Assembly (NCBI GenBank): GCA_903881505.1 | Contig: CAIRTM010000085.1 | Span: 1-51,670 of the forward strand | Direction of reading: 5' to 3' | Length of the DNA: 51,670 bases | Source of the DNA: an uncultured delta proteobacterium | GTDB lineage: Bacteria > Desulfobacterota > WTBG01 > CAIYCZ01 > CAIRTM01 | In this document: positions 1-51,670 of the stretch, one piece after another | Position numbering within the stretch: position 1 is the stretch's first letter | Layout of the letters: the number at the start of each line of letters is the position of its first letter | Notes under the pieces: generated by a model | What the model was told of the DNA's origin: nothing | Databases searched by the model: none | The model's input: only the letters and a program-made list of their open reading frames with translations | Made by a program: the position numbers and the translations under genes

Positions 1-1184
1 TAGCGCGTTTTGTTGAGCGCGTAAAAGACCGGAATGGTTATTTTCAGGGCTGAAAACGCACACAGGCTCAGCGCGTAGATGGCAAGGGCCAGGGCGGTTC
101 TTTCGGTATCGAGCGCGTCGAAATGCCCGCGCTGGAACAGGACCCGGACAATCGGCTGCGCCAGAAAAATGAGCCCGCACGTGGCCGGGATCGAGAGCAG
201 AAACGACATGACGGTCGCCGAAGTGTAGGCCTGCCGCAGGGCATCCCGGTCGCCGGTCGCGGCATGGCGCGACATCAGGGGCATGGCCGCTATCGCCAGC
301 GAGCTGCCCACCAGGCCGATCGGGAACCACAGCACCCGGTAGGCGTATTGCAGCCATGACAGGCTGCCGGTTTCGCAGCTCGAGGCGAACCAGGTATTGA
401 TGAAGTTGTTGAGCTGCGGGGCAGCGAACCCGACAATGGCCGGCAGCATCAGCGCAAGGATGCGGCGCAGCCCGGGATCGGAAAAATCAAGCAGCGGGCG
501 GTAGCGGAACCCCTCCCTGCGCAGGCTGGGGATCTGTATGGCCACCTGCAGGATGCCGCCGGCAACAACCCCCCAGGCCATGCCGACGATGGGCTGATAG
601 CCGAAATACGGAGCCGCCAGGGTCAGGGCCGTGCCGGCTGCAATGGCGCCGAGGTTGAAAAAGCAGCTCGCCATCGATGGAACGAAGAACTTGCCCATGG
701 TGTTGAGCATGCCCATCGACACGGCCGACAGGGCCACCAGCAGCAGGAACGGAAACATGATGACGGTCATCAGGGCCGTGAGATCGACCTGGTCGGGCAT
801 GCGCTGAAAGCTCTCGGCGGTCAGCAGCGTGACGATGCCGCGCGAGCACAGCATGCCCGCAAGGCAGATCGCCCCGACCATCAGTATGACCGTGGTAATG
901 ACGTTGCGCGCCAGGCGCCAGGTCAGTTCGCGGCCCAGGCGCGTCTTGAAGTCGGTAAATACCGTCACGAAGGCCGCGCTCAGCGCGCCTTCGGCAAACA
1001 GGTCGCGCAGCAGGTTGGGGATGCGGTAGGCAACGACGAACGCATCGTACGCCGGGCCGGCCCCGAACAGGCCCGCGAAGACCTGCTCGCGCACCAGCCC
1101 CAGCAGGCGGCTTGCCATGACGGCAACGCCGACGATGCCCGCCGAGCGCGCCAGTGCGCCGGTTTGTTTTGAACTCCGTGCCAT
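1..1184 (-). CDS. murJ: Lipid II flippase MurJ, 3' end missing
   Basis: This is the N-terminal 394 or so residues of a MurJ/MviN-family flippase, which moves lipid-linked peptidoglycan precursor across the inner membrane; the C-terminus lies beyond the left edge. The protein opens with MARSSKQTGALARSAGIVG, followed by the MASRLLGLVREQVFAGLFG segment typical of the family. Next comes the AYRIPNLLRDLFAEGALSAA helix, with several further hydrophobic segments. The last visible residues (PVFYALNKTR) also match MurJ. The ATG at 1184 is chosen because family homology begins immediately there. A different reading frame is open across 487-1197 and should not be mistaken for the gene. It lies 28 bases downstream of the UvrA stop in the same direction and may be co-transcribed with it. 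Confidence 0.93.
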   Translation of the reverse strand, partial: MARSSKQTGALARSAGIVGVAVMASRLLGLVREQVFAGLFGAGPAYDAFVVAYRIPNLLRDLFAEGALSAAFVTVFTDFKTRLGRELTWRLARNVITTVILMVGAICLAGMLCSRGIVTLLTAESFQRMPDQVDLTALMTVIMFPFLLLVALSAVSMGMLNTMGKFFVPSMASCFFNLGAIAAGTALTLAAPYFGYQPIVGMAWGVVAGGILQVAIQIPSLRREGFRYRPLLDFSDPGLRRILALMLPAIVGFAAPQLNNFINTWFASSCETGSLSWLQYAYRVLWFPIGLVGSSLAIAAMPLMSRHAATGDRDALRQAYTSATVMSFLLSIPATCGLIFLAQPIVRVLFQRGHFDALDTERTALALAIYALSLCAFSALKITIPVFYALNKTR

Positions 1185-1211
1185 GCCGGCCTTTCAAAAA
1201 TGGTTATCGTA

Positions 1212-4200
1212 TCAGCTGCCGTGCCGCAGGCTGTAGTCCCTGAGGCAGGCGGCGGTGGATGAGCGCGCACAATCCCGCTCCGCGATTTTCTGCGGCGGAC
1301 CGCAGGCGACCACCCGGCCGCCGTCATCGCCGCCGCCCGGCCCCAAGTCGATAATATAATCCGCCTGCCGCATAATCTCAAGGTTATGTTCGATAATAAT
1401 GACCGTATTGCCCAGATCGACCAGGTGCTGGATCAGGCGCATCAGCTTGAGCACATCGGCCGGGTGCAGCCCGGTTGAGGGCTCATCGAGCACATACAGG
1501 GTTTTGCCCTGCGTCGGCTTGCAGAGTTCGGCGGCTATTTTTATGCGCTGGGCTTCGCCGCCGGAAAGCGTGGGGCTGGGCTGGCCCAGACCGAGATAGC
1601 CCAGGCCCATTTCGCGCAGGAACGCGAGCGGCTTTTCGATCGCCGGCACGTCGCTGAAGAACGCATGCGCCTCGTCGATGGTCATGCCCAGCACCTGGGC
1701 GATGTTTTTGTCCCGGTAGGATATCTGGCAGGTCTCTTCATTGAACCGCATGCCGCGGCAGCGGTCGCACTCAACGTACATGTCGGGCATGAAGCTCATT
1801 GCTATTTTTATTTCGCCCTGCCCGGCGCAGGCCTCGCAGCGGCCGGCGCTCAGGTTGAAGGAAAAGCGGCCCGGCGAATAGCCGCGCACGCGCGCATCGG
1901 GCAGCTGCGCGAACAGCGCGCGCACGGCATCGTAGAAGCCCATGTAGGTCGCGGGGATGGAGCGCGGGGTTTTGCCGATGGGGCTCTGGTCGATTTCAAC
2001 GGCCTTCTTAAGGCTTGCGGGCACGTCCAGGCCGGCATGGAGCCCTGCCGGCCCGTGATAGCGGCCGAAGCGCTTCTGCAGGCCCTTGTAAAGCGTCTCG
2101 CGCACGAGGGTGGTTTTGCCCGAGCCGGAAACGCCGGTCACGACGCTCAGGCGCCCCAGCGGAAATCCGGCCGTGATTTTCTTGAGATTGCGGGCCCGCG
2201 CGCCGCGCACCTGCACAAAATCGCATCCGTCGAGCGGGCGCGGTCCCGCGGCATGCGCCGCGGGCACGCGCCCGGCAAGGTGCGCGCCGGTCAGCGAGGC
2301 GCTGTCGGCCATGATGTCCCGCAGGCTTCCGCTGGCGATAACCCTGCCGCCGCTGCGCCCGCCGCCGGGGCCGAGGTCGATGATGTGGTCGGCCGCCCGG
2401 ATGGTGTCCTCGTCGTGCTCGACAACGATGACGCTGTTTCCCCGCTCCTGCAGCTCGCGGACGATCGCCAGCATGCGCCGGGTGTCATGCGGGTGCAGGC
2501 CGATGGTGGGCTCGTCCAGCACGTACAGGGCGCCGCGCAGGTTTGAGGCGACCTGGGCGGTCAGGCGCATGCGCTGGGCTTCGCCGCCCGAGAGCGTATC
2601 GGCTCCGCGGTCAAGCGTCAGGTACGAGAGCCCGGCCTTGTGCAGCAGCTCGAGCTTGGGCAGCAGTTCCTGCAGGACCGGGGTGGCGATCTGCAGGCTG
2701 CGGCCGGTGTATGCCAGGCCCCGGAGAAAATCCAGCAGCTGCGGGGCGGTCATGGCGGTCAGCTCGTGAATCGACGCTCCCCTGATGCGCACCGCCCGGG
2801 CCTCGGCATTGATGCGCGCGCCGCCGCAGGCGGGGCAGGGGGCCTCAACGCGGAACTGCGCGAGGTATTCCTGCCAGCCCGTTTTCTTCAGCAGCGCGGG
2901 CGAACCGAACAGCGCCGCCAGGCCGGGGAATTTCCTGCTGCCGTTCAGCAGCGCCCGCTGCGCGGATGCGCCCAGCCTGTTGAAGGGCCTGTCCACGGAT
3001 ATGCCGGCCTGCTCGATGCGCTGCAGCAGCTTTGCGCGCAGCGCGGGGCCCGGCAGGCCCGACTCCAGCGGAGCCAGGGCGCCGGCGGCGATGCTGCGGC
3101 CGCGGTCGGCGATCATTGCAGCGGGATCGAGGCTGCCGATGGTGCCGTAGCCGTCGCATTCCGGGCAGGCCCCGGAGCGGCTGTTGAATGAAAACAGGCG
3201 CGGGTCGGGCTGCGCCACGCTCAGGCGGCACGCGGGGCAGAACGACCGCGTGCTGAAAAAGCGCTCCTGCAGGTCGGGCGTGATAATGAGCATTTCGCCG
3301 CGGCCGATGGCAAGGGCGCGCTCAACCTCCATGATCAGGCGCTGCGCCCCGGCAGCCTCCGGCACCAGGGCGCCGGTGACCAGTTCGATTTTATGCTCGT
3401 GATAGCGCTTGACGGCGAAAATATTGCGCAGCAGCACCAGCTGTCCGTCAATGCGGATTTCGTCGAACCCGTCCTGGCGGGCTTTCTGGATGATGTCGTG
3501 ATGAAAGCCCTTGCGGCCGCGCACGAGCGGCGCCAGGATCTTGATCGGCGTCGCCGCGTAGTCGCGCCCGAGGCAGCCGGCTATCTGCTCCGGGGAGCTG
3601 GAGGACAGCCCGGTGCCGCAGCCCGGGCAGTGCAGCTCGCCGAGCCGGGCGAACAGCAGGCGCAGGTAATGGTAGACCTCCGTTGCGGTCGCAACCGTCG
3701 ATTTGCGGCCGCCGCGCGAGAGCAGCTGGTCGATGGCGATTGCGGGCGGCAGGCCGCGCACGGAATCCACATCAGGCCGCTTGAGCTGGGTCACATACTG
3801 GCGCGCATACGGCGAGAGCGTTTCCAGAAAGCGGCGCTGGCCCTCGGCGAACAGGATGTCGAAAGCAAGCGTTGATTTGCCCGATCCGCTCAGGCCGGTG
3901 ATGACGACAAGGCGGTCGCGCGGAATCTCAAGCGATATGCCGCGCAGGTTGTGCTCGCGCGCGCCCTCGACGACAATGGCGCCCGCGTGCGCGGCCGGCG
4001 CCGCAGCCGCGGGCTGCCGGGCGGCCGGGAGCCTGCGGCTGCCGGCCTTTTTAAGAAACCGGCCGGTGTGCGAGGCCGGGCAGTCCATGATCTGTTCGGG
4101 CGTGCCCGCGGCCACGACGCGCCCGCCGCCGCGCCCGCCTTCAGGCCCGAGATCGATAATATGATCGGCGCGCTGAATCAGGTCGGGGTTATGCTCGACC

Positions 4201-6782
4201 ACGATGATGGAATGGCCCCGGCCGATCAGGTAATCAAAGGTTTTGAGCAGGTTGGCGATGTCATCGGTATGCAGCCCGGTGGTCGGCTCGTCGAAGAGGA
4301 ACAGGGTTTTTTCGGACGAACCCTGCCGGATGAACGCGGCCAGCTTCAGGCGCTGGGACTCGCCCCCGGAAAGGGTGGTGGCCGGCTGCCCGAGCCGCAG
4401 ATAGCCCAGGCCGACCATCTCCAGCAGGCGCAGCGGGTATTCGATTTTGGGCGTATCGGAAAAAAACGCGCGGGCCTGCGCCACCGTGAGCTGCAAAACC
4501 TCGTGTATGTTTTTGCCCTGCCAGACGACATCGAGAACATGCGGAGCGTAGCGGGTGCCGCCGCAGGCCGGGCAGGTGACATAGGTGTCGGCCAAAAACT
4601 GCATTTCGATTTTCTCGAACCCCTCGCCCTGGCAGGCTTCGCATCTGCCGCCCCGGGCGTTGAACGAGAATGCCGAGGCCGTGTAATCGCGTTCAACGGA
4701 CAGCGGCGCGCCGGCGAACAGGGCGCGGATAGAGTCGAATATTTTAATGTAGGTCGCGGGATTGGAGCGCGGGGTCCGGCCGATCGGGGCCTGGTCCATG
4801 CAGATGACGCCGTGCGGAGCGCCGGCGCCCTCGAACCGGCAGCAGCGCTGCCGTTCGCCCGGCGCGGTCAGGTCCTGATGGATGACGTCTTCAAGCAGGG
4901 TTGATTTGCCCGAGCCGGAAACGCCGGTGATGCAGACGAACAGGCCCAGCGGAACGTCGATGCTCACGTCCTGCAGGTTGTTGCGGCCGGCGCCCTGGAT
5001 GCGCAGCAGCGCGCCGGCAACGGGGGCGCGCCGCCGGTTCGAGGGCGCAATGGCGCGCCTGCCGGCGGCGTAGTCGCCGGTCAGGGAGTCAGGCGCGTTC
5101 ACGATGCCCGCGGGAGGGCCCGCGTACAGGACGCGGCCGCCGCTTTCACCCGAGCGCGGCCCCAGGTCGATCACCCGGTCGGCGCGGGCAATGATGTCGG
5201 GGTCATGCTCGACGATCACCACGGTGTTGCCCAGGTCGCGCAGGGACTGCAGCACGTCCAGCAGCAGGTGCGTGTCCCGGGGATGCAATCCGATGCTGGG
5301 CTCATCCAGAACGTAGAGCGTATTGACCAGCGATGAACCCAGCGCGCAGGTCAGGCTCGCGCGCGCGACCTCGCCTCCGGAGAGCGTGCGCGACTGGCGG
5401 TCAAGCGTCAGGTACCCCAGGCCTACCTTGTTGAGATAGCCCAGCCGCCCCCGTATTTCCCTGAGCAAAAGCGCCACGGTCTCGTCGGCCCCGTCAGCGT
5501 CCGCGCAGTCCTCGAAGAAGGAGGCGGCCTCGGCGATGCTCATGCGGTGAATGTCGGCAATCGTGCGGCCGGCCAGGCGGTAGAGCAGGGTTTCGGGCGT
5601 GAAGCGCGATCCGCCGCAGGCGGGGCAGGGCGCATAGGACCGGTACTTGGACAGCATCACGCGGATGTGCATTTTATAGCTCTTGGTCTCGAGCCAGTCG
5701 AAAAAGCCCTGCACGCCGTAGAAATCGCCGTTGCCCTCGATGACGGCGCGTTTGTGACGGCTGCTCAGATCGCGGAACGGAACCGTGACCGGTATATTTT
5801 TCCTGCGGCAAAAGGCCATCAGGTCGGCGTACGCCTCGCGGTAGGCCGGGGTCGACCACGGCTTGACGGCGTCATCCTGCAGCGAGCGTCCCTGGTCGGG
5901 TATGGCCGCGCCGACGTCAAGGATGATGGTCCTTCCGAAACCGTTGCACTTTTGGCATGCGCCCAGCGGGTTGTTGAATGAGAAAAGCGCGGCGGTCGCC
6001 GGGCGGTAGCGAGTGTCGCAGTGCGGGCAGTGCCGGGCGCTCGAAAACTTCTGCTCCCCGCCGGCGCTGTCGGGAAGATGCACGCTGCACAGGCCCTTGC
6101 CGAACTTCAGGGCCGATTCAAGCGAATCCACCAGGCGCGAGCGCTGCTCCTGCGAGATGCGCAGCCGGTCGGCGATCAGGTCGAACGCGGCGTGCCGGGC
6201 GATGAAGTCCGCCGAGAGCTCGACGGTTTCCCCGGCGTGCAGCACCCGGTAGAATGCCTGGCCCTTGAGCCCGCGCTCGATTTCCTCCGGGCTGATGGCG
6301 GCTTCGGGGGCGACCGCGAAGGGAAATGTCACGATGCAGCGCTCGGCCTCATGGTCGCGCAGCAGGCGCGCGGCGATGGAGGCGGCCGAGTCCTGCTCCA
6401 CCGTGCGGCCGCAGGCTTCGCAGTGCAGCAGTGCCATGCGGGGGAACAGCAGCTTCAGGTAGTCGTTGATTTCGGTGAGCGTGCCGAGCGTCGAGCGCGA
6501 CGTTTTGATGGGGTTGCTCTGCGTGACGGCTATGGCGGGCAGGATGCCGTCGATGCCCTCGACGGCCGGCTTGTCCATCCGGTCCATGAACTGCCGGGCA
6601 TAGGTGGAAAAACTCTCGATGTAGCGGCGCTGGCCCTCGGCGTAGAGCGTGTCGAAAGCAAGGCTTGACTTGCCCGATCCGCTCAGGCCGGTGATGACCG
6701 TTATCGTATTGAGCTCAATGTCGATATCGAGGTTTTTGAGATTGTTCTGGCAGGCACCCCTGATGCGTATCGTTGCGCTCAT
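1212..6782 (-). CDS. uvrA: Tandem-fused double UvrA (excinuclease ABC subunit A)
   Basis: This encodes the damage-recognition ATPase of nucleotide excision repair, but as about 1,856 residues, twice the usual 940. Two complete UvrA units follow each other: residues 1 to about 930, then an Ala/Pro-rich linker, then about 945 to the end. Four Walker A motifs are visible: [12 protein letters not shown] near residue 32, then [22 protein letters not shown] and [10 protein letters not shown]. There are four LSGGE signatures, and each half has its own CxxC zinc modules. The first signature is degenerate ([11 protein letters not shown]); the others read ESQRLKL, EAQRMRL and EAQRIKI. The frame stays open upstream to 7079, but homology starts at the ATG at 6782 ([19 protein letters not shown]) and the extra 99 codons look like intergenic sequence. 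No strong ribosome-binding site is visible. Chlamydial UvrA is known to be a similar double protein. Confidence 0.95.
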
Positions 6783-7030
6783 GCGGTCCGCGGCTGCGCA
6801 CGGCAGCCAGTCAAGCAGGTTTATGCGCTTGTGCGCCGGCGATGCCCGTCCGGTCTGCGCCGCGGGCTGCAGCGGGATCCGGGACAGGGGCGGCCATACA
6901 AGGCTCGAATCAGCGTTCAGATAATCGGAAAAGTATACGATTGAAACCGGGGGCGTGCAAGTATTTTCTTGGAAAGGGTGTCCTGCAGTTTGTCGTCCAC
7001 CGCGTCCACATTGTCCACGTCGTCCAGCCC

Positions 7031-7063
7031 ATTCAAAACAAACGCCCCGCGGAACGCGGGGCG
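7031..7063 (-). terminator. Intrinsic terminator downstream of ssb
   Basis: A perfect 9-bp stem (CGCCCCGCG/CGCGGGGCG, 7043-7051 with 7055-7063) has a 3-base loop. Read on the minus strand, it is followed by the T-rich stretch TTTGTTTTGAAT. It sits 35 bases after the ssb stop codon, so it should end the ssb transcript and insulate uvrA. The rest of the 315-base gap between uvrA and ssb shows nothing else I can name. Confidence 0.8.
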
Positions 7064-7097
7064 CCTGTGGTACGGGCATTATGGGATCTGGCGTCAG

Positions 7098-7550
7098 CTA
7101 AAACGGAACATCGCTGTCCGGGATGTCGCCGGGCAGGGGCTGGTAGGGGCCTTCACTGTCAAATGACGACGGGGATGATGCGCCGCCCCGGGCGCCCGCG
7201 GAATCACCGCCGCCGCCGCCGCGGCTGCCGAGCATCTTCATGTTCTCGGCAAGGATTTCGGTCGTGTAGCGGTCCGCCCCGGTTTCCTTGTCCTGCCATT
7301 TGCGGGTCTGCAGCCGGCCCTCGATGTAGACCTGGCTGCCCTTTTTCAGGTATTCGCCGCACACTTCGGCCGTGCGGCCGAATGCCACCACGCGATGCCA
7401 TTCGGTTTCATCCTTGCGCTCGCCCTGCTTGTCCTTGTAGGTGCGGGTGGTCGCCATGGTGAAGTTGCATACGGCCGTGCCGCTGCCGGCATAGCGCACT
7501 TCGGGGTCTCTGCCGAGATTGCCGATCAGGATTACCTTGTTGACTGACAT
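7098..7550 (-). CDS. ssb: Single-stranded DNA-binding protein
   Basis: A 150-residue SSB that coats single-stranded DNA in replication, recombination and repair. The N-terminal OB fold (about residues 1-105) begins [20 protein letters not shown] and contains the conserved [22 protein letters not shown] and [12 protein letters not shown] segments. A glycine/serine-rich linker follows, and the protein ends in the acidic tip DIPDSDVPF that recruits partner proteins. Length and architecture are those of a normal bacterial SSB. The ATG at 7550 has GGAG seven bases upstream. It appears to be a single-gene unit, with a promoter at 7590-7618 and a terminator at 7031-7063. Confidence 0.97.
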
Positions 7551-7589
7551 AGGTTGACTCCATGGTCTAAAGTATATGACGGGTGTCTG

Positions 7590-7618
7590 GTTGTACTATC
7601 GTGAGCGGGTAATGTCAA
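7590..7618 (-). promoter_or_regulatory. Sigma70-type promoter for ssb
   Basis: On the minus strand TTGACA (7613-7618) is followed after 17 bases by TACAAC (7590-7595). Transcription would start near 7583, about 30 bases before the ssb start codon. Confidence 0.6.
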
Positions 7619-7715
7619 GGGGATAAAAACCGCGTCAGCAGGGCGCATCGGAGCAGCCGTTTTCCCGTGTGCGGGTCCGGGGCCGGCAGCGCATTGTTCA
7701 GCAGGCTGCCTGATG

Positions 7716-7737
7716 TTTCGATACCGATCCCGATACC
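7716..7737. repeat. Half copy of the CGATAC hexamer repeat
   Basis: A degenerate period-6 tract (TTTCGATACCGATCCCGATACC) lies just downstream of the MORN protein gene. It matches one arm of the intergenic hairpins at 36.3, 39.2 and 41.6 kb. The other arm is not recognisable here. Confidence 0.5.
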
Positions 7738-7753
7738 GGAAAGCTTGAAACCC

Positions 7754-8512
7754 CTACTGCTTAATCTCCCTGCCCTGTTCGTCGAATTGCTTTTCGCTGA
7801 GCAGCGATCCCTGCGAGTACTGGAACTCCCGCTGCACGGAACCGCCGGGATAATAGACGCGCGCCGGGCCTTCGAGCAGATCGTTTTTGTAGGTGCGCTC
7901 GGCCTTGAGCTTGCCGTTCTCATAGTATTCGCGGCAGGGGCCTTCAAGGACGCCGTTTTTGAAAACAAGCTCGTGCTTGGCTTTGCCGTTTTCGTAATAT
8001 TCGGTAACCGGCCCGTCAACGCGCCCGTCGCGGAACGTGCGCACCACCAGCAGCGCCCCTGTTGCGCTGTATTCATGCGTCAGGCCGTGCAGCCGGTCGT
8101 CCTTGAGCCGGGCATCGATGCGCAGGGTGCCGTTTTCATCCCAGGCCTTGCTCTCGCCGTTCTGCCGGCCGGCAGCATAGCGAACGGATTCCATGAGCTG
8201 GCCGTTTTCGTGCCAGGTCTTACCCTCCCCCTCCAGAAGGCCGTTTTTGTAATTGAGTTCGGCTTTCAGCTTGCCGCTTTCGTAATACACACGCGAAGGG
8301 CCCTGCAGGACGCCGTTGACATAGTTTTCTTCGAGCTGCAGGTTGCCGTTTTTAAAATACCAGCGGGTCGGGCCGTGCTGCACGCCGTTCTTGAGGGTCT
8401 TTTCCGATTTGGGCACTCCGCTGGCATAATAGTCCGTTGTGATTTCAGCCTGTACCGGGGAAGCTGCCAGCAGCAGGGCCGCAAAGATACCGCACAGCAA
8501 TCGCACTCGCAT
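7754..8512 (-). CDS. Exported MORN-type (YwqK-like) repeat protein
   Basis: A 252-residue protein with a clear signal peptide (MRVRLLCGIFAALLLAASPVQA). It is followed by about ten tandem repeats of roughly 21-23 residues of the pattern G-x-W/Y-Y-x-NGKL-x-x-E-x-x-Y-K-N-G-x-L-x-G. Examples are YYENGKLKAERTYKNDLLEG and YYESGKLKAELNYKNGLLEG. This is the MORN-variant repeat (MORN_2) family, often annotated as YwqK-type antitoxin; no toxin partner is adjacent, so I would not assign that role. An in-frame start exists 60 bases upstream, but the ATG at 8512 has AAGGA five bases before it and begins the signal peptide. Likely periplasmic or surface-exposed; molecular function unknown. Confidence 0.85.
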   Translation of the reverse strand: MRVRLLCGIFAALLLAASPVQAEITTDYYASGVPKSEKTLKNGVQHGPTRWYFKNGNLQLEENYVNGVLQGPSRVYYESGKLKAELNYKNGLLEGEGKTWHENGQLMESVRYAAGRQNGESKAWDENGTLRIDARLKDDRLHGLTHEYSATGALLVVRTFRDGRVDGPVTEYYENGKAKHELVFKNGVLEGPCREYYENGKLKAERTYKNDLLEGPARVYYPGGSVQREFQYSQGSLLSEKQFDEQGREIKQ

Positions 8513-8885
8513 ACAGGTCCTTGAAGCGTGATGGTGAGAACATGCAGTTCCGGACAACCATACTGCAAACACGGGCGTTTGTCCACTTTTTCAGGATTTC
8601 ATGCCCGGGAGCCTGTCCGCCCGCGGCGGACTGTCCCGTCTCAGGCGAACCGCGATCATGTGACCGGCGGGGGAACGCGGGACGCGAAGACCCTGCCTGG
8701 CAGGCAGGGGTTGGAGAGGTCTCTGCAGGCGTCCAGGAACGGCATATATCATTGCGATTACCCGGCACATGCAGAATCGCCGATAATCAATTTGACAAAT
8801 GTATTGGCTTTTGCAATAAGCATGCTCAGTCAATTCCGGCACATGCAGACGTCTATATATTTATATGGTCGGTGAAAGGAATACA
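8513..8885. other. Non-coding gap with a 14-bp direct repeat
   Basis: No convincing gene lies in these 373 bases; the short open frames overlap one another and resemble nothing I know. The sequence CCGGCACATGCAGA occurs twice as an exact direct repeat, at 8762-8775 and 8836-8849, flanking the promoter at 8792-8820. GC content drops sharply towards the right, where the cassette-like patch begins. Confidence 0.5.
8792..8820 (+). promoter_or_regulatory. Promoter-like site ahead of the cassette-like genes
   Basis: A perfect TTGACA (8792-8797) is followed after 17 bases by AATAAG (8815-8820), with further AT-rich sequence (TATATATTTATAT) near 8855-8867. It would transcribe the plus-strand gene at 8886 and possibly those behind it. 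It lies between the two copies of the 14-bp direct repeat. Confidence 0.45.
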
Positions 8886-9704
8886 ATGAAAGCAGAAACT
8901 AAGATGCGGGATTTTTCGTTGCGCTTGATCAGCATTCTGGTCTGGTTCGAGATCCTGTGGGCGACAGTGTTCCTGATCGGCATGGTTTTTCAATGGTCTG
9001 GACTCACCGACCAATTGGCGGCGGCCTTCTTCGGGAGCGGCTTTTGCGCAGTGCTTGTTCTGGCAGCTCTCGCATTGCTGAATGTGACTGCCAACCTCAA
9101 CATCATCTCGAAAGCACAGGCATCCAAAGCAACGGGCGAACCCTTGGTCGAGACCAAGACGGGAACTCTCATCAGGACCATTGCGATCGCAGGCGTATTG
9201 ATCGGAATTGTCGTTCTGTCCCTGTGGTTTGCAGAATGGCGCTTGTACAAGGCGAAAGAGGCAGAAACAACCGCGAAGATTGAGTCTATCGCCGAAACCA
9301 GGCTCGCGCAGGAGACAATTCGGCTCATCCGCGACAATGCCAAGATCACTGAACTTGCAAAAGCGCGTGACGCACTTTCCGCAAACATACAATCTGGAGC
9401 ACGACTGTCCATCATCTACCCCGAGAAGGTAAATGACGTTGAAATGTACCATGAGTTTACGGCTTGGTGGTACGGGTCGCAAGATAGCGACAGATCCATT
9501 TCAGACGCTGGACTTCCAAAGTTCGTCCCCTCCGCAGAAGAACGAAAACAGTTCGGGCAGCTCACTGCCGGAGAAATCACGGAATTCACAGTTCCTTGCG
9601 GAGGCAACCTGCGAGCTTTCAGGACGGTACAGACGTCTGACGGAAAGATGATCCTCCTGTTAGACACATCAAGGCGATCAGAATACTCACGGGGAAGCTT
9701 CTGA
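8886..9704 (+). CDS. Uncharacterised three-segment membrane protein
   Basis: A 272-residue protein that I do not recognise. Three hydrophobic segments are visible near residues 13-35, 44-70 and 93-115. They are followed by a charged, probably coiled-coil stretch (about 120-165) and a soluble C-terminal domain of about 100 residues containing a Trp-Trp-Tyr cluster and the string TVPCGGNLRAFRTVQTSDGK. The ATG at 8886 is chosen over an in-frame ATG at 8865 because AAAGGA stands five bases before it. Base composition is visibly lower in GC than in neighbouring housekeeping genes, suggesting transfer. The stop is followed six bases later by an attC-like palindrome (9711-9780), so this may be the first gene of a cassette array. 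Membrane location is inferred; no function is claimed. Confidence 0.75.
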   Translation: MKAETKMRDFSLRLISILVWFEILWATVFLIGMVFQWSGLTDQLAAAFFGSGFCAVLVLAALALLNVTANLNIISKAQASKATGEPLVETKTGTLIRTIAIAGVLIGIVVLSLWFAEWRLYKAKEAETTAKIESIAETRLAQETIRLIRDNAKITELAKARDALSANIQSGARLSIIYPEKVNDVEMYHEFTAWWYGSQDSDRSISDAGLPKFVPSAEERKQFGQLTAGEITEFTVPCGGNLRAFRTVQTSDGKMILLLDTSRRSEYSRGSF

Positions 9705-9710
9705 AATAAC

Positions 9711-9780
9711 ACCGAACAATGTGGTTGCGGGGTACGCGAGCCCGCAGCGGGTCTCGCGTACCCCGCAACCAGCGTTCAGC
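9711..9780 (+). repeat. attC-like recombination site (best copy)
   Basis: A 70-base element between two genes. A perfect 18-bp inverted repeat (GGTTGCGGGGTACGCGAG, 9723-9740, with its complement at 9753-9770) encloses a 12-base loop. Outside it, ACCGAAC (9711-9717) and GTTCAGC (9774-9780) resemble the R'' (RYYYAAC) and R' (GTTRRRY) core sites of integron attC elements and pair through GAAC/GTTC. It begins 6 bases after one stop codon and ends 9 bases before the next start codon, as cassette attC sites do. A plain transcription terminator is less likely because no T-run follows. Confidence 0.5.
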
Positions 9781-9789
9781 AGCAAAATT

Positions 9790-10566
9790 ATGACACACGA
9801 ATTTGACGGAAAAAAATACGAAAAGGCATCGGCCCATCAGAAAGAATGGGGCGAAAGGCTTATTGCTGAAGTCGGTTTGCGTGGAACAGAGTCAGTGCTG
9901 GATCTTGGCTGTGGCGATGGTGCACTTACCGCGCAGATTGCCGATCTGGTTCAGGAAGGTGTCGTGCTGGGTATCGACGCCTCACAAGGAATGATTGATG
10001 CGGCACTGTCGAAAGAACGCAAGAATCTCACTTTTTGCAAAATGGACATTAACGAGCTCAGTTTTCGCGAGCGCTTTGACCTGGTGTTTTCTAATGCCAC
10101 GCTTCACTGGGTAAAAGATCATAACCAGCTGCTGAAGAACGTCCGGCTTTCGCTTCGCCCGGGCGGACGCCTGCGCTTTAACTTTGCCGGGGACGGAAAC
10201 TGCTCACGATTTTTTTCTGTTATCCGGGAAGCAATGGCGCGGGATGAATATCAAAGCTTTTTTAGCGGGTTCGCGTGGCCCTGGTACATGCCCACCGTTG
10301 ATGAATATCGGGCTTTGGCTGAGTCAACCGAGCTCCAACATGTACACGTTTGGGGGGAAAACGCCGACAGGTTTTTCCCTGATGAGCAATCTATTATCCG
10401 CTGGATTGATCAACCCAGCCTTGTGCCTTTTCTTGTCTCCGTTCCTGAGCCTGTGAAGAATGCATTTCGAAATTTCGTTGTAACCAGAATGCTTGAAGAG
10501 ACGAAACAGAATGACGGGACATGCTTTGAGACCTTCCGTCGCATTAATATATCAGCAGCAAAATGA
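9790..10566 (+). CDS. Class I SAM-dependent methyltransferase
   Basis: A 258-residue Rossmann-fold methyltransferase. Motif I (SVLDLGCGDGALTAQIA, about residues 36-52) binds S-adenosylmethionine, with the acidic GIDAS at the end of the second strand and FDLVFSNATLHWV as the motif IV region. RPGGRLRFNF is the post-motif loop. The overall pattern resembles trans-aconitate methyltransferase and related Methyltransf_11/25 proteins; the acceptor substrate cannot be read from the sequence. The ATG at 9790 is used because upstream in-frame codons fall inside the attC-like palindrome. No good Shine-Dalgarno site is present, which is common for cassette genes. GC content is lower than in the flanking chromosome. 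An attC-like remnant starts 5 bases after the stop. Confidence 0.88.
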   Translation: MTHEFDGKKYEKASAHQKEWGERLIAEVGLRGTESVLDLGCGDGALTAQIADLVQEGVVLGIDASQGMIDAALSKERKNLTFCKMDINELSFRERFDLVFSNATLHWVKDHNQLLKNVRLSLRPGGRLRFNFAGDGNCSRFFSVIREAMARDEYQSFFSGFAWPWYMPTVDEYRALAESTELQHVHVWGENADRFFPDEQSIIRWIDQPSLVPFLVSVPEPVKNAFRNFVVTRMLEETKQNDGTCFETFRRINISAAK

Positions 10567-10570
10567 AAAT

Positions 10571-10637
10571 GCCGAACCATCGGCTTGAGAGTGACGCGGC
10601 AAAAACTCGCGCCGCTCCCCTGATCCGAAACGCCAGC
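10571..10637 (+). repeat. Decayed attC-like site
   Basis: GCCGAAC (10571-10577) resembles the R'' core and is followed by an imperfect palindrome centred on GCGGC (10596-10600) and GCCGC (10611-10615). It ends near CGCCAGC (10631-10637), where an intact site would carry GTTRRRY. It occupies exactly the space between one stop codon and the next start, as at 9711-9780. On its own it would be weak evidence. Confidence 0.3.
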
Positions 10638-10647
10638 GGTATACAAG

Positions 10648-11274
10648 ATGAAAAAAACAATCATCAGCTTGGGTCTGCTCGCCGTGGGAGGCTGGATACT
10701 TGTTTCCGGCATCAGCAGCCTCATGATGGATTGCAGGGCACGGTCCTGGCCGATTGCTGAAGGAGCCTTGCAATCCAGCAGATGCGTCCGCTATTACGAT
10801 ATGGAAAGCGGGATTTTGGGCTGGTCGTATTTTACGCATGTCAATTACAGCTATGCGGTGGCGGGAAGAAGCTACAACGGGGACCGTATCGCCTTCGGTT
10901 ACTCGGGGAGCTGGTGGCGCAGGCCCAATCAAAAAATAGCCGACAGGCTGTCTTCTGCGAGAACAGTGCTTGTACGGTATGATCCGGATAAACCGTCGAC
11001 TGCAGTCCTCGCCTATGGCGTGAACGGTTCACATGTCAGGACGGTATTCATCGGGAGCTGGATCGTTCTGATGACGGCGGCTGGTTTGGCCTCTGTTTTC
11101 CGTTCCCGGAACAATGCCGGCTTGATAGCGGCGTCCTGGCATTTCAACCGTTTCAATCTGGTTATACACGGAATTGCAGGGATGGTTCTGCTTGTCGCGG
11201 CAGGCCTGGTCATATTCTGGCTTCTGGGTTTGATGATTGACTGTGGTATTCTAAGCACACTAGAGCTGGGATGA
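10648..11274 (+). CDS. DUF3592-family membrane protein
   Basis: A 208-residue protein with one N-terminal membrane segment (about residues 4-25), a soluble domain, and two C-terminal membrane segments (about 130-150 and 175-200). The soluble part contains the pattern I recognise from DUF3592 proteins: W-P-x-x-E-G-x-x followed by Y-x-V-x-G-x-x-Y-x-G-D-R-I-x-F and a late V-R-Y-D-P-D-x-P. These are bacterial membrane proteins of unknown role. The ATG at 10648 comes 11 bases after the attC-like element and has no obvious ribosome-binding site. It belongs to the low-GC patch. Confidence 0.75.
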   Translation: MKKTIISLGLLAVGGWILVSGISSLMMDCRARSWPIAEGALQSSRCVRYYDMESGILGWSYFTHVNYSYAVAGRSYNGDRIAFGYSGSWWRRPNQKIADRLSSARTVLVRYDPDKPSTAVLAYGVNGSHVRTVFIGSWIVLMTAAGLASVFRSRNNAGLIAASWHFNRFNLVIHGIAGMVLLVAAGLVIFWLLGLMIDCGILSTLELG

Positions 11275-11603
11275 ACCCGGGCCGGCGAAACGGAAAGCCG
11301 GCCGGCCAGGCCATGGGGCCGGCATTGCCTGCAGCCCGCTGCCGGGCATGCGGCAGCACCCGTTCGTTCGCCATCGTGAGCGGTTCATCGGACATCTCTC
11401 TCGATGTCCCTGCAAATCTAACATTTACAGATAAAGAATTGTATCCCATGGCCCGAGAATATGTAAGAAAGAGTGAGAAATGCGCATCCCTGTTTAAGGG
11501 ATATCCTGGTATGATTACGTACATGACGCTCCTGATCCGGGCCTGGCAGCATGATATAAAGACGGGAGCGCTCACGACGGCCCATCGTATCATGCTGCTG
11601 TAA
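11271..11603 (+). CDS. Doubtful short ORF at the end of the cassette-like patch
   Basis: An open frame of 110 codons that overlaps the previous stop by four bases (ATGA). I recognise no family. The first 40 codons are GC-rich and contain an inverted repeat (GGCCGGC, 11280-11286, with GCCGGCC, 11297-11303), so they may be non-coding. The last 51 codons (from an ATG at 11448, reading MAREYVRKSEKCASLFKG) look more protein-like. The stop codon TAA lies inside the CTGTAAC that starts a possible attC site, a pattern often seen for cassette genes. That is the main reason for listing it. Confidence 0.25.
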   Translation: MNPGRRNGKPAGQAMGPALPAARCRACGSTRSFAIVSGSSDISLDVPANLTFTDKELYPMAREYVRKSEKCASLFKGYPGMITYMTLLIRAWQHDIKTGALTTAHRIMLL

Positions 11604-11663
11604 CAATGACGCATGAAGGTTCGTTATCGGATATTACTACGAGAAGTGAGTGGCACGTTAGGC
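11598..11663 (+). repeat. Possible attC site with a perfect GTTAGGC core
   Basis: GTTAGGC (11657-11663) matches the attC R' consensus GTTRRRY exactly. TAAC of CTGTAAC (11598-11604) pairs with its GTTA, and the 66-base length fits. The interior palindrome is weak, so the assignment rests on the core site and on its position at the end of the low-GC patch. The bases from here to 11783 hold nothing I can identify. Confidence 0.3.
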
Positions 11664-11783
11664 AAACGTATTAACATGAGTCCCCATACCAACGGGCTGC
11701 GCTGGACGCGGTTCCGCTGCGCTCCATCTCACGGGGGACGTTGACTGTTTTCACAACCCGACAGGCGTATTGGAGGCTTCAAT

Positions 11784-12128
11784 ATGAAACTGCTGCTCGT
11801 GTTCGTCATGATTATGTTTATTTCCGTGCAGGCGATGGCAAACGACGTGTGCGACTGTGAGGGCGACACCAGGAGGGGTGGCCCCTGTTATGCTGGCGTC
11901 GGCGGGCCCGCCTACGCAGGTGTCGGCGGGCCGGCGTATGCCGGCGTCGGCGGCCCGTGCTACAAAGGCGTGGGCGGGCCGAAATACGCCGGTGTCGGCG
12001 GCCCCGAGTACAAAGGCGTGGGCGGCCCGAAATACGCCGGTGTCGGCGGGCCCTGCTATGCGGGCGTTGGCGGCCCGTGTTACGACGGGGCCGGTGCCGG
12101 CGACACGTGTCCGGACATTTGCAGGTAA
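11784..12128 (+). CDS. Secreted GGPxYxGV octapeptide-repeat protein
   Basis: A 114-residue protein with a signal peptide (residues 1-19, ending QAMA) and a short Cys-containing lead-in (DVCDCEGDTR). Nine consecutive eight-residue repeats of the form G-G-P-x-Y-x-G-V follow (residues 32-103), then a tail GDTCPDICR. The x positions hold Cys, Ala, Lys or Glu before Tyr and Ala, Lys or Asp after it. There are eight Cys in the mature part. A strong ribosome-binding site (GGAGG, 11772-11776) lies seven bases before the ATG. The repeat region is low-complexity and has no recognised fold. A structural surface or envelope protein, or a substrate for tyrosine- or cysteine-based cross-linking, are possibilities only. 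It is not a housekeeping gene I know. Confidence 0.8.
   Translation: MKLLLVFVMIMFISVQAMANDVCDCEGDTRRGGPCYAGVGGPAYAGVGGPAYAGVGGPCYKGVGGPKYAGVGGPEYKGVGGPKYAGVGGPCYAGVGGPCYDGAGAGDTCPDICR
11877..12092 (+). repeat. Nine in-frame 24-bp tandem repeats
   Basis: These encode the G-G-P-x-Y-x-G-V octapeptides. Units differ mainly at the codons before and after Tyr, while GGCGTCGGCGG-type sequence is nearly constant. The period is an exact multiple of three, so copy number can change without a frameshift. Confidence 0.85.
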
Positions 12129-12275
12129 CACCTGCAGGCGGCACACCGCAGGGTATCAGGGCCGGGTCATGCAGATATGGCCTGACGATCCATTATGAAT
12201 GTTTGCGTGCTTGCCGTTTGTACGCCTTACAAGACGCATTGGGGAAGCGAAGATATAATTTTCAGGAGCGGTGCG

Positions 12276-13850
12276 GTGCAGTTCGACATCCTGGTTAAAA
12301 ATGCCTGCCTGATCGACGGCAGCGGTTCGCCGGGCCGGATCCGGGACCTGGCCGTGAGCGGTGACGCTATCGCGGCTGTTGGCGATCTTGGCTCCTGCCC
12401 GGCCGCTGACGTCGTGGATGCCTCCGGCCTGTGCCTGTGCCCGGGTTTCATCGATATTCACGCGCATTCCGAATTCAATGTCCTGCTCGGCGCGGGCCGC
12501 TCCAAGCTCATGCAGGGCATCACGACCGAGGTGTGCGGCAACTGCGGCCTGTCGGCCGCTCCGCTGCTGGGCATGGCGCGCGAGCAGCGCAGGGCCGCCC
12601 TGGCGGGCTTCGGCCTCGATCCGGACTGGGCTATCATGGCGGAGTTTTTCGACCGCGTTGAGCGCACCCCGCTGCGCACCAATATCGCCCTGCTTGCCGG
12701 GCACGGCAACCTGCGGGGCTCAGTCATCGGGTACGGGCCGCAGCAGGCGGGCGCGGAGCAGATGGAAGAGATGTGCGCCCTGCTTGAAGAAGCCATGGAA
12801 TGCGGCTGCTGGGGCCTGTCAAGCGGGCTGATCTATCCGCCGGGCGCGTTCGCCCGGGCCGATGAGCTGGCGCGCCTGGCAGCGGTGGTGAAACAATACG
12901 GCGGTTTTTATGCAACGCACATGCGCAGTGAAGGCGACCATCTGATCGAGGCGGTCGCCGAGGCCCTTGAGGTCGGCCGCAGGGCGGGGGTGCCGGTTCA
13001 GATATCGCACCTGAAAACCATGGACCGCCGCAACTGGCACAAGCTGCCTGAGGTGCTGGCGATGATCGAGCAGGCCCGCAGCGCGGGCCTGGATGTTACG
13101 GTCGACCGCTATCCCTACTGCGCCTCAAGCACGGGCCTTGACGCGCACCTGCCGCTGTGGGCCTGTGAGGGCGGCAACGCGGCCGAGCTTGAGCGACTGA
13201 GGGACCCGGCTGTGCGCGCCCGTATCCTGGCCGAGCTCTTTGCCCGCACGCCTGAAGAAGAAATCGGGGCGACAACCATGCTTGCGCGCCTTGCCGGAGA
13301 AAAAAACGCCCATCTCCAGGGGCGCACGCTTGCCGAGGCTGCCGATCTTCGCGGCCAGAGCGCGGGCGAAGCGCTCTGCGATCTGCTGATCGAGGAGCGC
13401 CTTGATATCGATGCGATTTTTTTCTGCATGAACGAGGACAATCTGCGCACGATACTGCGGCAGGATTGGGCCATGGCCGGCAGCGATGCGGCCGTGCGCG
13501 ACACCGACGGCGTGCTCGGCCGCGACATGCCGCACCCGCGCGCTTTCGGCACCTGCGCGCGTTTTCTCGAAATAACGCGCGATGAAAACCTGATGCCGCT
13601 CGAGGCGGCCGTCGGCAAGATGACCCGGCTGCCGGCTGAGCGCATGGGATTTCGGGACCGCGGCCTGCTTGCGCCCGGATGGCGGGCCGACCTGGTGCTG
13701 TTTGATCAGGCCGGCGTGCGTGACCGTGCAACCTATGCGCAGCCGCACTGCTATCCAGCCGGCATACGCGCCGTGATGGTCAACGGCGTCTGGGCGGTCA
13801 GGGACGGGGCCTGCACCGGAGAGCTGCCGGGCAGGCTTTTGAGGAAATAA
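12276..13850 (+). CDS. N-acyl-D-amino-acid deacylase (D-aminoacylase family)
   Basis: A 524-residue amidohydrolase that would hydrolyse N-acyl-D-amino acids to D-amino acid and carboxylate. The TIM-barrel metal site is visible: GFIDIHAHSEF gives the HxH pair (residues 62 and 64), VCGNCG (about 87-91) holds the conserved metal-bridging Cys, and ATHMRSEG and QISHLK carry further His ligands. DRYPYCASSTGLDA is the family's late strand. The small beta-sandwich domain is split between both ends (FDILVKNACLIDGSG and GLLAPGWRADLVLFD). The start is a GTG at 12276 with AGGAG seven bases before it; the frame is open 27 codons further upstream without homology. Length is normal for the family. It has no obvious operon partner, and a D-amino-acid or peptidoglycan scavenging role is inference. 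Confidence 0.9.
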   Translation: MQFDILVKNACLIDGSGSPGRIRDLAVSGDAIAAVGDLGSCPAADVVDASGLCLCPGFIDIHAHSEFNVLLGAGRSKLMQGITTEVCGNCGLSAAPLLGMAREQRRAALAGFGLDPDWAIMAEFFDRVERTPLRTNIALLAGHGNLRGSVIGYGPQQAGAEQMEEMCALLEEAMECGCWGLSSGLIYPPGAFARADELARLAAVVKQYGGFYATHMRSEGDHLIEAVAEALEVGRRAGVPVQISHLKTMDRRNWHKLPEVLAMIEQARSAGLDVTVDRYPYCASSTGLDAHLPLWACEGGNAAELERLRDPAVRARILAELFARTPEEEIGATTMLARLAGEKNAHLQGRTLAEAADLRGQSAGEALCDLLIEERLDIDAIFFCMNEDNLRTILRQDWAMAGSDAAVRDTDGVLGRDMPHPRAFGTCARFLEITRDENLMPLEAAVGKMTRLPAERMGFRDRGLLAPGWRADLVLFDQAGVRDRATYAQPHCYPAGIRAVMVNGVWAVRDGACTGELPGRLLRK

Positions 13851-13856
13851 AAAAGC

Positions 13857-13885
13857 TTGACATTTCATTGTTTATCGTTTAATTT
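13857..13885 (+). promoter_or_regulatory. Promoter-like site heading the helicase leader
   Basis: TTGACA (13857-13862) is followed after 17 bases by TAATTT (13880-13885), starting seven bases after the deacylase stop in an AT-rich stretch. If used, it would give the helicase mRNA a leader of about 260 bases. Confidence 0.45.
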
Positions 13886-13905
13886 AGCTCTAAATTTTGA
13901 AAGCC

Positions 13906-13997
13906 TTCAGCGTTTCGCTGAAAACCTGATCTGAAATCCAGTAAGTTTTAAACGTAAAGCCCAGAGGATTTTAAATTAAATCCGCCGGGCTTTTTTT
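13906..13997 (+). terminator. Hairpin plus intrinsic terminator, or attenuator
   Basis: A small perfect hairpin (TTCAGCG, 13906-13912, with CGCTGAA, 13916-13922) precedes a longer imperfect stem (GCCCAGAGGATTT paired with AAATCCGCCGGGC, about 13959-13990), which is followed by seven T (13991-13997). It may simply end the deacylase transcript. It also lies downstream of the promoter-like site at 13857, so it could attenuate the helicase gene. Confidence 0.7.
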
Positions 13998-14067
13998 ATT
14001 GCGGCCGACAGCCCGGCAGTATCATGGAAGGAGCAGCGCACATCCCACAGCAGGAACATACACCGGA

Positions 14068-14094
14068 CCGGCATCTGGGCCGGCAGATTTTTTT
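14068..14094 (+). terminator. Second terminator-like hairpin in the helicase leader
   Basis: CCGGC (14068-14072) and GCCGG (14079-14083) enclose a six-base loop and are followed by CAGA and seven T (14088-14094). It lies 56 bases before the helicase start codon with no gene between it and the first terminator, so a role in regulating the helicase is plausible. Confidence 0.45.
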
Positions 14095-14150
14095 GGCAAC
14101 ACACACCACCGCATCAGCAGAACTACAACAACAAGAAAGAAGAACACGCA

Positions 14151-15416
14151 ATGGATTTTAATGATTTCAATTTTCACGCAACGATACGCGCCAATATTCA
14201 GGCGCTTAACTACAAAGAGCCCACCCCGATCCAGGCGCAGACCATTGCGCCGATACTGGCAGGCAGCGATGTCATGGGCCTGGCCCAGACCGGCACCGGC
14301 AAGACAGCCGCGTTTGTGCTGCCGATTCTGCAAAAGCTCATGCAGGGGCCGCGAAAAAAAGTCAGGGCGCTGATTATCGCGCCCACGCGCGAGCTGACCG
14401 AACAGATCCATACGGTAATCGGGCAGCTGGGGCGCGCTACCGGCCTGCGCAGCATGAGCATCTACGGCGGCGTCGGCATGCAGCCGCAGATCGCGGCGCT
14501 CAAGCGTGGCGTGAATATCGTCTGCGCCTGCCCGGGGCGCCTGCTTGACCACATTCAGCGCGGCACGGTCGATGTTTCCGCCATCGACATGCTGGTGCTG
14601 GACGAGGCCGATCACATGTTTGACATGGGGTTTCTGCCGGATATTAAAAAGATAATCCGCGCGCTGCCCGCACAGCGCCAGACCATGCTGTTTTCCGCGA
14701 CCATGCCCGATGATATCCGCCATCTGGCCGACGCCGTGCTGCGCGACCCGGTGCGGGTGCAGATCGACCACACGGCGCCGATCGAATCGGTGTCGCATGT
14801 TTTTTACCCGGTGCAGACGGCGCGTAAAACGGACCTGTTGAAAAAGCTGCTGTCCGCCGGCCCGACCGGGCCGGTGCTGGTATTCGCCCGCACAAAGATG
14901 CGCGCTAAAACCATCGCGCATCAGCTCGAGAGCTCGGGCTACAGGGCCACCGCCCTGCACGGCAACCTCTCGCAGAACAACCGCCAGAAAGCCCTGGACG
15001 GATTCGGCCGGGGCGTTTATACAATACTGGTCGCAACAGACGTGGCCGCGCGCGGCATTGATGTGCGCGGCGTGTCGCATGTTATCAATTACGATATCCC
15101 CGATACGGTCGATGCCTATACGCACCGCACGGGCCGCACGGGCCGCGCCAGCGCGCTCGGCGAAGCGTTTACCTTTGTCACCGGCGGCGACAGCTCAACG
15201 GCCGGCTCAATCAAGCGGATGCTGGGCGAGCGCCTGCGGCACGGCCACATGGAAGGCTTTGCCGCGGACGCATCCGAGGCATCGGACCGTCCGCGCCGGC
15301 CGATGCACAAGGCCCGGCGCCCTGCCGCCTCATCGAAACCGGCCTGCAAGCCGAATTTCCGCTCCGGCGACAGGGGCCGTTTTGGATCCCGGCGCGCTTC
15401 CCGGCACGCCGCATGA
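14151..15416 (+). CDS. DEAD-box RNA helicase, RhlE-like
   Basis: A 421-residue ATP-dependent RNA helicase with the full motif set. These are the Q motif (PTPIQAQ), motif I AQTGTGKT (residues 45-52), Ia APTREL, the GG loop, PGRLLDHI, motif II DEAD (151-154), motif III SAT, then VLVFARTKMRA, ATDVAARGIDV and the HRTGRTGR motif VI. The tail from about residue 355 is basic and rich in Arg, Ser and Pro, as in RhlE/CsdA-type proteins acting in ribosome assembly and mRNA turnover, particularly in the cold. The region before the ATG is A/C-rich with only a weak AAGAAAGAAG ribosome-binding site. The long leader with two terminator-like hairpins (13906-14094) suggests control by transcript structure. 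Confidence 0.93.
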   Translation: MDFNDFNFHATIRANIQALNYKEPTPIQAQTIAPILAGSDVMGLAQTGTGKTAAFVLPILQKLMQGPRKKVRALIIAPTRELTEQIHTVIGQLGRATGLRSMSIYGGVGMQPQIAALKRGVNIVCACPGRLLDHIQRGTVDVSAIDMLVLDEADHMFDMGFLPDIKKIIRALPAQRQTMLFSATMPDDIRHLADAVLRDPVRVQIDHTAPIESVSHVFYPVQTARKTDLLKKLLSAGPTGPVLVFARTKMRAKTIAHQLESSGYRATALHGNLSQNNRQKALDGFGRGVYTILVATDVAARGIDVRGVSHVINYDIPDTVDAYTHRTGRTGRASALGEAFTFVTGGDSSTAGSIKRMLGERLRHGHMEGFAADASEASDRPRRPMHKARRPAASSKPACKPNFRSGDRGRFGSRRASRHAA

Positions 15417-15439
15417 CATGCCGGCCCTGCCGCCTGCAG

Positions 15440-15466
15440 CTGTTCATGCGCTGATTGCATGAACAG
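15440..15466. repeat. 10-bp hairpin after the helicase gene
   Basis: CTGTTCATGC (15440-15449) is repeated in reverse complement as GCATGAACAG (15457-15466) around a seven-base loop. No T-run follows, so it is not a standard intrinsic terminator; it could protect the mRNA 3' end. Confidence 0.5.
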
Positions 15467-15530
15467 CCGCAGCCGGCGCCGCACATCCCTGCCTGCATTC
15501 CGGCGCTGACGGATCGCGCCTTCAAAAAAA

Positions 15531-15560
15531 TTGACATTGCATTTCAGTTGATAGTAGTAT
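15531..15560 (+). promoter_or_regulatory. Promoter for the CBS-domain gene
   Basis: TTGACA (15531-15536) and TAGTAT (15555-15560) are separated by 18 bases, about 45 bases before the gene's start codon. Confidence 0.55.
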
Positions 15561-15603
15561 GGCGCATATACAACCACATTGACTTCGTCATAAGGAGAGT
15601 GCC

Positions 15604-16209
15604 GTGAAAGTCGCACGCAGAATGGTACGCGATGTCATCACTATTCCCCCCTCGGCAACCGTCAATGATGCCCTGCGCCTGCTGCATGAAAGCAACATCC
15701 GCCACCTTCCGGTCGTAGACGGAGAAACGTTTGCCGGTTTTATCGCTGAGACCGATTTGCGGCAGGTGCTGCTGCTGCCCGGCGGCAACGATATCCGTAT
15801 CAGGGATGTCATGAATACGGATCCGGTCACGATCGGGCCCGAAGAAAACCTTGAGGAAGCGGCCCGGCGTATCTATGAGTATAAAATCGGCGGCCTGCCC
15901 GTCCTGGAAGACGGGAAGCTGGTGGGGATTGTCACGGTCGGCGATATTTTGGCTGCGTTTATAGAAATCATGGGCGTGCTGCAGGCCAGTTCGCGTATCG
16001 ATCTCGTGCTGGGCGAGGACGCGGAGGCCTTCGAAAGCGTGTCGCGCATCATCAAGAAAAAAGGCGGCGATATCATCAGCGTGGGCATGGGCGACGCGCC
16101 GGCGCCCGATAAGAAATATTACTTTTTCCGCCTCAAAAAATGCGATGTCGATCCGATCGCCGAATCGCTGCGCAAGGGCGGCTATGAGGTGATGTCGGTC
16201 ATCCACTAG
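15604..16209 (+). CDS. Tandem CBS-domain protein, AcuB-like
   Basis: A 201-residue cytoplasmic protein with two CBS domains and a C-terminal ACT-like region (about 135-201). The first CBS domain spans about residues 4-60 (VRDVITIPPSATVNDALRLL, IRHLPVVDGETFAGFIAETDL) and the second about 68-120 (VMNTDPVTIGPEENLEEAA, IGGLPVLEDGKLVGIVTVGDI). CBS pairs sense adenine nucleotides; AcuB-type proteins have this layout, but the effector and target cannot be read here. The start is a GTG at 15604 preceded by AAGGAGA with a five-base spacer. It has its own promoter, and a long inverted repeat begins two bases after the stop. Confidence 0.87.
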   Translation: MKVARRMVRDVITIPPSATVNDALRLLHESNIRHLPVVDGETFAGFIAETDLRQVLLLPGGNDIRIRDVMNTDPVTIGPEENLEEAARRIYEYKIGGLPVLEDGKLVGIVTVGDILAAFIEIMGVLQASSRIDLVLGEDAEAFESVSRIIKKKGGDIISVGMGDAPAPDKKYYFFRLKKCDVDPIAESLRKGGYEVMSVIH

Positions 16210-16210
16210 T

Positions 16211-16335
16211 GCCGCACTCGTAAAAAGTCCGTACGCTGCGTTGCGCTGCGTTCTCAGTCACTGCGGCGTACACAAACGTACGCCTCATTCCTTCGGACGT
16301 GCGCGCCCTGCCTGCGAACTTTTTACGAGCGCGGC
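16211..16335. repeat. Long imperfect inverted repeat (REP/MITE-like)
   Basis: The outer arms GCCGCACTCGTAAAAAGT (16211-16228) and ACTTTTTACGAGCGCGGC (16318-16335) are complementary except for one position. The interior holds a second nested palindrome of GTACGC/GCGTAC units (16231-16236, 16266-16271, 16278-16283). No coding sequence is visible. From memory it resembles interspersed elements of sulfate-reducing bacteria, but I cannot verify that here. Confidence 0.7.
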
Positions 16336-16433
16336 TTGAAAGGGGCATCGTTGAATTTTTTAGGACTTTTTAAAATCGTGCTACACTCGTAGAAGTCCGG
16401 AAGCAGAAACGCTATAACAGAGAGGCCTGAAAC

Positions 16434-16829
16434 GTGGCTGTATCAAAAAAACCGGTTTTGAAAAGAACAGGCGTCGCGATGCTGGAAGTGTTCGACAATC
16501 CGCATCCCGGGCGGCGCTACACCATCGAGATCATCCAGCCCGAGTTCACGTCGGTCTGCCCCAAGACCGGGCAGCCTGATTTCGGGACCGTTACCATTAC
16601 CTGCACGCCCGATGCAGCCTGCATCGAGCTGAAAAGCCTCAAATTCTACCTGCAGCACTACCGCAATCAGGGGATTTTTTACGAGGACATCACCAACCGG
16701 ATCCTGAATGACCTGGTTGCGGCCTGCAAACCGCTAGCCATGCGGGTTGAAACCCGCTGGAGCCCCCGGGGCGGCATCAGCACCAATGTCACGGCTGAAT
16801 ATGTGAAGCCGGGCCGTTCAAAAAAATAA
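16434..16829 (+). CDS. queF: NADPH-dependent preQ0 reductase QueF
   Basis: A 131-residue type I (unimodular) QueF that reduces 7-cyano-7-deazaguanine to preQ1 in queuosine tRNA-modification synthesis. The nucleophile is Cys42 in [12 protein letters not shown], with the partner Asp49. The QueF signature ELKSLKFY (about residues 64-71) and the downstream [13 protein letters not shown] segment match the family. Length is typical of the short form. The start is a GTG at 16434 with an AGAGAGG-type ribosome-binding site. No other queuosine genes are nearby, and it converges on the reductase gene at 16866. Confidence 0.95.
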
Positions 16830-16865
16830 GTTTTTCCGGCAGCGCCCGGGCTTCATGTGCCCGCC

Positions 16866-18515
16866 TCACATGCCCGCGCTCATCACCAGACTGTAGGTTT
16901 TGTAACCGCCGCTGAGATTACGGCATTCAAAGCCGTGCTGCGCGAGGATGCGGGCCGCGATATACCCGCGCAGCCCGACCGCGCAAAAGACAAGCAGGGG
17001 TCCGCGCGGCACGTCACCCAGCCGTTTCCTCAGCTCGTCAAGCGGAATGTTGACGGCCCCCGCAATCGTCCCGGAGGCGTATTCAGCCGGGGTGCGCACA
17101 TCCAGCAGCATATGGGTCTTTGACAGTTCCTCCACCTCATGCCAGGATGCGGTCTGAACCATGCCGTTCAGGATGTTTTCCGCGACAAACCCGATCATGT
17201 TGACCGGATCCTTGGCGGATCCGAACTGCGGCGCATAGGCCAGCTCGAGCCGGGTAAGGTCGTGCACGCTCATGCCCGCGCGGATAGCGGTCGCCAGCAC
17301 GTCGATACGCTTGTCTACGCCCTCAAAGCCAACGGCCTGGGCCCCCAGGATGCGGCCGTCGGGCCGCGAGAACATGAGCTTCAGCGTCATCTGGCGCGCG
17401 CCGGGGTAGTAGCCGGCATGATGCAGGGGATGAATCAGGGCTGTGGCAAACGGCAGGCCCCCCGCAGCCAGCTCTTTTTCAGAAAGGCCCGTGCGGCCTG
17501 CGGCCATGCCGAACAGCCCGATAATTTCGGTCCCCTGTACGGGCGCGAACGCCCGATCAGCCCCGCAGATATTGTCGGCCGCGCAGCGGCCCTGGCGGTT
17601 GGCGGGGCCGGCCAGCGGCAGCACCGTGCGGCATCCGCTGACGAGGTGGCGCACTTCAATCGCGTCGCCGACCGCGTAGATGCGGGGGTCGGTTGTCTGC
17701 AGGCGCTCGTTGACCGCAATGCCGCCGCTGGCGCCGATCTCAAGCCCGGCAGCGCGGGCAAGCTCAGCCTCGGGCTGCACTCCCAGGCCGGCCACGACCA
17801 TGTCACAGGACAGCCTGTCGCCGTTTTTCAGATTCACGGCGAGCCCTTTTCCGGCGGCACGGATGTCCCGCAGGGCATTGCCCAGCCGCAGTTCAATGCC
17901 CTGGCCTTTCAGGTGCGCGTGCAGGACAGCGGCGATTTCAGCGTCAAGGTGCTTCATGACCTGCGGCCCGCGCTGCACGATAGTCACCCTGATGCCCAGA
18001 CGGTGCAGGTTCTCGGCAACTTCAAGGCCGATGAACCCTCCTCCGGCAATGACGGCCTGTGCCGGCGATTGTTGTCTAACGAAGGCGATAATGGCGTCCA
18101 TGTCCTGCATGGTGCGCAGGCTGAACACGCCGTTCAGGCCGGCGCCGGCGACCGGCGGCATGAGCGCACGTGCGCCCGGGGCCAGCACAAGCGCGTCATA
18201 GCGCACATTTTCGGACGCGCCCGTTGCATTGTCGACGATGGACACCGACTGCGCGGCGGGATCAATCGCGGTTGCCGTCGTTGCCGTGCGCACGTCGATA
18301 TTAAACCGTTTCGAAAAAGCCGCTGCACGGGTTACCAGCAGGCTGTCGCGTTCCGGTATGATTGCGCTGATATGGTAGGGCAGACCGCAGTTTGCGAACG
18401 AGATATAGGGACCCCGCTCGATCAGGACGATCCGGGCCGTTTCGTTGAGCCGCCTGAGCCGGGCCGCTGCGGATGCGCCGCCGGCCACTCCGCCGATGAT
18501 AACAAACGTCTGCAT
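16866..18515 (-). CDS. CoA-disulfide reductase-rhodanese fusion
   Basis: A 549-residue flavoprotein. The N-terminal part is an FAD/NAD(P) disulfide reductase: IIGGVAGGASAAARLRR binds FAD, FANCGLPYHIS holds the single redox Cys43 typical of CoA-disulfide reductases, and VIAGGGFIGLEVAENL binds NAD(P)H. VGDAIEV is the second FAD motif, followed by the dimerisation domain. The last 100 residues form a rhodanese domain with an intact active loop FCAVGLRG (Cys511). Such fusions reduce CoA disulfide, persulfide or polysulfide and are linked to sulfur metabolism in anaerobes; the natural substrate here is inferred. Homology begins at the ATG at 18515; the frame is open for 62 more codons. AAAGG lies upstream. 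It follows the acyltransferase gene in the same direction. Confidence 0.92.
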   Translation of the reverse strand: MQTFVIIGGVAGGASAAARLRRLNETARIVLIERGPYISFANCGLPYHISAIIPERDSLLVTRAAAFSKRFNIDVRTATTATAIDPAAQSVSIVDNATGASENVRYDALVLAPGARALMPPVAGAGLNGVFSLRTMQDMDAIIAFVRQQSPAQAVIAGGGFIGLEVAENLHRLGIRVTIVQRGPQVMKHLDAEIAAVLHAHLKGQGIELRLGNALRDIRAAGKGLAVNLKNGDRLSCDMVVAGLGVQPEAELARAAGLEIGASGGIAVNERLQTTDPRIYAVGDAIEVRHLVSGCRTVLPLAGPANRQGRCAADNICGADRAFAPVQGTEIIGLFGMAAGRTGLSEKELAAGGLPFATALIHPLHHAGYYPGARQMTLKLMFSRPDGRILGAQAVGFEGVDKRIDVLATAIRAGMSVHDLTRLELAYAPQFGSAKDPVNMIGFVAENILNGMVQTASWHEVEELSKTHMLLDVRTPAEYASGTIAGAVNIPLDELRKRLGDVPRGPLLVFCAVGLRGYIAARILAQHGFECRNLSGGYKTYSLVMSAGM

Positions 18516-18547
18516 TGTGTGTGCCTTTCCATGACGGGGCGCAGCTG

Positions 18548-19597
18548 TCAGCCGCGCCGTTTGCGCGCCGCGGAAGATATGCCTGCGAGCATGCGCCCCA
18601 GAAATTTTCGCGCGCGTTTCAGGGTGTTTTTTTTGCGTATTTTCGCGCCGGCATCCTTGCCGTGGGGCTGCGTTCGCCAGCGCCAGTTGTTCCACGGCCA
18701 CTGGGCCGGGTCCTGCCTGATCTGCCGTTCGATCGCCCGTGTAAACGCCGCGGTTGCACTGTATATGTCGCTGTGCTCGTCTGTGCCGCGGTCGCAGAAA
18801 ATCGGCTCGTGGATATGGATGGTCTGCGTATCGTCCGGGTTGCGCACGATAAACATCGGCACAATCGCTGCGCCGGTACGCCTGGCCAGCGCGGCCGGCC
18901 CGGGCGCGGTCGAGGCGCTGCGGCCGAAAAAATCGACGAACACGCCGCCGCGGCGCCGGTTTTCATCCGCGATGATGCCGACGATGCCGTTCGAGCGCAG
19001 CATGCCGAGCGTGGCTTTAATGAATTGTTTCTCGGGCACCGTCGGCACGGCGCGCAGGCCGATAAGCGCACGGCAGTACGCATACATCGCGGAGCCAGAA
19101 GGGGTATCCAGATCGCGTACGGCCATGAGAAAGCGGTATCCGTCGCGTTCAAGCCGGGGCCCGAGCAGGGAGTAGGCGCCCATGTGGGCGCTCACGGCGA
19201 TCACGCCCCGGCCGCGCTCAAGCGCGCTGTCGAGATGCGCGCGGCCGCAGATAGCGATGGTTTGAAGCGCTGCATCGAGCCGCGCTCCCCCGGACTGGCA
19301 GACATCGGCCCAGCTGGCGCAGAAGTGCGCGCAGGCATTCCGGGCGATATGCTGCTTTTCTTCAGCCGTGACTGCGGTCCCGAAGGCGATATCAAGGTTC
19401 AGCAGCATTTTTTTTCGAAGGCGGCCGGCCACGGCGTACAGCGCCCGGCCCAGCAGCCGCCCAAGCTGAAGCGAGCGCCTGCGGCCAAGCCCGCAGGCCA
19501 GGCCCCGAAGGGCATGGATACCGCTGATTTTGCAGGCGTACAGGGCGCGGTCGATGGGTCTCAATGGTTCGGGTGCGGCGTGCGCATCAACAGGCAT
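18548..19597 (-). CDS. LpxL/HtrB-family acyltransferase with altered active site
   Basis: A protein of about 349 residues in the lipid A acyltransferase family, which transfers acyl chains from acyl-ACP or acyl-CoA at the inner membrane. Family landmarks include LNLDIAFG near the N-terminus, the block NRRRGGVFVDFFGR, TAPGPAALARRTGAAIVP, and a late WPWNNWRWR. The catalytic H-x4-D/E position reads SAHMGAYSLLG, so Ser stands where the acid is expected. The protein may be inactive, use another residue or have another chemistry. The tail is strongly basic. The ATG at 19597 is preferred for a partial GGAC ribosome-binding site; a GTG at 19633 would add 12 residues. It lies downstream of the polysaccharide export genes, so an envelope role is likely. 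Confidence 0.8.
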   Translation of the reverse strand: MPVDAHAAPEPLRPIDRALYACKISGIHALRGLACGLGRRRSLQLGRLLGRALYAVAGRLRKKMLLNLDIAFGTAVTAEEKQHIARNACAHFCASWADVCQSGGARLDAALQTIAICGRAHLDSALERGRGVIAVSAHMGAYSLLGPRLERDGYRFLMAVRDLDTPSGSAMYAYCRALIGLRAVPTVPEKQFIKATLGMLRSNGIVGIIADENRRRGGVFVDFFGRSASTAPGPAALARRTGAAIVPMFIVRNPDDTQTIHIHEPIFCDRGTDEHSDIYSATAAFTRAIERQIRQDPAQWPWNNWRWRTQPHGKDAGAKIRKKNTLKRARKFLGRMLAGISSAARKRRG

Positions 19598-19719
19598 GTT
19601 CTGTCCATGTGCCGGCGCATGCAGCACCGGCACTCACGCAAGGATACGGTGTCAGTAAAGGCGGACGCTGTGCAACTGTCCGGGCCGGCCGGCAGGCGCC
19701 TGCTGCGGGCATGCCGTCC

Positions 19720-20991
19720 TCACTGCAACGACCACGGCAGAACCGGCGTGACAACGCCTGCGCGCCCGGCATTGAGCTGCGGCGTCAGTGACCCGGTTTC
19801 CTCGACACGGAAGTTCAGGACCTGCTGCGCGCTGTCAATAACGCCGCGGTCCCTGCCCGCGCCCTGTCCGACGATCTGGAAATTCAGGCTGTAGGATCCG
19901 GTGTTTAAAAAATGGGCCGGTATGCGCACCCGGGCGCAGAGGACCCCCGGCCCCAGTTCGGAGGCTTCGGCGCGTGAGGCGTCCGTGTGCCGGGTGACGA
20001 ATACCGTGGTGCCGTCCAGGGTGAGCACGGCCATGCTGATGGTCGCCCGGGTGATTCTTTCATGCACGCGGCACCGCATGTGCAGAAAAAAATCACGGTG
20101 CACCTTCACGCTCGAGGAAAATACGCCGCTTTCATCCGTGACGCCGATTTCTTCAATCTGCGCTCCGGCCTTGAATCCGCCCGCCAGTACAATACGGCCG
20201 GATGACTGCTCCGCCTGAGCGTAGTAGGCCTGTATCACGGTTTCGGGATCGCCCTGTTCGATGATGCGGCCCTTGTCAAACAGCACGACCCGGTTGCACA
20301 GGCGGCTGATCGCGGCCATGTTATGGCTGACAAAGATGATGGTGCGGCCTTCTTCGGCAACCTTGTTCATGCGGCCCAGGCATTTTGACTGGAACGCAAG
20401 GTCGCCGACCGCCAGCACTTCATCCACCAGCAGTATTTCCGGGTCAAGGTGGGCCGAGACCGCGAAAGCAAGGCGCACGTACATGCCGGAGGAGTAGCGC
20501 TTGACCGGGGTATCAAGAAACTGCTCCACTTCGGAAAAGGCGACAATTTCATCGAATTTACGCTGGATTTCACGCCGGGTCATGCCCAGCACGGCGCCGT
20601 TGAGGAAGATGTTTTCGCGTCCGGTCAGCTCAGGGTGGAAACCGGTTCCGACCTGCAGCAGCGCCGAGACGCGCCCGTACAGAACTGCGCGCCCCGTCGT
20701 CGGCTCGGTTATGCGGCTCAGTATTTTCAGCAGGGTGGATTTGCCGGCGCCGTTGCGGCCGATCAGGCCGACGCGCTCCCCCGTGTCGACCGTAAGGCAG
20801 ATATCGCGCAGCGCCCAGAATTCTTCAGCGGCTGACGCGGCCCGGTTCTGCGCGAACGGGTGGCGCACGCGCTGCGCCATGCGTTCGCAGCCCGCGATGA
20901 TGGTTTCGCGGAAGTTGCGCCCGCGGCGGTTCTGCATGTGGCCGATGGTATACGTTTTACCGATGTTTTCGGTGTGCAGCGCGCATGGCAT
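19720..20991 (-). CDS. Polysaccharide ABC exporter ATPase, Wzt-like
   Basis: A 423-residue ATP-binding subunit for export of an O-antigen or similar glycan. The nucleotide-binding domain spans about residues 1-260. It has Walker A GRNGAGKSTLLKIL, the family's LLQVGTGFHPELTGRENIFLNG stretch (split here as LLQVGTGFHPEL and TGRENIFLNG), the signature YSSGMYVRLAFA, Walker B EILLVDEVLAVGD and the switch His in FVSHNM. The remaining 160 residues form a beta-rich domain like the Wzt C-terminal domain, which in known systems recognises the modified end of the glycan. The start codon is only two bases after the permease stop, so the two are translationally coupled. Specificity for a particular glycan is not readable. 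Confidence 0.93.
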   Translation of the reverse strand: MPCALHTENIGKTYTIGHMQNRRGRNFRETIIAGCERMAQRVRHPFAQNRAASAAEEFWALRDICLTVDTGERVGLIGRNGAGKSTLLKILSRITEPTTGRAVLYGRVSALLQVGTGFHPELTGRENIFLNGAVLGMTRREIQRKFDEIVAFSEVEQFLDTPVKRYSSGMYVRLAFAVSAHLDPEILLVDEVLAVGDLAFQSKCLGRMNKVAEEGRTIIFVSHNMAAISRLCNRVVLFDKGRIIEQGDPETVIQAYYAQAEQSSGRIVLAGGFKAGAQIEEIGVTDESGVFSSSVKVHRDFFLHMRCRVHERITRATISMAVLTLDGTTVFVTRHTDASRAEASELGPGVLCARVRIPAHFLNTGSYSLNFQIVGQGAGRDRGVIDSAQQVLNFRVEETGSLTPQLNAGRAGVVTPVLPWSLQ

Positions 20992-20993
20992 GG

Positions 20994-21812
20994 TTAAATG
21001 ATGTCCGCGAATGTCCGTTCGAATTTGTGGAAAAACCTGACGCCGAAGCAGAATATCAGGATGGTCAGGCAGCTGGAAAGCAAGAAGCCGGGCATATAGA
21101 GCCGGGTTTCACCGCCCAGAAGCGCCCAGCGGAATCCGTCGATGACCCCGACCATGGGGTTCAGCGAATACAGCAGCCGCCACTGCTCCGGAACGACCGC
21201 GCTGCTGAAGCCGACCGGAGATACGTACAGGCCGAACTGCATGATGAACGGCACGACGATGGCAAAATCGCGGTACGTGACATTCAGGGCCGCGACCCAG
21301 AGGCCCGCGCCCAGCGAGGCCATTGCCGCCAGAATCATCAGCAGCGGCAGGACCGCGATCCTCCAGTCCGGCCACATGCCGTACCAGACCATCATCAGGA
21401 TATAAATGCTGAAGGCTATCAGGAAATCAACCAGGCTCGTGAGCATGGCCGTGGCGGGAAGAATGATGCGGGGAAAATACGTTTTGGAAATCATGTTGGC
21501 GTTCGAGGTCAGCGAGTTCGCGCTGACGCTGAACGTGCCGCTGAAAAACTGCCAGGGCAGCATGGCCGCGTAGACCATCAGGGGGTACGGCACGTCCCCC
21601 GAGGGCAGCTTGGCGAGCTTTCCGAAAACGACCGTCAGCACGACCATGGTTATGACGGGGCGCGCAATACTCCAGGCAATGCCGATGACGGTCTGTTTGT
21701 ACCGGACAATAAGGTCGCGCCAGGTAATAAAGAAGAGCAGCTCGCGGTAGAGCCAGATCTCGCGCCATATATGGCTGACCCGCTTGCGGGGTTCTATGAT
21801 CAGTTCAGGCAT
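20994..21812 (-). CDS. Polysaccharide ABC exporter permease, Wzm-like
   Basis: A 272-residue ABC-2 permease with about six membrane helices. It contains the family stretch RDLIVRYKQTVIGIAWSIARP, the following TMVVLTVVFGKLA helix, PWQFFSGTF, and the conserved VSPVGFSSAVVPEQWR and SLNPMVGVIDGFRWALLG segments near the C-terminus. With the Wzt-like ATPase it should form the transporter that moves lipid-linked glycan across the inner membrane. The ATG at 21812 is used, giving MPELIIEPRKR at the N-terminus as in homologues; the open frame runs 22 codons further. The ribosome-binding site is weak (GGTGG). Confidence 0.92.
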   Translation of the reverse strand: MPELIIEPRKRVSHIWREIWLYRELLFFITWRDLIVRYKQTVIGIAWSIARPVITMVVLTVVFGKLAKLPSGDVPYPLMVYAAMLPWQFFSGTFSVSANSLTSNANMISKTYFPRIILPATAMLTSLVDFLIAFSIYILMMVWYGMWPDWRIAVLPLLMILAAMASLGAGLWVAALNVTYRDFAIVVPFIMQFGLYVSPVGFSSAVVPEQWRLLYSLNPMVGVIDGFRWALLGGETRLYMPGFLLSSCLTILIFCFGVRFFHKFERTFADII

Positions 21813-21974
21813 CGTGCCACCATCGGGATCTCCGCGGCGCGGCCGCATTGCAGCCCGTGCGCCGGTTTCGTTGTACACAGGGGCTGATTGTAATATGTTT
21901 TACACAAAAGAACACTGCTTTTTTTAGGCCGTACCGCATCTTCTTTGGATGCCCCGCGGGAGGCGCGGCAGCAT

Positions 21975-22841
21975 TTACGCGGTGACGCCCGGGGGTGTTT
22001 CGGCGCTTCGGCGCATCAGGGCGTTGATGAGGCCTGTGACGGCGTTGGCATTGCCGAAGCGCAGCGAACGCACGATGGCGCGCACGGCGAGAAACGGCAG
22101 TTTGGTGCAGCCTGAAAGCAGCCGAACCGCGCGCGGCTCAAACAGGCAGCGGCACAGCAGCAGGTGCGCGCGCGCGACCTGCTGCTCGTAGAAGAGAGAA
22201 TTGTTGAGCGCAGACGCGCTGGTTTTGTGATACAGCACGGCTTCGTCGATGACGCCGGCGGCCAGGCCCGCGCGGGAGGCGCGCACGCAGAATTCAACAT
22301 CTTCGCCGTACATGAAAAACCGTTCATCAAACAGGCCGATTGCGCTGAAAACCGGGCGTTGAATGAGCATGCAGCAGCCGGTGATGTAAAACATGCTTCC
22401 CGGCAGGGGCCGGTGCGTGACGAGCCCGCACCAGGGATGGTACCAGCTGCCGCGCGACCACAGGCGCGCGGCGGCCGGGTAGCACTGTATGCGCGGACCC
22501 GCAATCTGCAGGCCGGATGCGCGCGCGCCGCGGGTCAGCGCTTCAATACAGCCGTCCGGTACGATGGTGTCATTATTCAGAACAAGCACGGCGTCACAGT
22601 CAGGCTGCAGCCGGCGGATGCCGTAATTCACCCCGGCGGCAAAGCCCGTGTTCTTTCCGGTTTCAAGCACCCGTACCCCGGCATCTCCGGCAAAAGCTTC
22701 GAAAAGGCGCGCGGCCTGGCCCGGGTCGGCTGAATTATCGACCACGCAGACGCGGTCGACCGCCTGGCTGCACAGCTGGCGCACGCACGCGATGGTGTCA
22801 TCGGCGCCGAAATAATTAAGCGTGATAGCGCACAGCCGCAT
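21975..22841 (-). CDS. Family 2 glycosyltransferase, rhamnosyltransferase-like
   Basis: A 288-residue GT-A fold glycosyltransferase. The N-terminal nucleotide-sugar site includes CAITLNYFGADDT, VVDNSADPG and NTGFAAGVNYGI. VLVLNNDTIVP contains the DxD-like metal site, and GLFDERFFMYGEDVEFCVRA is the conserved acceptor-side block with the ED catalytic pair. The arrangement is that of RfbN/WbbL-type rhamnosyltransferases, though donor and acceptor sugars cannot be told. The gene lies just upstream of the Wzm/Wzt pair and probably helps build the exported glycan. The ATG at 22841 is the homologous start. Confidence 0.9.
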   Translation of the reverse strand: MRLCAITLNYFGADDTIACVRQLCSQAVDRVCVVDNSADPGQAARLFEAFAGDAGVRVLETGKNTGFAAGVNYGIRRLQPDCDAVLVLNNDTIVPDGCIEALTRGARASGLQIAGPRIQCYPAAARLWSRGSWYHPWCGLVTHRPLPGSMFYITGCCMLIQRPVFSAIGLFDERFFMYGEDVEFCVRASRAGLAAGVIDEAVLYHKTSASALNNSLFYEQQVARAHLLLCRCLFEPRAVRLLSGCTKLPFLAVRAIVRSLRFGNANAVTGLINALMRRSAETPPGVTA

Positions 22842-22959
22842 TGTGTCGTGCCTGTTTGCAAACGGGGGAGACTGCTGCCGTGGCCGGCATCATCGCGTCA
22901 TGTGCAGCCGTGAGCGCGGCCGCGTCGAAGGCCTTGAAATCAGCCCGCTGCGCCACGGG

Positions 22960-24069
22960 TCAGCCGAACAGGTTTTTGATCAGCCCCCTGCCTTCGTTCT
23001 GGCTGTCCAGTTCGCCCAGCTCACGCAGCAGCTCTTCCTGCCGTTTGGTGAGCTTGCGCGGTGTTTTGACGATAACCTGCACGATCTGGTCGCCGCGGCC
23101 GCCGCGGTTCAGATACGGTATGCCGCCGCCTTTGATGGTGAGCAGTTCGCCGGACTGGATTCCCTTGGGTATCGTGAGTTTTTCTTCACGGTCCGCTGTA
23201 TCAAGCGCAGGAACAAGGATATCGCCCCCGAGCGCTGCCTGTGAGAACGAAACGGCTACCTGGCAGACGATGTCGCTGTTGTGGCGCTTGAAGAATTCGT
23301 CTTCTTCGACATTGATGAAAACATAGAGGTTGCCGGTCTGGCCGCCGCGCTCACCGGGCTCGCCCTCGCCGGTGAGCTTGAGCTGCATGCCGGTTTCGAC
23401 CCCGGCGGGGATTTTAACCATCAGGTTTTTGTCCTGCAGCTGCCTGCCGGAGCCGGAACACTTCCGGCACGGTTTGGCAATAATGCTGCCCGTGCCGCGG
23501 CAGTGCGGGCAGGCGGTGGCGACGCTGAAAAAACCCTGCCGCTGGGCAACGCGGCCGCTCCCCTGGCAGGCGGCGCAGGTTTGCGGGGCTGTGCCCTCGG
23601 CGGCACCGCTGCCTTTGCATTCGGTGCAGCTTATGTGCTTGCGGACCGTGATCTTTTTTTCGACCCCGAATGCCGCCTCCCGCAGCGTGATGTCCATGTC
23701 GTAGCGCAGGTCTGCGCCGCGCCGCGCTGATGATCGCCCGCGCTGCCTGCCGCCGAAGCCTCCCATGCCGAAAAAGTCCTCGAAAATATCGCCGAAGGAT
23801 GAAAAGATATCGTCAAAGCCCTGAAAGCCTGAAAATCCTGAATTCCTGAGCCCGTCATGGCCGAAGCGGTCATAGAGCCTGCGTTTTTCGGGATCGCGCA
23901 GCACCTCGTAGGCTTCGCTCGCCTCCTTGAATTTTTCCTCGGCTTCATTGTTGTCCGGGTTGCGGTCGGGGTGGTACTGCAGGGCAAGCTTCCGGTAGCT
24001 TTTTTTGATCATCTCGTCGGAGGCGTTTCGTTCGACCTCCAGGATCTCATAGTAACAGCGTTTTGCCAT
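22960..24069 (-). CDS. dnaJ: Chaperone DnaJ
   Basis: A 369-residue type I Hsp40 that stimulates DnaK ATPase and presents unfolded substrates. The J domain (residues 1-70) holds HPD at 33-35. A Gly/Phe-rich region follows (about 76-125), then four zinc-binding repeats [24 protein letters not shown] and CRKCSGSG, then the two beta-barrel substrate domains. The start is the ATG at 24069 ([17 protein letters not shown]); 60 further upstream codons are open but unrelated. No dnaK or grpE is in the window. The gene follows rpoH in the same direction, with its own promoter-like site in between. Confidence 0.97.
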
Positions 24070-24252
24070 CAGCTGATCTCTCAAGTCCCGCATCGCGTGC
24101 GGTGTCGTCAAAGGGTGAACGTTCGCGCGCCGTCGATGCCTGCGCGCACGGCTTGTTCCGAAAAGCGCTGCCCCGGGACGCCGGGCCCTGTACACAGCGG
24201 GGTGCTGCAATCCGCCGCGGATGCATGGGCGGAGCACCGGGATGTGCACCCT

Positions 24253-24280
24253 ATTGTAACCATGAATGCCGTTCAGTCAA
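24253..24280 (-). promoter_or_regulatory. Promoter-like site upstream of dnaJ
   Basis: On the minus strand TTGACT (24275-24280) and TACAAT (24253-24258) are spaced by 16 bases, just downstream of the rpoH stop. It would give dnaJ a leader of about 175 bases. I see no clear sigma32-type CTTGAA/CCCCAT pair in this gap. Confidence 0.5.
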
Positions 24281-24310
24281 GCATGCCAGGCGGCCGACCC
24301 GCGGCCGCGC

Positions 24311-25261
24311 TTACCTGTCATCCCGCGGGCCTGACGGAAGCATCGTCTGCGCGAAATCAGGCACGGTCTGCTCCATGTAGCTTCGTATTTTCTTCTTGAG
24401 ACGGTTTTCAATCTGGCGCACCCGCTCTTTGGTGATATTGTATTTATCGCCGATTTCCTGCAGGGTCAGCGGGGTTTCCGACAGCAGGCGTTTATCCAGC
24501 AGTTCTGTCTCCTTGTCATCAAGCAGGCTGCGTATTTCCCGCAGCTTCTGGCTGAAGATGCGCTGCAGCTCATGGTCGGCAATCGTGGCGTCAAACAGCT
24601 GGCGGTCGGCGCTCAAAAGATCGCCGCGGGTTTCTTTCCAGCCCTCGCCGACGGGCTGGTCAAGAGAGGGCTCCCAGTCGCCCAGGCGCTGCTCCATCTC
24701 GATCACATTTTCCTCGGTCGTGTCAAAGGCTGCGGCCAGGCGCGCCGGACCGGGGGAGAACCCGAGCTTCTCAAGCCGGTTTTTTTCTTTCTGCAGGTTG
24801 AAAAACAGTTTGCGCTGCATCTGGGTTGTGCCGATTTTCACCAGCCGCCAGTTGTCCATGATGTACTTGAGCATGTAGGCCTTGATCCAGTACGAAGCGT
24901 AGTAGGAAAGCTTCACGCCGCGCAGGGGGTCGTAGTTTTTTACGGCCTGCATAAGCCCGAGATTGCCCTCCTGGATCAGGTCCATGAGGTTGAAGGTCCA
25001 GTGGCGCTGGTATTCAAGCGCGATTTTTACGACCAGCCGCAGGTTCGCGGTTACCAGGCGGTAGGCGATGTGCGGATCAGCGGTTTCGCGGTAGCGCGCG
25101 GTCAAATCCTGCTCCTGCCCGGGCGTCAAAAGGGGCGTCTTGCGGATTTCCCGCAGGTACACCTGCAGCGGGTCCTGCGTCGCCGGCAGGTGTGCCCGGG
25201 GCGCGGGAGCGATGGCCGTGGGGCCTTCATCCTGTGCGGCGATGCGTTCGTGTTCGTTCAT
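24311..25261 (-). CDS. rpoH: Heat-shock sigma factor RpoH
   Basis: A 316-residue sigma70-family factor. Region 1.2/2.1 (DPLQVYLREIRKTPLL) is followed by region 2 (NLRLVVKIALEYQ, LMDLIQEGNLGLMQAVKNYDP and SYYASYWIKAYM). The stretch QRKLFFNLQ at residues 149-157 is the RpoH box that marks heat-shock sigma factors. Region 4 has the helix-turn-helix LTLQEIGDKYNITKERVRQIENR. No region 1.1 is present, consistent with the RpoH group. The neighbouring dnaJ fits the assignment. A good promoter (25454-25482) lies about 190 bases upstream, leaving a leader long enough for thermosensor-type structure, which I did not resolve. Confidence 0.92.
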   Translation of the reverse strand: MNEHERIAAQDEGPTAIAPAPRAHLPATQDPLQVYLREIRKTPLLTPGQEQDLTARYRETADPHIAYRLVTANLRLVVKIALEYQRHWTFNLMDLIQEGNLGLMQAVKNYDPLRGVKLSYYASYWIKAYMLKYIMDNWRLVKIGTTQMQRKLFFNLQKEKNRLEKLGFSPGPARLAAAFDTTEENVIEMEQRLGDWEPSLDQPVGEGWKETRGDLLSADRQLFDATIADHELQRIFSQKLREIRSLLDDKETELLDKRLLSETPLTLQEIGDKYNITKERVRQIENRLKKKIRSYMEQTVPDFAQTMLPSGPRDDR

Positions 25262-25453
25262 GGCGCTTCAGCAGAGTTTCACGGGCCGACCCGCTCCTCC
25301 CGGATCCCCGTGCACCATATGAATCAAGCCCGTCAGGGCTGGGACGATAATTGTGATCCGGGCGGCCGCATCCCCGCAGGGATGCAGCGCCGGGGCGGCC
25401 GGGCGCGCACAGTGCCATGGTTATCTCATCGGCCATTGAAAATAAAAAATTGT

Positions 25454-25482
25454 ATTAGAGCATATTTTTTATTGTTTTTCAA
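25454..25482 (-). promoter_or_regulatory. Promoter for rpoH
   Basis: On the minus strand TTGAAA (25477-25482) is followed after 17 bases by TCTAAT (25454-25459) in an A/T-rich stretch. It sits between the mltG stop and rpoH. Confidence 0.6.
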
Positions 25483-25501
25483 GGAGATATGCGCAAAGGC
25501 G

Positions 25502-26572
25502 TCACTTCGGACGCTGCTGCGCGCCGGTGTCGGACCGGGCCCGCTGAAAGGTTTCAACCGCCCGGTCATGCTCCTGCAGCGTACGCGAAAATTCATGCGA
25601 GCCGTCATTGCGGGAGACAAAAAACAGGAAATCGGTTTTTTCGGGCTGCAGGACCGCGCGGATCGCAAGGCGGCCGGGACTGCAGATCGGTCCCGGAGGC
25701 AGGCCGTGATTGAGATAGGTGTTGTGCGGCGTGGGCTGCCGGAGATGCCTGCGGCTGAGGCGTTCATTGAATCCCGGATCAAGCAGCAGCTGGCCGTACA
25801 CCACGGTCGGGTCGCATTCAAGGCGCATGCCTTTTGCAAGCCTGTTCAGGAACACGCCCGCAATCAGCGGCCGTTCATCCGCCCTGCCGGTCTCGGCCTC
25901 AACCAGCGAGGCAAGCGTGATGATCTCATGCTCGCTGAGTCCGGCCGGGTTCCCGGCCGTTTGCATCTCTTCGGCGAACACCTGCCGGTAACGCTCTGTC
26001 ATTGCATGCAGGATCATCCCGGCCGTGGTTTCCTGCCCGAACAGATAGGTGTCCGGGAAAAGGTAGCCTTCAAGCGAATCAGCCTTCAGGCCAAGGCCGC
26101 TGATAACATCGGGGTCGGTCATTTTTTCCAGCAGGTCGTCCTCGCCTGCCAGGCCGGTCGCGGCGATGATGCGGGCGGTTTCAAACAGCGTCCTGCCTTC
26201 GGGCACGGTAAAGGGGCTCAGGCGCACCAGGCCGCGCTGCAGCCGGTCAAGGATATCCAGGGGGCTGAGCGCCGCGCTGAATTCATAGGTGCCGTATTTG
26301 ATTGAGCGCGCACTGCCTTTGATGCGCGCCAGCATCTCGAACATCCGGGCCGATGTGATGACATCCGCGGCGCGCAGCTGCGCGCTGACCTGCCGCATGC
26401 TGCTGCCCGGTGCGATGACCAGAAGAGCCGGCGACTGCGCGCCCGCGTGCGCTTCCGTGCCGAATTGATACAGGCGCATCAGGCCGGCGGCGGCCATGAC
26501 TGCGGCGATAATCAGGGCGGAAACAATCCAGTGTCGCATCTGCGGGAACGTCCGGTCTCGCGGTTCAAACAT
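25502..26572 (-). CDS. mltG: Endolytic murein transglycosylase MltG
   Basis: A 356-residue YceG/MltG protein that cleaves nascent glycan strands in peptidoglycan and is thought to set their length. A membrane anchor lies at about residues 14-33. The LysM-like subdomain follows (VIAPGSSMRQVSAQL), then the catalytic region with Glu225 in LASLVEAETG, the position of the catalytic Glu in E. coli MltG. The conserved HNTYLNHGLPPGPICSPG and the GYLFPDTY segment are present. Length is normal. The ATG at 26572 opens directly onto the short cytoplasmic tail. Confidence 0.95.
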   Translation of the reverse strand: MFEPRDRTFPQMRHWIVSALIIAAVMAAAGLMRLYQFGTEAHAGAQSPALLVIAPGSSMRQVSAQLRAADVITSARMFEMLARIKGSARSIKYGTYEFSAALSPLDILDRLQRGLVRLSPFTVPEGRTLFETARIIAATGLAGEDDLLEKMTDPDVISGLGLKADSLEGYLFPDTYLFGQETTAGMILHAMTERYRQVFAEEMQTAGNPAGLSEHEIITLASLVEAETGRADERPLIAGVFLNRLAKGMRLECDPTVVYGQLLLDPGFNERLSRRHLRQPTPHNTYLNHGLPPGPICSPGRLAIRAVLQPEKTDFLFFVSRNDGSHEFSRTLQEHDRAVETFQRARSDTGAQQRPK

Positions 26573-26913
26573 TCAGGGTCAGGTGCTGCATGCGCGGTTC
26601 GGGCAACGGCGTGCCCGTGCTCCGGCGATGAAGCCCGGCGGTTAACGGTTCAGGGGCCGCAGCCGCTTCGGCCTGCTGCGGCCGTTTCCACCGTGTGCGT
26701 CAAGCTTATTGATCCGGGCGGAATTGTCAATAGCAATGTGGCGCATGCAGCACCGCATCGTTTGTGCGGCACTGCGCTGCATGCGGGGCACGGTTATTTT
26801 CCCGTTGCCATTCATCGGTTGTTTTTCTATAGTTTGTCCGGTCCGGACCATTCCTGTGCCGGAGACGGCGGCGCGTGAGCGCGCTGCAGCGCATGTACGG
26901 AGCCTGACTGCCC
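26573..26913. other. Divergent intergenic region, mltG to 26914
   Basis: These 341 bases separate two divergent genes. Apart from the plus-strand promoter-like site at 26805-26833, I see no gene, strong hairpin or repeat. Confidence 0.5.
26805..26833 (+). promoter_or_regulatory. Promoter-like site for the bilin-reductase-like gene
   Basis: TTGCCA (26805-26810) and TATAGT (26828-26833) are separated by 17 bases, about 75 bases before the predicted transcription unit's first codon. Confidence 0.45.
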
Positions 26914-27612
26914 GTGGAACATGACTGGATGAATATCCATGCCGGCACCCTTGCTGAGCTGCGGCGGCGCTGCCGGCTTCTGCCGGTTGATTTGAAGCAC
27001 CCGTTTCCCGAGCGGCCCTGGCGGCTCGCGGGCCTGCTGAAATTCGACGGCGATGTGTACTGCACCGGCCGGCTTGTGCGCGCGCTGTTTCTTAAAACAG
27101 CGTTCATGGGAACAGCGTCACGTTCGCTGCTGCTGTGCCCCCGGATGGAGTTCAATTTTCCGGTTTTTACCAATGAAACAATCGTGATGGGAGCAAAGGT
27201 CCTGTTCCTGGTTGATGTTCAGCAGGTCTTTCCTTCGCCCGCGCGCTCCTGTGAGGGGCTCTTCGGCGACCTGCAGGCAATGCGCGCCCGGTTTGCCGAC
27301 CTCCTGGATGAGCCGGTTCCAGTCAGGGGCGAAATCGCGCGCGGTTTTTCTCCGGCAGCGGTCTATGTGAAGCTCTCGCGGGAACGCTGCGGACGGGCTG
27401 TTGAGCTGCTGCAGTGCTGCCTGCTCAGATACCTTGATGCGCTTGAGGCGTCAACGCCGGTCGACGGTGACGGCCGCGACAGCGCCCGGCAGGCCTTTGA
27501 CGACTATGCCGACCTGGTGATCGGGCATGATCCGGCCATGCGGTTTTTACAGCGCATGTTCGGCACGGCGGGCGCGCGCGAGCGGGCCTATGACATGTTT
27601 TTTGGTAAGTAG
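26914..27612 (+). CDS. Ferredoxin-dependent bilin reductase-like protein
   Basis: A 232-residue soluble protein that aligns by eye, from end to end, with cyanobacterial PcyA as I remember it. CPRMEFNFPVF followed by GAKVLFLVDVQ matches the PcyA block FPEPLYGLPLFG...VSAAIADL. IARGFSPAAVYVKLS matches the EIFSEYCLFIRPS region, and the C-terminal DPAMRFLQRMFGTAGARERA matches the family's end (K/DPA..L...FG..WAE.Y). Length fits (PcyA about 248). The PcyA catalytic His88 appears to be Ser and Asp105 appears to be Glu, so the reaction may differ or be lost. No heme oxygenase or phytochrome gene lies nearby. The start is a GTG at 26914 with GGAG 11 bases upstream; an ATG at 26929 is the alternative. 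The family call is a hypothesis. Confidence 0.5.
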   Translation: MEHDWMNIHAGTLAELRRRCRLLPVDLKHPFPERPWRLAGLLKFDGDVYCTGRLVRALFLKTAFMGTASRSLLLCPRMEFNFPVFTNETIVMGAKVLFLVDVQQVFPSPARSCEGLFGDLQAMRARFADLLDEPVPVRGEIARGFSPAAVYVKLSRERCGRAVELLQCCLLRYLDALEASTPVDGDGRDSARQAFDDYADLVIGHDPAMRFLQRMFGTAGARERAYDMFFGK

Positions 27613-27785
27613 CCCCGGAACGGCGCGGTGTACCTGCCGCAACGGCGTCCGGCGCCTGTCGGGGAGATGCGCGCGGAACGGATGGCGGTCCGTGCGCTTG
27701 CCACACGGCAGTTTTGCGTGTATACAATGATATAACATTGGTTCGCGCGTACGGTTCTATATGGAACACATGGGGAGGTCGCTGT

Positions 27786-29810
27786 ATGTTGAAGAAGCTG
27801 CCTGAGAGTGTTGCTGCTGTGATGGCCGGTGTTGCTGTCTGGACCGGCTGCTTTTTCGGGGCCGGCTCGTTCGCAGCCGTCCGGTCCGCCGCGGCGGATG
27901 AATCGCTGCCCGTGTCCATGGCGTCCATGACCGCGGAAGCGAGTTCCGTCTGTTTTATCGATGTGTCGGGCGCCTCAGCCCCTGCCGAGTCGACCGGCGT
28001 CATCCTGCTTCCGGATGAGGACTGCGACGGGGTGCCGGATGATGCCTGCCCGGAGTGCACGCCTCCGCTCGCGGCGGACAACTGCCGCCGGACGCCCAAC
28101 GGCCCTGACCGGGGAACGTGCACGGCAGGGCAGGAGGATGCGCGCGGCGGGGCCTGCGCTGCTGACACAGACTGCGGAGCAGGCGGGTCATGCAGCATGG
28201 CGCAGGAGGATGCGGACGCGGACGGCTTTGGCGACGCCTGCGATTACTGCAGCGGTTCCGGCGCAGCAGACCTTGACGGTGACGGCCTGTGCGACGGCGA
28301 TGATAACTGCCCCACGGCCCCCAATCCCGGCCAGGAGGACTCCGACAGCGACGGGTACGGCGATGAATGCAGCGGGGCGATCGACCGGATTGCCCCGTTT
28401 TCATCATTCAGCGGAACATGGTACGAGATCGGCCGTCAGGTCGGCCGCTCCTACGCTGACAATATCATCCAGTTCGGCCAGCTTTTTCAGACCATCCTGG
28501 CGGGCTTCGGGCCTCCGGGCTGGACAGCGCAGGATTTTTACAACGAAACCGAGGCGCTTATTCCTCAAAGCGTTAAAGATCACCTGGCGGGGATGGCGCA
28601 GGGCCTTGTCGATGTCAGGCCCATCAGTCCTGCGATCGCGTGGGATCTTGTGCTCACGCAGAACATGGCCGTTGATCTGCTCAACATGGCGCGCAACATG
28701 TCGCCGGTGCCGGATCCGCCGGTTGCTGAAATTTTGAAGCTGCTGCGGGGCTGCACGGGTTTCGCGGTATCGTCGCCCGCGGGAACGTTTCTGGCGCATA
28801 ACACAGACGCGCAGGGCACTGCCGGGGTAAATACATCAGTGATCATGCACTGGCATCCTTCAAACGGCGACTATGCCTATCTCACGTTTGACCCGCCGGG
28901 CTGGGCTGATGTGGCCTTCGGGCTCAATGAAAACGGGATCGGCGCCACGGTGAACGCGGGCAGCCCGAACACTGATGCGGTGCTTGGCTATTATTATACC
29001 TTCATGGTCAGGTATGCCATGGAGCATGCCGCAACGCTTGACGAAGCCGTGGCGGTTTTTGAAGACGTGTTTGACCGCGGCGAGACCTTCGGCCCGACGG
29101 GCGCCCTCATTCATGTGGTTGATTTCAATACCGGCAGGATGGCGAAAATCCAGCTGCGCTCGGAATCGATGGACCTCAGCTACGGCGAGGAGCGGGTGCC
29201 GGGCGTGGTGAGCATTGCCTCGGCGAACCATTTTACGGGCCCGTTCAACCCCGATCCATCGTATTATTACCAGTCATCCTGGATGCGCTATGACCGCCTG
29301 CTGAACCTGCTGGGCGACGGGGGCGCCGCTTTTGACCTTGAGGGCTGCTGGGATATCCTGCGTGACACCCATGACGGAACGCCGTCTGATGACGGCCTGG
29401 CGGACGACAACACCATTTCACGCAAAGGCCCGTTTGGCGGCTCTTCGACCACATTCGGCACCATCTTTACACGGGACGGCATGTACTATGCGCTCGGCCG
29501 GCCGGATGCCTACTGCAGGCAGTATCCCGGCCCGCAGTTTGTTGAGGGCGTATGTTCTCTCAGCATCAGGCATAAACCGCTGCGCGCGGGCAGGCTTTTC
29601 AAGGCCCGTACGCTTGTGCTGCACATTGACGGCGGCCGCGGCTTTGACCTGTACGGTACAATCGATCTGGGCCCGCTCACCTGGCGGAAAGTCTATTTCA
29701 ACAGGAAGAAAAACAAGCTGAAGGTTGTTGCCGTGGTGCCTGCAGGCCTTGCGCCCGGTCCCATACAGGTCCGCGTGGGCGACTGCACCGGCTGGATTGA
29801 GATCGAATAA
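27786..29810 (+). CDS. Secreted C45-type Ntn-hydrolase with calcium-binding repeats
   Basis: A 674-residue exported protein. After a signal sequence (about residues 1-37), residues 75-195 are Asp- and Cys-rich with thrombospondin type 3-like calcium motifs (DADADGFGDACD, DLDGDGLCDGDDNCP, DSDSDGYGDEC). From about 205 to 570 the pattern is that of peptidase family C45 (acyl-coenzyme A:6-aminopenicillanic acid acyltransferase-like). It includes SGTWYEIGRQVGRSYADNI, then RGCTGFAVSS with the predicted autocatalytic nucleophile Cys323, LAHNTD, GLNENGIGATVNAG and GALIHVVDFNTGRM. A beta-rich tail of about 90 residues completes it. C45 enzymes cut themselves before the Cys and hydrolyse or transfer amides; the substrate here is unknown. 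The ATG at 27786 has GGGAGG seven bases upstream; a TTG at 27714 is rejected. Confidence 0.8.
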   Translation: MLKKLPESVAAVMAGVAVWTGCFFGAGSFAAVRSAAADESLPVSMASMTAEASSVCFIDVSGASAPAESTGVILLPDEDCDGVPDDACPECTPPLAADNCRRTPNGPDRGTCTAGQEDARGGACAADTDCGAGGSCSMAQEDADADGFGDACDYCSGSGAADLDGDGLCDGDDNCPTAPNPGQEDSDSDGYGDECSGAIDRIAPFSSFSGTWYEIGRQVGRSYADNIIQFGQLFQTILAGFGPPGWTAQDFYNETEALIPQSVKDHLAGMAQGLVDVRPISPAIAWDLVLTQNMAVDLLNMARNMSPVPDPPVAEILKLLRGCTGFAVSSPAGTFLAHNTDAQGTAGVNTSVIMHWHPSNGDYAYLTFDPPGWADVAFGLNENGIGATVNAGSPNTDAVLGYYYTFMVRYAMEHAATLDEAVAVFEDVFDRGETFGPTGALIHVVDFNTGRMAKIQLRSESMDLSYGEERVPGVVSIASANHFTGPFNPDPSYYYQSSWMRYDRLLNLLGDGGAAFDLEGCWDILRDTHDGTPSDDGLADDNTISRKGPFGGSSTTFGTIFTRDGMYYALGRPDAYCRQYPGPQFVEGVCSLSIRHKPLRAGRLFKARTLVLHIDGGRGFDLYGTIDLGPLTWRKVYFNRKKNKLKVVAVVPAGLAPGPIQVRVGDCTGWIEIE

Positions 29811-30103
29811 TTTTTTTTCAATGCCGAGAGCCCGCGGCAGGCCATAGTGCCGGCGGGCGAGGGCTGCGATTCGAAGGCCGAATTCACCTTCAGCCGGCTC
29901 AACGGATTGAAGCCCGCCATGATCGAGGAGGCCGCCCGCAGCGCAGCGGCTTTGCATGATTTCTCCTGGTGCGTCAGCCGTGAACCCTGGGCGATCTCTT
30001 CCCCTGCGCCCTTCCTCCTTGACTTTAGCGTCTTGATTGCCTACACTGCTGAGTCGTTCCAAACGTACCATGCACGGCAGTTGTATCGCGGCAGCTCACA
30101 TCC

Positions 30104-30916
30104 ATGGCAGCAAACGCTCAGCAGGCAATCGGCATATTTGACTCCGGCATCGGCGGGCTCACGGTCCTGCGCGAGATCCGGCGGCGGCTGCCCCTTGAAA
30201 CGATAAAATACCTGGGCGATACCGCGCGGGTGCCCTACGGCACGCGCTCGGCTCAGACCGTGCAGAAATACGCGCGCGCCAATACGGAGTTTTTGAACAG
30301 ACAGGACATCAAGCTGCTGGTGATCGCCTGCAATACCGCTTCGGCGGTGGCGACCGGGCAGCTGCGCGGGGCCTTCAGCCTGCCGGTCATCGATGTCGTG
30401 GCCCCGGGCGCGCGCGCCGCGGTTGAGGCCACCCGCAGCGGCCGCGTGGGCATTATCGGCACGGAAGGCACGATCTCAAGCGGCGCCTACCAGCGCGAAA
30501 TCAGCTCACGTGTGCCCGAGGCGGTCATCTTCGCGCAGGCCTGCCCCCTGTTCGTGCCTCTTGTCGAGCAGAACTGGGTCGATGCGGACGATCCGGTCGT
30601 GCAGATGATCGTGCGCCGCTATCTGGAGCCGTTTCTGGATTTCGGGATCGATACCCTGGTGCTCGGCTGTACGCATTACCCTCTGCTCAAGCAGGCCATT
30701 GCGCGCTTCCTGGGGGCATCGATCATTTTGATCGACTCGGCTGAACAGACCGCGCGCGAGGTTGATGCCACGCTGGGCACGGCGGGTCTGCTTCGCCGCG
30801 ATCCGGGAGGCCCGCCGCAGTACTTTGTGACCGATATACCGCACCGGTTCGCGGCGACCGGCTCGTTGTTTCTGGGCGAACCGCTCGACGATGTGCAGCT
30901 GATTGATATCATGTAA
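30104..30916 (+). CDS. murI: Glutamate racemase
   Basis: A 270-residue enzyme converting L-glutamate to D-glutamate for peptidoglycan. The N-terminal GIFDSGIGGLTVLREI, the first catalytic cysteine in ACNTAS (Cys76), the second in LGCTHYPLL, and the GDTARVPYG loop are all intact. Length is standard. The ATG at 30104 is the homologous start, although no clear ribosome-binding site precedes it. The 293 bases between the preceding gene and this one contain no gene I can support. A GerMN-domain gene follows 15 bases after the stop. Confidence 0.96.
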   Translation: MAANAQQAIGIFDSGIGGLTVLREIRRRLPLETIKYLGDTARVPYGTRSAQTVQKYARANTEFLNRQDIKLLVIACNTASAVATGQLRGAFSLPVIDVVAPGARAAVEATRSGRVGIIGTEGTISSGAYQREISSRVPEAVIFAQACPLFVPLVEQNWVDADDPVVQMIVRRYLEPFLDFGIDTLVLGCTHYPLLKQAIARFLGASIILIDSAEQTAREVDATLGTAGLLRRDPGGPPQYFVTDIPHRFAATGSLFLGEPLDDVQLIDIM

Positions 30917-30931
30917 GGCGGCAGGCACGGC

Positions 30932-31567
30932 ATGGCACGCTCACAGAAAAAAGCAGGTTCCGGGGTTCGAAGGCCGCGCGGGAGACGCAACGGCGGTCTG
31001 TTCGGGTTCAAGACGTTTGCGCTGCTCGTGCTGCTGGCAGGCGCGGCAGCCTTTGTTGCCTACGTGCGCGCGGGCGGATCGCTCAAAGCGCTCGACCGCG
31101 TGCTGCCTCCGGCTTTGCGCCTTGAAACACCGTCCGGGCAGCAGCGCTCCTGGGAGGCGGATATTTTTTTCAGCGATCCGGATTCCGATCTTCTGATTGC
31201 GGAAAAACGCACGCTTGCCTGGGACAGCGACCCCGAAAAACGGGCTGCGGCGCTGCTGAAAGAACTGTTGCGGGGCCCTTCGGGCGCGGCTGTGCGCACA
31301 GCGCCGGAACGTGCGCGGCTGCGTTCAGTCTCAATTGCATCCGACGGCACGGCGCAGGCCGATTTCAGCGCCGAGCTTTCAGGCGCGCACCCCGGAGGCA
31401 GTTCCTCGGAGGTTCTGACCGTGTATTCAATCGTTAACACCCTTGCGCTCAATATTGACGCCATTAAGAAAGTGCAGATACTGCTTGATGGACGCCCGGC
31501 CGATACCATTGCCGGCCACGTTGACTGCCGCCAGCCGTTTGAACCCAGCATGAAAATTATAAAATAG
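30932..31567 (+). CDS. Membrane-anchored GerMN-domain protein
   Basis: A 211-residue protein with a basic N-terminus, one membrane helix (FALLVLLAGAAAFVAYV, about residues 29-45) and an external GerMN domain (about 75-195). The domain carries the family pattern of a strand with IFFSDPDSDLLIAEKR, a helix RAAALLKELLRGP, then LRSVSIASDGTAQADFS and a late VLTVYSIVNTLALN. GerMN domains were first seen in spore germination proteins but occur in many non-sporulating bacteria as envelope domains of unclear role. Nothing else here suggests sporulation. It lies between murI and the EF-G gene in the same direction and may share the murI transcript. Confidence 0.85.
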   Translation: MARSQKKAGSGVRRPRGRRNGGLFGFKTFALLVLLAGAAAFVAYVRAGGSLKALDRVLPPALRLETPSGQQRSWEADIFFSDPDSDLLIAEKRTLAWDSDPEKRAAALLKELLRGPSGAAVRTAPERARLRSVSIASDGTAQADFSAELSGAHPGGSSSEVLTVYSIVNTLALNIDAIKKVQILLDGRPADTIAGHVDCRQPFEPSMKIIK

Positions 31568-31639
31568 GTATTTCGCTGAGCGCGATATCTGGTATAATCC
31601 TGAAGATTATCCGGAGAGCGGCACAGGCGCACTAGATTT

Positions 31640-33676
31640 ATGGCACCGACGATAAAACTCGAAAAAATCCGCAACATGGGCATCATGGCCCACATCGACG
31701 CCGGCAAGACCACGGTCACCGAGCGCATTCTGTATTACTCCGGCAAGTCCCACAGGATCGGCGAGGTGCATAACGGCCAGGCGGTCATGGACTGGATGGA
31801 ACAGGAGCAGGAGCGCGGCATCACCATCACCTCGGCGGTGACCGATTTTTTGTGGAAGGGCTATGGCATCCACCTGATCGATACGCCCGGACACGTTGAC
31901 TTCACGATCGAGGTCGAGCGCAGCCTGCGCGTTCTGGACGGCTGCGTGGCCGTGTTCTGCGCCGTGGGCGGCGTGGAGCCGCAGTCTGAAACCGTCTGGC
32001 ATCAGGCCGACAAGTACCAGGTTCCGCGCCTTGCGTTCGTGAATAAAATGGACCGCGTCGGCGCTGATTTTTTCAGCGTCGTGGAACAGCTGCGCGAAAA
32101 GCTGGGTGCCAACGCGCTGCCCGTGCAGCTGCCGGTCGGCGCCGAGGACACGTTCCGCGGCGTGATCGACCTGCTTGAGATGAACATGATGCTCTGGAAC
32201 GAGGAGAACTTCGGCGACTCCTGGCAGGTGCAGGATATCCCGGCAGACATGCTCGCTGCCGCCGCCGAATGGCGAGAGCGCCTGCTGGAGGCCCTGGCTG
32301 AGCGTGATGACGCCCTGATGGAGAAATACCTTGCCGGCGAGCAGATCGGCGTGCGCGAAATCAGGACCGCACTGAGAGCCGCAGTGCTCACGCGCGCGAT
32401 CATACCGGTCATGTGCGGCAGCGCCCTGAAAAACAAAGCGATTCAGCCCATTCTGGACGCGGTGATTGATTATTTTCCTTCTCCGCTGGATGTGCCCCCG
32501 GTGCACGGCACGGTTCCCGCAACCGGGCAGACAATCGAGCGGCGCTGCAGCGACAAGGAGCCCCTGGCGGCCCTGGCATTCAAGGTCGTTATGGATGAAG
32601 GCCGCAAGCTCACCTATCTGAGGATTTATTCCGGAACAATCACCGTGGGCGAGGAGCTGTTCAATCCGGCCAAGAAGTGCCGCGAGAAGATCGCGCGTAT
32701 TTTCAGGATGCACGCCAACCGCAAGGAGCGGGTCGAGAAGGCGCACGCCGGTGAGCTGATTTCGGTCATGGGGCTGAAACAGACCACGACCGGCGATACG
32801 CTGTGTTCACCCGGGGAGCCGATCCTGCTCGAGTCGATGGAATTCTACAAGCCGGTCATTTCGGTTGCCATCGAGCCCAAGGCCATCGGCGACGAAGAGC
32901 GCATGAACGCTGCCCTGGCCAAACTCGCCGAGGAAGATCCGACGTTCCACTGCCGGGTTGACGAGGATTCCGGCCAGACGGTTATTTCCGGCATGGGCGA
33001 GCTGCACCTTGAAATCATCACCGACCGGATCGAGCGCGAATTCCGTGTGCCGATAAGGACCGGCAAGCCGCAGGTGGTGTACCGTGAAACGATTTTGAAA
33101 ACGGTTGAGAGCGAAGGCGTTTTCGACCGTGAAATCAACGATGCCCGCCAGCACGGCCATGTTGTGGTGCGGCTTGAACCGCTGGCGCGCGGCAGCGGGC
33201 TTGAGTTTGCCGGCGCTGCGCCTCCCGAGGCGGTGCCGCCGCAGTTTGTCGCTGCAATCGAGCAGGCCTTCCGCGACGCGACCCTTGCGGGCATGATGTC
33301 GGGCTATCCCATCGTCGATGTCAAGGCCACGCTTATCGGCGGGTCCTGCCGCGAAGGCTCTTCAACCGAGCTCGGCTACATCATGGCAACGGCAGCTGCC
33401 GTGAAGGACGGCATCGCCCGGGCCGAGCCGCTGCTGCTTGAGCCCATCATGGATGTCGAGATTCTCACGCCCAACGAGTGCATCGGCGACGTCATCGCCG
33501 ATATCAACACGCGCAAGGGCAAGATCGAGCACATCGCCGACAAGGGCCCGGCCCGGATCGTGTCGGCGCACGTGCCGCTCAAGAACATGTTCGGCTATTC
33601 AACGGCGCTGCGCTCGGCAACCCAGGGCCGTGCAACATTTACCATGAAGTTCCTGAAGTTCGAGTATTTGGGCTGA
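31640..33676 (+). CDS. fusA: Elongation factor G-type translational GTPase
   Basis: A 678-residue EF-G that moves tRNA and mRNA during translation. The GTPase motifs are G1 [10 protein letters not shown]2 RGITI, G3 DTPGH, G4 NKMD and G5 GSAL. The remaining domains are complete, ending in the domain V block [20 protein letters not shown]. It is slightly shorter than canonical EF-G (about 690-700) and is not in a str operon with rpsL, rpsG or tuf. It could therefore be either the main EF-G or a second paralogue; the rest of the genome would decide. The ATG at 31640 is the homologous start. Confidence 0.93.
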
Positions 33677-33768
33677 GGCACGGCCCCGGCGGAATGCGCC
33701 CGCATTGCCGGTATGCGGCCCTGCGGGAGCGCTTGTACGTGTAGACATAAACCACAGGAGAATACACC

Positions 33769-33987
33769 ATGAAAGAACGCGTTGAACAAGCTTTGAAGAA
33801 AATCAGGCCGGCGCTCGAGGCCGACGGCGGCGGCATCGAGCTGGTTGATATCGTGGACGGTGTCGTGAGCGTGCGCCTGAAGGGGGCCTGCCACGGCTGC
33901 CCGGGCGCTCAGATGACGCTCAAGATGGGTGTTGAGAGAATCCTGAAGGAAGAAGTGCCGGACGTCAAGTCCGTTCAGGCGGTCTAG
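33769..33987 (+). CDS. NifU C-terminal-like (Nfu) iron-sulfur carrier
   Basis: A 72-residue stand-alone Nfu domain that carries a [4Fe-4S] cluster, bridged by the two Cys of CHGCPGAQMTLKMGVE, to client proteins. The N-terminal EQALKKIRPALEADGGGIELVDI is typical. Such a carrier suits an organism with the many Fe-S proteins seen at the right end of this window. The ATG is preceded by an AGGAG site (CACAGGAGAATACACC). It is followed 20 bases later by the DUF2065 gene. Confidence 0.95.
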   Translation: MKERVEQALKKIRPALEADGGGIELVDIVDGVVSVRLKGACHGCPGAQMTLKMGVERILKEEVPDVKSVQAV

Positions 33988-34007
33988 CTCAGCACGGTGG
34001 CCGCGCC

Positions 34008-34199
34008 ATGGATCTGCTGCTGTGTGCCGTCGGGCTGGTGCTTGTCATGGAGGGCGTCCCGTATGTTGCCTTCCCTGAAAAGATGAAGCAGGCGCTGGCG
34101 AAGATACCGCTTCTGCCCACGCCGCTCATGCGCATTTTCGGCATGGCCGCGGTCGCGGCCGGACTGGTCCTGATCTACATTTCGCGCCGGATGCTGTAG
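34008..34199 (+). CDS. DUF2065-family small membrane protein
   Basis: A 63-residue inner-membrane protein with two helices (about residues 3-20 and 42-60). The family string LVLVMEGVPYVAFPEKMKQAL and the closing GLVLIYISRR identify it as DUF2065 (YjeT-like), of unknown function. It follows the Nfu gene and is succeeded by a strong terminator, so it is the last gene of that unit. Confidence 0.85.
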   Translation: MDLLLCAVGLVLVMEGVPYVAFPEKMKQALAKIPLLPTPLMRIFGMAAVAAGLVLIYISRRML

Positions 34200-34262
34200 A
34201 AAGCCGCCGCACAACGTACGCTCGCCGCCGTGCGCAGCGGCGCGCCCTGTCTGTTGAAACCT

Positions 34263-34304
34263 AAAGCCTGAAGAGCTGCAATAGCAGCTTTCAGGCTTTT
34301 TTTT
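34263..34304 (+). terminator. Intrinsic terminator after the DUF2065 gene
   Basis: A long stem (AAAGCCTGAAGAGCTGC, 34263-34279, with GCAGCTTTCAGGCTT, 34284-34298; one unpaired base) has a four-base loop and is followed by a run of T to 34304. Confidence 0.9.
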
Positions 34305-34383
34305 AACCATATGCATGGTGTATGCTCTGGACATTTTCTGGTATGGCCGCTGTGCGATGGATTGCGTGTGGAGGAAAGCAAGC

Positions 34384-34821
34384 ATGACCCGTTTGATTAT
34401 CGCTATCGCAGTCATCTGTATCACGGCCGCAGGAGCATGGGCACAGGAGCCGATTGTGGAACTTGCTCTGGTTCCGGAGCACAGCCGGCTGCAGGCTTCG
34501 GCCTGGAATAAACCGGTCGCCATCACGTCCATGCGGGAAGCGGCCGGGCATTTTGGACGGGGGACGCTGGAAACGCTCGAAAAGGTTGATTTTGAAAAAC
34601 AGTTCCTGCTGGTATTCGCATGGCAGGGCTCAGGCGGCGACACGCTGCAGTATAGCGTGGCCGGGTCGTTTCCGGAGCAGATTTCTTTTTTTCTGAAGCG
34701 CGGCCTGACCCGCGACCTGCGGCAGCATACGCATGTGTATGCGCTGCGTTCAAACGTGCGCTGGAGCATCCAGGCCGGGGGGCATACCGGTCAGGAACCG
34801 CCCGCCGCAGGGATTCCCTGA
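34384..34821 (+). CDS. Conserved exported protein of unknown function
   Basis: A 145-residue protein with a signal peptide (MTRLIIAIAVICITAAGAWA). The mature part reads as a small beta-rich domain with ITSMREAAGHFG, DFEKQFLLVFAWQGSGGD, then FLKRGLTRDLRQHTHVYAL and a final VRW. I have seen this combination (DF.KQ.L..FAW.GSGGD ... G.TRDLR.H.H..A) in uncharacterised exported proteins of several phyla, and it faintly recalls the PrcB fold. That is memory, not a search. GGAGGAAA lies seven to eight bases before the ATG at 34384, which decides the start over an upstream in-frame ATG at 34315. It converges with the radical SAM gene. Confidence 0.75.
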   Translation: MTRLIIAIAVICITAAGAWAQEPIVELALVPEHSRLQASAWNKPVAITSMREAAGHFGRGTLETLEKVDFEKQFLLVFAWQGSGGDTLQYSVAGSFPEQISFFLKRGLTRDLRQHTHVYALRSNVRWSIQAGGHTGQEPPAAGIP

Positions 34822-34855
34822 TCCGGGCATCGGCCGGGAAACGGCTGCTGTTGCC

Positions 34856-36193
34856 TCAGCACAGATACGGGGCATCGGGCCTGCGCGCGAAGCGCTTCAG
34901 GAGATGCACGTCTTCGGGCGTGCAGCCCTCCCAGCGGCAGGGCAGCAGGCTGTTGTTGTGAAACAGGGGCTCGTCCACAATCGGAAACGGCGAGGCCGCG
35001 ACGGCCGCATCCCACATGGCGGTGCCGGGTATGGGCGAATATTCGGACACAAAGGGACGCAGGCCTGATGCGTGTACGAAGCGTATGCTTGCGGCGACCT
35101 GCTCAGCCAGCTGCCCGGGAAGTCCCGCGAGGATATAGACGCCGACCTGATCGCGCGTAAAGCCTGCATTCAGCAGGGCACGCGCTGCGCGGAGATAGTC
35201 ATCGTTGGATGTCTTCCCTCCCGTTGCGGCCTGGAGGCGTTCATCAGCGCTTTCAAACCCAAGGCGGATGGCCGCGCAGCCGGCCGCTTTCAGCAGGCGC
35301 GCGACCTCATCTGTCATGTAGCGCACGTGCAGGCCGTTGGGTATATGCAGGCGTACAGGCAGGCCGAGCCTGATAAGCGCCTGCGCGAACGGAATAAAAT
35401 GTTGTTCCGCTTTGATCAGCAGGGCATCGTCATAGATGACAAAATCGCGCGCGCCGCTGCGCCGGTGCCAGTCCTGCACGCTGCGGACGATATGCTCCGG
35501 TCCGCACTGCTCAAAGCCTGCATACAAAAGGTGGGCGGCGCAGTAGGCGCATCTGTTCGGGCATCCGCGCGAGGTCAAAAGGGGCACGCTGCCGAAGGTT
35601 GCAAGCAGGCTGCAGTCAGGCATGATAAAGCCGGCTGCGTCCGGTTGCGGCGGCGTGAACCCCATCTCCCTGAGCATGTCAGGTGTAAACGTGCCGGTGA
35701 ACACGCGGTCGGCCGTGCTGTTGGCGCGGGCATGCCCAGGGCACAGGGTTGCATACACGCCGCCAAGGAACACGGGCACACCCGGCAGGCAGTTCCTGAC
35801 ATGGGCGATGGTCTCGATCACGCCGGTGTACCAGTAGGTCATCATCGATCCGACGAACACCGCATCCGGCCGGGGCTGACCGGCAATGGCGGCCCGCAGG
35901 GCTTCCGGGGCTATGCCGTAGCGGCGAAACGGCATGTTGAACGGCCGCAGCATCTCCGGGCACGGCAGGTTTTTTTTGTGGAAATGACCGCTGCCGTCGC
36001 CCCTGCGCACCGGGGGCCGCGGCCGGACGGAACGCTGAGCGGGCTGGGCGCAGTCAAGGCAGTCGATCAGCGACGCCTCGATACCGCAGCTGCGCAGCAG
36101 GCCTCCGATGACCAGCAACCCGAGCGGCTTGAGCCACAGGTCATAGGCGGCCACATCGTGTATCCAGGGGTTGATGAGCAGAACGCGGGGCAT
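34856..36193 (-). CDS. B12-binding-type radical SAM protein
   Basis: A 445-residue protein. The N-terminal part (about residues 1-170) has the Rossmann-like layout of a cobalamin-binding domain (RVLLINPW, LGLLVIGGLLR, DAVFVGSMMTYW, VPVFLGGVYATL). The exact DxHxxG cobalamin motif is not visible, so B12 binding is uncertain. The radical SAM core follows with SRGCPNRCAYC (Cys211, Cys215, Cys218), which would bind the [4Fe-4S] cluster that cleaves S-adenosylmethionine. IRLGFESADERLQAATGGKTS and the LPGQ segment are typical of the Elp3/MiaB-like core. The reaction cannot be inferred; relatives include methyltransferases and enzymes modifying lipids or natural products. There is no obvious operon partner. 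Confidence 0.87.
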   Translation of the reverse strand: MPRVLLINPWIHDVAAYDLWLKPLGLLVIGGLLRSCGIEASLIDCLDCAQPAQRSVRPRPPVRRGDGSGHFHKKNLPCPEMLRPFNMPFRRYGIAPEALRAAIAGQPRPDAVFVGSMMTYWYTGVIETIAHVRNCLPGVPVFLGGVYATLCPGHARANSTADRVFTGTFTPDMLREMGFTPPQPDAAGFIMPDCSLLATFGSVPLLTSRGCPNRCAYCAAHLLYAGFEQCGPEHIVRSVQDWHRRSGARDFVIYDDALLIKAEQHFIPFAQALIRLGLPVRLHIPNGLHVRYMTDEVARLLKAAGCAAIRLGFESADERLQAATGGKTSNDDYLRAARALLNAGFTRDQVGVYILAGLPGQLAEQVAASIRFVHASGLRPFVSEYSPIPGTAMWDAAVAASPFPIVDEPLFHNNSLLPCRWEGCTPEDVHLLKRFARRPDAPYLC

Positions 36194-36251
36194 TGGGGTT
36201 CAAAGCAGCAGGGGCAGGCGCCTGTGCCCGCCCGTGTTTGAGTATTCAAGG

Positions 36252-36330
36252 TCGCTATCGTTATCGGCATCGGTATCGAAATCGCCGTTTATGTATAATC
36301 CGACCGCGATAGCGATCCCGATAGCGATGG
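36252..36330. repeat. Intergenic hexamer-hairpin repeat, copy 1
   Basis: The left arm is a run of degenerate ATCG-N2 units (TCGCTATCGTTATCGGCATC onward, 36252-36285) and the right arm a run of CGAT-N2 units (CGATAGCGATCCCGATAGCG, 36307-36326). They are separated by an AT-richer centre and are mutually complementary, so the RNA or single strand would fold back. It lies between the radical SAM and P-type ATPase genes. Confidence 0.7.
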
Positions 36331-36361
36331 CAGATGCATACCGCTGGACCTGCTTCGGCTT

Positions 36362-39085
36362 TCAGCTGAGACTGCCGGGATTGTCGGTTTTGCGGGACCG
36401 TCCCATCCCCCGCACAATCGCCTTTTCCAGTTCGACGACCAGGAAAATGAGCGCTCCGGCAGCAGCAGTCTCGAGCCAGTCAGCAACTGACATGGCACGC
36501 GATCCGAACAGCACATTCATGAACGGGGCGTGCGTGTAGAGCGCCTGCAGGAATGCCAGGATACCGATCGTGACCCAGGCCGCGCGGTTGGAAAACAGCG
36601 CTTCAAGGCGCAGGCTTGAATCCCGTATGAAGCGGCTGTTGAACAGGTAGAACATCTGGGCCACCACGATCGTGTTCACGGCCAGTGTCCGGGCCAGATC
36701 GAGCGGCATGCCCCGGCCGGTTTCAAAAAGAAAAACCGCTATGGTTATACCGCCGATCAGCAGCGACACAAAGCCGATATGCCATATGAAGAAGGCCCCC
36801 AGTATGGGAGCATCGGGTGAGCGCGGGGGGCGGCTCATCACGCCGGGCTCGGAGGGCTCAAAGGCCAGGGCCAGCGCAAGCGTCACCGCGCATACCATGT
36901 TGACCCACAGGATCTGCACCGGCAGGATCGGCAGCGTGAAGCCGAACACGACCGCGGCCAGGATCACGAACGCCTCGGCCCCGTTGGTCGGCAGGATGAA
37001 CAGGATCGCCTTGCGCAGGTTGTCGTAAATCGTGCGGCCTTCCTCGACAGCGCGCTCGATCGTGGCGAAGTTGTCGTCGGCCAGCACGATGTCGGCCGCC
37101 TCCTTGGTGGCCTCGGTCCCCTTGATGCCCATGGCAACGCCCACGTCGGCGCGCTTCAGGGCCGGAGCGTCATTGATGCCGTCGCCGGTCATGGCAACGA
37201 CCTCGCCTTCGGCCTGCAGGGCGGTCACCAGGCGCAGTTTGTGCTCCGGGCTGGTGCGCGCGAAAATATCATAGCGCTGCACGATGCGCCGCAGTTCTTC
37301 GTCGGTGGCGAGCTCAAGATCATGGCCTGAAATGGCGCCCGCCTGCGAGCCGATGCCCATCTCGGCCCCGATCGCGCTGGCGGTGCCGGCATGGTCGCCG
37401 GTGATCATTTTGACCCGTATGCCCGCCTGGCGGCAGATGCCGATGGCGCGGATGGCCTCGGGCCGGGGCGGGTCGATGATGCCGACCAGGCCGAGCAGCG
37501 TCATGCCGCGGAGATCGTCTACGGCCAGCGTGTCGGGGTGCGCGCCTGCGTCGCGCGATGCGGCCGCAAGCACGCGCAGGCCTTCCGCGCCCAGCTCGTC
37601 AATGGCCTTCTCCCAGTACGCGCGGTCAATCTCCTCGCGGGAGCCGCCCGGGCCCCGCTGATGCGTGCAGCGCTCAAGCAGGCGGTCGGGCGCGCCCTTG
37701 ATCAGGATGCGCCGCTGGCCATCGGGCCGGCTGACGAGCGTTGCCATGAATTTGTTTTCAGACTCAAAGGGAATGACTGCCAGGCGCCTGTACGATGTGT
37801 CCTCGAAATCAGCCTTGAGCGCGAGCGTGCGCAGCGCGCCCTCGGTCGGCTCGCCTACGGCCCGCCACTGTCCTTCCTGCTCGACAATACCGGCGTCGTT
37901 GCACACGGCCATGACTTCGATCAGGTCAAGCAGGTCAGGCTCCTGCGCGGCGTTAACGGCGCGGTCGCCGCGCCGGATGGTGCCGTAGGGGGCATATCCG
38001 GCTCCGTCGATGTCATAGCGGTGCTCGCGGGTGAGCGCATGCCGCGCGGTCATTTCGTTGCGGGTGAGCGTGCCGGTCTTGTCCGAGCAGATGACCGTGA
38101 CCGAGCCCAGGGTTTCGACCGCGTTGAGCCTGCGCGTTATCGCGCTGTGCCGGGCCATGCGCTGGACGCCGAGGGCCAGGGTGATGCTGAGCACCGCCGG
38201 AAGTCCCTCGGGGATGGCGGCCACCGCAAAGCCGATGGATGCGAAGAACAGCTCGGCAAGGCCGAAGTCATGCAGCGCATATCCGGTCAAAAACATCAGC
38301 ACTGCCAGGGCCACGATGCCGATTGAAAGCATGGTGCCGAAGCGCGCCATCTGCCGGGTAAGCGGCGTGGATATCGTCTGCACCTGGGCGATCATGGTGC
38401 TGATGCGGCCGATCTGGGTTGCGGCGCCCGTGCCGGTTACGACGCCGAGGGCGCGCCCGGCGGTAACCAGGGTGCCGGAAAAGGCCATGCAGGCCCGGTC
38501 GCCCAGCACGGTGCCCGCAGGCACGGCCGCGGTGTTTTTTTCGACCGGGACCGATTCGCCGGTCAGGGCTGATTCCTCGACGCGCAGGCCGTGCACTTCA
38601 ATCAGGCGCATGTCGGCGGGCACGCGGTCGCCGGAGCGCAGGCGAACGATATCCCCGGGAACGATGTGCTCGGCATCGATGGTTGCCCAGGATGCGTCGC
38701 GCAGCACATGCGCATGCAGCGAAAGCATTCTGCGGATTCCTTCGAGCGCCTTTTCAGCCTTGCCTTCCTGGATGAAGCCGATGATGGCGTTGATCACCAC
38801 CACGCCCAGGATGACGCCCGTGTCGACCCAGTGGGCCAGCAGGGCGGTCGTGGCTGTTGCTGCGAGCAGTACGTAAATGAGCGGGTCGTTGAAATGCTTG
38901 AAAAAACGCCGGAGGAAACCGGGGCCGGCCGGCGCGGGCAGGCGGTTGGGGCCGGAGGCCTCAAGGCGCCGGGCGGCCTCCTCAGCGCTCAGGCCGTCCG
39001 GGCTGCTGCCAAGGTCGGCAATAACATCATCGCAGGCACGGGCATGCGGGTCAGGGCAGTCGAAGGACAGGGCAGAGTTGGTCAT
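36362..39085 (-). CDS. P-type cation-transporting ATPase, SERCA/PMR1-like
   Basis: A 907-residue P2-type ATPase. The actuator TGES (residues 175-178), the phosphorylation site DKTGTLT (Asp335), the nucleotide-domain KGAPDRLL, and the hinge TGDGINDAPALK are intact. Ten membrane helices are expected. M4 has the ion-site motif AAIPEGLPA as in calcium pumps. M6 reads WVNMVCAVTLALAL, so the Asn of SERCA site II is kept but the Thr and Asp (799 and 800 in SERCA) are Cys and Ala. The transported ion is therefore uncertain; a calcium label would be a guess. The N-terminal cation ATPase domain is normal. The ATG at 39085 has only a weak ribosome-binding site. Confidence 0.92.
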   Translation of the reverse strand: MTNSALSFDCPDPHARACDDVIADLGSSPDGLSAEEAARRLEASGPNRLPAPAGPGFLRRFFKHFNDPLIYVLLAATATTALLAHWVDTGVILGVVVINAIIGFIQEGKAEKALEGIRRMLSLHAHVLRDASWATIDAEHIVPGDIVRLRSGDRVPADMRLIEVHGLRVEESALTGESVPVEKNTAAVPAGTVLGDRACMAFSGTLVTAGRALGVVTGTGAATQIGRISTMIAQVQTISTPLTRQMARFGTMLSIGIVALAVLMFLTGYALHDFGLAELFFASIGFAVAAIPEGLPAVLSITLALGVQRMARHSAITRRLNAVETLGSVTVICSDKTGTLTRNEMTARHALTREHRYDIDGAGYAPYGTIRRGDRAVNAAQEPDLLDLIEVMAVCNDAGIVEQEGQWRAVGEPTEGALRTLALKADFEDTSYRRLAVIPFESENKFMATLVSRPDGQRRILIKGAPDRLLERCTHQRGPGGSREEIDRAYWEKAIDELGAEGLRVLAAASRDAGAHPDTLAVDDLRGMTLLGLVGIIDPPRPEAIRAIGICRQAGIRVKMITGDHAGTASAIGAEMGIGSQAGAISGHDLELATDEELRRIVQRYDIFARTSPEHKLRLVTALQAEGEVVAMTGDGINDAPALKRADVGVAMGIKGTEATKEAADIVLADDNFATIERAVEEGRTIYDNLRKAILFILPTNGAEAFVILAAVVFGFTLPILPVQILWVNMVCAVTLALALAFEPSEPGVMSRPPRSPDAPILGAFFIWHIGFVSLLIGGITIAVFLFETGRGMPLDLARTLAVNTIVVAQMFYLFNSRFIRDSSLRLEALFSNRAAWVTIGILAFLQALYTHAPFMNVLFGSRAMSVADWLETAAAGALIFLVVELEKAIVRGMGRSRKTDNPGSLS

Positions 39086-39157
39086 GCGCAGGGTTCTTTC
39101 ATTGGTCTAAGGTTGCAGTACGCGCGGGGCAGCGTTTCTGTGTCAGGATGTGCCCTG

Positions 39158-39225
39158 TATATCGGAATCGTTATCGTGGGCGGGCTGCAGATGAGAAAAA
39201 CGATTTCGATACCGATCCCGGTTTA
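39158..39225. repeat. Intergenic hexamer-hairpin repeat, copy 2
   Basis: The left arm (39158-39178) is ATCGGAATCGTTATCG-type. The right arm (39199-39225) is CGATTTCGATACCGATCCCG-type, followed by AT-rich TTTATATATA. It occupies part of the 322-base gap between the ATPase and thpR, which otherwise holds nothing recognisable. Confidence 0.65.
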
Positions 39226-39407
39226 TATATACCACCACGGGCGGGCGCGGGGCCTGTACCCGCGCAGTCATGCAATTCTATCTATTTTAGCGGCCGCGGG
39301 CAAGGTAAAAGGGGCTTCGAAAGGCTGCCGGTATGCTTCAACCCTGCATTGACAAAAAACAGTGCCTGTGCTACCTGTGTATTCTTTCGTATATGCGGAG
39401 GAAAAGC

Positions 39408-39980
39408 GTGGAGACACTGCGGACATTTATCGCCCTTTTGCTGCCGGATGAGGCGCTCGGCGCGCTGGAGCGCGAGCAGCAGTGCCTGGCGGGCAGGGCC
39501 GGCGGTGTCAAGTGGGTAAAGCCCGGCGCGATTCATCTGACGCTTGCGTTCCTCGGTTCAACCCCGGCCGCAGCCATTGCACGGATCAGCACCCTGGTGC
39601 AGGCAACAGCCGCGCGTTTCAAACCGATCGATTTCACCCTGCAGGGTATCGGCGCATTCCCCAATGAGCGCAATCCCAAAGTCGTCTGGGCAGGTCTGCG
39701 CGGCTGCGCCGGCCTGCTGGAGCTGCAGCGCCTGATTGCCGTCGGGCTGGAAGAGCTCGGTTTTCAAAAGGACCGGAAACCGTTTGCGGCGCACATAACG
39801 CTCGGCCGCGTGCGCGACGGCAGCGGCCGCAGCGCGCTGCGCGCCCTGCTGGCAGAGCGGCGCGATTTCATGTTCGGTGAATTTCAGGCCGGCAGGCTGG
39901 CGCTTATAGAGAGCGACCTGCAGCCCGCCGGCCCGGTGTATACCATAGTGCACGAATCCAGACTGCAACATCACAGATGA
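39408..39980 (+). CDS. thpR: RNA 2',3'-cyclic phosphodiesterase (LigT family)
   Basis: A 190-residue 2H phosphoesterase, historically called 2'-5' RNA ligase. Both catalytic HxT motifs are present, HLTL (residues 42-45) and HITL (128-131), each in the normal context ([15 protein letters not shown] and [13 protein letters not shown]). Length is typical. The start is taken as the GTG at 39408, because the strong ribosome-binding site GGAGGAAAA lies just before it and overlaps the codons of an upstream in-frame ATG (39393). It stands 13 bases ahead of recA, an order also common in deltaproteobacteria, and is probably co-transcribed. Confidence 0.92.
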
Positions 39981-39993
39981 AGGAGGCTTGAGC

Positions 39994-41019
39994 ATGGCAA
40001 ACGACGACAACCGGCAGCGCGCGCTCGACATGGCGGTCAGCCAGATTGAAAAGCAGTTCGGCAAGGGGGCCATCATGCGCCTGGGGGAGGAGGGCGCGCT
40101 GGTCAAGGATGTGCCGGTTATTCCGACCGGGTCGCTGAGCCTTGATATCGCCCTGGGGCTGGGCGGTATTCCGCGCGGCCGGGTGATTGAAATTTACGGC
40201 CCTGAATCCTCCGGCAAGACGACCCTGGCCCTGCATGTGGTGGCCGAAGCCCAGCGCATGGGCGGTGCGGCCGCGTTTATCGACGCCGAGCACGCCCTGG
40301 ACGTGACCTACGCGCGCAAGCTGGGCGTGAAGACCGACGAGCTGCTGATCAGCCAGCCCGACAGCGGCGAGCAGGCCCTCGAGATCAGCGAGGTGCTGGT
40401 CAGAAGCGGCGCCGTCGACGTGCTGGTGGTCGACTCGGTCGCGGCCCTGGTGCCCCGCGCCGAGATCGAGGGCGACATGGGCGATTCGCATATGGGCCTG
40501 CAGGCCCGCCTCATGTCGCAGGCCCTGCGCAAGCTCACCGGCGCGATCAACCGCTCCAAGACCGCGGTCATTTTCATCAATCAGATCCGCATGAAGATCG
40601 GCGTCATGTTCGGCAATCCCGAGACCACCACGGGCGGCAATGCGCTGAAATTCTACGCCACCATGCGCATGGACATCCGCAAGATCGGCGCCATCAAGGA
40701 AGGCGACCAGGTGAAAGGCAGCCGCACGAGGGTGAAGGTCGTAAAGAACAAGATGGCGCCGCCGTTCCGCGAGGTCGAGTTCGACATCATGTTCGGCGAG
40801 GGCATCTCGCGCGAGGGCGACCTGGTCGACCTGGGCGTGGAGTGCGGCGTGATCGAAAAAAGCGGCGCGTGGTTCTCCTACAAGAAAGACCGCCTGGGCC
40901 AGGGCCGCGAGAACGTGAAGACGTTCCTGCGCGACAACCCGGACGTGAGCGCCGAAATCGAGCGGGTCATCCGCGAAAAAGCCGGCCTGATCAAGGCTGA
41001 AAAGGCCGGAAGCGAATAA
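39994..41019 (+). CDS. recA: Recombinase RecA
   Basis: A 341-residue RecA that forms ATP-dependent filaments on single-stranded DNA for recombination and SOS induction. Walker [10 protein letters not shown], the Walker B region [12 protein letters not shown], loop 1 [12 protein letters not shown], the [19 protein letters not shown] loop 2 region and the C-terminal domain are all canonical. AGGAGG lies seven bases before the ATG at 39994; a TTG six bases earlier is rejected. Codon use is strongly biased towards GC-ending codons. I see no SOS box in front, and the gene appears to share a transcript with thpR and recX. Confidence 0.98.
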
Positions 41020-41020
41020 G

Positions 41021-41521
41021 ATGGCCGACGCGCCTGAAGAGGGCGATCTCAGGGCCGTGATGGGCGCGGCCTACGCCATCCTTGCGCGCAGCGCACACAG
41101 CCGCGAACAGGTGCGGCAGAAGCTCGAGCGCAAGGGCTTTGCGGCGGAGTTGATCGGTTTGTGCCTGAATCGGCTGGATCAGCGCGGCTATCTCGATGAC
41201 GCCGACGTTGCACGGCGCTGGGCGCAGGTGATGCTCAAGGAGCGCTGCTGGGGGCTGTTCAAGGCCGAGCAGCAGCTCGAGCAGCGCGGCATCGACCGCG
41301 AGCTTGCCCGGCAGGCGCTTGGCGAAGCGCAGCGCGATTTTCCGCAGATAGACGGCGCCCGGCAGGCCCTGGCCGGGCGTTTCGGCAAGGGCGCGGCCGA
41401 AATTCCGCTCCCGCGGGTGATTAATTTCCTGCGCTCGCGCGGTTTCAGCGCCGAGGTGGTGTATGCCGCCGCGCGGGAATGGGAGAAGCAGCATACAGGG
41501 CATGAGCCCGAAATTGAATAA
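41021..41521 (+). CDS. recX: RecA regulator RecX
   Basis: A 166-residue RecX that binds in the groove of RecA filaments and limits them. It is all-helical with three repeats of a three-helix unit. The family strings AYAILARSAHSREQVRQKLERKG, CLNRLDQRGYLDDADVARRW and the closing RVINFLRSRGFS are visible. It begins one base after the recA stop, indicating translational coupling. Confidence 0.93.
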   Translation: MADAPEEGDLRAVMGAAYAILARSAHSREQVRQKLERKGFAAELIGLCLNRLDQRGYLDDADVARRWAQVMLKERCWGLFKAEQQLEQRGIDRELARQALGEAQRDFPQIDGARQALAGRFGKGAAEIPLPRVINFLRSRGFSAEVVYAAAREWEKQHTGHEPEIE

Positions 41522-41600
41522 ATCGAAATTGAAATCGGTATCGGGATCGGATTATAGATAAAAAGACGATTTCGATACCGATAGCGATTACGATAGCGAA
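41521..41600. repeat. Intergenic hexamer-hairpin repeat, copy 3
   Basis: This is the clearest copy. The left arm (41521-41550) ends in AAATCGGTATCGGGATCGG. After an AT-rich centre (ATTATAGATAAAAAG) comes the right arm (41566-41600), CGATTTCGATACCGATAGCG and further GATTACGATAGCG. ATCGGTATCG and CGATACCGAT are exact complements. It lies between recX and alaS. Confidence 0.75.
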
Positions 41601-41690
41601 AAAACAGAATGTAGCCATGTAGGCCGGACCAAGCGGCAGCGTGTCCGGCAGGTTTTCTACAATAAACTATTAACGGAAATGAAGAAGAGC

Positions 41691-44327
41691 ATGAAAACGG
41701 CAGCAGAAATCAGGACGGCGTTTTTGGATTATTTCAAACGCAACGGCCACACCATCGTTACAAGCTCGCCGGTCGTTCCGCAGAACGACCCCACGCTTCT
41801 TTTTACCAACGCGGGCATGAACCAGTTCAAGTCCGTGTTTCTCGGCGAGGAGAAGCGCGCCTATTCCCGGGCCACCTCGGTGCAGAAATGCGCGCGCGCC
41901 GGCGGCAAGCACAACGACCTTGAAAACGTGGGCCGCACGGCGCGCCACCACACGTTTTTTGAGATGCTGGGCAATTTTTCATTCGGCGACTATTTCAAGA
42001 AGGAGGCCATCGCGTTTGCCTGGGAGTTCATCACCGCGGAGCTCGGCATCGACCCTGCGCGGCTGTGGGTGAGCGTGTACGAGGAGGATGACGAGGCGTT
42101 CGGCCTGTGGGAGAAAATGCCGGGCCTGCTTCCGGGCCGCATCGTGCGCCTGGGCATGAAGGACAATTTCTGGTCCATGGGCGATACCGGTCCCTGCGGC
42201 CCGTGCTCGGAGATTCACATCGACCAGGGGGCGAAGGCCGGCTGCGGCCGGCCCGGGTGCGCCCTCGGGTGCGACTGCGACCGGTTTCTCGAGCTGTGGA
42301 ACCTCGTCTTTATGCAGTATAACAGAGACGAGTCAGGCACGCTCACGCCCCTTCCCCGGCCCAGCATCGACACGGGCATGGGCCTTGAGCGCGTCGCGGC
42401 CGTCATGCAGGGCGCCTCAAGCAATTACGACAGCGACCTGTTCCGCCCCCTGATCAGCGCGATTGAGACCATCAGCGCCAGGTCCTATGGAAAAAGCGCT
42501 GACCACGACGTGTCCATCCGCGTGATCGCCGATCACACGCGCGCCGCCGCGTTCCTGATTGCCGACGGCGTTTTGCCCTCCAACGAGGGCCGCGGATACG
42601 TGCTGCGGCGCATCATGCGGCGCGCCATGCGCCACGGCAAGCTGCTCGACATCAGCAGGCCCTTCCTGCACGAAACCGTGAAAGTGGTTGCCGGGCAGAT
42701 GCGCGAGGCCTACCCCGAGGTGCAGCGCTCGATTGATTTCATAACAAAGGCGGTCCTGAACGAGGAGCAGGCCTTCACGGCAACGCTCGAGTCCGGCCTG
42801 AAGATCCTCGCCGATGAAATGGCACGGTTGAAAGCCTCGGGCGGCACGGGCATTCCCGGCGATACGGTCTTCAAGTTATATGACACCTACGGATTCCCCG
42901 CTGACCTTACGCGCGATATCGCCGCCGAGCAGGGCCTTGATCTCGATGAGCAGGGTTTCGAATCCGCCATGCAGGAGCAGAAGTCCCGCGCCCGCAAGGC
43001 CTGGAAGGGCTCGGGCGACGGGGCCGCATCCGGGCTGTACCGTGAACTTGCCCGGCAGGGCCTGCACGGCGCCTTCACCGGCTATGACGGCTGTGAGCTG
43101 AAAACAAAGATCGTCAAGGTATTCGTCGACGGCAGCGAGGTCGCCGGGGCCGCATCAGGTGCTTGCGTGCATCTGGTCGCCTCTGATACGCCCTTTTACG
43201 GAGAGTCCGGCGGCCAGGTGGGCGATGCGGGCGAGATTACGGGACTGGATTTCAAGGTGCGCATTACCGATACGATCAAGCCTTCAGGCGACCTGATCGT
43301 GCACGTGGGTACGGTCGAGTCCGGCACGGTTACGCCGGGCACGGAAGCGCTCTTCAGCGTCGACCCGGTTCGCAGGCAGGCGATCGCGTGCAATCACACG
43401 GCAACGCACATCCTGCATGCCGTTCTGCGCGGGAACCTGGGCGGCCATGTCAAGCAGGCAGGCTCGCTGGTCACGCCCCAGCGCCTGCGTTTTGATTTTA
43501 CGCATTTCGAGGCTCTGGGCGACGACCAGCTGCGCGTGATAGAGGCGCAGGTTAACGAGCGCATCCGGGCCAACGCACCTGTTACGACCGACCTGATGGA
43601 CCAGGATGAAGCTGTCGGGCTCGGCGCCATGGCCCTGTTCGGGGAGAAGTACGCTGAGCGGGTGCGCGTGGTGAGCCTCGGCGATTTCAGCATGGAGCTC
43701 TGCGGCGGCACGCATGTGGGCTCATCTGGCGAGATCGGCCTGTTCAAGATCGTGAGCGAAAGCGCGGTCGCGGCCGGTGTGCGCCGCATCGAGGCCGTGA
43801 CCGGAGCTGCTGCCTTTGAGTACGTGGCCGCGCTGGAAGAGCAGCTGCGCCGTGCAGCCGAGCTTTTGAAGGCCGACCGCAGCGGCGTTGTCGAGAAGAT
43901 CGAGCGCATGCAGGAGCACACCCGCGCGCTTGAGCGTGAACTTGAAGCGCTGAAAAGCAAACTTATCGCCGGTCAGTCCCAGGGCATTCTCAAGGGAGTG
44001 CGCGACATTAACGGGGTCAGGGTGCTGAGCGCGGTCGTTGAAGAAAGCGACCCGAAGGCGCTTCGCTCCTATGGTGATAATTTGCGCGAGCGGCTGGTCA
44101 GCGGGATTGTACTGCTCGGCGCGAAGACCGCCGAGGGCGCGCAGCTTGTGTGCATGGTGACGCCCGATCTGGTAAAAGAATTTTCAGCCGGCGCGATCAT
44201 CAAGCAGGTCGCCCCGCTCATTGACGGACGCGGCGGCGGCAAGCCCGAGATGGCGCAGGCCGGAGGCAAAAACGCGGCCCGGATTCAGGAAGCCCTCGAT
44301 GCCGCACTTGAACTGATCGGGAAGTAG
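41691..44327 (+). CDS. alaS: Alanyl-tRNA synthetase
   Basis: An 878-residue class II synthetase charging tRNA-Ala. The catalytic domain starts TAAEIRTAFLDYFKRNGH and contains class II motifs in FTNAGMNQFKSVFLG and GLERVAAVMQG. The editing domain has the zinc-site HTATHILH and the CGGTHV motif, and the C-terminal oligomerisation domain (C-Ala) ends in GGGKPEMAQAGG. Length is normal. Two in-frame ATGs compete: 41691 (chosen; MKTAAEIR) and 41679 (adds MKKS); neither has a strong ribosome-binding site. The recA-recX-alaS order is common in proteobacteria. Confidence 0.97.
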   Translation: MKTAAEIRTAFLDYFKRNGHTIVTSSPVVPQNDPTLLFTNAGMNQFKSVFLGEEKRAYSRATSVQKCARAGGKHNDLENVGRTARHHTFFEMLGNFSFGDYFKKEAIAFAWEFITAELGIDPARLWVSVYEEDDEAFGLWEKMPGLLPGRIVRLGMKDNFWSMGDTGPCGPCSEIHIDQGAKAGCGRPGCALGCDCDRFLELWNLVFMQYNRDESGTLTPLPRPSIDTGMGLERVAAVMQGASSNYDSDLFRPLISAIETISARSYGKSADHDVSIRVIADHTRAAAFLIADGVLPSNEGRGYVLRRIMRRAMRHGKLLDISRPFLHETVKVVAGQMREAYPEVQRSIDFITKAVLNEEQAFTATLESGLKILADEMARLKASGGTGIPGDTVFKLYDTYGFPADLTRDIAAEQGLDLDEQGFESAMQEQKSRARKAWKGSGDGAASGLYRELARQGLHGAFTGYDGCELKTKIVKVFVDGSEVAGAASGACVHLVASDTPFYGESGGQVGDAGEITGLDFKVRITDTIKPSGDLIVHVGTVESGTVTPGTEALFSVDPVRRQAIACNHTATHILHAVLRGNLGGHVKQAGSLVTPQRLRFDFTHFEALGDDQLRVIEAQVNERIRANAPVTTDLMDQDEAVGLGAMALFGEKYAERVRVVSLGDFSMELCGGTHVGSSGEIGLFKIVSESAVAAGVRRIEAVTGAAAFEYVAALEEQLRRAAELLKADRSGVVEKIERMQEHTRALERELEALKSKLIAGQSQGILKGVRDINGVRVLSAVVEESDPKALRSYGDNLRERLVSGIVLLGAKTAEGAQLVCMVTPDLVKEFSAGAIIKQVAPLIDGRGGGKPEMAQAGGKNAARIQEALDAALELIGK

Positions 44328-44365
44328 GGCGGATCCCTGTGGCTGTCATCGGGCTCGATGTTAAC

Positions 44366-44395
44366 GGTTGAAATCGTTATCGTGATTGCTGTCGA
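44366..44395. repeat. Decayed half copy of the hexamer repeat
   Basis: TTGAAATCGTTATCGTGATT followed by GCTGTCGAAA resembles the left arm of the hairpins at 36.3, 39.2 and 41.6 kb. No right arm is evident. The rest of the alaS-glgA gap shows nothing else. Confidence 0.35.
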
Positions 44396-44545
44396 AAGAG
44401 ATCTTTGTAAAAAAACAGGCCCTGCAAAGTTTGACTTCAGATGTACGGAGCTTTTTCCCTGCGGCCTGGCAGTATTCAGGCAAATGCTTGAACGCGGAGC
44501 TGCATTGCCCCGGTGGATTGCCCGCATGCGGCTTGCCGCGCCCGG

Positions 44546-46015
44546 CTATTTCTCAAGCCCCCTTTTTTTGTCGCACGCCCTGCGGTAGAGGTCAAGATAG
44601 GCCCGGGCCGACACATCCCATGAAAAATCGCAGGCCATGCAGCGCTGCATCAGCGTCTGCCAGCGCTCTTTGCTGCGCCAGCAGGCAAGCGCGCGCGTGA
44701 GCGCATCCAGCAGGGCGCTGCCCGTGCAGTCCTCAAATGTGAATCCGTTGCCGGATGCCGGATCGCGTTCGCAGTCGCGGACGGTATCGGCCAGGCCGCC
44801 GGTTGCGCGTACGACCGGAACGGTGCCGTATCTGAGGCTGTACATCTGGGTGAGGCCGCAGGGCTCATAGCGAGACGGCATGACGAACAGGTCGCAGCCG
44901 GCCACTATCTCATGGGCAGCCGTATTGTCGTATGCCAGCAGCACGCCCACGCGCCCCGGATGCTGCGCGGCCATACGGGTGAAAAAATCATGATAGCGCT
45001 TTTCGCCTGTGCCCAGCAGCACAAAACCCGCAGCTGTCTCCATAAGGCCGTCGAAACTTTCTTCGAGCAGGTCAAATCCCTTCTGGTCGACAAGCCGGGA
45101 AATGCAGCCGATAAGGGGCCGCTCCATCAGCTCCGGATCAAGGCTGAAGCGCCCGATCAGCGCGCGTTTGCACGCCTGCTTTCCCGCGAGGTCTCCTGAA
45201 CCGTAACGCTGTCTGATCAGCGGGTCCGTCTCAGGGTTCCAGACAGCATAGTCAGCTCCGTTGAGAATGCCGGCAAGATCGTGTGCGCGCGCCGCCAGCA
45301 CGCCGTCGAGGCCGCAGCCGCATTCAGGCGTTGTGATCTCTCGGGCATACGTGGGACTGACGGTCGTGACCATGTCGGCGTTGACAATGCCTGCTTTGAG
45401 GAAGTTGACCTGCCCCCAGAACTCCAGCTGCCCCGGATGCCAGAATGCTGCGCGCGGCAGCCCGGTTGCGTCGAATGCCTCGGGCGCAAATATGCCCTGG
45501 TAGGCCATGTTGTGAATGGTCATCACCGTTGCGCAGCGGTGCAGCAGCGGATCGTGCGCCGCCTGATTGCGCATGAACGCGGGGATCAGGGCGCTCTGCC
45601 AGTCGTTGAGGTGCATGATGTCGGGCTGCATGCCGCAGGCGCGGCACAAGGCGATCACCGCCCTGCTGAAGCAGATGAAGCGCAGGTGGTTGTCGGCAAA
45701 TGCAGCGCCGCCTGATTCGTAGATGCCGTCGCGGTCGAAGAGCTCGTCGCAGCGCACAAAATACAGCGGTACTTCGGCATCCCCCCTGCCGGTCAGGACC
45801 TGTATGGCGAAGGTGCGCGTTCCGGCAGTGACGGAAAACTCTGCCGTGCACACAGGCGCGTGCAGCCGGGACCGGGTTTCGCGGTACAGGGGTGTTACAA
45901 CCGATATGCGGCCGCCGAGCCGGGCAACATGGCGGGGCAGGGCGCCGCACACATCGGCCAGTCCGCCGGTTTTCGCGAACGGTTCAACTTCGGAAGAGGC
46001 AAATAGTATTTGCAT
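44546..46015 (-). CDS. glgA: Glycogen synthase (ADP-glucose type)
   Basis: A 489-residue GT5-family glucosyltransferase that extends alpha-1,4-glucan. The N-terminal FASSEVEPFAKTGGLADV holds the substrate-binding KTGGL (residues 15-19). HLNDWQSALIPAF, NMAYQGIF and the C-terminal donor site PSRYEPCGLTQMYSLRYGTVPV, here read as PSRYEPCGLTQM plus YSLRYGTVPV, are conserved. Length is typical. The sequence before the ATG is almost pure A/T with no Shine-Dalgarno site. No other glycogen genes are in the window. It is divergent from the iron-sulfur operon and shares its upstream region. Confidence 0.95.
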   Translation of the reverse strand: MQILFASSEVEPFAKTGGLADVCGALPRHVARLGGRISVVTPLYRETRSRLHAPVCTAEFSVTAGTRTFAIQVLTGRGDAEVPLYFVRCDELFDRDGIYESGGAAFADNHLRFICFSRAVIALCRACGMQPDIMHLNDWQSALIPAFMRNQAAHDPLLHRCATVMTIHNMAYQGIFAPEAFDATGLPRAAFWHPGQLEFWGQVNFLKAGIVNADMVTTVSPTYAREITTPECGCGLDGVLAARAHDLAGILNGADYAVWNPETDPLIRQRYGSGDLAGKQACKRALIGRFSLDPELMERPLIGCISRLVDQKGFDLLEESFDGLMETAAGFVLLGTGEKRYHDFFTRMAAQHPGRVGVLLAYDNTAAHEIVAGCDLFVMPSRYEPCGLTQMYSLRYGTVPVVRATGGLADTVRDCERDPASGNGFTFEDCTGSALLDALTRALACWRSKERWQTLMQRCMACDFSWDVSARAYLDLYRRACDKKRGLEK

Positions 46016-46097
46016 AATTTATTTAATTTTTATTTTATTTATATGGATAACGATTTCAGGCTGAGAGCGAATCTCCAGCGCCTTGATCGATGTGAAC

Positions 46098-46126
46098 ACT
46101 CTAATATAAGCCTGCCGGCAAGTCAA
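46098..46126 (-). promoter_or_regulatory. Possible glgA promoter
   Basis: On the minus strand TTGACT (46121-46126) and TAGAGT (46098-46103) are spaced by 17 bases, about 80 bases ahead of glgA. Confidence 0.35.
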
Positions 46127-46162
46127 CCAGGCGCGCGTGCGGCATAAAGTTCAGCATAGTGC

Positions 46163-46191
46163 TTGACTCCATGTGGCAAAGGCTATATAAT
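46163..46191 (+). promoter_or_regulatory. Strong promoter for the iron-sulfur operon
   Basis: TTGACT (46163-46168), a 17-base spacer and a perfect TATAAT (46186-46191) form the best sigma70-type promoter in the window. Transcription should start near 46198, giving a leader of about 128 bases before the first ferredoxin gene. Confidence 0.75.
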
Positions 46192-46206
46192 TGCGAGTCT
46201 GCAAAA

Positions 46207-46238
46207 AGTTAGCAGCCACATTATTTAGGTTGTTAACT
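46207..46238 (+). promoter_or_regulatory. Operator-like imperfect palindrome
   Basis: AGTTAGCAGCC (46207-46217) and GGTTGTTAACT (46228-46238) are inverted repeats matching at 9 of 11 positions with a 10-base spacer. They lie directly downstream of the predicted transcription start, a usual place for a repressor site. The TTGTTAAC half recalls redox-sensing Rex operators, but the spacing does not fit well. An RNA hairpin is the alternative. Confidence 0.45.
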
Positions 46239-46325
46239 CTTTTGGGTATATATCCGGCAAACAGGGTCGTCAAAAATTTATAATTTATACGGCATCGCTA
46301 TCTTATTTATTCAAGGAGGCATACC

Positions 46326-46496
46326 ATGGTACGAATAGCACGTGAAACATGTGTCGGCTGCGGCGGCTGCGTTGACCTTTGTCCGCGCACAGCAATCCGT
46401 TTCATCAAGGATCGCGCTTTTATCGACGCCGCGCTGTGCCTGGAATGTAAAACATGCGTCAAGGTCTGTCCGGTTAAGGCTCCGCAGGAGATTTAA
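46326..46496 (+). CDS. 56-residue 2[4Fe-4S] ferredoxin
   Basis: A very short ferredoxin with two full cluster motifs: CVGCGGCVDLCP (Cys9, 12, 15, 19) and CLECKTCVKVCP (Cys38, 41, 44, 48). It would carry two low-potential [4Fe-4S] clusters in the cytoplasm. The ATG at 46326 has an ideal AAGGAGG site, and it is the first gene of the operon. The second motif has Glu and Lys within the loop, which could tune potential. It may be the soluble partner or a fixed subunit of the complex encoded downstream. Confidence 0.9.
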   Translation: MVRIARETCVGCGGCVDLCPRTAIRFIKDRAFIDAALCLECKTCVKVCPVKAPQEI

Positions 46497-46570
46497 CGGG
46501 CCTGTTGTACAACGCTTAACAACCATGAGCACTCTGGCGTGCAGAGATGCGGATGTGAAAGGAGCAGGTT

Positions 46571-46852
46571 TTGGAATCCAAGGCTAAAGTATCCAACAAA
46601 ACAGTACGGTGCATAGCTGTACAGGCAGGCGCTGCCAAAGCGTTTAAGCCGGGCAACCGCGTTGCTGCGCGGCCCGTTTGGGACAAGGACCGCTGCGTGC
46701 GCTGCGGGGTCTGCTATATCTATTGTCCGCACGGCGCCGTTGTACGGCAGGAGGACGGTTTTTTTGATGCTAATACCGACAGATGTTCCGGCTGCGGGGT
46801 CTGTCATCGTGAATGCTGGTTCGGTGTTATCGGCATGGTTCAGGAGGCATAA
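46571..46852 (+). CDS. PorD-like 2[4Fe-4S] ferredoxin subunit
   Basis: A 93-residue protein with about 40 N-terminal residues ahead of two cluster motifs. The motifs are CVRCGVCYIYCPHGAV (Cys42, 45, 48, 52) and CSGCGVCHRECWFGVIGM (Cys72, 75, 78, 82). The DKDRCVRCG and RCSGCGVCHREC patterns are those of the delta subunit of pyruvate- or 2-oxoacid:ferredoxin oxidoreductases; the usual Pro after the last Cys is Trp here. The likely start is a TTG at 46571 preceded by AAAGGAG. It ends two bases before the PorB-like gene, the same pairing as in por operons. Confidence 0.85.
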   Translation: MESKAKVSNKTVRCIAVQAGAAKAFKPGNRVAARPVWDKDRCVRCGVCYIYCPHGAVVRQEDGFFDANTDRCSGCGVCHRECWFGVIGMVQEA

Positions 46853-46854
46853 CG

Positions 46855-47541
46855 ATGGATAAATACAGCTTGATGGTCCCCAATTTCATTCCCGCCCAGG
46901 AATACTTCGATCCTAAACACGGCGAGACCTGCATCGGCTGCGGCGTGTCGCTGGCAGCCCGCCTGGCCGGCAAAGCGCTGGGCAAAGCACTTGCCGGCGC
47001 AGTGTGCGAGCGCCGCAAAGGCGCCGACCTGTTCGGCGTGAAGACCGATGCCGCTTTCATGCGCGTTAAAAAAGGCAGGGCCGAGCTTATTATCTGCTTT
47101 GACGATGAGCCCTCCAACGCCCTGCAGGACGCGCTGGTGAAAAAGCTTCCGGCCGTCGCCGTTGCCGAAGGCGTCGCCTATGTTGCCACCGCCTGCCCCA
47201 GCTATCCGTTCGACCTGATGGAAAAAGTCAAGCGCGCCATGGAGGCTGACGGCAGCGCCTATATCCACATCCTGGCACCCTGTCCGTCGGCCTGGAAGTA
47301 TCCGACCGAGAACACCGTCAAAGTCGGTTTCAAGGCGGTCGAGTCGCTTGCGTTTCCGCTCTATGAAGCCGCAAGCGGTTTCTACAACCTGACCAATACA
47401 ACCCTGAAGCCCCGCTCCGTCGAGGAATACATCCGTGCGCAGGGCCGCTTTGAAAAGGCAACCGCCGCGCAGGTGAAAAGCGCCGCGGCAACGGTTGAAA
47501 AAGAATATAAAAAACTGCTTGAGAAGGTTCAGCCCGAATAG
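46855..47541 (+). CDS. PorB-like protein lacking the TPP-binding segment
   Basis: A 228-residue relative of the beta subunit of pyruvate:ferredoxin oxidoreductase, which normally has about 290-310 residues. The N-terminal cluster motif GETCIGCG (Cys26, Cys29) and the second half are well preserved. The latter includes GVAYVATACPSYPFDLMEKV, ILAPCPSAWKYP with Cys143, and RSVEEYIRAQGRF. The part that should hold the GDGG...N thiamine-diphosphate/Mg motif is missing: residues 50-100 run from CERRKGADLF to IICFDDEPSN with no such motif. It is unlikely to be a working oxoacid decarboxylase and may serve as an electron-transfer or scaffold subunit. No PorA (alpha) or PorC (gamma) is present nearby. 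GGAGG precedes the ATG. Confidence 0.8.
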   Translation: MDKYSLMVPNFIPAQEYFDPKHGETCIGCGVSLAARLAGKALGKALAGAVCERRKGADLFGVKTDAAFMRVKKGRAELIICFDDEPSNALQDALVKKLPAVAVAEGVAYVATACPSYPFDLMEKVKRAMEADGSAYIHILAPCPSAWKYPTENTVKVGFKAVESLAFPLYEAASGFYNLTNTTLKPRSVEEYIRAQGRFEKATAAQVKSAAATVEKEYKKLLEKVQPE

Positions 47542-47584
47542 CGGCGGCCTGCCCGGCGGGCATCCCTGAAAGGAGAACGGGAAC

Positions 47585-48505
47585 ATGTCAGATATAAAAT
47601 GGTTACCTGATGGACAGAAAACGTTTGATAAGGTCATGGCCGCGGTTCCGGAAGCGATGCGCGATGCCATCAAGCCCAAGCTGCTGCAGATGCTGGCCGG
47701 CAAGGCTGCCGGACAGCCGGTAAGCGGCGACCTGGTTAAAACATGGGTCAAAGAGGACCTGCCCGAGCCGCAGCGCAGCGCGCTGATGGCGGCCCTCGGG
47801 ATGAAGAGCGACGGCGACCAGAAGCCGGCCGCGCCTGCTGCGGCTGCCGCAGGATGGCAGGGCAATGCCGAGGTCATGTTCGAGCGCATGCTGCAGGAAG
47901 TGCCCGACATGATGCGCGAGGTGTTCCGCGGCAAGCTGATGGGCATCGCCAACGAGAAGGCCAAGGGCGGTCCGATCACCGAGGATCACATCCTGTCGAT
48001 CGTGAAGGAAATCGTGCCCGATCCCTTCAAGACCACTATTTTGAAAGCCTTCGCCACCATGGGCGGCGTTGACCTGAGCAATCTCGAAAAGCTCATCGAG
48101 AGCACGCCCGGCGGCCAGGAAACGGTTATCGGGCTGCTGCACGCGGTGCAGGCCGAATTCGGCTACTGCCCCCGCGAGGCCGTCGTCATGATCAGCCAGC
48201 GCAAGGGCGTGCCCATGGCAACCATGTACCGCCTGCTGACCTGCTACAGCGCCTTCCGCCTGGAGAAGCCCGGCAAGCATGTTGTCACCGTGTGCACCTC
48301 AACCGGCGCCTATGTCAACGGCGGCGGCGCGCTGCTCAGGCAGATCAGGGAAAAGATCGCAGCTACCGGCGCGAACATCACCCTTGAAACCGCCCGCGAT
48401 CTGGGCTGCGCCAACGCGGCCCCGGCCATCATGGTCGACGGCGAGATTTTCAGCGGCGTGAAGGCCCAGGCAAAGCTTGAGCAGATTTTCAGCGAATCCA
48501 ACTAA
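47585..48505 (+). CDS. NuoE-like subunit with two PCP_red-like modules
   Basis: A 306-residue protein. Residues 1-75 and 90-155 are two helical modules of the type W-x(5-7)-F-x-x-V/M-x-x-V-P-x-x-M-R (IKWLPDGQKTFDKVMAAVPE and WQGNAEVMFERMLQEVPD). They resemble the PCP_red domain known from light-independent protochlorophyllide reductase. Residues 165-306 match the 24-kDa NuoE/HoxE/HndA subunit (AVQAEFGYCPREAV, then the thioredoxin-like domain). The usual four [2Fe-2S] ligands (CxxxxC and CxxxC) are reduced to Cys237 in VCTSTGAY and a displaced Cys275 in DLGCANAAP, so a normal cluster is doubtful. The intergenic leader ATCCCTGAAAGGAGA recurs before the NuoF-like gene. Confidence 0.85.
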   Translation: MSDIKWLPDGQKTFDKVMAAVPEAMRDAIKPKLLQMLAGKAAGQPVSGDLVKTWVKEDLPEPQRSALMAALGMKSDGDQKPAAPAAAAAGWQGNAEVMFERMLQEVPDMMREVFRGKLMGIANEKAKGGPITEDHILSIVKEIVPDPFKTTILKAFATMGGVDLSNLEKLIESTPGGQETVIGLLHAVQAEFGYCPREAVVMISQRKGVPMATMYRLLTCYSAFRLEKPGKHVVTVCTSTGAYVNGGGALLRQIREKIAATGANITLETARDLGCANAAPAIMVDGEIFSGVKAQAKLEQIFSESN

Positions 48506-48528
48506 TCCCTGAAAGGAGAGACGGGAAA

Positions 48529-50517
48529 ATGGCAGATATAACGTGGTTACCCGATGGACAGGAAACATTTGATAAAGTAATTGCCGCCGTGCCTGAAGGG
48601 ATGCGGGCTGCGATGAAGCCCAAGCTCACCGAGATGCTGGCTGCCAAGGCCGGCGGGAAAAAAGTCAGCCGCAAAATCGTCGAGGCCTGGGTGAAGGAAG
48701 ACCTGCCCGAGCCGCAGAGAAGCGTTTTGATGAGCGTGCTGGGTTTGGACAAGCCCGCGGCGCCTGAAGCGTCCTCCCTGAAAAAGGCTGCCTGGAAGGT
48801 GAAGGGCACGGTGAAGAATGCCGCTGATCTTGCGAAGATGAAGGCCGCGGGCCAGGAGCTGCTGGCTCCCAAGACGCTCAGAATCACGGTGGCGAGCGCT
48901 TCCTGCGGACTGGCCAAAGGCGCCGGCGCCGTTGCCGCAGCCCTGCAGGACGCAGTCAGGAAGCAGAAAGTAAACGCCGACGTGGTGATGGTCGGCTCCA
49001 ACGGCATGAGCTGGGCCGAGCCCGTGGTGAGCGTGATCAAGGCCGGCAGGCCCTGCGTGGTCTACGGCAGTGTCACGGCTGACGCGGCCGCCGACATTGT
49101 CAAGGCAGCCGCCTCCGGCAAGGTGGTGGAAGAACTGGCCCTGATGCGCGTTGACGGCGTAAAGGTTGACGTCACCGGCGAAAAAATCAAGTATGCATCC
49201 GACAAGGTACCGGCCGCTCTTGCTAAAATCAAAGACGGCGCAAAAATCGACTTTTTCAAAAAGCAGCTCAAAATCGTATCGCGCAACGCGGGCATCATCG
49301 CCCCGGACCGCATCGAAGAATATATCGCCCTTGGCGGCTACCAGGCGCTCGCAAAGGCGCTTGGCAGCATGAAGCCCGCTGATGTCATCCGCGAGGTCAA
49401 GGAATCCAAACTGCGCGGACGCGGCGGCGCTGGATTTCCCGCAGGCATCAAGTGGGAGGCCTGCAGCAAGGCGGCCGGCGACAAAAAATACATTGTCTGC
49501 AACGGCTCTGAAGGCGATCCCGAAATCGGCCTGCACAAGAGTTTCCTGGAGTCCGATCCTCACATGCTGATCGAAGGCATGCTGCTGGCCGGGTATGCCG
49601 TGGGCGCCTCTGAAGGCTATGTGTATCTGAACGACCGGTATCTGCTCGCCATCGAGCGCGTGCAGACCGCAATCGAGCAGGCCGAAAAGGTCGGGCTGCT
49701 CGGCAAACATATCCTCGGCAGCGGTTTTTCCTTCAGCCTGAAGGTAAAGCGCGGCGGCGGGGCCTACGTGTGCGGCGAGGAAACCGCGCTCCTGAACGCG
49801 CTGGAAGGCTCGTTCGCCGAGCCGCGTCCGCGCCCCCCGCTGCCGGTGCATCAGGGCTTGAACGGCAAGCCCACCGTGGTCAACAACCTTGAAACCCTTT
49901 CCACTGTTTCGGCCATCGTGCTCAAGGGCGGCGCATGGTATGCCGGCATCGGCACGCCGGCCAGCAAAGGCACCAAGATCGTGGCCCTGTCCGGCAACGT
50001 TGCCCGGCCCTGCTGGGTTGAAGTCGCCATGGGCACGGTCATCGGCGATATCATCGATGTGTTCGGCGGCGGCACTGCCAGCGGCAGGAAGGTCAAGGCC
50101 TTCCAGACCGGCGGCCCCTCGGGCGGTCTTCTGCCCGCTTCGCAGCTGAAACTCAAGCTCGACTATGACGCGCTCGGCAAGGCCGGCAGCCTGCTGGGCT
50201 CCGGCGGCCTGCTGGTGATGGACGAGGATTGCGATGTCGTTGATGTTGCCCGCTTCCTGACGGAGTTTTTCCTTGAGGAGTCCTGCGGCAAGTGCACCCC
50301 GTGCCGTGAAGGCGTCAAGCGCCTGAGCGAAATCGTGAGCTGCATTGCCGACGGCCGCGGCACCAAAGCGCAGCTGGCCCTGGTGAAAAGCATGGGCGAG
50401 GCCATGAGCGCGGCCTGCTTCTGCGCGCTGGGCAAAACCGCTGCCGCCCCGATACTGACGGTGATGAAGCACTTCCCCAAGGACGTCAGCGCAAAGATGC
50501 TGAAGACTATTAACTAA
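48529..50517 (+). CDS. NuoF-like NADH-binding subunit with PCP_red-like module
   Basis: A 662-residue protein. Residues 1-75 are a third PCP_red-like module, closely similar to the first one in the NuoE-like protein. Residues 115-200 are the thioredoxin-like domain of HndC/HydB-type subunits, but of its four [2Fe-2S] Cys only Cys126 remains (VASASCGLAKG, GSNGMSWAEP). The flavin/NADH core follows: RGRGGAGFPAG (296-306), the altered CNGSEGDPEIGLHK, where homologues have NADEGDPGAFMDR, and RGGGAYVCGEETALLNALEG. The [4Fe-4S] site ESCGKCTPC (Cys586, 589, 592, with Cys630 or 632) is intact. The C-terminal ferredoxin domain of HydB is absent. It should oxidise or reduce NAD(H) via FMN, subject to the altered flavin site. 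Gap to its neighbours is under 40 bases. Confidence 0.9.
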   Translation: MADITWLPDGQETFDKVIAAVPEGMRAAMKPKLTEMLAAKAGGKKVSRKIVEAWVKEDLPEPQRSVLMSVLGLDKPAAPEASSLKKAAWKVKGTVKNAADLAKMKAAGQELLAPKTLRITVASASCGLAKGAGAVAAALQDAVRKQKVNADVVMVGSNGMSWAEPVVSVIKAGRPCVVYGSVTADAAADIVKAAASGKVVEELALMRVDGVKVDVTGEKIKYASDKVPAALAKIKDGAKIDFFKKQLKIVSRNAGIIAPDRIEEYIALGGYQALAKALGSMKPADVIREVKESKLRGRGGAGFPAGIKWEACSKAAGDKKYIVCNGSEGDPEIGLHKSFLESDPHMLIEGMLLAGYAVGASEGYVYLNDRYLLAIERVQTAIEQAEKVGLLGKHILGSGFSFSLKVKRGGGAYVCGEETALLNALEGSFAEPRPRPPLPVHQGLNGKPTVVNNLETLSTVSAIVLKGGAWYAGIGTPASKGTKIVALSGNVARPCWVEVAMGTVIGDIIDVFGGGTASGRKVKAFQTGGPSGGLLPASQLKLKLDYDALGKAGSLLGSGGLLVMDEDCDVVDVARFLTEFFLEESCGKCTPCREGVKRLSEIVSCIADGRGTKAQLALVKSMGEAMSAACFCALGKTAAAPILTVMKHFPKDVSAKMLKTIN

Positions 50518-50551
50518 CGCTTACTCCGATAGTGGAATAGAGGAAAGGACC

Positions 50552-51487
50552 ATGAAATTAAAAATCAACGGCAAGAACATCAAGGCAAAGGAAGGCATGA
50601 GCGTGCTCGAAGCCGCGCGCGCCAATGGAATCGACATTCCGACCCTGTGCTCCAATGATGCGCTCAAGCCCTACGGGGCCTGCCGCATGTGCATCGTGGA
50701 AATAGAGCAGGGCGGCCGCACCACGGTCGAGGCCGCCTGCACCTTTCCGGCAGCAGAGGGCATGTCAGTGAAAACCGACAGTCCCCGGGTCGTCGCCGGC
50801 CGCAAGCTCGTCATCGAGCTGCTCCTGGCCCGCTGCCCCAATGTGAAGGCGGTGCAGGACCTCGCGCGCGAATACGGCGTTGCCGACAGCAGCGCCGACT
50901 GGGGCAAGGACAATGAATACTGCGTGCTGTGCGGCCTGTGCGTGCGCGCCTGCAACGAGGTGGTCGGCGCCTGCGCGATCCAGTTCGCCGGCCGCGGGGC
51001 CGACAAGAAGGTCGACAGCCCCTTCCATCAGTCGGCCGAGGACTGCGTTGCCTGCGGGTCCTGCGCCTATGTGTGCCCGACCGGCATTATCAAGAAAAAC
51101 GACCTTGCCGCATCAGCTACATGTTCGCCCGAGGGCGCGAAGCAGGAAGGCCCCAAGCGCGAAATCCTGAACTGGCAGGTCGAATACTCGCTGAAAGTCT
51201 GCACCAAGTGCGGCAACCCGTTTGCCCCGGTGCAGCACCTTGACAAGCTTTCCAAGCAGTTCAATGCGCTGCCCCAGTTCTTTAACCTCTGCCCGTCCTG
51301 CCGCGAGTATATAACGGTTGACCGCGACAAGTGCCTGGGCTGCGGCTCCTGCATGGAAAACTGCCCCGTAGGGGCTCTTGAACTCGACGACAAGGGCGGC
51401 TATGACAAGCGCGCACAGGTCTTTGAACAGAACTGCATGGCCTGCCACACCTGCCAAATTTACTGCCCGGTTGGGGCAATCAGCTGA
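50552..51487 (+). CDS. NuoG/HoxU-like multi-cluster Fe-S subunit
   Basis: A 311-residue protein resembling the N-terminal part of NuoG or HoxU. It has a [2Fe-2S] domain (Cys33, 44, 47, 63; YGACRMCIVEIE). Two [4Fe-4S] sites follow (Cys124, 127, 130, 134 and Cys165, 168, 171, 175), then a four-Cys knuckle (CTKC at 217-220 and CPSC at 247-250) of zinc or rubredoxin type. A C-terminal ferredoxin-like pair completes it (Cys261, 264, 267, 271 and Cys295, 298, 301, 305). The His-Cys3 cluster motif of NuoG is not recognisable. There is no H-cluster domain, so it is not a hydrogenase, and no molybdopterin domain. With five predicted clusters it could wire the NuoF-like flavin to another partner. AGGAAAGGA precedes the ATG. 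Confidence 0.9.
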   Translation: MKLKINGKNIKAKEGMSVLEAARANGIDIPTLCSNDALKPYGACRMCIVEIEQGGRTTVEAACTFPAAEGMSVKTDSPRVVAGRKLVIELLLARCPNVKAVQDLAREYGVADSSADWGKDNEYCVLCGLCVRACNEVVGACAIQFAGRGADKKVDSPFHQSAEDCVACGSCAYVCPTGIIKKNDLAASATCSPEGAKQEGPKREILNWQVEYSLKVCTKCGNPFAPVQHLDKLSKQFNALPQFFNLCPSCREYITVDRDKCLGCGSCMENCPVGALELDDKGGYDKRAQVFEQNCMACHTCQIYCPVGAIS

Positions 51488-51503
51488 GAGAAGGAGAACG
51501 TAC

Positions 51504-51670
51504 ATGGCCACGAAATATGTTTATGATCTTGCAATCGTCGGCGCAGGGCCCGGCGGCCTCTACTCGGCCATCTGCGCCGCTAAAAAGGGCATGAAGGTCG
51601 TGCTCATTGAAAAACGCAAGGATATCTCCAAGATGACCCGCTACTGCAGCGAGCACATCATCCTTGAAGA
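51504..51670 (+). CDS. FAD-dependent oxidoreductase, N-terminus only
   Basis: The first 55 residues of a flavoprotein cut by the right edge. YDLAIVGAGPGGLYSAICAAKKGMKVVLIEKR is a textbook dinucleotide-binding fold (the motif is GAGPGGLYSA with Glu at the end of the second strand), followed by RYCSEHIILE. The layout suggests the geranylgeranyl reductase-like or general FAD/NAD(P) oxidoreductase group, but too little is present to decide. AAGGAGA lies upstream and the gene is 16 bases after the NuoG-like stop, so it is part of the same operon. Confidence 0.85.
   Translation, partial: MATKYVYDLAIVGAGPGGLYSAICAAKKGMKVVLIEKRKDISKMTRYCSEHIILE

Follow-up and report, generated by a model that had tools for sequence, protein, structure and literature searches.

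Short Gly-rich repeats form GPGG or GVGGP turns in flagelliform silk, with its GPGGX units, and in elastin-like repeats, and the prion octarepeat is likewise made of eight-residue Gly-rich repeats. The octapeptide-repeat gene treated here, which we call REP, lies in a 51,670-nucleotide stretch of DNA from an uncultured delta proteobacterium, termed the window in the following. Compared with flagelliform silk and elastin-like repeats, its product is far shorter, Cys-rich and position-specific in each repeat, and compared with the prion octarepeat its units contain no His or Trp but Cys and Tyr instead. Gly-rich polyproline-II bundles are described in a review (PMC8409303) as folds overlooked by common secondary-structure programs, with the snow flea antifreeze protein, the Obg domain and the spike tip of T-even-type phages as examples. 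REP resembles these bundles (PMC8409303) in its Gly-richness, in its predicted short extended segments and in the possibility of disulfide stabilisation. It differs in having octads with an invariant Tyr and matches no PDB sequence and, in Foldseek, no structure, so that the likeness is a lead. An ice-binding role was set aside; judging by contig titles, the family has been recorded in lakes, sediments and seawater. Short Pro/Cys repeats also bring Cornifin/SPRR (PF02389) to mind, but the match of the window protein is weak (E 5e-4; 20.7 bits, cut-off 34.8), and this protein is bacterial and has a signal peptide and CxC/CPxxC caps.

The gene and its parts occupy the following positions of the window:

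11772..11776, + strand: ribosome-binding-site-like GGAGG, 7 nt 5' of the ATG
11784..12128, + strand: octapeptide-repeat gene (REP), 114 aa, from open reading frame and translation
11784..11840, + strand: signal peptide, recognised in the sequence by its hydrophobic stretch
11844..11876, + strand: N-terminal CxC cap DVCDCEGDTRR, from sequence and family comparison
11877..12092, + strand: nine GGPxYxGV octads with Cys in units 1, 4, 8 and 9, from TRF, translation and unit comparison
12093..12128, + strand: C-terminal CPxxC cap GAGDTCPDICR and stop, from sequence and family comparison

The precursor consists of the signal peptide MKLLLVFVMIMFISVQAMA, followed by NDVCDCEGDTRR, the nine octads and the tail GAGDTCPDICR; by the motif rule, cleavage presumably occurs after AMA. 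Along the nine octads, the residue-4 series is C A A C K E K C C. The sequence-only reading of this DNA had described a small secreted protein with nine octapeptide repeats, and the 114-aa frame indeed encodes a signal peptide and nine units, the ninth of which ends in Ala instead of Val. The octads account for 72 of the 114 residues, i.e. the two thirds that had been claimed, and the Tyr is invariant in all nine units while residue 4 beside it varies (Cys, Ala, Lys or Glu). The count of eight Cys in the mature chain was also correct, and the Cys noted at both ends belong to the CxC cap at the N-terminus and the CPxxC cap at the C-terminus. A simple scan found no sigma-70-like promoter for REP.

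TRF detected the array at periods of 24, 48 and 72 bp with a score of up to 192, the top of 12 rows in the window. The exact 24-bp period reported earlier holds for the spacing but not for the units themselves, which share a mean DNA identity of only 70% (best pair 96%). Synonymous sites of the units differ (pS 0.57), and pN is 0.00 at the G, G, P, Y and G positions. Since units of 70% identity have changed only synonymously at the invariant residues, the window array is an old one kept by selection rather than a fresh product of slippage. Units 4-5 and 6-7, which are identical at 43 of 48 positions as counted from the aligned units, look like descendants of one older 48-bp duplication. Between family members, dN/dS or pN/pS amounts to 0.05-0.19 in eight pairs. 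Absent homologues or drifting frames, the findings that the sequence-only reading had named as speaking against it, are not what we see; homologues are many and under purifying selection. That the reading frame is open by chance in GC-rich repeat DNA is conceivable because further frames of the REP DNA are open as well. It is nevertheless extremely improbable given a conserved family, its pN/pS values, its signal peptides and the ribosome-binding-site-like GGAGG, and the synonymous pattern together with the position-specific octad residues led us to rule it out.

Relatives were collected by a DNA-pattern scan for GGPxYxGxGGPxYxG over a species-level genome collection. Among the 80 matches listed, sorting by eye assigned at least 65 rows from many phyla to the family. 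Record titles name Gamma-, Beta- and Alphaproteobacteria, SAR11, Geobacter, Nitrospina, Holophagae, Acidobacteria, Omnitrophota, a Clostridiaceae MAG and others as sources, and the three pattern rows from viral contigs are all family members. Cultured isolates with REP include Lysobacter psychrotolerans ZS60 (L077) and Aliamphritea spongicola (L045). Inspection by eye excluded fourteen rows (L007, L014, L015, L016, L025, L028, L042, L052, L055, L056, L060, L062, L071 and L072) as unrelated Gly-rich proteins, and L011 was dropped because it is fragmentary; L034 and L064 represent a single contig. Complete members have an architecture of CxC, octads, GGPCYxG twice and CPxxC in common, and both caps are present in 47 sequences. 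The window protein carries every family feature, namely export signal, CxC cap, octads, two terminal GGxCY units and CPxxC cap, and it matches the profile of its own family at E 6e-30, being the first row of that alignment. Alignment A1 comprises 45 members, i.e. the 47 two-cap sequences minus L026 and L068, with the window copy used for L001. For these 45, searches of NCBIfam, PHROGs and PDB sequences returned no named family (0 each), and Pfam gave only low compositional matches; Cornifin, DUF4774 and DUF3432 (9, 13 and 7 of 45 members, respectively, E <= 0.01) were rejected as such. In the literature searched, no paper with the octad motif strings or combined terms named the protein. With the window protein as query, tblastn found no match among plasmids and phages, a weak negative in which the low-complexity filter may have masked the query.

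A hydrophobic signal-like stretch directly precedes the domain in 43 of the 47 two-cap members, and the other four are fusions. The earlier suggestion that the protein could be structural stands, as do export and the Tyr and Cys content. In L036 and L041, we read the REP domain as fused behind a Sel1/TPR-like region, and some members look lipoprotein-like to us. A Sel1-type gene overlaps the start of the REP reading frame in L038 (1079-2010). The family is rare and scattered over bacteria. Within the sampled phylum of the window, REP occurs in one of 98 genomes, the window's own, and in none of eight other genomes of the taxonomic family; in the class to which G107 belongs, three of 369 genomes, G107 included, have it. 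Of 394 genomes from G113's phylum, one gave a match at E <= 1e-8, which is a Cys-less GPGGGLYT protein (L158) and not a member, and this threshold missed G113's own two-octad copy. Genomes with REP mostly contain one copy. Judged from the sequences, this is a real family of small, predicted exported repeat proteins, under selection and without a name in the libraries searched.

The array is ordered and not drifting. In alignment A3, restricted to the 21 of the 45 members whose 11 octads can be aligned with no long gaps, residue 4 follows the series C-A-A-C-x-x-x-A-A-C-C in every protein, with Cys at octads 1, 4, 10 and 11 and Ala at octads 2, 3, 8 and 9 (21/21 in each case). Identity of residue 4 at the same octad across proteins is 0.79 versus at most 0.38 in 300 within-protein shuffles. 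Four 11-octad members stand outside A3. Two of them, L010 and L033, conform to the series, whereas octad 2 carries Met in L006 and Glu in L019, the latter also having no octad-4 Cys. The window protein (CAACKEKCC) agrees with the family in having Cys at octads 1, 4 and the last two and Ala at octads 2 and 3, and is without the A-A pair that precedes the last two Cys at octads 8-9 of the 11-octad members. For residue 8, identity is 0.92 within a protein and 0.43 across proteins, with Pro, Val, Tyr or other residues used throughout one protein. Had whole repeats been homogenised, the residue-4 pattern would be gone, and we therefore infer that residue 8 serves a packing that must match along the stack. 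A change in copy number, which the exact period had been said to permit, is borne out by a range of 2 to 13 or 14 octads across the family, but 11 is the commonest number and each octad keeps its own identity, so that free change is not the rule.

Exactly eight mature Cys are found in 38 of the 47 members and an even number in 45, the odd counts being those of L023 (7) and L074 (9). Co-variation of Cys was tabulated for 54 sequences with at least five octads. When two N-terminal Cys are present, 40 of 42 sequences have the octad-4 Cys and the remaining two an octad-3 Cys; when there is one, the octad-4 Cys occurs in none of ten, and two further sequences have no N-terminal Cys. The scripted 2x2 count yielded P 6e-8, though with L019 and L039 scored as having an internal Cys through other Cys, and seven of the ten single-N-terminal-Cys rows are Burkholderiales-like, so that about four independent losses have to be counted rather than ten. 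Octads 4 and 7 both carry Cys in L006, L010, L033 and L081, and all four of these have one extra Cys after CPxxC, which is found in 0 of the 38 other members with two N-terminal Cys (tails read by eye). In L039 the last-octad Cys and the first CPxxC Cys are both missing. Because Cys counts are even and Cys are lost and gained in matched pairs, disulfide bonds are likely in the family, four of them in the window protein. L030, L068 and L023, with two to four octads, retain CxC without the octad-4 Cys, and at least one pairing must therefore differ there. The CAACAACAACC arrangement of L010 and L033, with Cys at every third octad, gave rise to the idea of a 24-residue structural period; this spacing is not kept in L040, L048 and L074.

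An AlphaFold2 model of the L073 domain (11 octads, 21-row alignment) reached a pLDDT of 88.8 and a pTM of 0.63, values to be read with care as AlphaFold2 can be overconfident on regular repeats. By DSSP letters, the model has almost no helix or strand, only two helices of three residues each. The nine-octad domain of the window, modelled from the gappy 45-row alignment, came out poorly (pLDDT 66, pTM 0.38). Neither Foldseek against PDB and BFVD nor VIA against PDB returned a match (0 each). Similarity to a solved Gly-rich bundle was likewise not detected by Foldseek against PDB (0) or a profile search of PDB sequences (0), two methods that are weak for such folds. Going by the one confident model of a relative, the family protein is probably folded. 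An elastomer- or silk-like polymer, with GPGG/GVGGP beta-turns as springs and chains cross-linked via Tyr or Cys, would agree with the Gly/Pro/Tyr octads, the GPGG motif, the uniformity of residue 8 within each protein and the lipoprotein-like appearance of some members. We judge it improbable, as the mature chain has only about 80-110 residues, each octad has its strict identity, Cys counts are even, the relative is confidently modelled as compact, and no oxidase or peroxidase recurs among the 25 commonest Pfam families of the neighbouring genes. The sequence-only reading had offered cross-linking as one role; it gains no support from Cys that co-vary in disulfide-like pairs, nor from the same 25 families, in which no modifying gene recurs.

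Those families stem from a tally of 232 neighbour proteins at 59 loci, which left out L001, L011, L012, L020, L024, L031, L047, L063 and L083 as well as loci in which the script detected no complete open reading frame for the repeat. Nothing in the 25 commonest Pfam families suggests a recurring partner enzyme near REP. This bears on metal binding, also proposed earlier, by which REP would be an exported thiol protein for copper or zinc, a periplasmic metallothionein-like buffer. The CxC and CPxxC ends, eight Cys and a Tyr beside Cys would suit such a function, and a DUF2282 (bufferin-type) gene adjoins REP on the same strand in L029 (3495-4391) and L045 (1-863), from related Oceanospirillaceae; being close relatives, the two count as one event. 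As Cys disappear or arise in pairs whose partners stand far from each other in the chain, as disulfides would, as the invariant residue of octads 2, 3, 8 and 9 is Ala and not Cys or His, and as no metal gene is among the 25 families, the proposal remains unsupported and appears unlikely. REP is also short, repeated and Cys- and Tyr-bearing in the manner of a RiPP precursor or another substrate of peptide-modifying enzymes, and in L061 (4927-8000) and the related L057 it is followed by a GNAT/C39-like gene and then a RimK-like ATP-grasp gene. In L061, the GNAT/C39-peptidase-like gene lies 7 bp past REP if the predicted start is right. This ATP-grasp pair is confined to L061/L057, no modifying enzyme recurs across the 59 loci (25 commonest Pfam families), a classical Sec signal and Sel1/TPR fusions would be unusual for a precursor, and strong selection extends along the entire array, all of which makes this origin very improbable. 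We assign the same low probability to a secreted antimicrobial or antagonistic peptide spread like morons and cassettes: the product is small, exported, probably disulfide-rich, mobile and usually encoded once per genome, but no immunity gene recurs in the tallies (25 commonest Pfam families) and there is no similarity to known families in Pfam, NCBIfam, PHROGs or PDB sequences. In two unrelated bacteria, REP is found near a pair of genes for a MerR-like regulator and a VIT-domain protein (L048, 1272-6202; L051, 2007-5138).

What the neighbourhoods do reveal, and what the earlier reading did not contain, is that the sparse REP genes are sometimes cargo of mobile DNA. As in integron cassettes, REP is located between attC sites in L018 and L073, and in L021 it is the first cassette at the integrase end with attC after it. 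The REP contigs of L021 and L073 encode IntI (484 and 511 bits, cut-off 265) at most 0.8 kb from REP. Of 50 genomes or records with REP, 10 have an IntI above the cut-off, and it adjoins REP in these two; most members reside outside integrons. On the phage contig L138, REP sits beside M15-peptidase, protease-MORN and, in our reading, holin-like genes, and we recognise a TniQ-like gene near REP in L144. The 232 neighbours include six Phage_integrase proteins (tyrosine recombinases), four Sel1, two Resolvase and two rve proteins (raw counts).

In the window, REP is part of a segment with these features:

8483..12270, strand not assigned: lineage-specific segment of 3.8 kb, no DNA match listed in G001 of the same genus
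9721..10566, + strand: methyltransferase gene upstream of the attC-like site, Pfam Methyltransf_25, first 23 codons doubtful
10571..10638, + strand: attC-like integron recombination site, right core mutated (no GTT), model R2 E 1e-11
10648..11274, + strand: DUF3592 membrane protein after the attC-like site, from Pfam
11271..11603, + strand: 110-aa orphan open reading frame directly before REP, no Pfam or NCBIfam match

The flanks of the segment match two different contigs of G001, the only other genome of the genus, with ssb and MORN on the left and the amidohydrolase (83% identical protein) onward on the right. G+C content is 49-56% in the segment genes other than REP, 67% in REP and 63-66% in the housekeeping genes of the flanks (uvrA, ssb, amidohydrolase, helicase). 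Among 20 named genomes, Geobacter has the closest relative of a DEAD-box helicase encoded in the window (60%), a hint of a deltaproteobacterial host. Between window positions 6001 and 19000, a strict scan for attC found none, and because it found sites in few REP loci a covariance model was needed. RNAalifold gave no base pair in alignment A7, which makes the resulting R2 a sequence-only model. R2, built without the window site, recovers this site from 735 kb with an E of 1e-11; its only other rows at E <= 0.05 are one weak row in L043 and six sites from L018, L021 and L073, of which five had served to build the model. Unlike the cassettes of L018, L021 and L073, the window gene has as its sole attC-like site the one with the mutated core 1.1 kb upstream, and none flanks REP, the 3' side included, at E up to 10, so that we do not call REP a cassette here. 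The window's own genome (97% completeness) has no IntI over the cut-off. The segment around REP in the window thus contains a decayed cassette site as well. Model R1 finds ten attC-like sites in this genome, five of them in a row on contig C91 (13079-15142, L155) with small open reading frames in between and two more on C136 (27915-28412); with no IntI over the cut-off in the genome, these on C91 and C136 are orphan cassettes.

Three further observations concern the surroundings. A near-perfect 50-bp inverted repeat (94%) at 9722-9771 lies between two genes of the lineage-specific segment; an Rfam mir-6790 match at 9720-9772 was rejected as far below its cut-off. Between the CBS and QueF genes, 16207-16368 is a dispersed repeat of about 100-160 bp with many copies of 71-88% identity in several genomes of the taxonomic family. 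The UvrA-like reading frame at 1212-7079 (1955 aa) is about twice the usual length and, by eye, a head-to-tail double protein.

Our preferred reading, to which we give a little less than an even chance, is that REP is a mobile accessory gene for a Sec-exported, four-disulfide protein in which the octads form a compact stack. The small product would be exported by Sec, and outside the inner membrane its eight Cys would be oxidised to four disulfides that staple the two caps (CxC and CPxxC), octads 1 and 4 and the final pair of octads to one another. The octads may then build a compact Gly-rich stack of short extended segments with GG turns as joints, probably with three octads (24 residues) to a structural period, rather than an unfolded repeat. 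Such a protein might serve as a tough scaffold or a binding module in the extracytoplasmic space and, where it is fused, as the exported C-terminal portion of Sel1/TPR proteins and others; we saw no enzyme site in REP, and a scaffold or binding role outside the inner membrane is our guess. We further consider it possible, if doubtful, that the family represents an unsolved fold, a disulfide-stapled Gly-rich solenoid in which three octads (24 residues) make one turn and helix and strand are almost absent, and that integrons, phages and transposons have carried it into distant phyla as a finished module for export. Among the genes of integron cassettes and the accessory genes of prophages, most have, to our knowledge, no known function, and the REP family is a clean and easily recognised set of such genes that comes with a structural hypothesis open to quick tests, its products being small and exported, with ordered octads and defined Cys pairs. 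If the fold is real, it would extend repeat proteins by a new class and offer a simple design scaffold; if it is not, the family still supplies a signature for genes unnamed in the libraries searched.

Follow-up and report, generated by a model that had tools for sequence, protein, structure and literature searches.

A PorB-like subunit without its thiamine-diphosphate segments in an NADH-linked, FAD-associated operon of an uncultured delta proteobacterium

Por-Bfu is a proposed bifurcating pyruvate oxidoreductase belonging to the Bfu enzymes, for which many third substrates have been proposed; the same work names the sites diagnostic of bifurcation and holds them conserved in all Bfu members (Schut et al. 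2022, PMC9304861). The long PorBs of other deltaproteobacterial lineages, Chloroflexi and Spirochaetes mostly lie in PorG-PorD-PorA-PorB-NuoE-NuoF-NuoG clusters (PorD, PorB and NuoE/F/G mapped across loci, PorA and PorG checked in L038), a layout that matches the proposed Por-Bfu (PMC9304861).

We analysed a 51,670-nucleotide contig of an uncultured delta proteobacterium (the window), in which PorD- and PorB-like genes stand beside NuoE/F/G (BfuC/B/A)-like genes in the same order as in Por-Bfu. This operon, referred to as type 1, reads Fd56-PorD-PorBs-NuoE-NuoF-NuoG-FAD, and it differs from Por-Bfu in lacking PorA and PorG and in containing a FAD protein. Its features are as follows.

46326..46496, + strand: Fd56, a 56-aa 2x[4Fe-4S] ferredoxin, first gene of the type-1 operon (Pfam Fer4/Fer4_10)
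46571..46852, + strand: PorD-like 2x[4Fe-4S] delta subunit, 93 aa, TTG start (NCBIfam PorD_KorD)
46855..47541, + strand: PorBs, 228-aa PorB-like subunit without TPP site (profile, alignment and fold evidence)
46930..46941, + strand: CIGC motif with C26 and C29 (aligns with CxGC of OOR beta and long PorBs)
47275..47286, + strand: APCP motif with C143, counterpart of PorB's last cluster cysteine (alignment)
47585..48505, + strand: NuoE/BfuC-like, with N-terminal extension (Pfam 2Fe-2S_thioredx, ligand alignment)
48529..50517, + strand: NuoF/BfuB-like (Pfam Complex1_51K, NADH_4Fe-4S)
50552..51487, + strand: NuoG/BfuA-like, [2Fe-2S] and several [4Fe-4S] (Pfam Fer2_4, Fer4 x4)
51504..51670, + strand: first ~55 codons of a FAD geranylgeranyl-reductase-like gene, the rest cut off by the contig end (translation)

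All operon genes are under purifying selection (dN/dS 0.05-0.10 against the sister genome), and the window PorD scores 66.5 bits with NCBIfam PorD_KorD, above the cut-off of 60.05. The FAD gene is complete in the sister-genome orthologue (L033:9093-10430) and in C140, a contig of the same genome whose reverse complement overlaps 51293-51670. Since the overlap agrees at 363/377 positions, it suggests that the window's contig ends at an assembly break caused by strain variation, not at the true end of the gene. Rfam gave no matches in the window, and 11784-12128 encodes a small secreted-looking protein with GVGGPxYxGVGGP repeats and DVCDCEG near its start.

The operon also resembles the NADH-dependent phenylglyoxylate dehydrogenase in being an NADH-linked Por-type system, with weak profile matches between PorBs and PadI (beta, 78 bits) and between PorD and PadF (delta, 63 bits). 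These scores fall far below the curated cut-offs of 700 and 150, and PadI keeps TPP and has alpha and gamma partners. A literature search returned nothing specific on a TPP-less PorB or on a geranylgeranyl (GG)-reductase/NuoEFG complex.

The PorBs frame starts with ATG, has AGGAGG ahead of it and encodes 228 aa. We located the strings CIGC (C26, C29), ATACPSYP (C114), ILAPCPSAW (C143) and EYIRAQGRF; C51 and C81 complete the set of cysteines. In phmmer searches of the PDB, PorBs matched oxalate oxidoreductase beta (5c4i_C, E 9e-26) and Methanosarcina PFOR beta (9bt4_C, 1e-21). Residues 96-208 align to PorB 163-290 while the N-terminal CIGC aligns to CxGC, so it is the middle of the protein that is missing. 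An AlphaFold model built on an alignment of 54 PorBs (pLDDT 88.4, pTM 0.86) was compared by VIA-align with 9bt4_C (Z 20.1, 197 residues, 2.7 A) and 5exd_F/5exe_C (Z 20.0), in comparison to a Z of only about 5 for unrelated TPP enzymes; Foldseek gave E 5e-10. The superposition that the initial annotation had proposed as a check thus places PorBs on the PFOR/oxalate oxidoreductase beta fold at a Z of about 20. PorBs shares with these subunits (9bt4_C, 5c4i_C, 6cin) the fold, CxGC, APCP and the C-terminal block, but is ~80 residues shorter and has no GDG, DNEAYMNTG, TGC or PorA partner.

PorBs has the PorB fold and C-terminal block, and over its C-terminal 130 aa it shares 45-50% identity with the nearest long PorBs. 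Among NCBIfam PorB models the best reached 132.7 bits, below the cut-off of 405, and no Pfam family matched, TPP_enzyme_C (PF02775) included; the TPP-bearing PorB of a class relative, used as a control, passed NCBIfam PorB (417 bits) and matched PF02775 (E=2e-21). These scores, together with the motifs, rule out annotation as a plain PorB from Pfam or NCBIfam. PorBs is a real conserved PorB paralogue and neither a fragment nor a pseudogene, because 25 orthologues and paralogues of 220-254 aa are conserved and dN/dS against a 93%-identical orthologue is 0.10, which indicates purifying selection.

The initial annotation had described PorBs as 60-80 residues shorter than PorB. The truncation is real and amounts to 77-90 residues compared to close full-length relatives of 305-318 aa, and alignment with long PorBs resolved it into three separate gaps rather than one: ~16-18 aa with TGCMEIVSS, ~29 aa with GDGGTSDIG..LSGALERG, and ~25 aa after DNEA (YMNTGIQRSS..TTTSPAG). 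By sequence, alignment and Pfam, the GDG and NEAYMNTG parts of the Mg-TPP segment are both absent from PorBs, which confirms the loss claimed earlier; the counterpart of DNEA reads FDDEP in the window's PorBs and FDNEA in relatives. The accompanying claim that Fe-S cysteines were retained holds for C26, C29 and C143, but not for the full set. Going by PFOR/OOR structures, we take the deleted TGC segment to carry the third canonical ligand of the proximal 4Fe-4S cluster; therefore PorBs, which keeps CxGC and APCP, has three of four canonical ligands, and the four-Cys set is incomplete. All motifs quoted earlier are present, but ACPSYP is no cluster site, its C114 being replaced by Ser in several relatives.

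Among the short forms, C26 and C143 are invariant (25/25), C29 and C81 are each found in 24/25, and an extra Cys two residues before C143 (CPCP) occurs in 21/25. The extra Cys is absent from the window's genus, where C51 is present instead; C141 is not universal among short forms. In G000_2, the second PorBs of the same genome, C29 is changed to Ser, and in long TPP-less forms C25, C28, C134 and C221 are invariant. From this pattern a 4Fe-4S cluster in PorBs is plausible, and its function is not assured because one ligand is missing, C29 is Ser in G000_2 and C141 varies.

We found TPP-less PorBs in 14 of the 17 genomes of the window's class and, in a limited set of searches, in no other group. 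The short forms (n = 25, 220-254 aa) come mostly from two or three paralogous operons per genome and keep their length class throughout these 14 genomes; the deletion is therefore conserved among homologues, the second check that had been proposed. No short forms were found outside the class at E<=1e-60 in 395 phylum genomes, and 22 genomes that had contributed loci from other groups, among them Chloroflexi, Spirochaetes, WOR-3 and Latescibacterota, gave no full-length short form; these 22 are a locus-based set rather than a systematic sampling of other phyla. The same seven genes make up the type-1 operon in all eight other genomes (8/8) where a type-1 contig extends far enough, with Fd56 at the same position wherever there is enough flanking sequence. 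Type-2 operons consist of PorD-PorBs-NuoE-NuoF only, without NuoG and without a FAD gene nearby, so a FAD partner is not universal; type-3 operons comprise PorD-PorBs-NuoE-NuoF-NuoG with Fd and other FAD genes. With the PorB of a FAD array as query, two further TPP-less groups emerged, b (304-313 aa) and c (274-313 aa). Here other sequence stands in place of the middle segment, and GDG, NEAYMNTG and the TGC segment are all absent. Their neighbours, too, include PorD, NuoEFG, Fd and FAD genes, and PorD adjoins nearly every TPP-less PorB.

Loss of the motifs goes along with a swap of operon partners. Within the class, TPP-bearing PorB loci have PorA and PorG at 10/10 and a nearby FAD gene at 0/10, compared to 0/37 for PorA or PorG and 19/37 for a FAD gene within reach at TPP-less loci, many of the other TPP-less contigs ending early. 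On an ML tree of 61 rows the TPP-less PorBs all group on one side, with a single TPP+/TPP- change and support of 100/97 for the short clade. Given this single change, we regard the data as the consistent outcome of a single event rather than as many separate ones; the PorA (10/10 vs 0/37) and FAD (0/10 vs 19/37) associations represent one evolutionary change, and Fisher P values make the loci look more independent than they are. Full-length PorBs with GDG and without NEAYMNTG, which may have an altered TPP site, were seen separately at L163 and L164 (G002, G008); in G008 (L188) such a PorB still adjoins PorA/PorG.

That PorBs has lost thiamine-diphosphate catalysis is a well-supported prediction, because the motifs are gone, the Pfam profile fails and PorA and PorG are absent at 37/37 TPP-less loci, and because no nearby gene supplies the segment and the other PorA-type genes have TPP subunits of their own. 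The initial annotation had raised two findings that would speak against it. A separate gene for the missing TPP segment is not present in the operon. A homologue of similar length with a TPP motif does exist in the same genome, a 246-aa KorB-like GDGD protein (L125:5557-6297), but it was rejected as a counterexample because it falls in a different subfamily, comes with PorA-type and PorG-type partners of its own and has no C-terminal block.

For NuoF and NuoG of the window, the relationship to the proteins encoded in the long-PorB clusters is clear. As in Bfu members, the window's BfuB (NuoF) has the FMN/NADH domain and the B1 4Fe-4S site (SCGKCTPCR); it differs from Por-Bfu in lacking the B2 His/Cys and the C-terminal B3/B4 dicluster, and its N-terminal [2Fe-2S] (B5) Cys are lost (GSNGMS). 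BfuC (NuoE) has likewise lost most of its [2Fe-2S] (C1) ligands, with one clear position left (VCTSTGAY..DLGCANAAP); these ligands are intact in most type-1 NuoE relatives outside the window's close clade. NuoG has an additional C-terminal dicluster and no H-cluster domain, and scores 149 bits with NCBIfam FeFe_hydrog_A6, below the cut-off of 765. B2 (HxxxxxCxxxxC) is kept in the NuoFs of long-PorB clusters and of the type b/c systems examined, most of them also with the C-terminal dicluster, and in one type-3 system; both are missing from all type-1 and type-2 NuoFs examined, which end before these sites. Because B2/B3/B4 and most C1/B5 ligands are absent, the window complex, by the published criteria, probably does not bifurcate and would be a flavoenzyme system that depends on NADH (or reduces NAD). 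Types b and c, the TPP-less relatives of greater length, mostly keep the sites and may still bifurcate.

Across 47585-48505 and 48529-48850, most [2Fe-2S] Cys of NuoE and of the NuoF N-terminal domain, which are present in other type-1 relatives, are lost in the window's genus and in G005, with G003 intermediate. The N-terminal extensions of NuoE (47585-47800) and of the window-clade NuoF (48529-48740) are alike (WLPDGQ..FDKV.AAVPE.MR...KPKL, in one or two copies) and may relate to a PCP_red-type domain, though the Pfam search gave no such match.

The type-1 FAD protein matched TIGR02032 (E 8e-19) at 68.4 bits, below the cut-off of 158.8, and its best Foldseek match was 3oz2 (E 1.4e-19), indicating a GG-reductase fold with a FAD-binding domain. 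It thus shares its fold with the geranylgeranyl reductase/FixC superfamily (TIGR02032; 3oz2, 7koe_C), but falls below the family cut-off and is linked to PorBs/NuoEFG instead of ETF. By sequence and fold it is a distant member of the GG-reductase superfamily, and isoprenoid double-bond reduction is only a putative activity of this protein. A characterised archaeal GG-reductase receives electrons from a neighbouring ferredoxin (PMC10821996), which makes a FAD partner fed by Fe-S proteins plausible. The family has expanded in parallel with the TPP-less PorBs: at E<=1e-20, all 14 TPP-less-PorB genomes of the class hold 8-23 copies and the three f3 genomes without TPP-less PorB hold none, and at E<=1e-50 the family occurs in 6/198 phylum genomes, all in the window's class.

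Other FAD copies neighbour DUF1302/DUF1329/YCF48/MMPL-type genes, FAD-linked oxidases with CCG Fe-S proteins, thiolase, amidohydrolase-like and UbiD-like genes and TetR/MarR regulators, several of them identified only by eye. Tandem arrays of up to six FAD genes were seen at L141 (G005:C25:82000-100000), L142 (G002:C15:3000-19220) and L180 (G004:C130), with MarR regulators, DUF1302/DUF1329/YCF48-like genes, GlcD-type FAD-linked oxidases and CCG Fe-S proteins; in L142, six tandem FAD genes lie beside DUF1302-like, DUF1329-like and YCF48-like genes. These arrays possibly serve the anaerobic catabolism of hydrophobic compounds. DUF1302/DUF1329 proteins are part of a Castellaniella monoterpene-metabolism locus (PMC6394551), and this analogy suggests, as a lead only, that the substrates of the FAD family are hydrophobic. 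The limonene dehydrogenase CtmAB and the delta-24 sterol desaturase are a literature precedent for oxygen-independent flavoenzymes with hydrophobic substrates; they are not claimed as relatives of the FAD family.

We favour, at a probability of roughly 60%, the reading that PorBs, having lost TPP catalysis, survives as part of an NADH-linked complex derived from Por-Bfu, in which a FAD enzyme replaces the oxoacid module. The ancestor would have been a Por-Bfu-like PorG-PorD-PorA-PorB-NuoE-NuoF-NuoG system passing electrons from TPP over the PorB and PorD clusters to NuoG and FMN/NAD. In this lineage PorA and PorG would have vanished and PorB dropped its TPP segments, and a FAD protein of the geranylgeranyl-reductase superfamily would have taken over the substrate-side position. 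The operon proteins would form one complex in which electrons could run from NADH through NuoF FMN, B1, NuoG and PorD (with PorBs) to FAD and the substrate, or the other way should the FAD enzyme work as a dehydrogenase. As a relay or adaptor, PorBs would link the FAD enzyme with the ferredoxin-like subunits, a docking piece that formerly served TPP.

The strongest competitor, which we consider considerably less probable, sees in PorBs nothing more than a structural or vestigial scaffold that fixes PorD to the NADH module, carries no cluster and passes no electrons. The deleted third ligand, the Ser in G000_2 and the variable C141 favour it, as do the Cys losses in NuoE and the NuoF N-domain, which make cluster loss a trend in the window's clade; against it stand the invariance of C26 and C143, the near-invariance of C29, the four invariant cysteines of the long TPP-less forms and the dN/dS of 0.10. 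An electron-transfer role for PorBs is plausible. It is improbable that the complex still bifurcates or confurcates as a FAD-linked enzyme of Bfu type in which NADH, ferredoxin and a FAD substrate are coupled: its relatives are of Por-Bfu type, B2 is kept by types b/c and by one type-3 system and the C-terminal dicluster by most of them, and many third substrates have been proposed for Bfu members, but the window lacks B2, B3/B4, the B5 Cys and the C1 ligands, sites held conserved in all Bfu members (PMC9304861).

PorA-type proteins encoded elsewhere in the genome could in principle lend PorBs a PorA/TPP in trans for 2-oxoacid oxidation. We think this very improbable, as the 1186-aa fused PFOR on C60, PorA-PorB-PorG on C126, the Kor set on C64 and the 684-aa ORF on C47 have their own TPP subunits, and to our knowledge the TPP pyrophosphate/Mg site is supplied by PorB and PorA cannot replace it. 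An assembly error or frameshifted full-length PorB might be suspected in a fragmented MAG whose contig ends inside the operon, but this is refuted by the orthologues, which show the same length class in 14 independent genomes, nearly always as uninterrupted frames, and we give it practically no weight.

More tentatively, and with rather less confidence than in the reading we favour, the class could have turned Por-Bfu into a general NAD(H)-to-FAD hub, in which TPP-less PorB adapts NuoEFG to interchangeable FAD enzymes. These enzymes, of which one genome has as many as 23 and some are encoded in tandem beside DUF1302/DUF1329/YCF48/RND-type genes, would then act on hydrophobic substrates without oxygen; some versions would have kept bifurcation, and others, the window's included, would have lost that capacity.

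The initial annotation had concluded that PorBs changed from catalysis to electron transfer. Its first half is well supported and its second is plausible, with a structural or adaptor role also possible; as a whole it is partly supported and too narrow, having missed the NADH module, the FAD enzyme and the class-wide family. The operon context suggests a class-wide rebuilding of the Por-Bfu complex around FAD enzymes, which carries more weight than the motif loss in PorBs alone. If true, this would be a clear case of a catalytic subunit of central metabolism surviving the loss of its cofactor as an electron-transfer or docking part. The intermediates would still exist, from TPP-bearing Por-Bfu through long TPP-less forms that have the full Bfu motifs and short forms that lack B2-B4 to the window's form, in which C1/B5 are gone as well. 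Automated annotation as a pyruvate synthase beta subunit would then predict the wrong metabolism. A FAD-enzyme type would join the proposed list of third substrates of Bfu-like complexes, and the finding would offer a handle on a large, unassigned family of anaerobic flavoenzymes.
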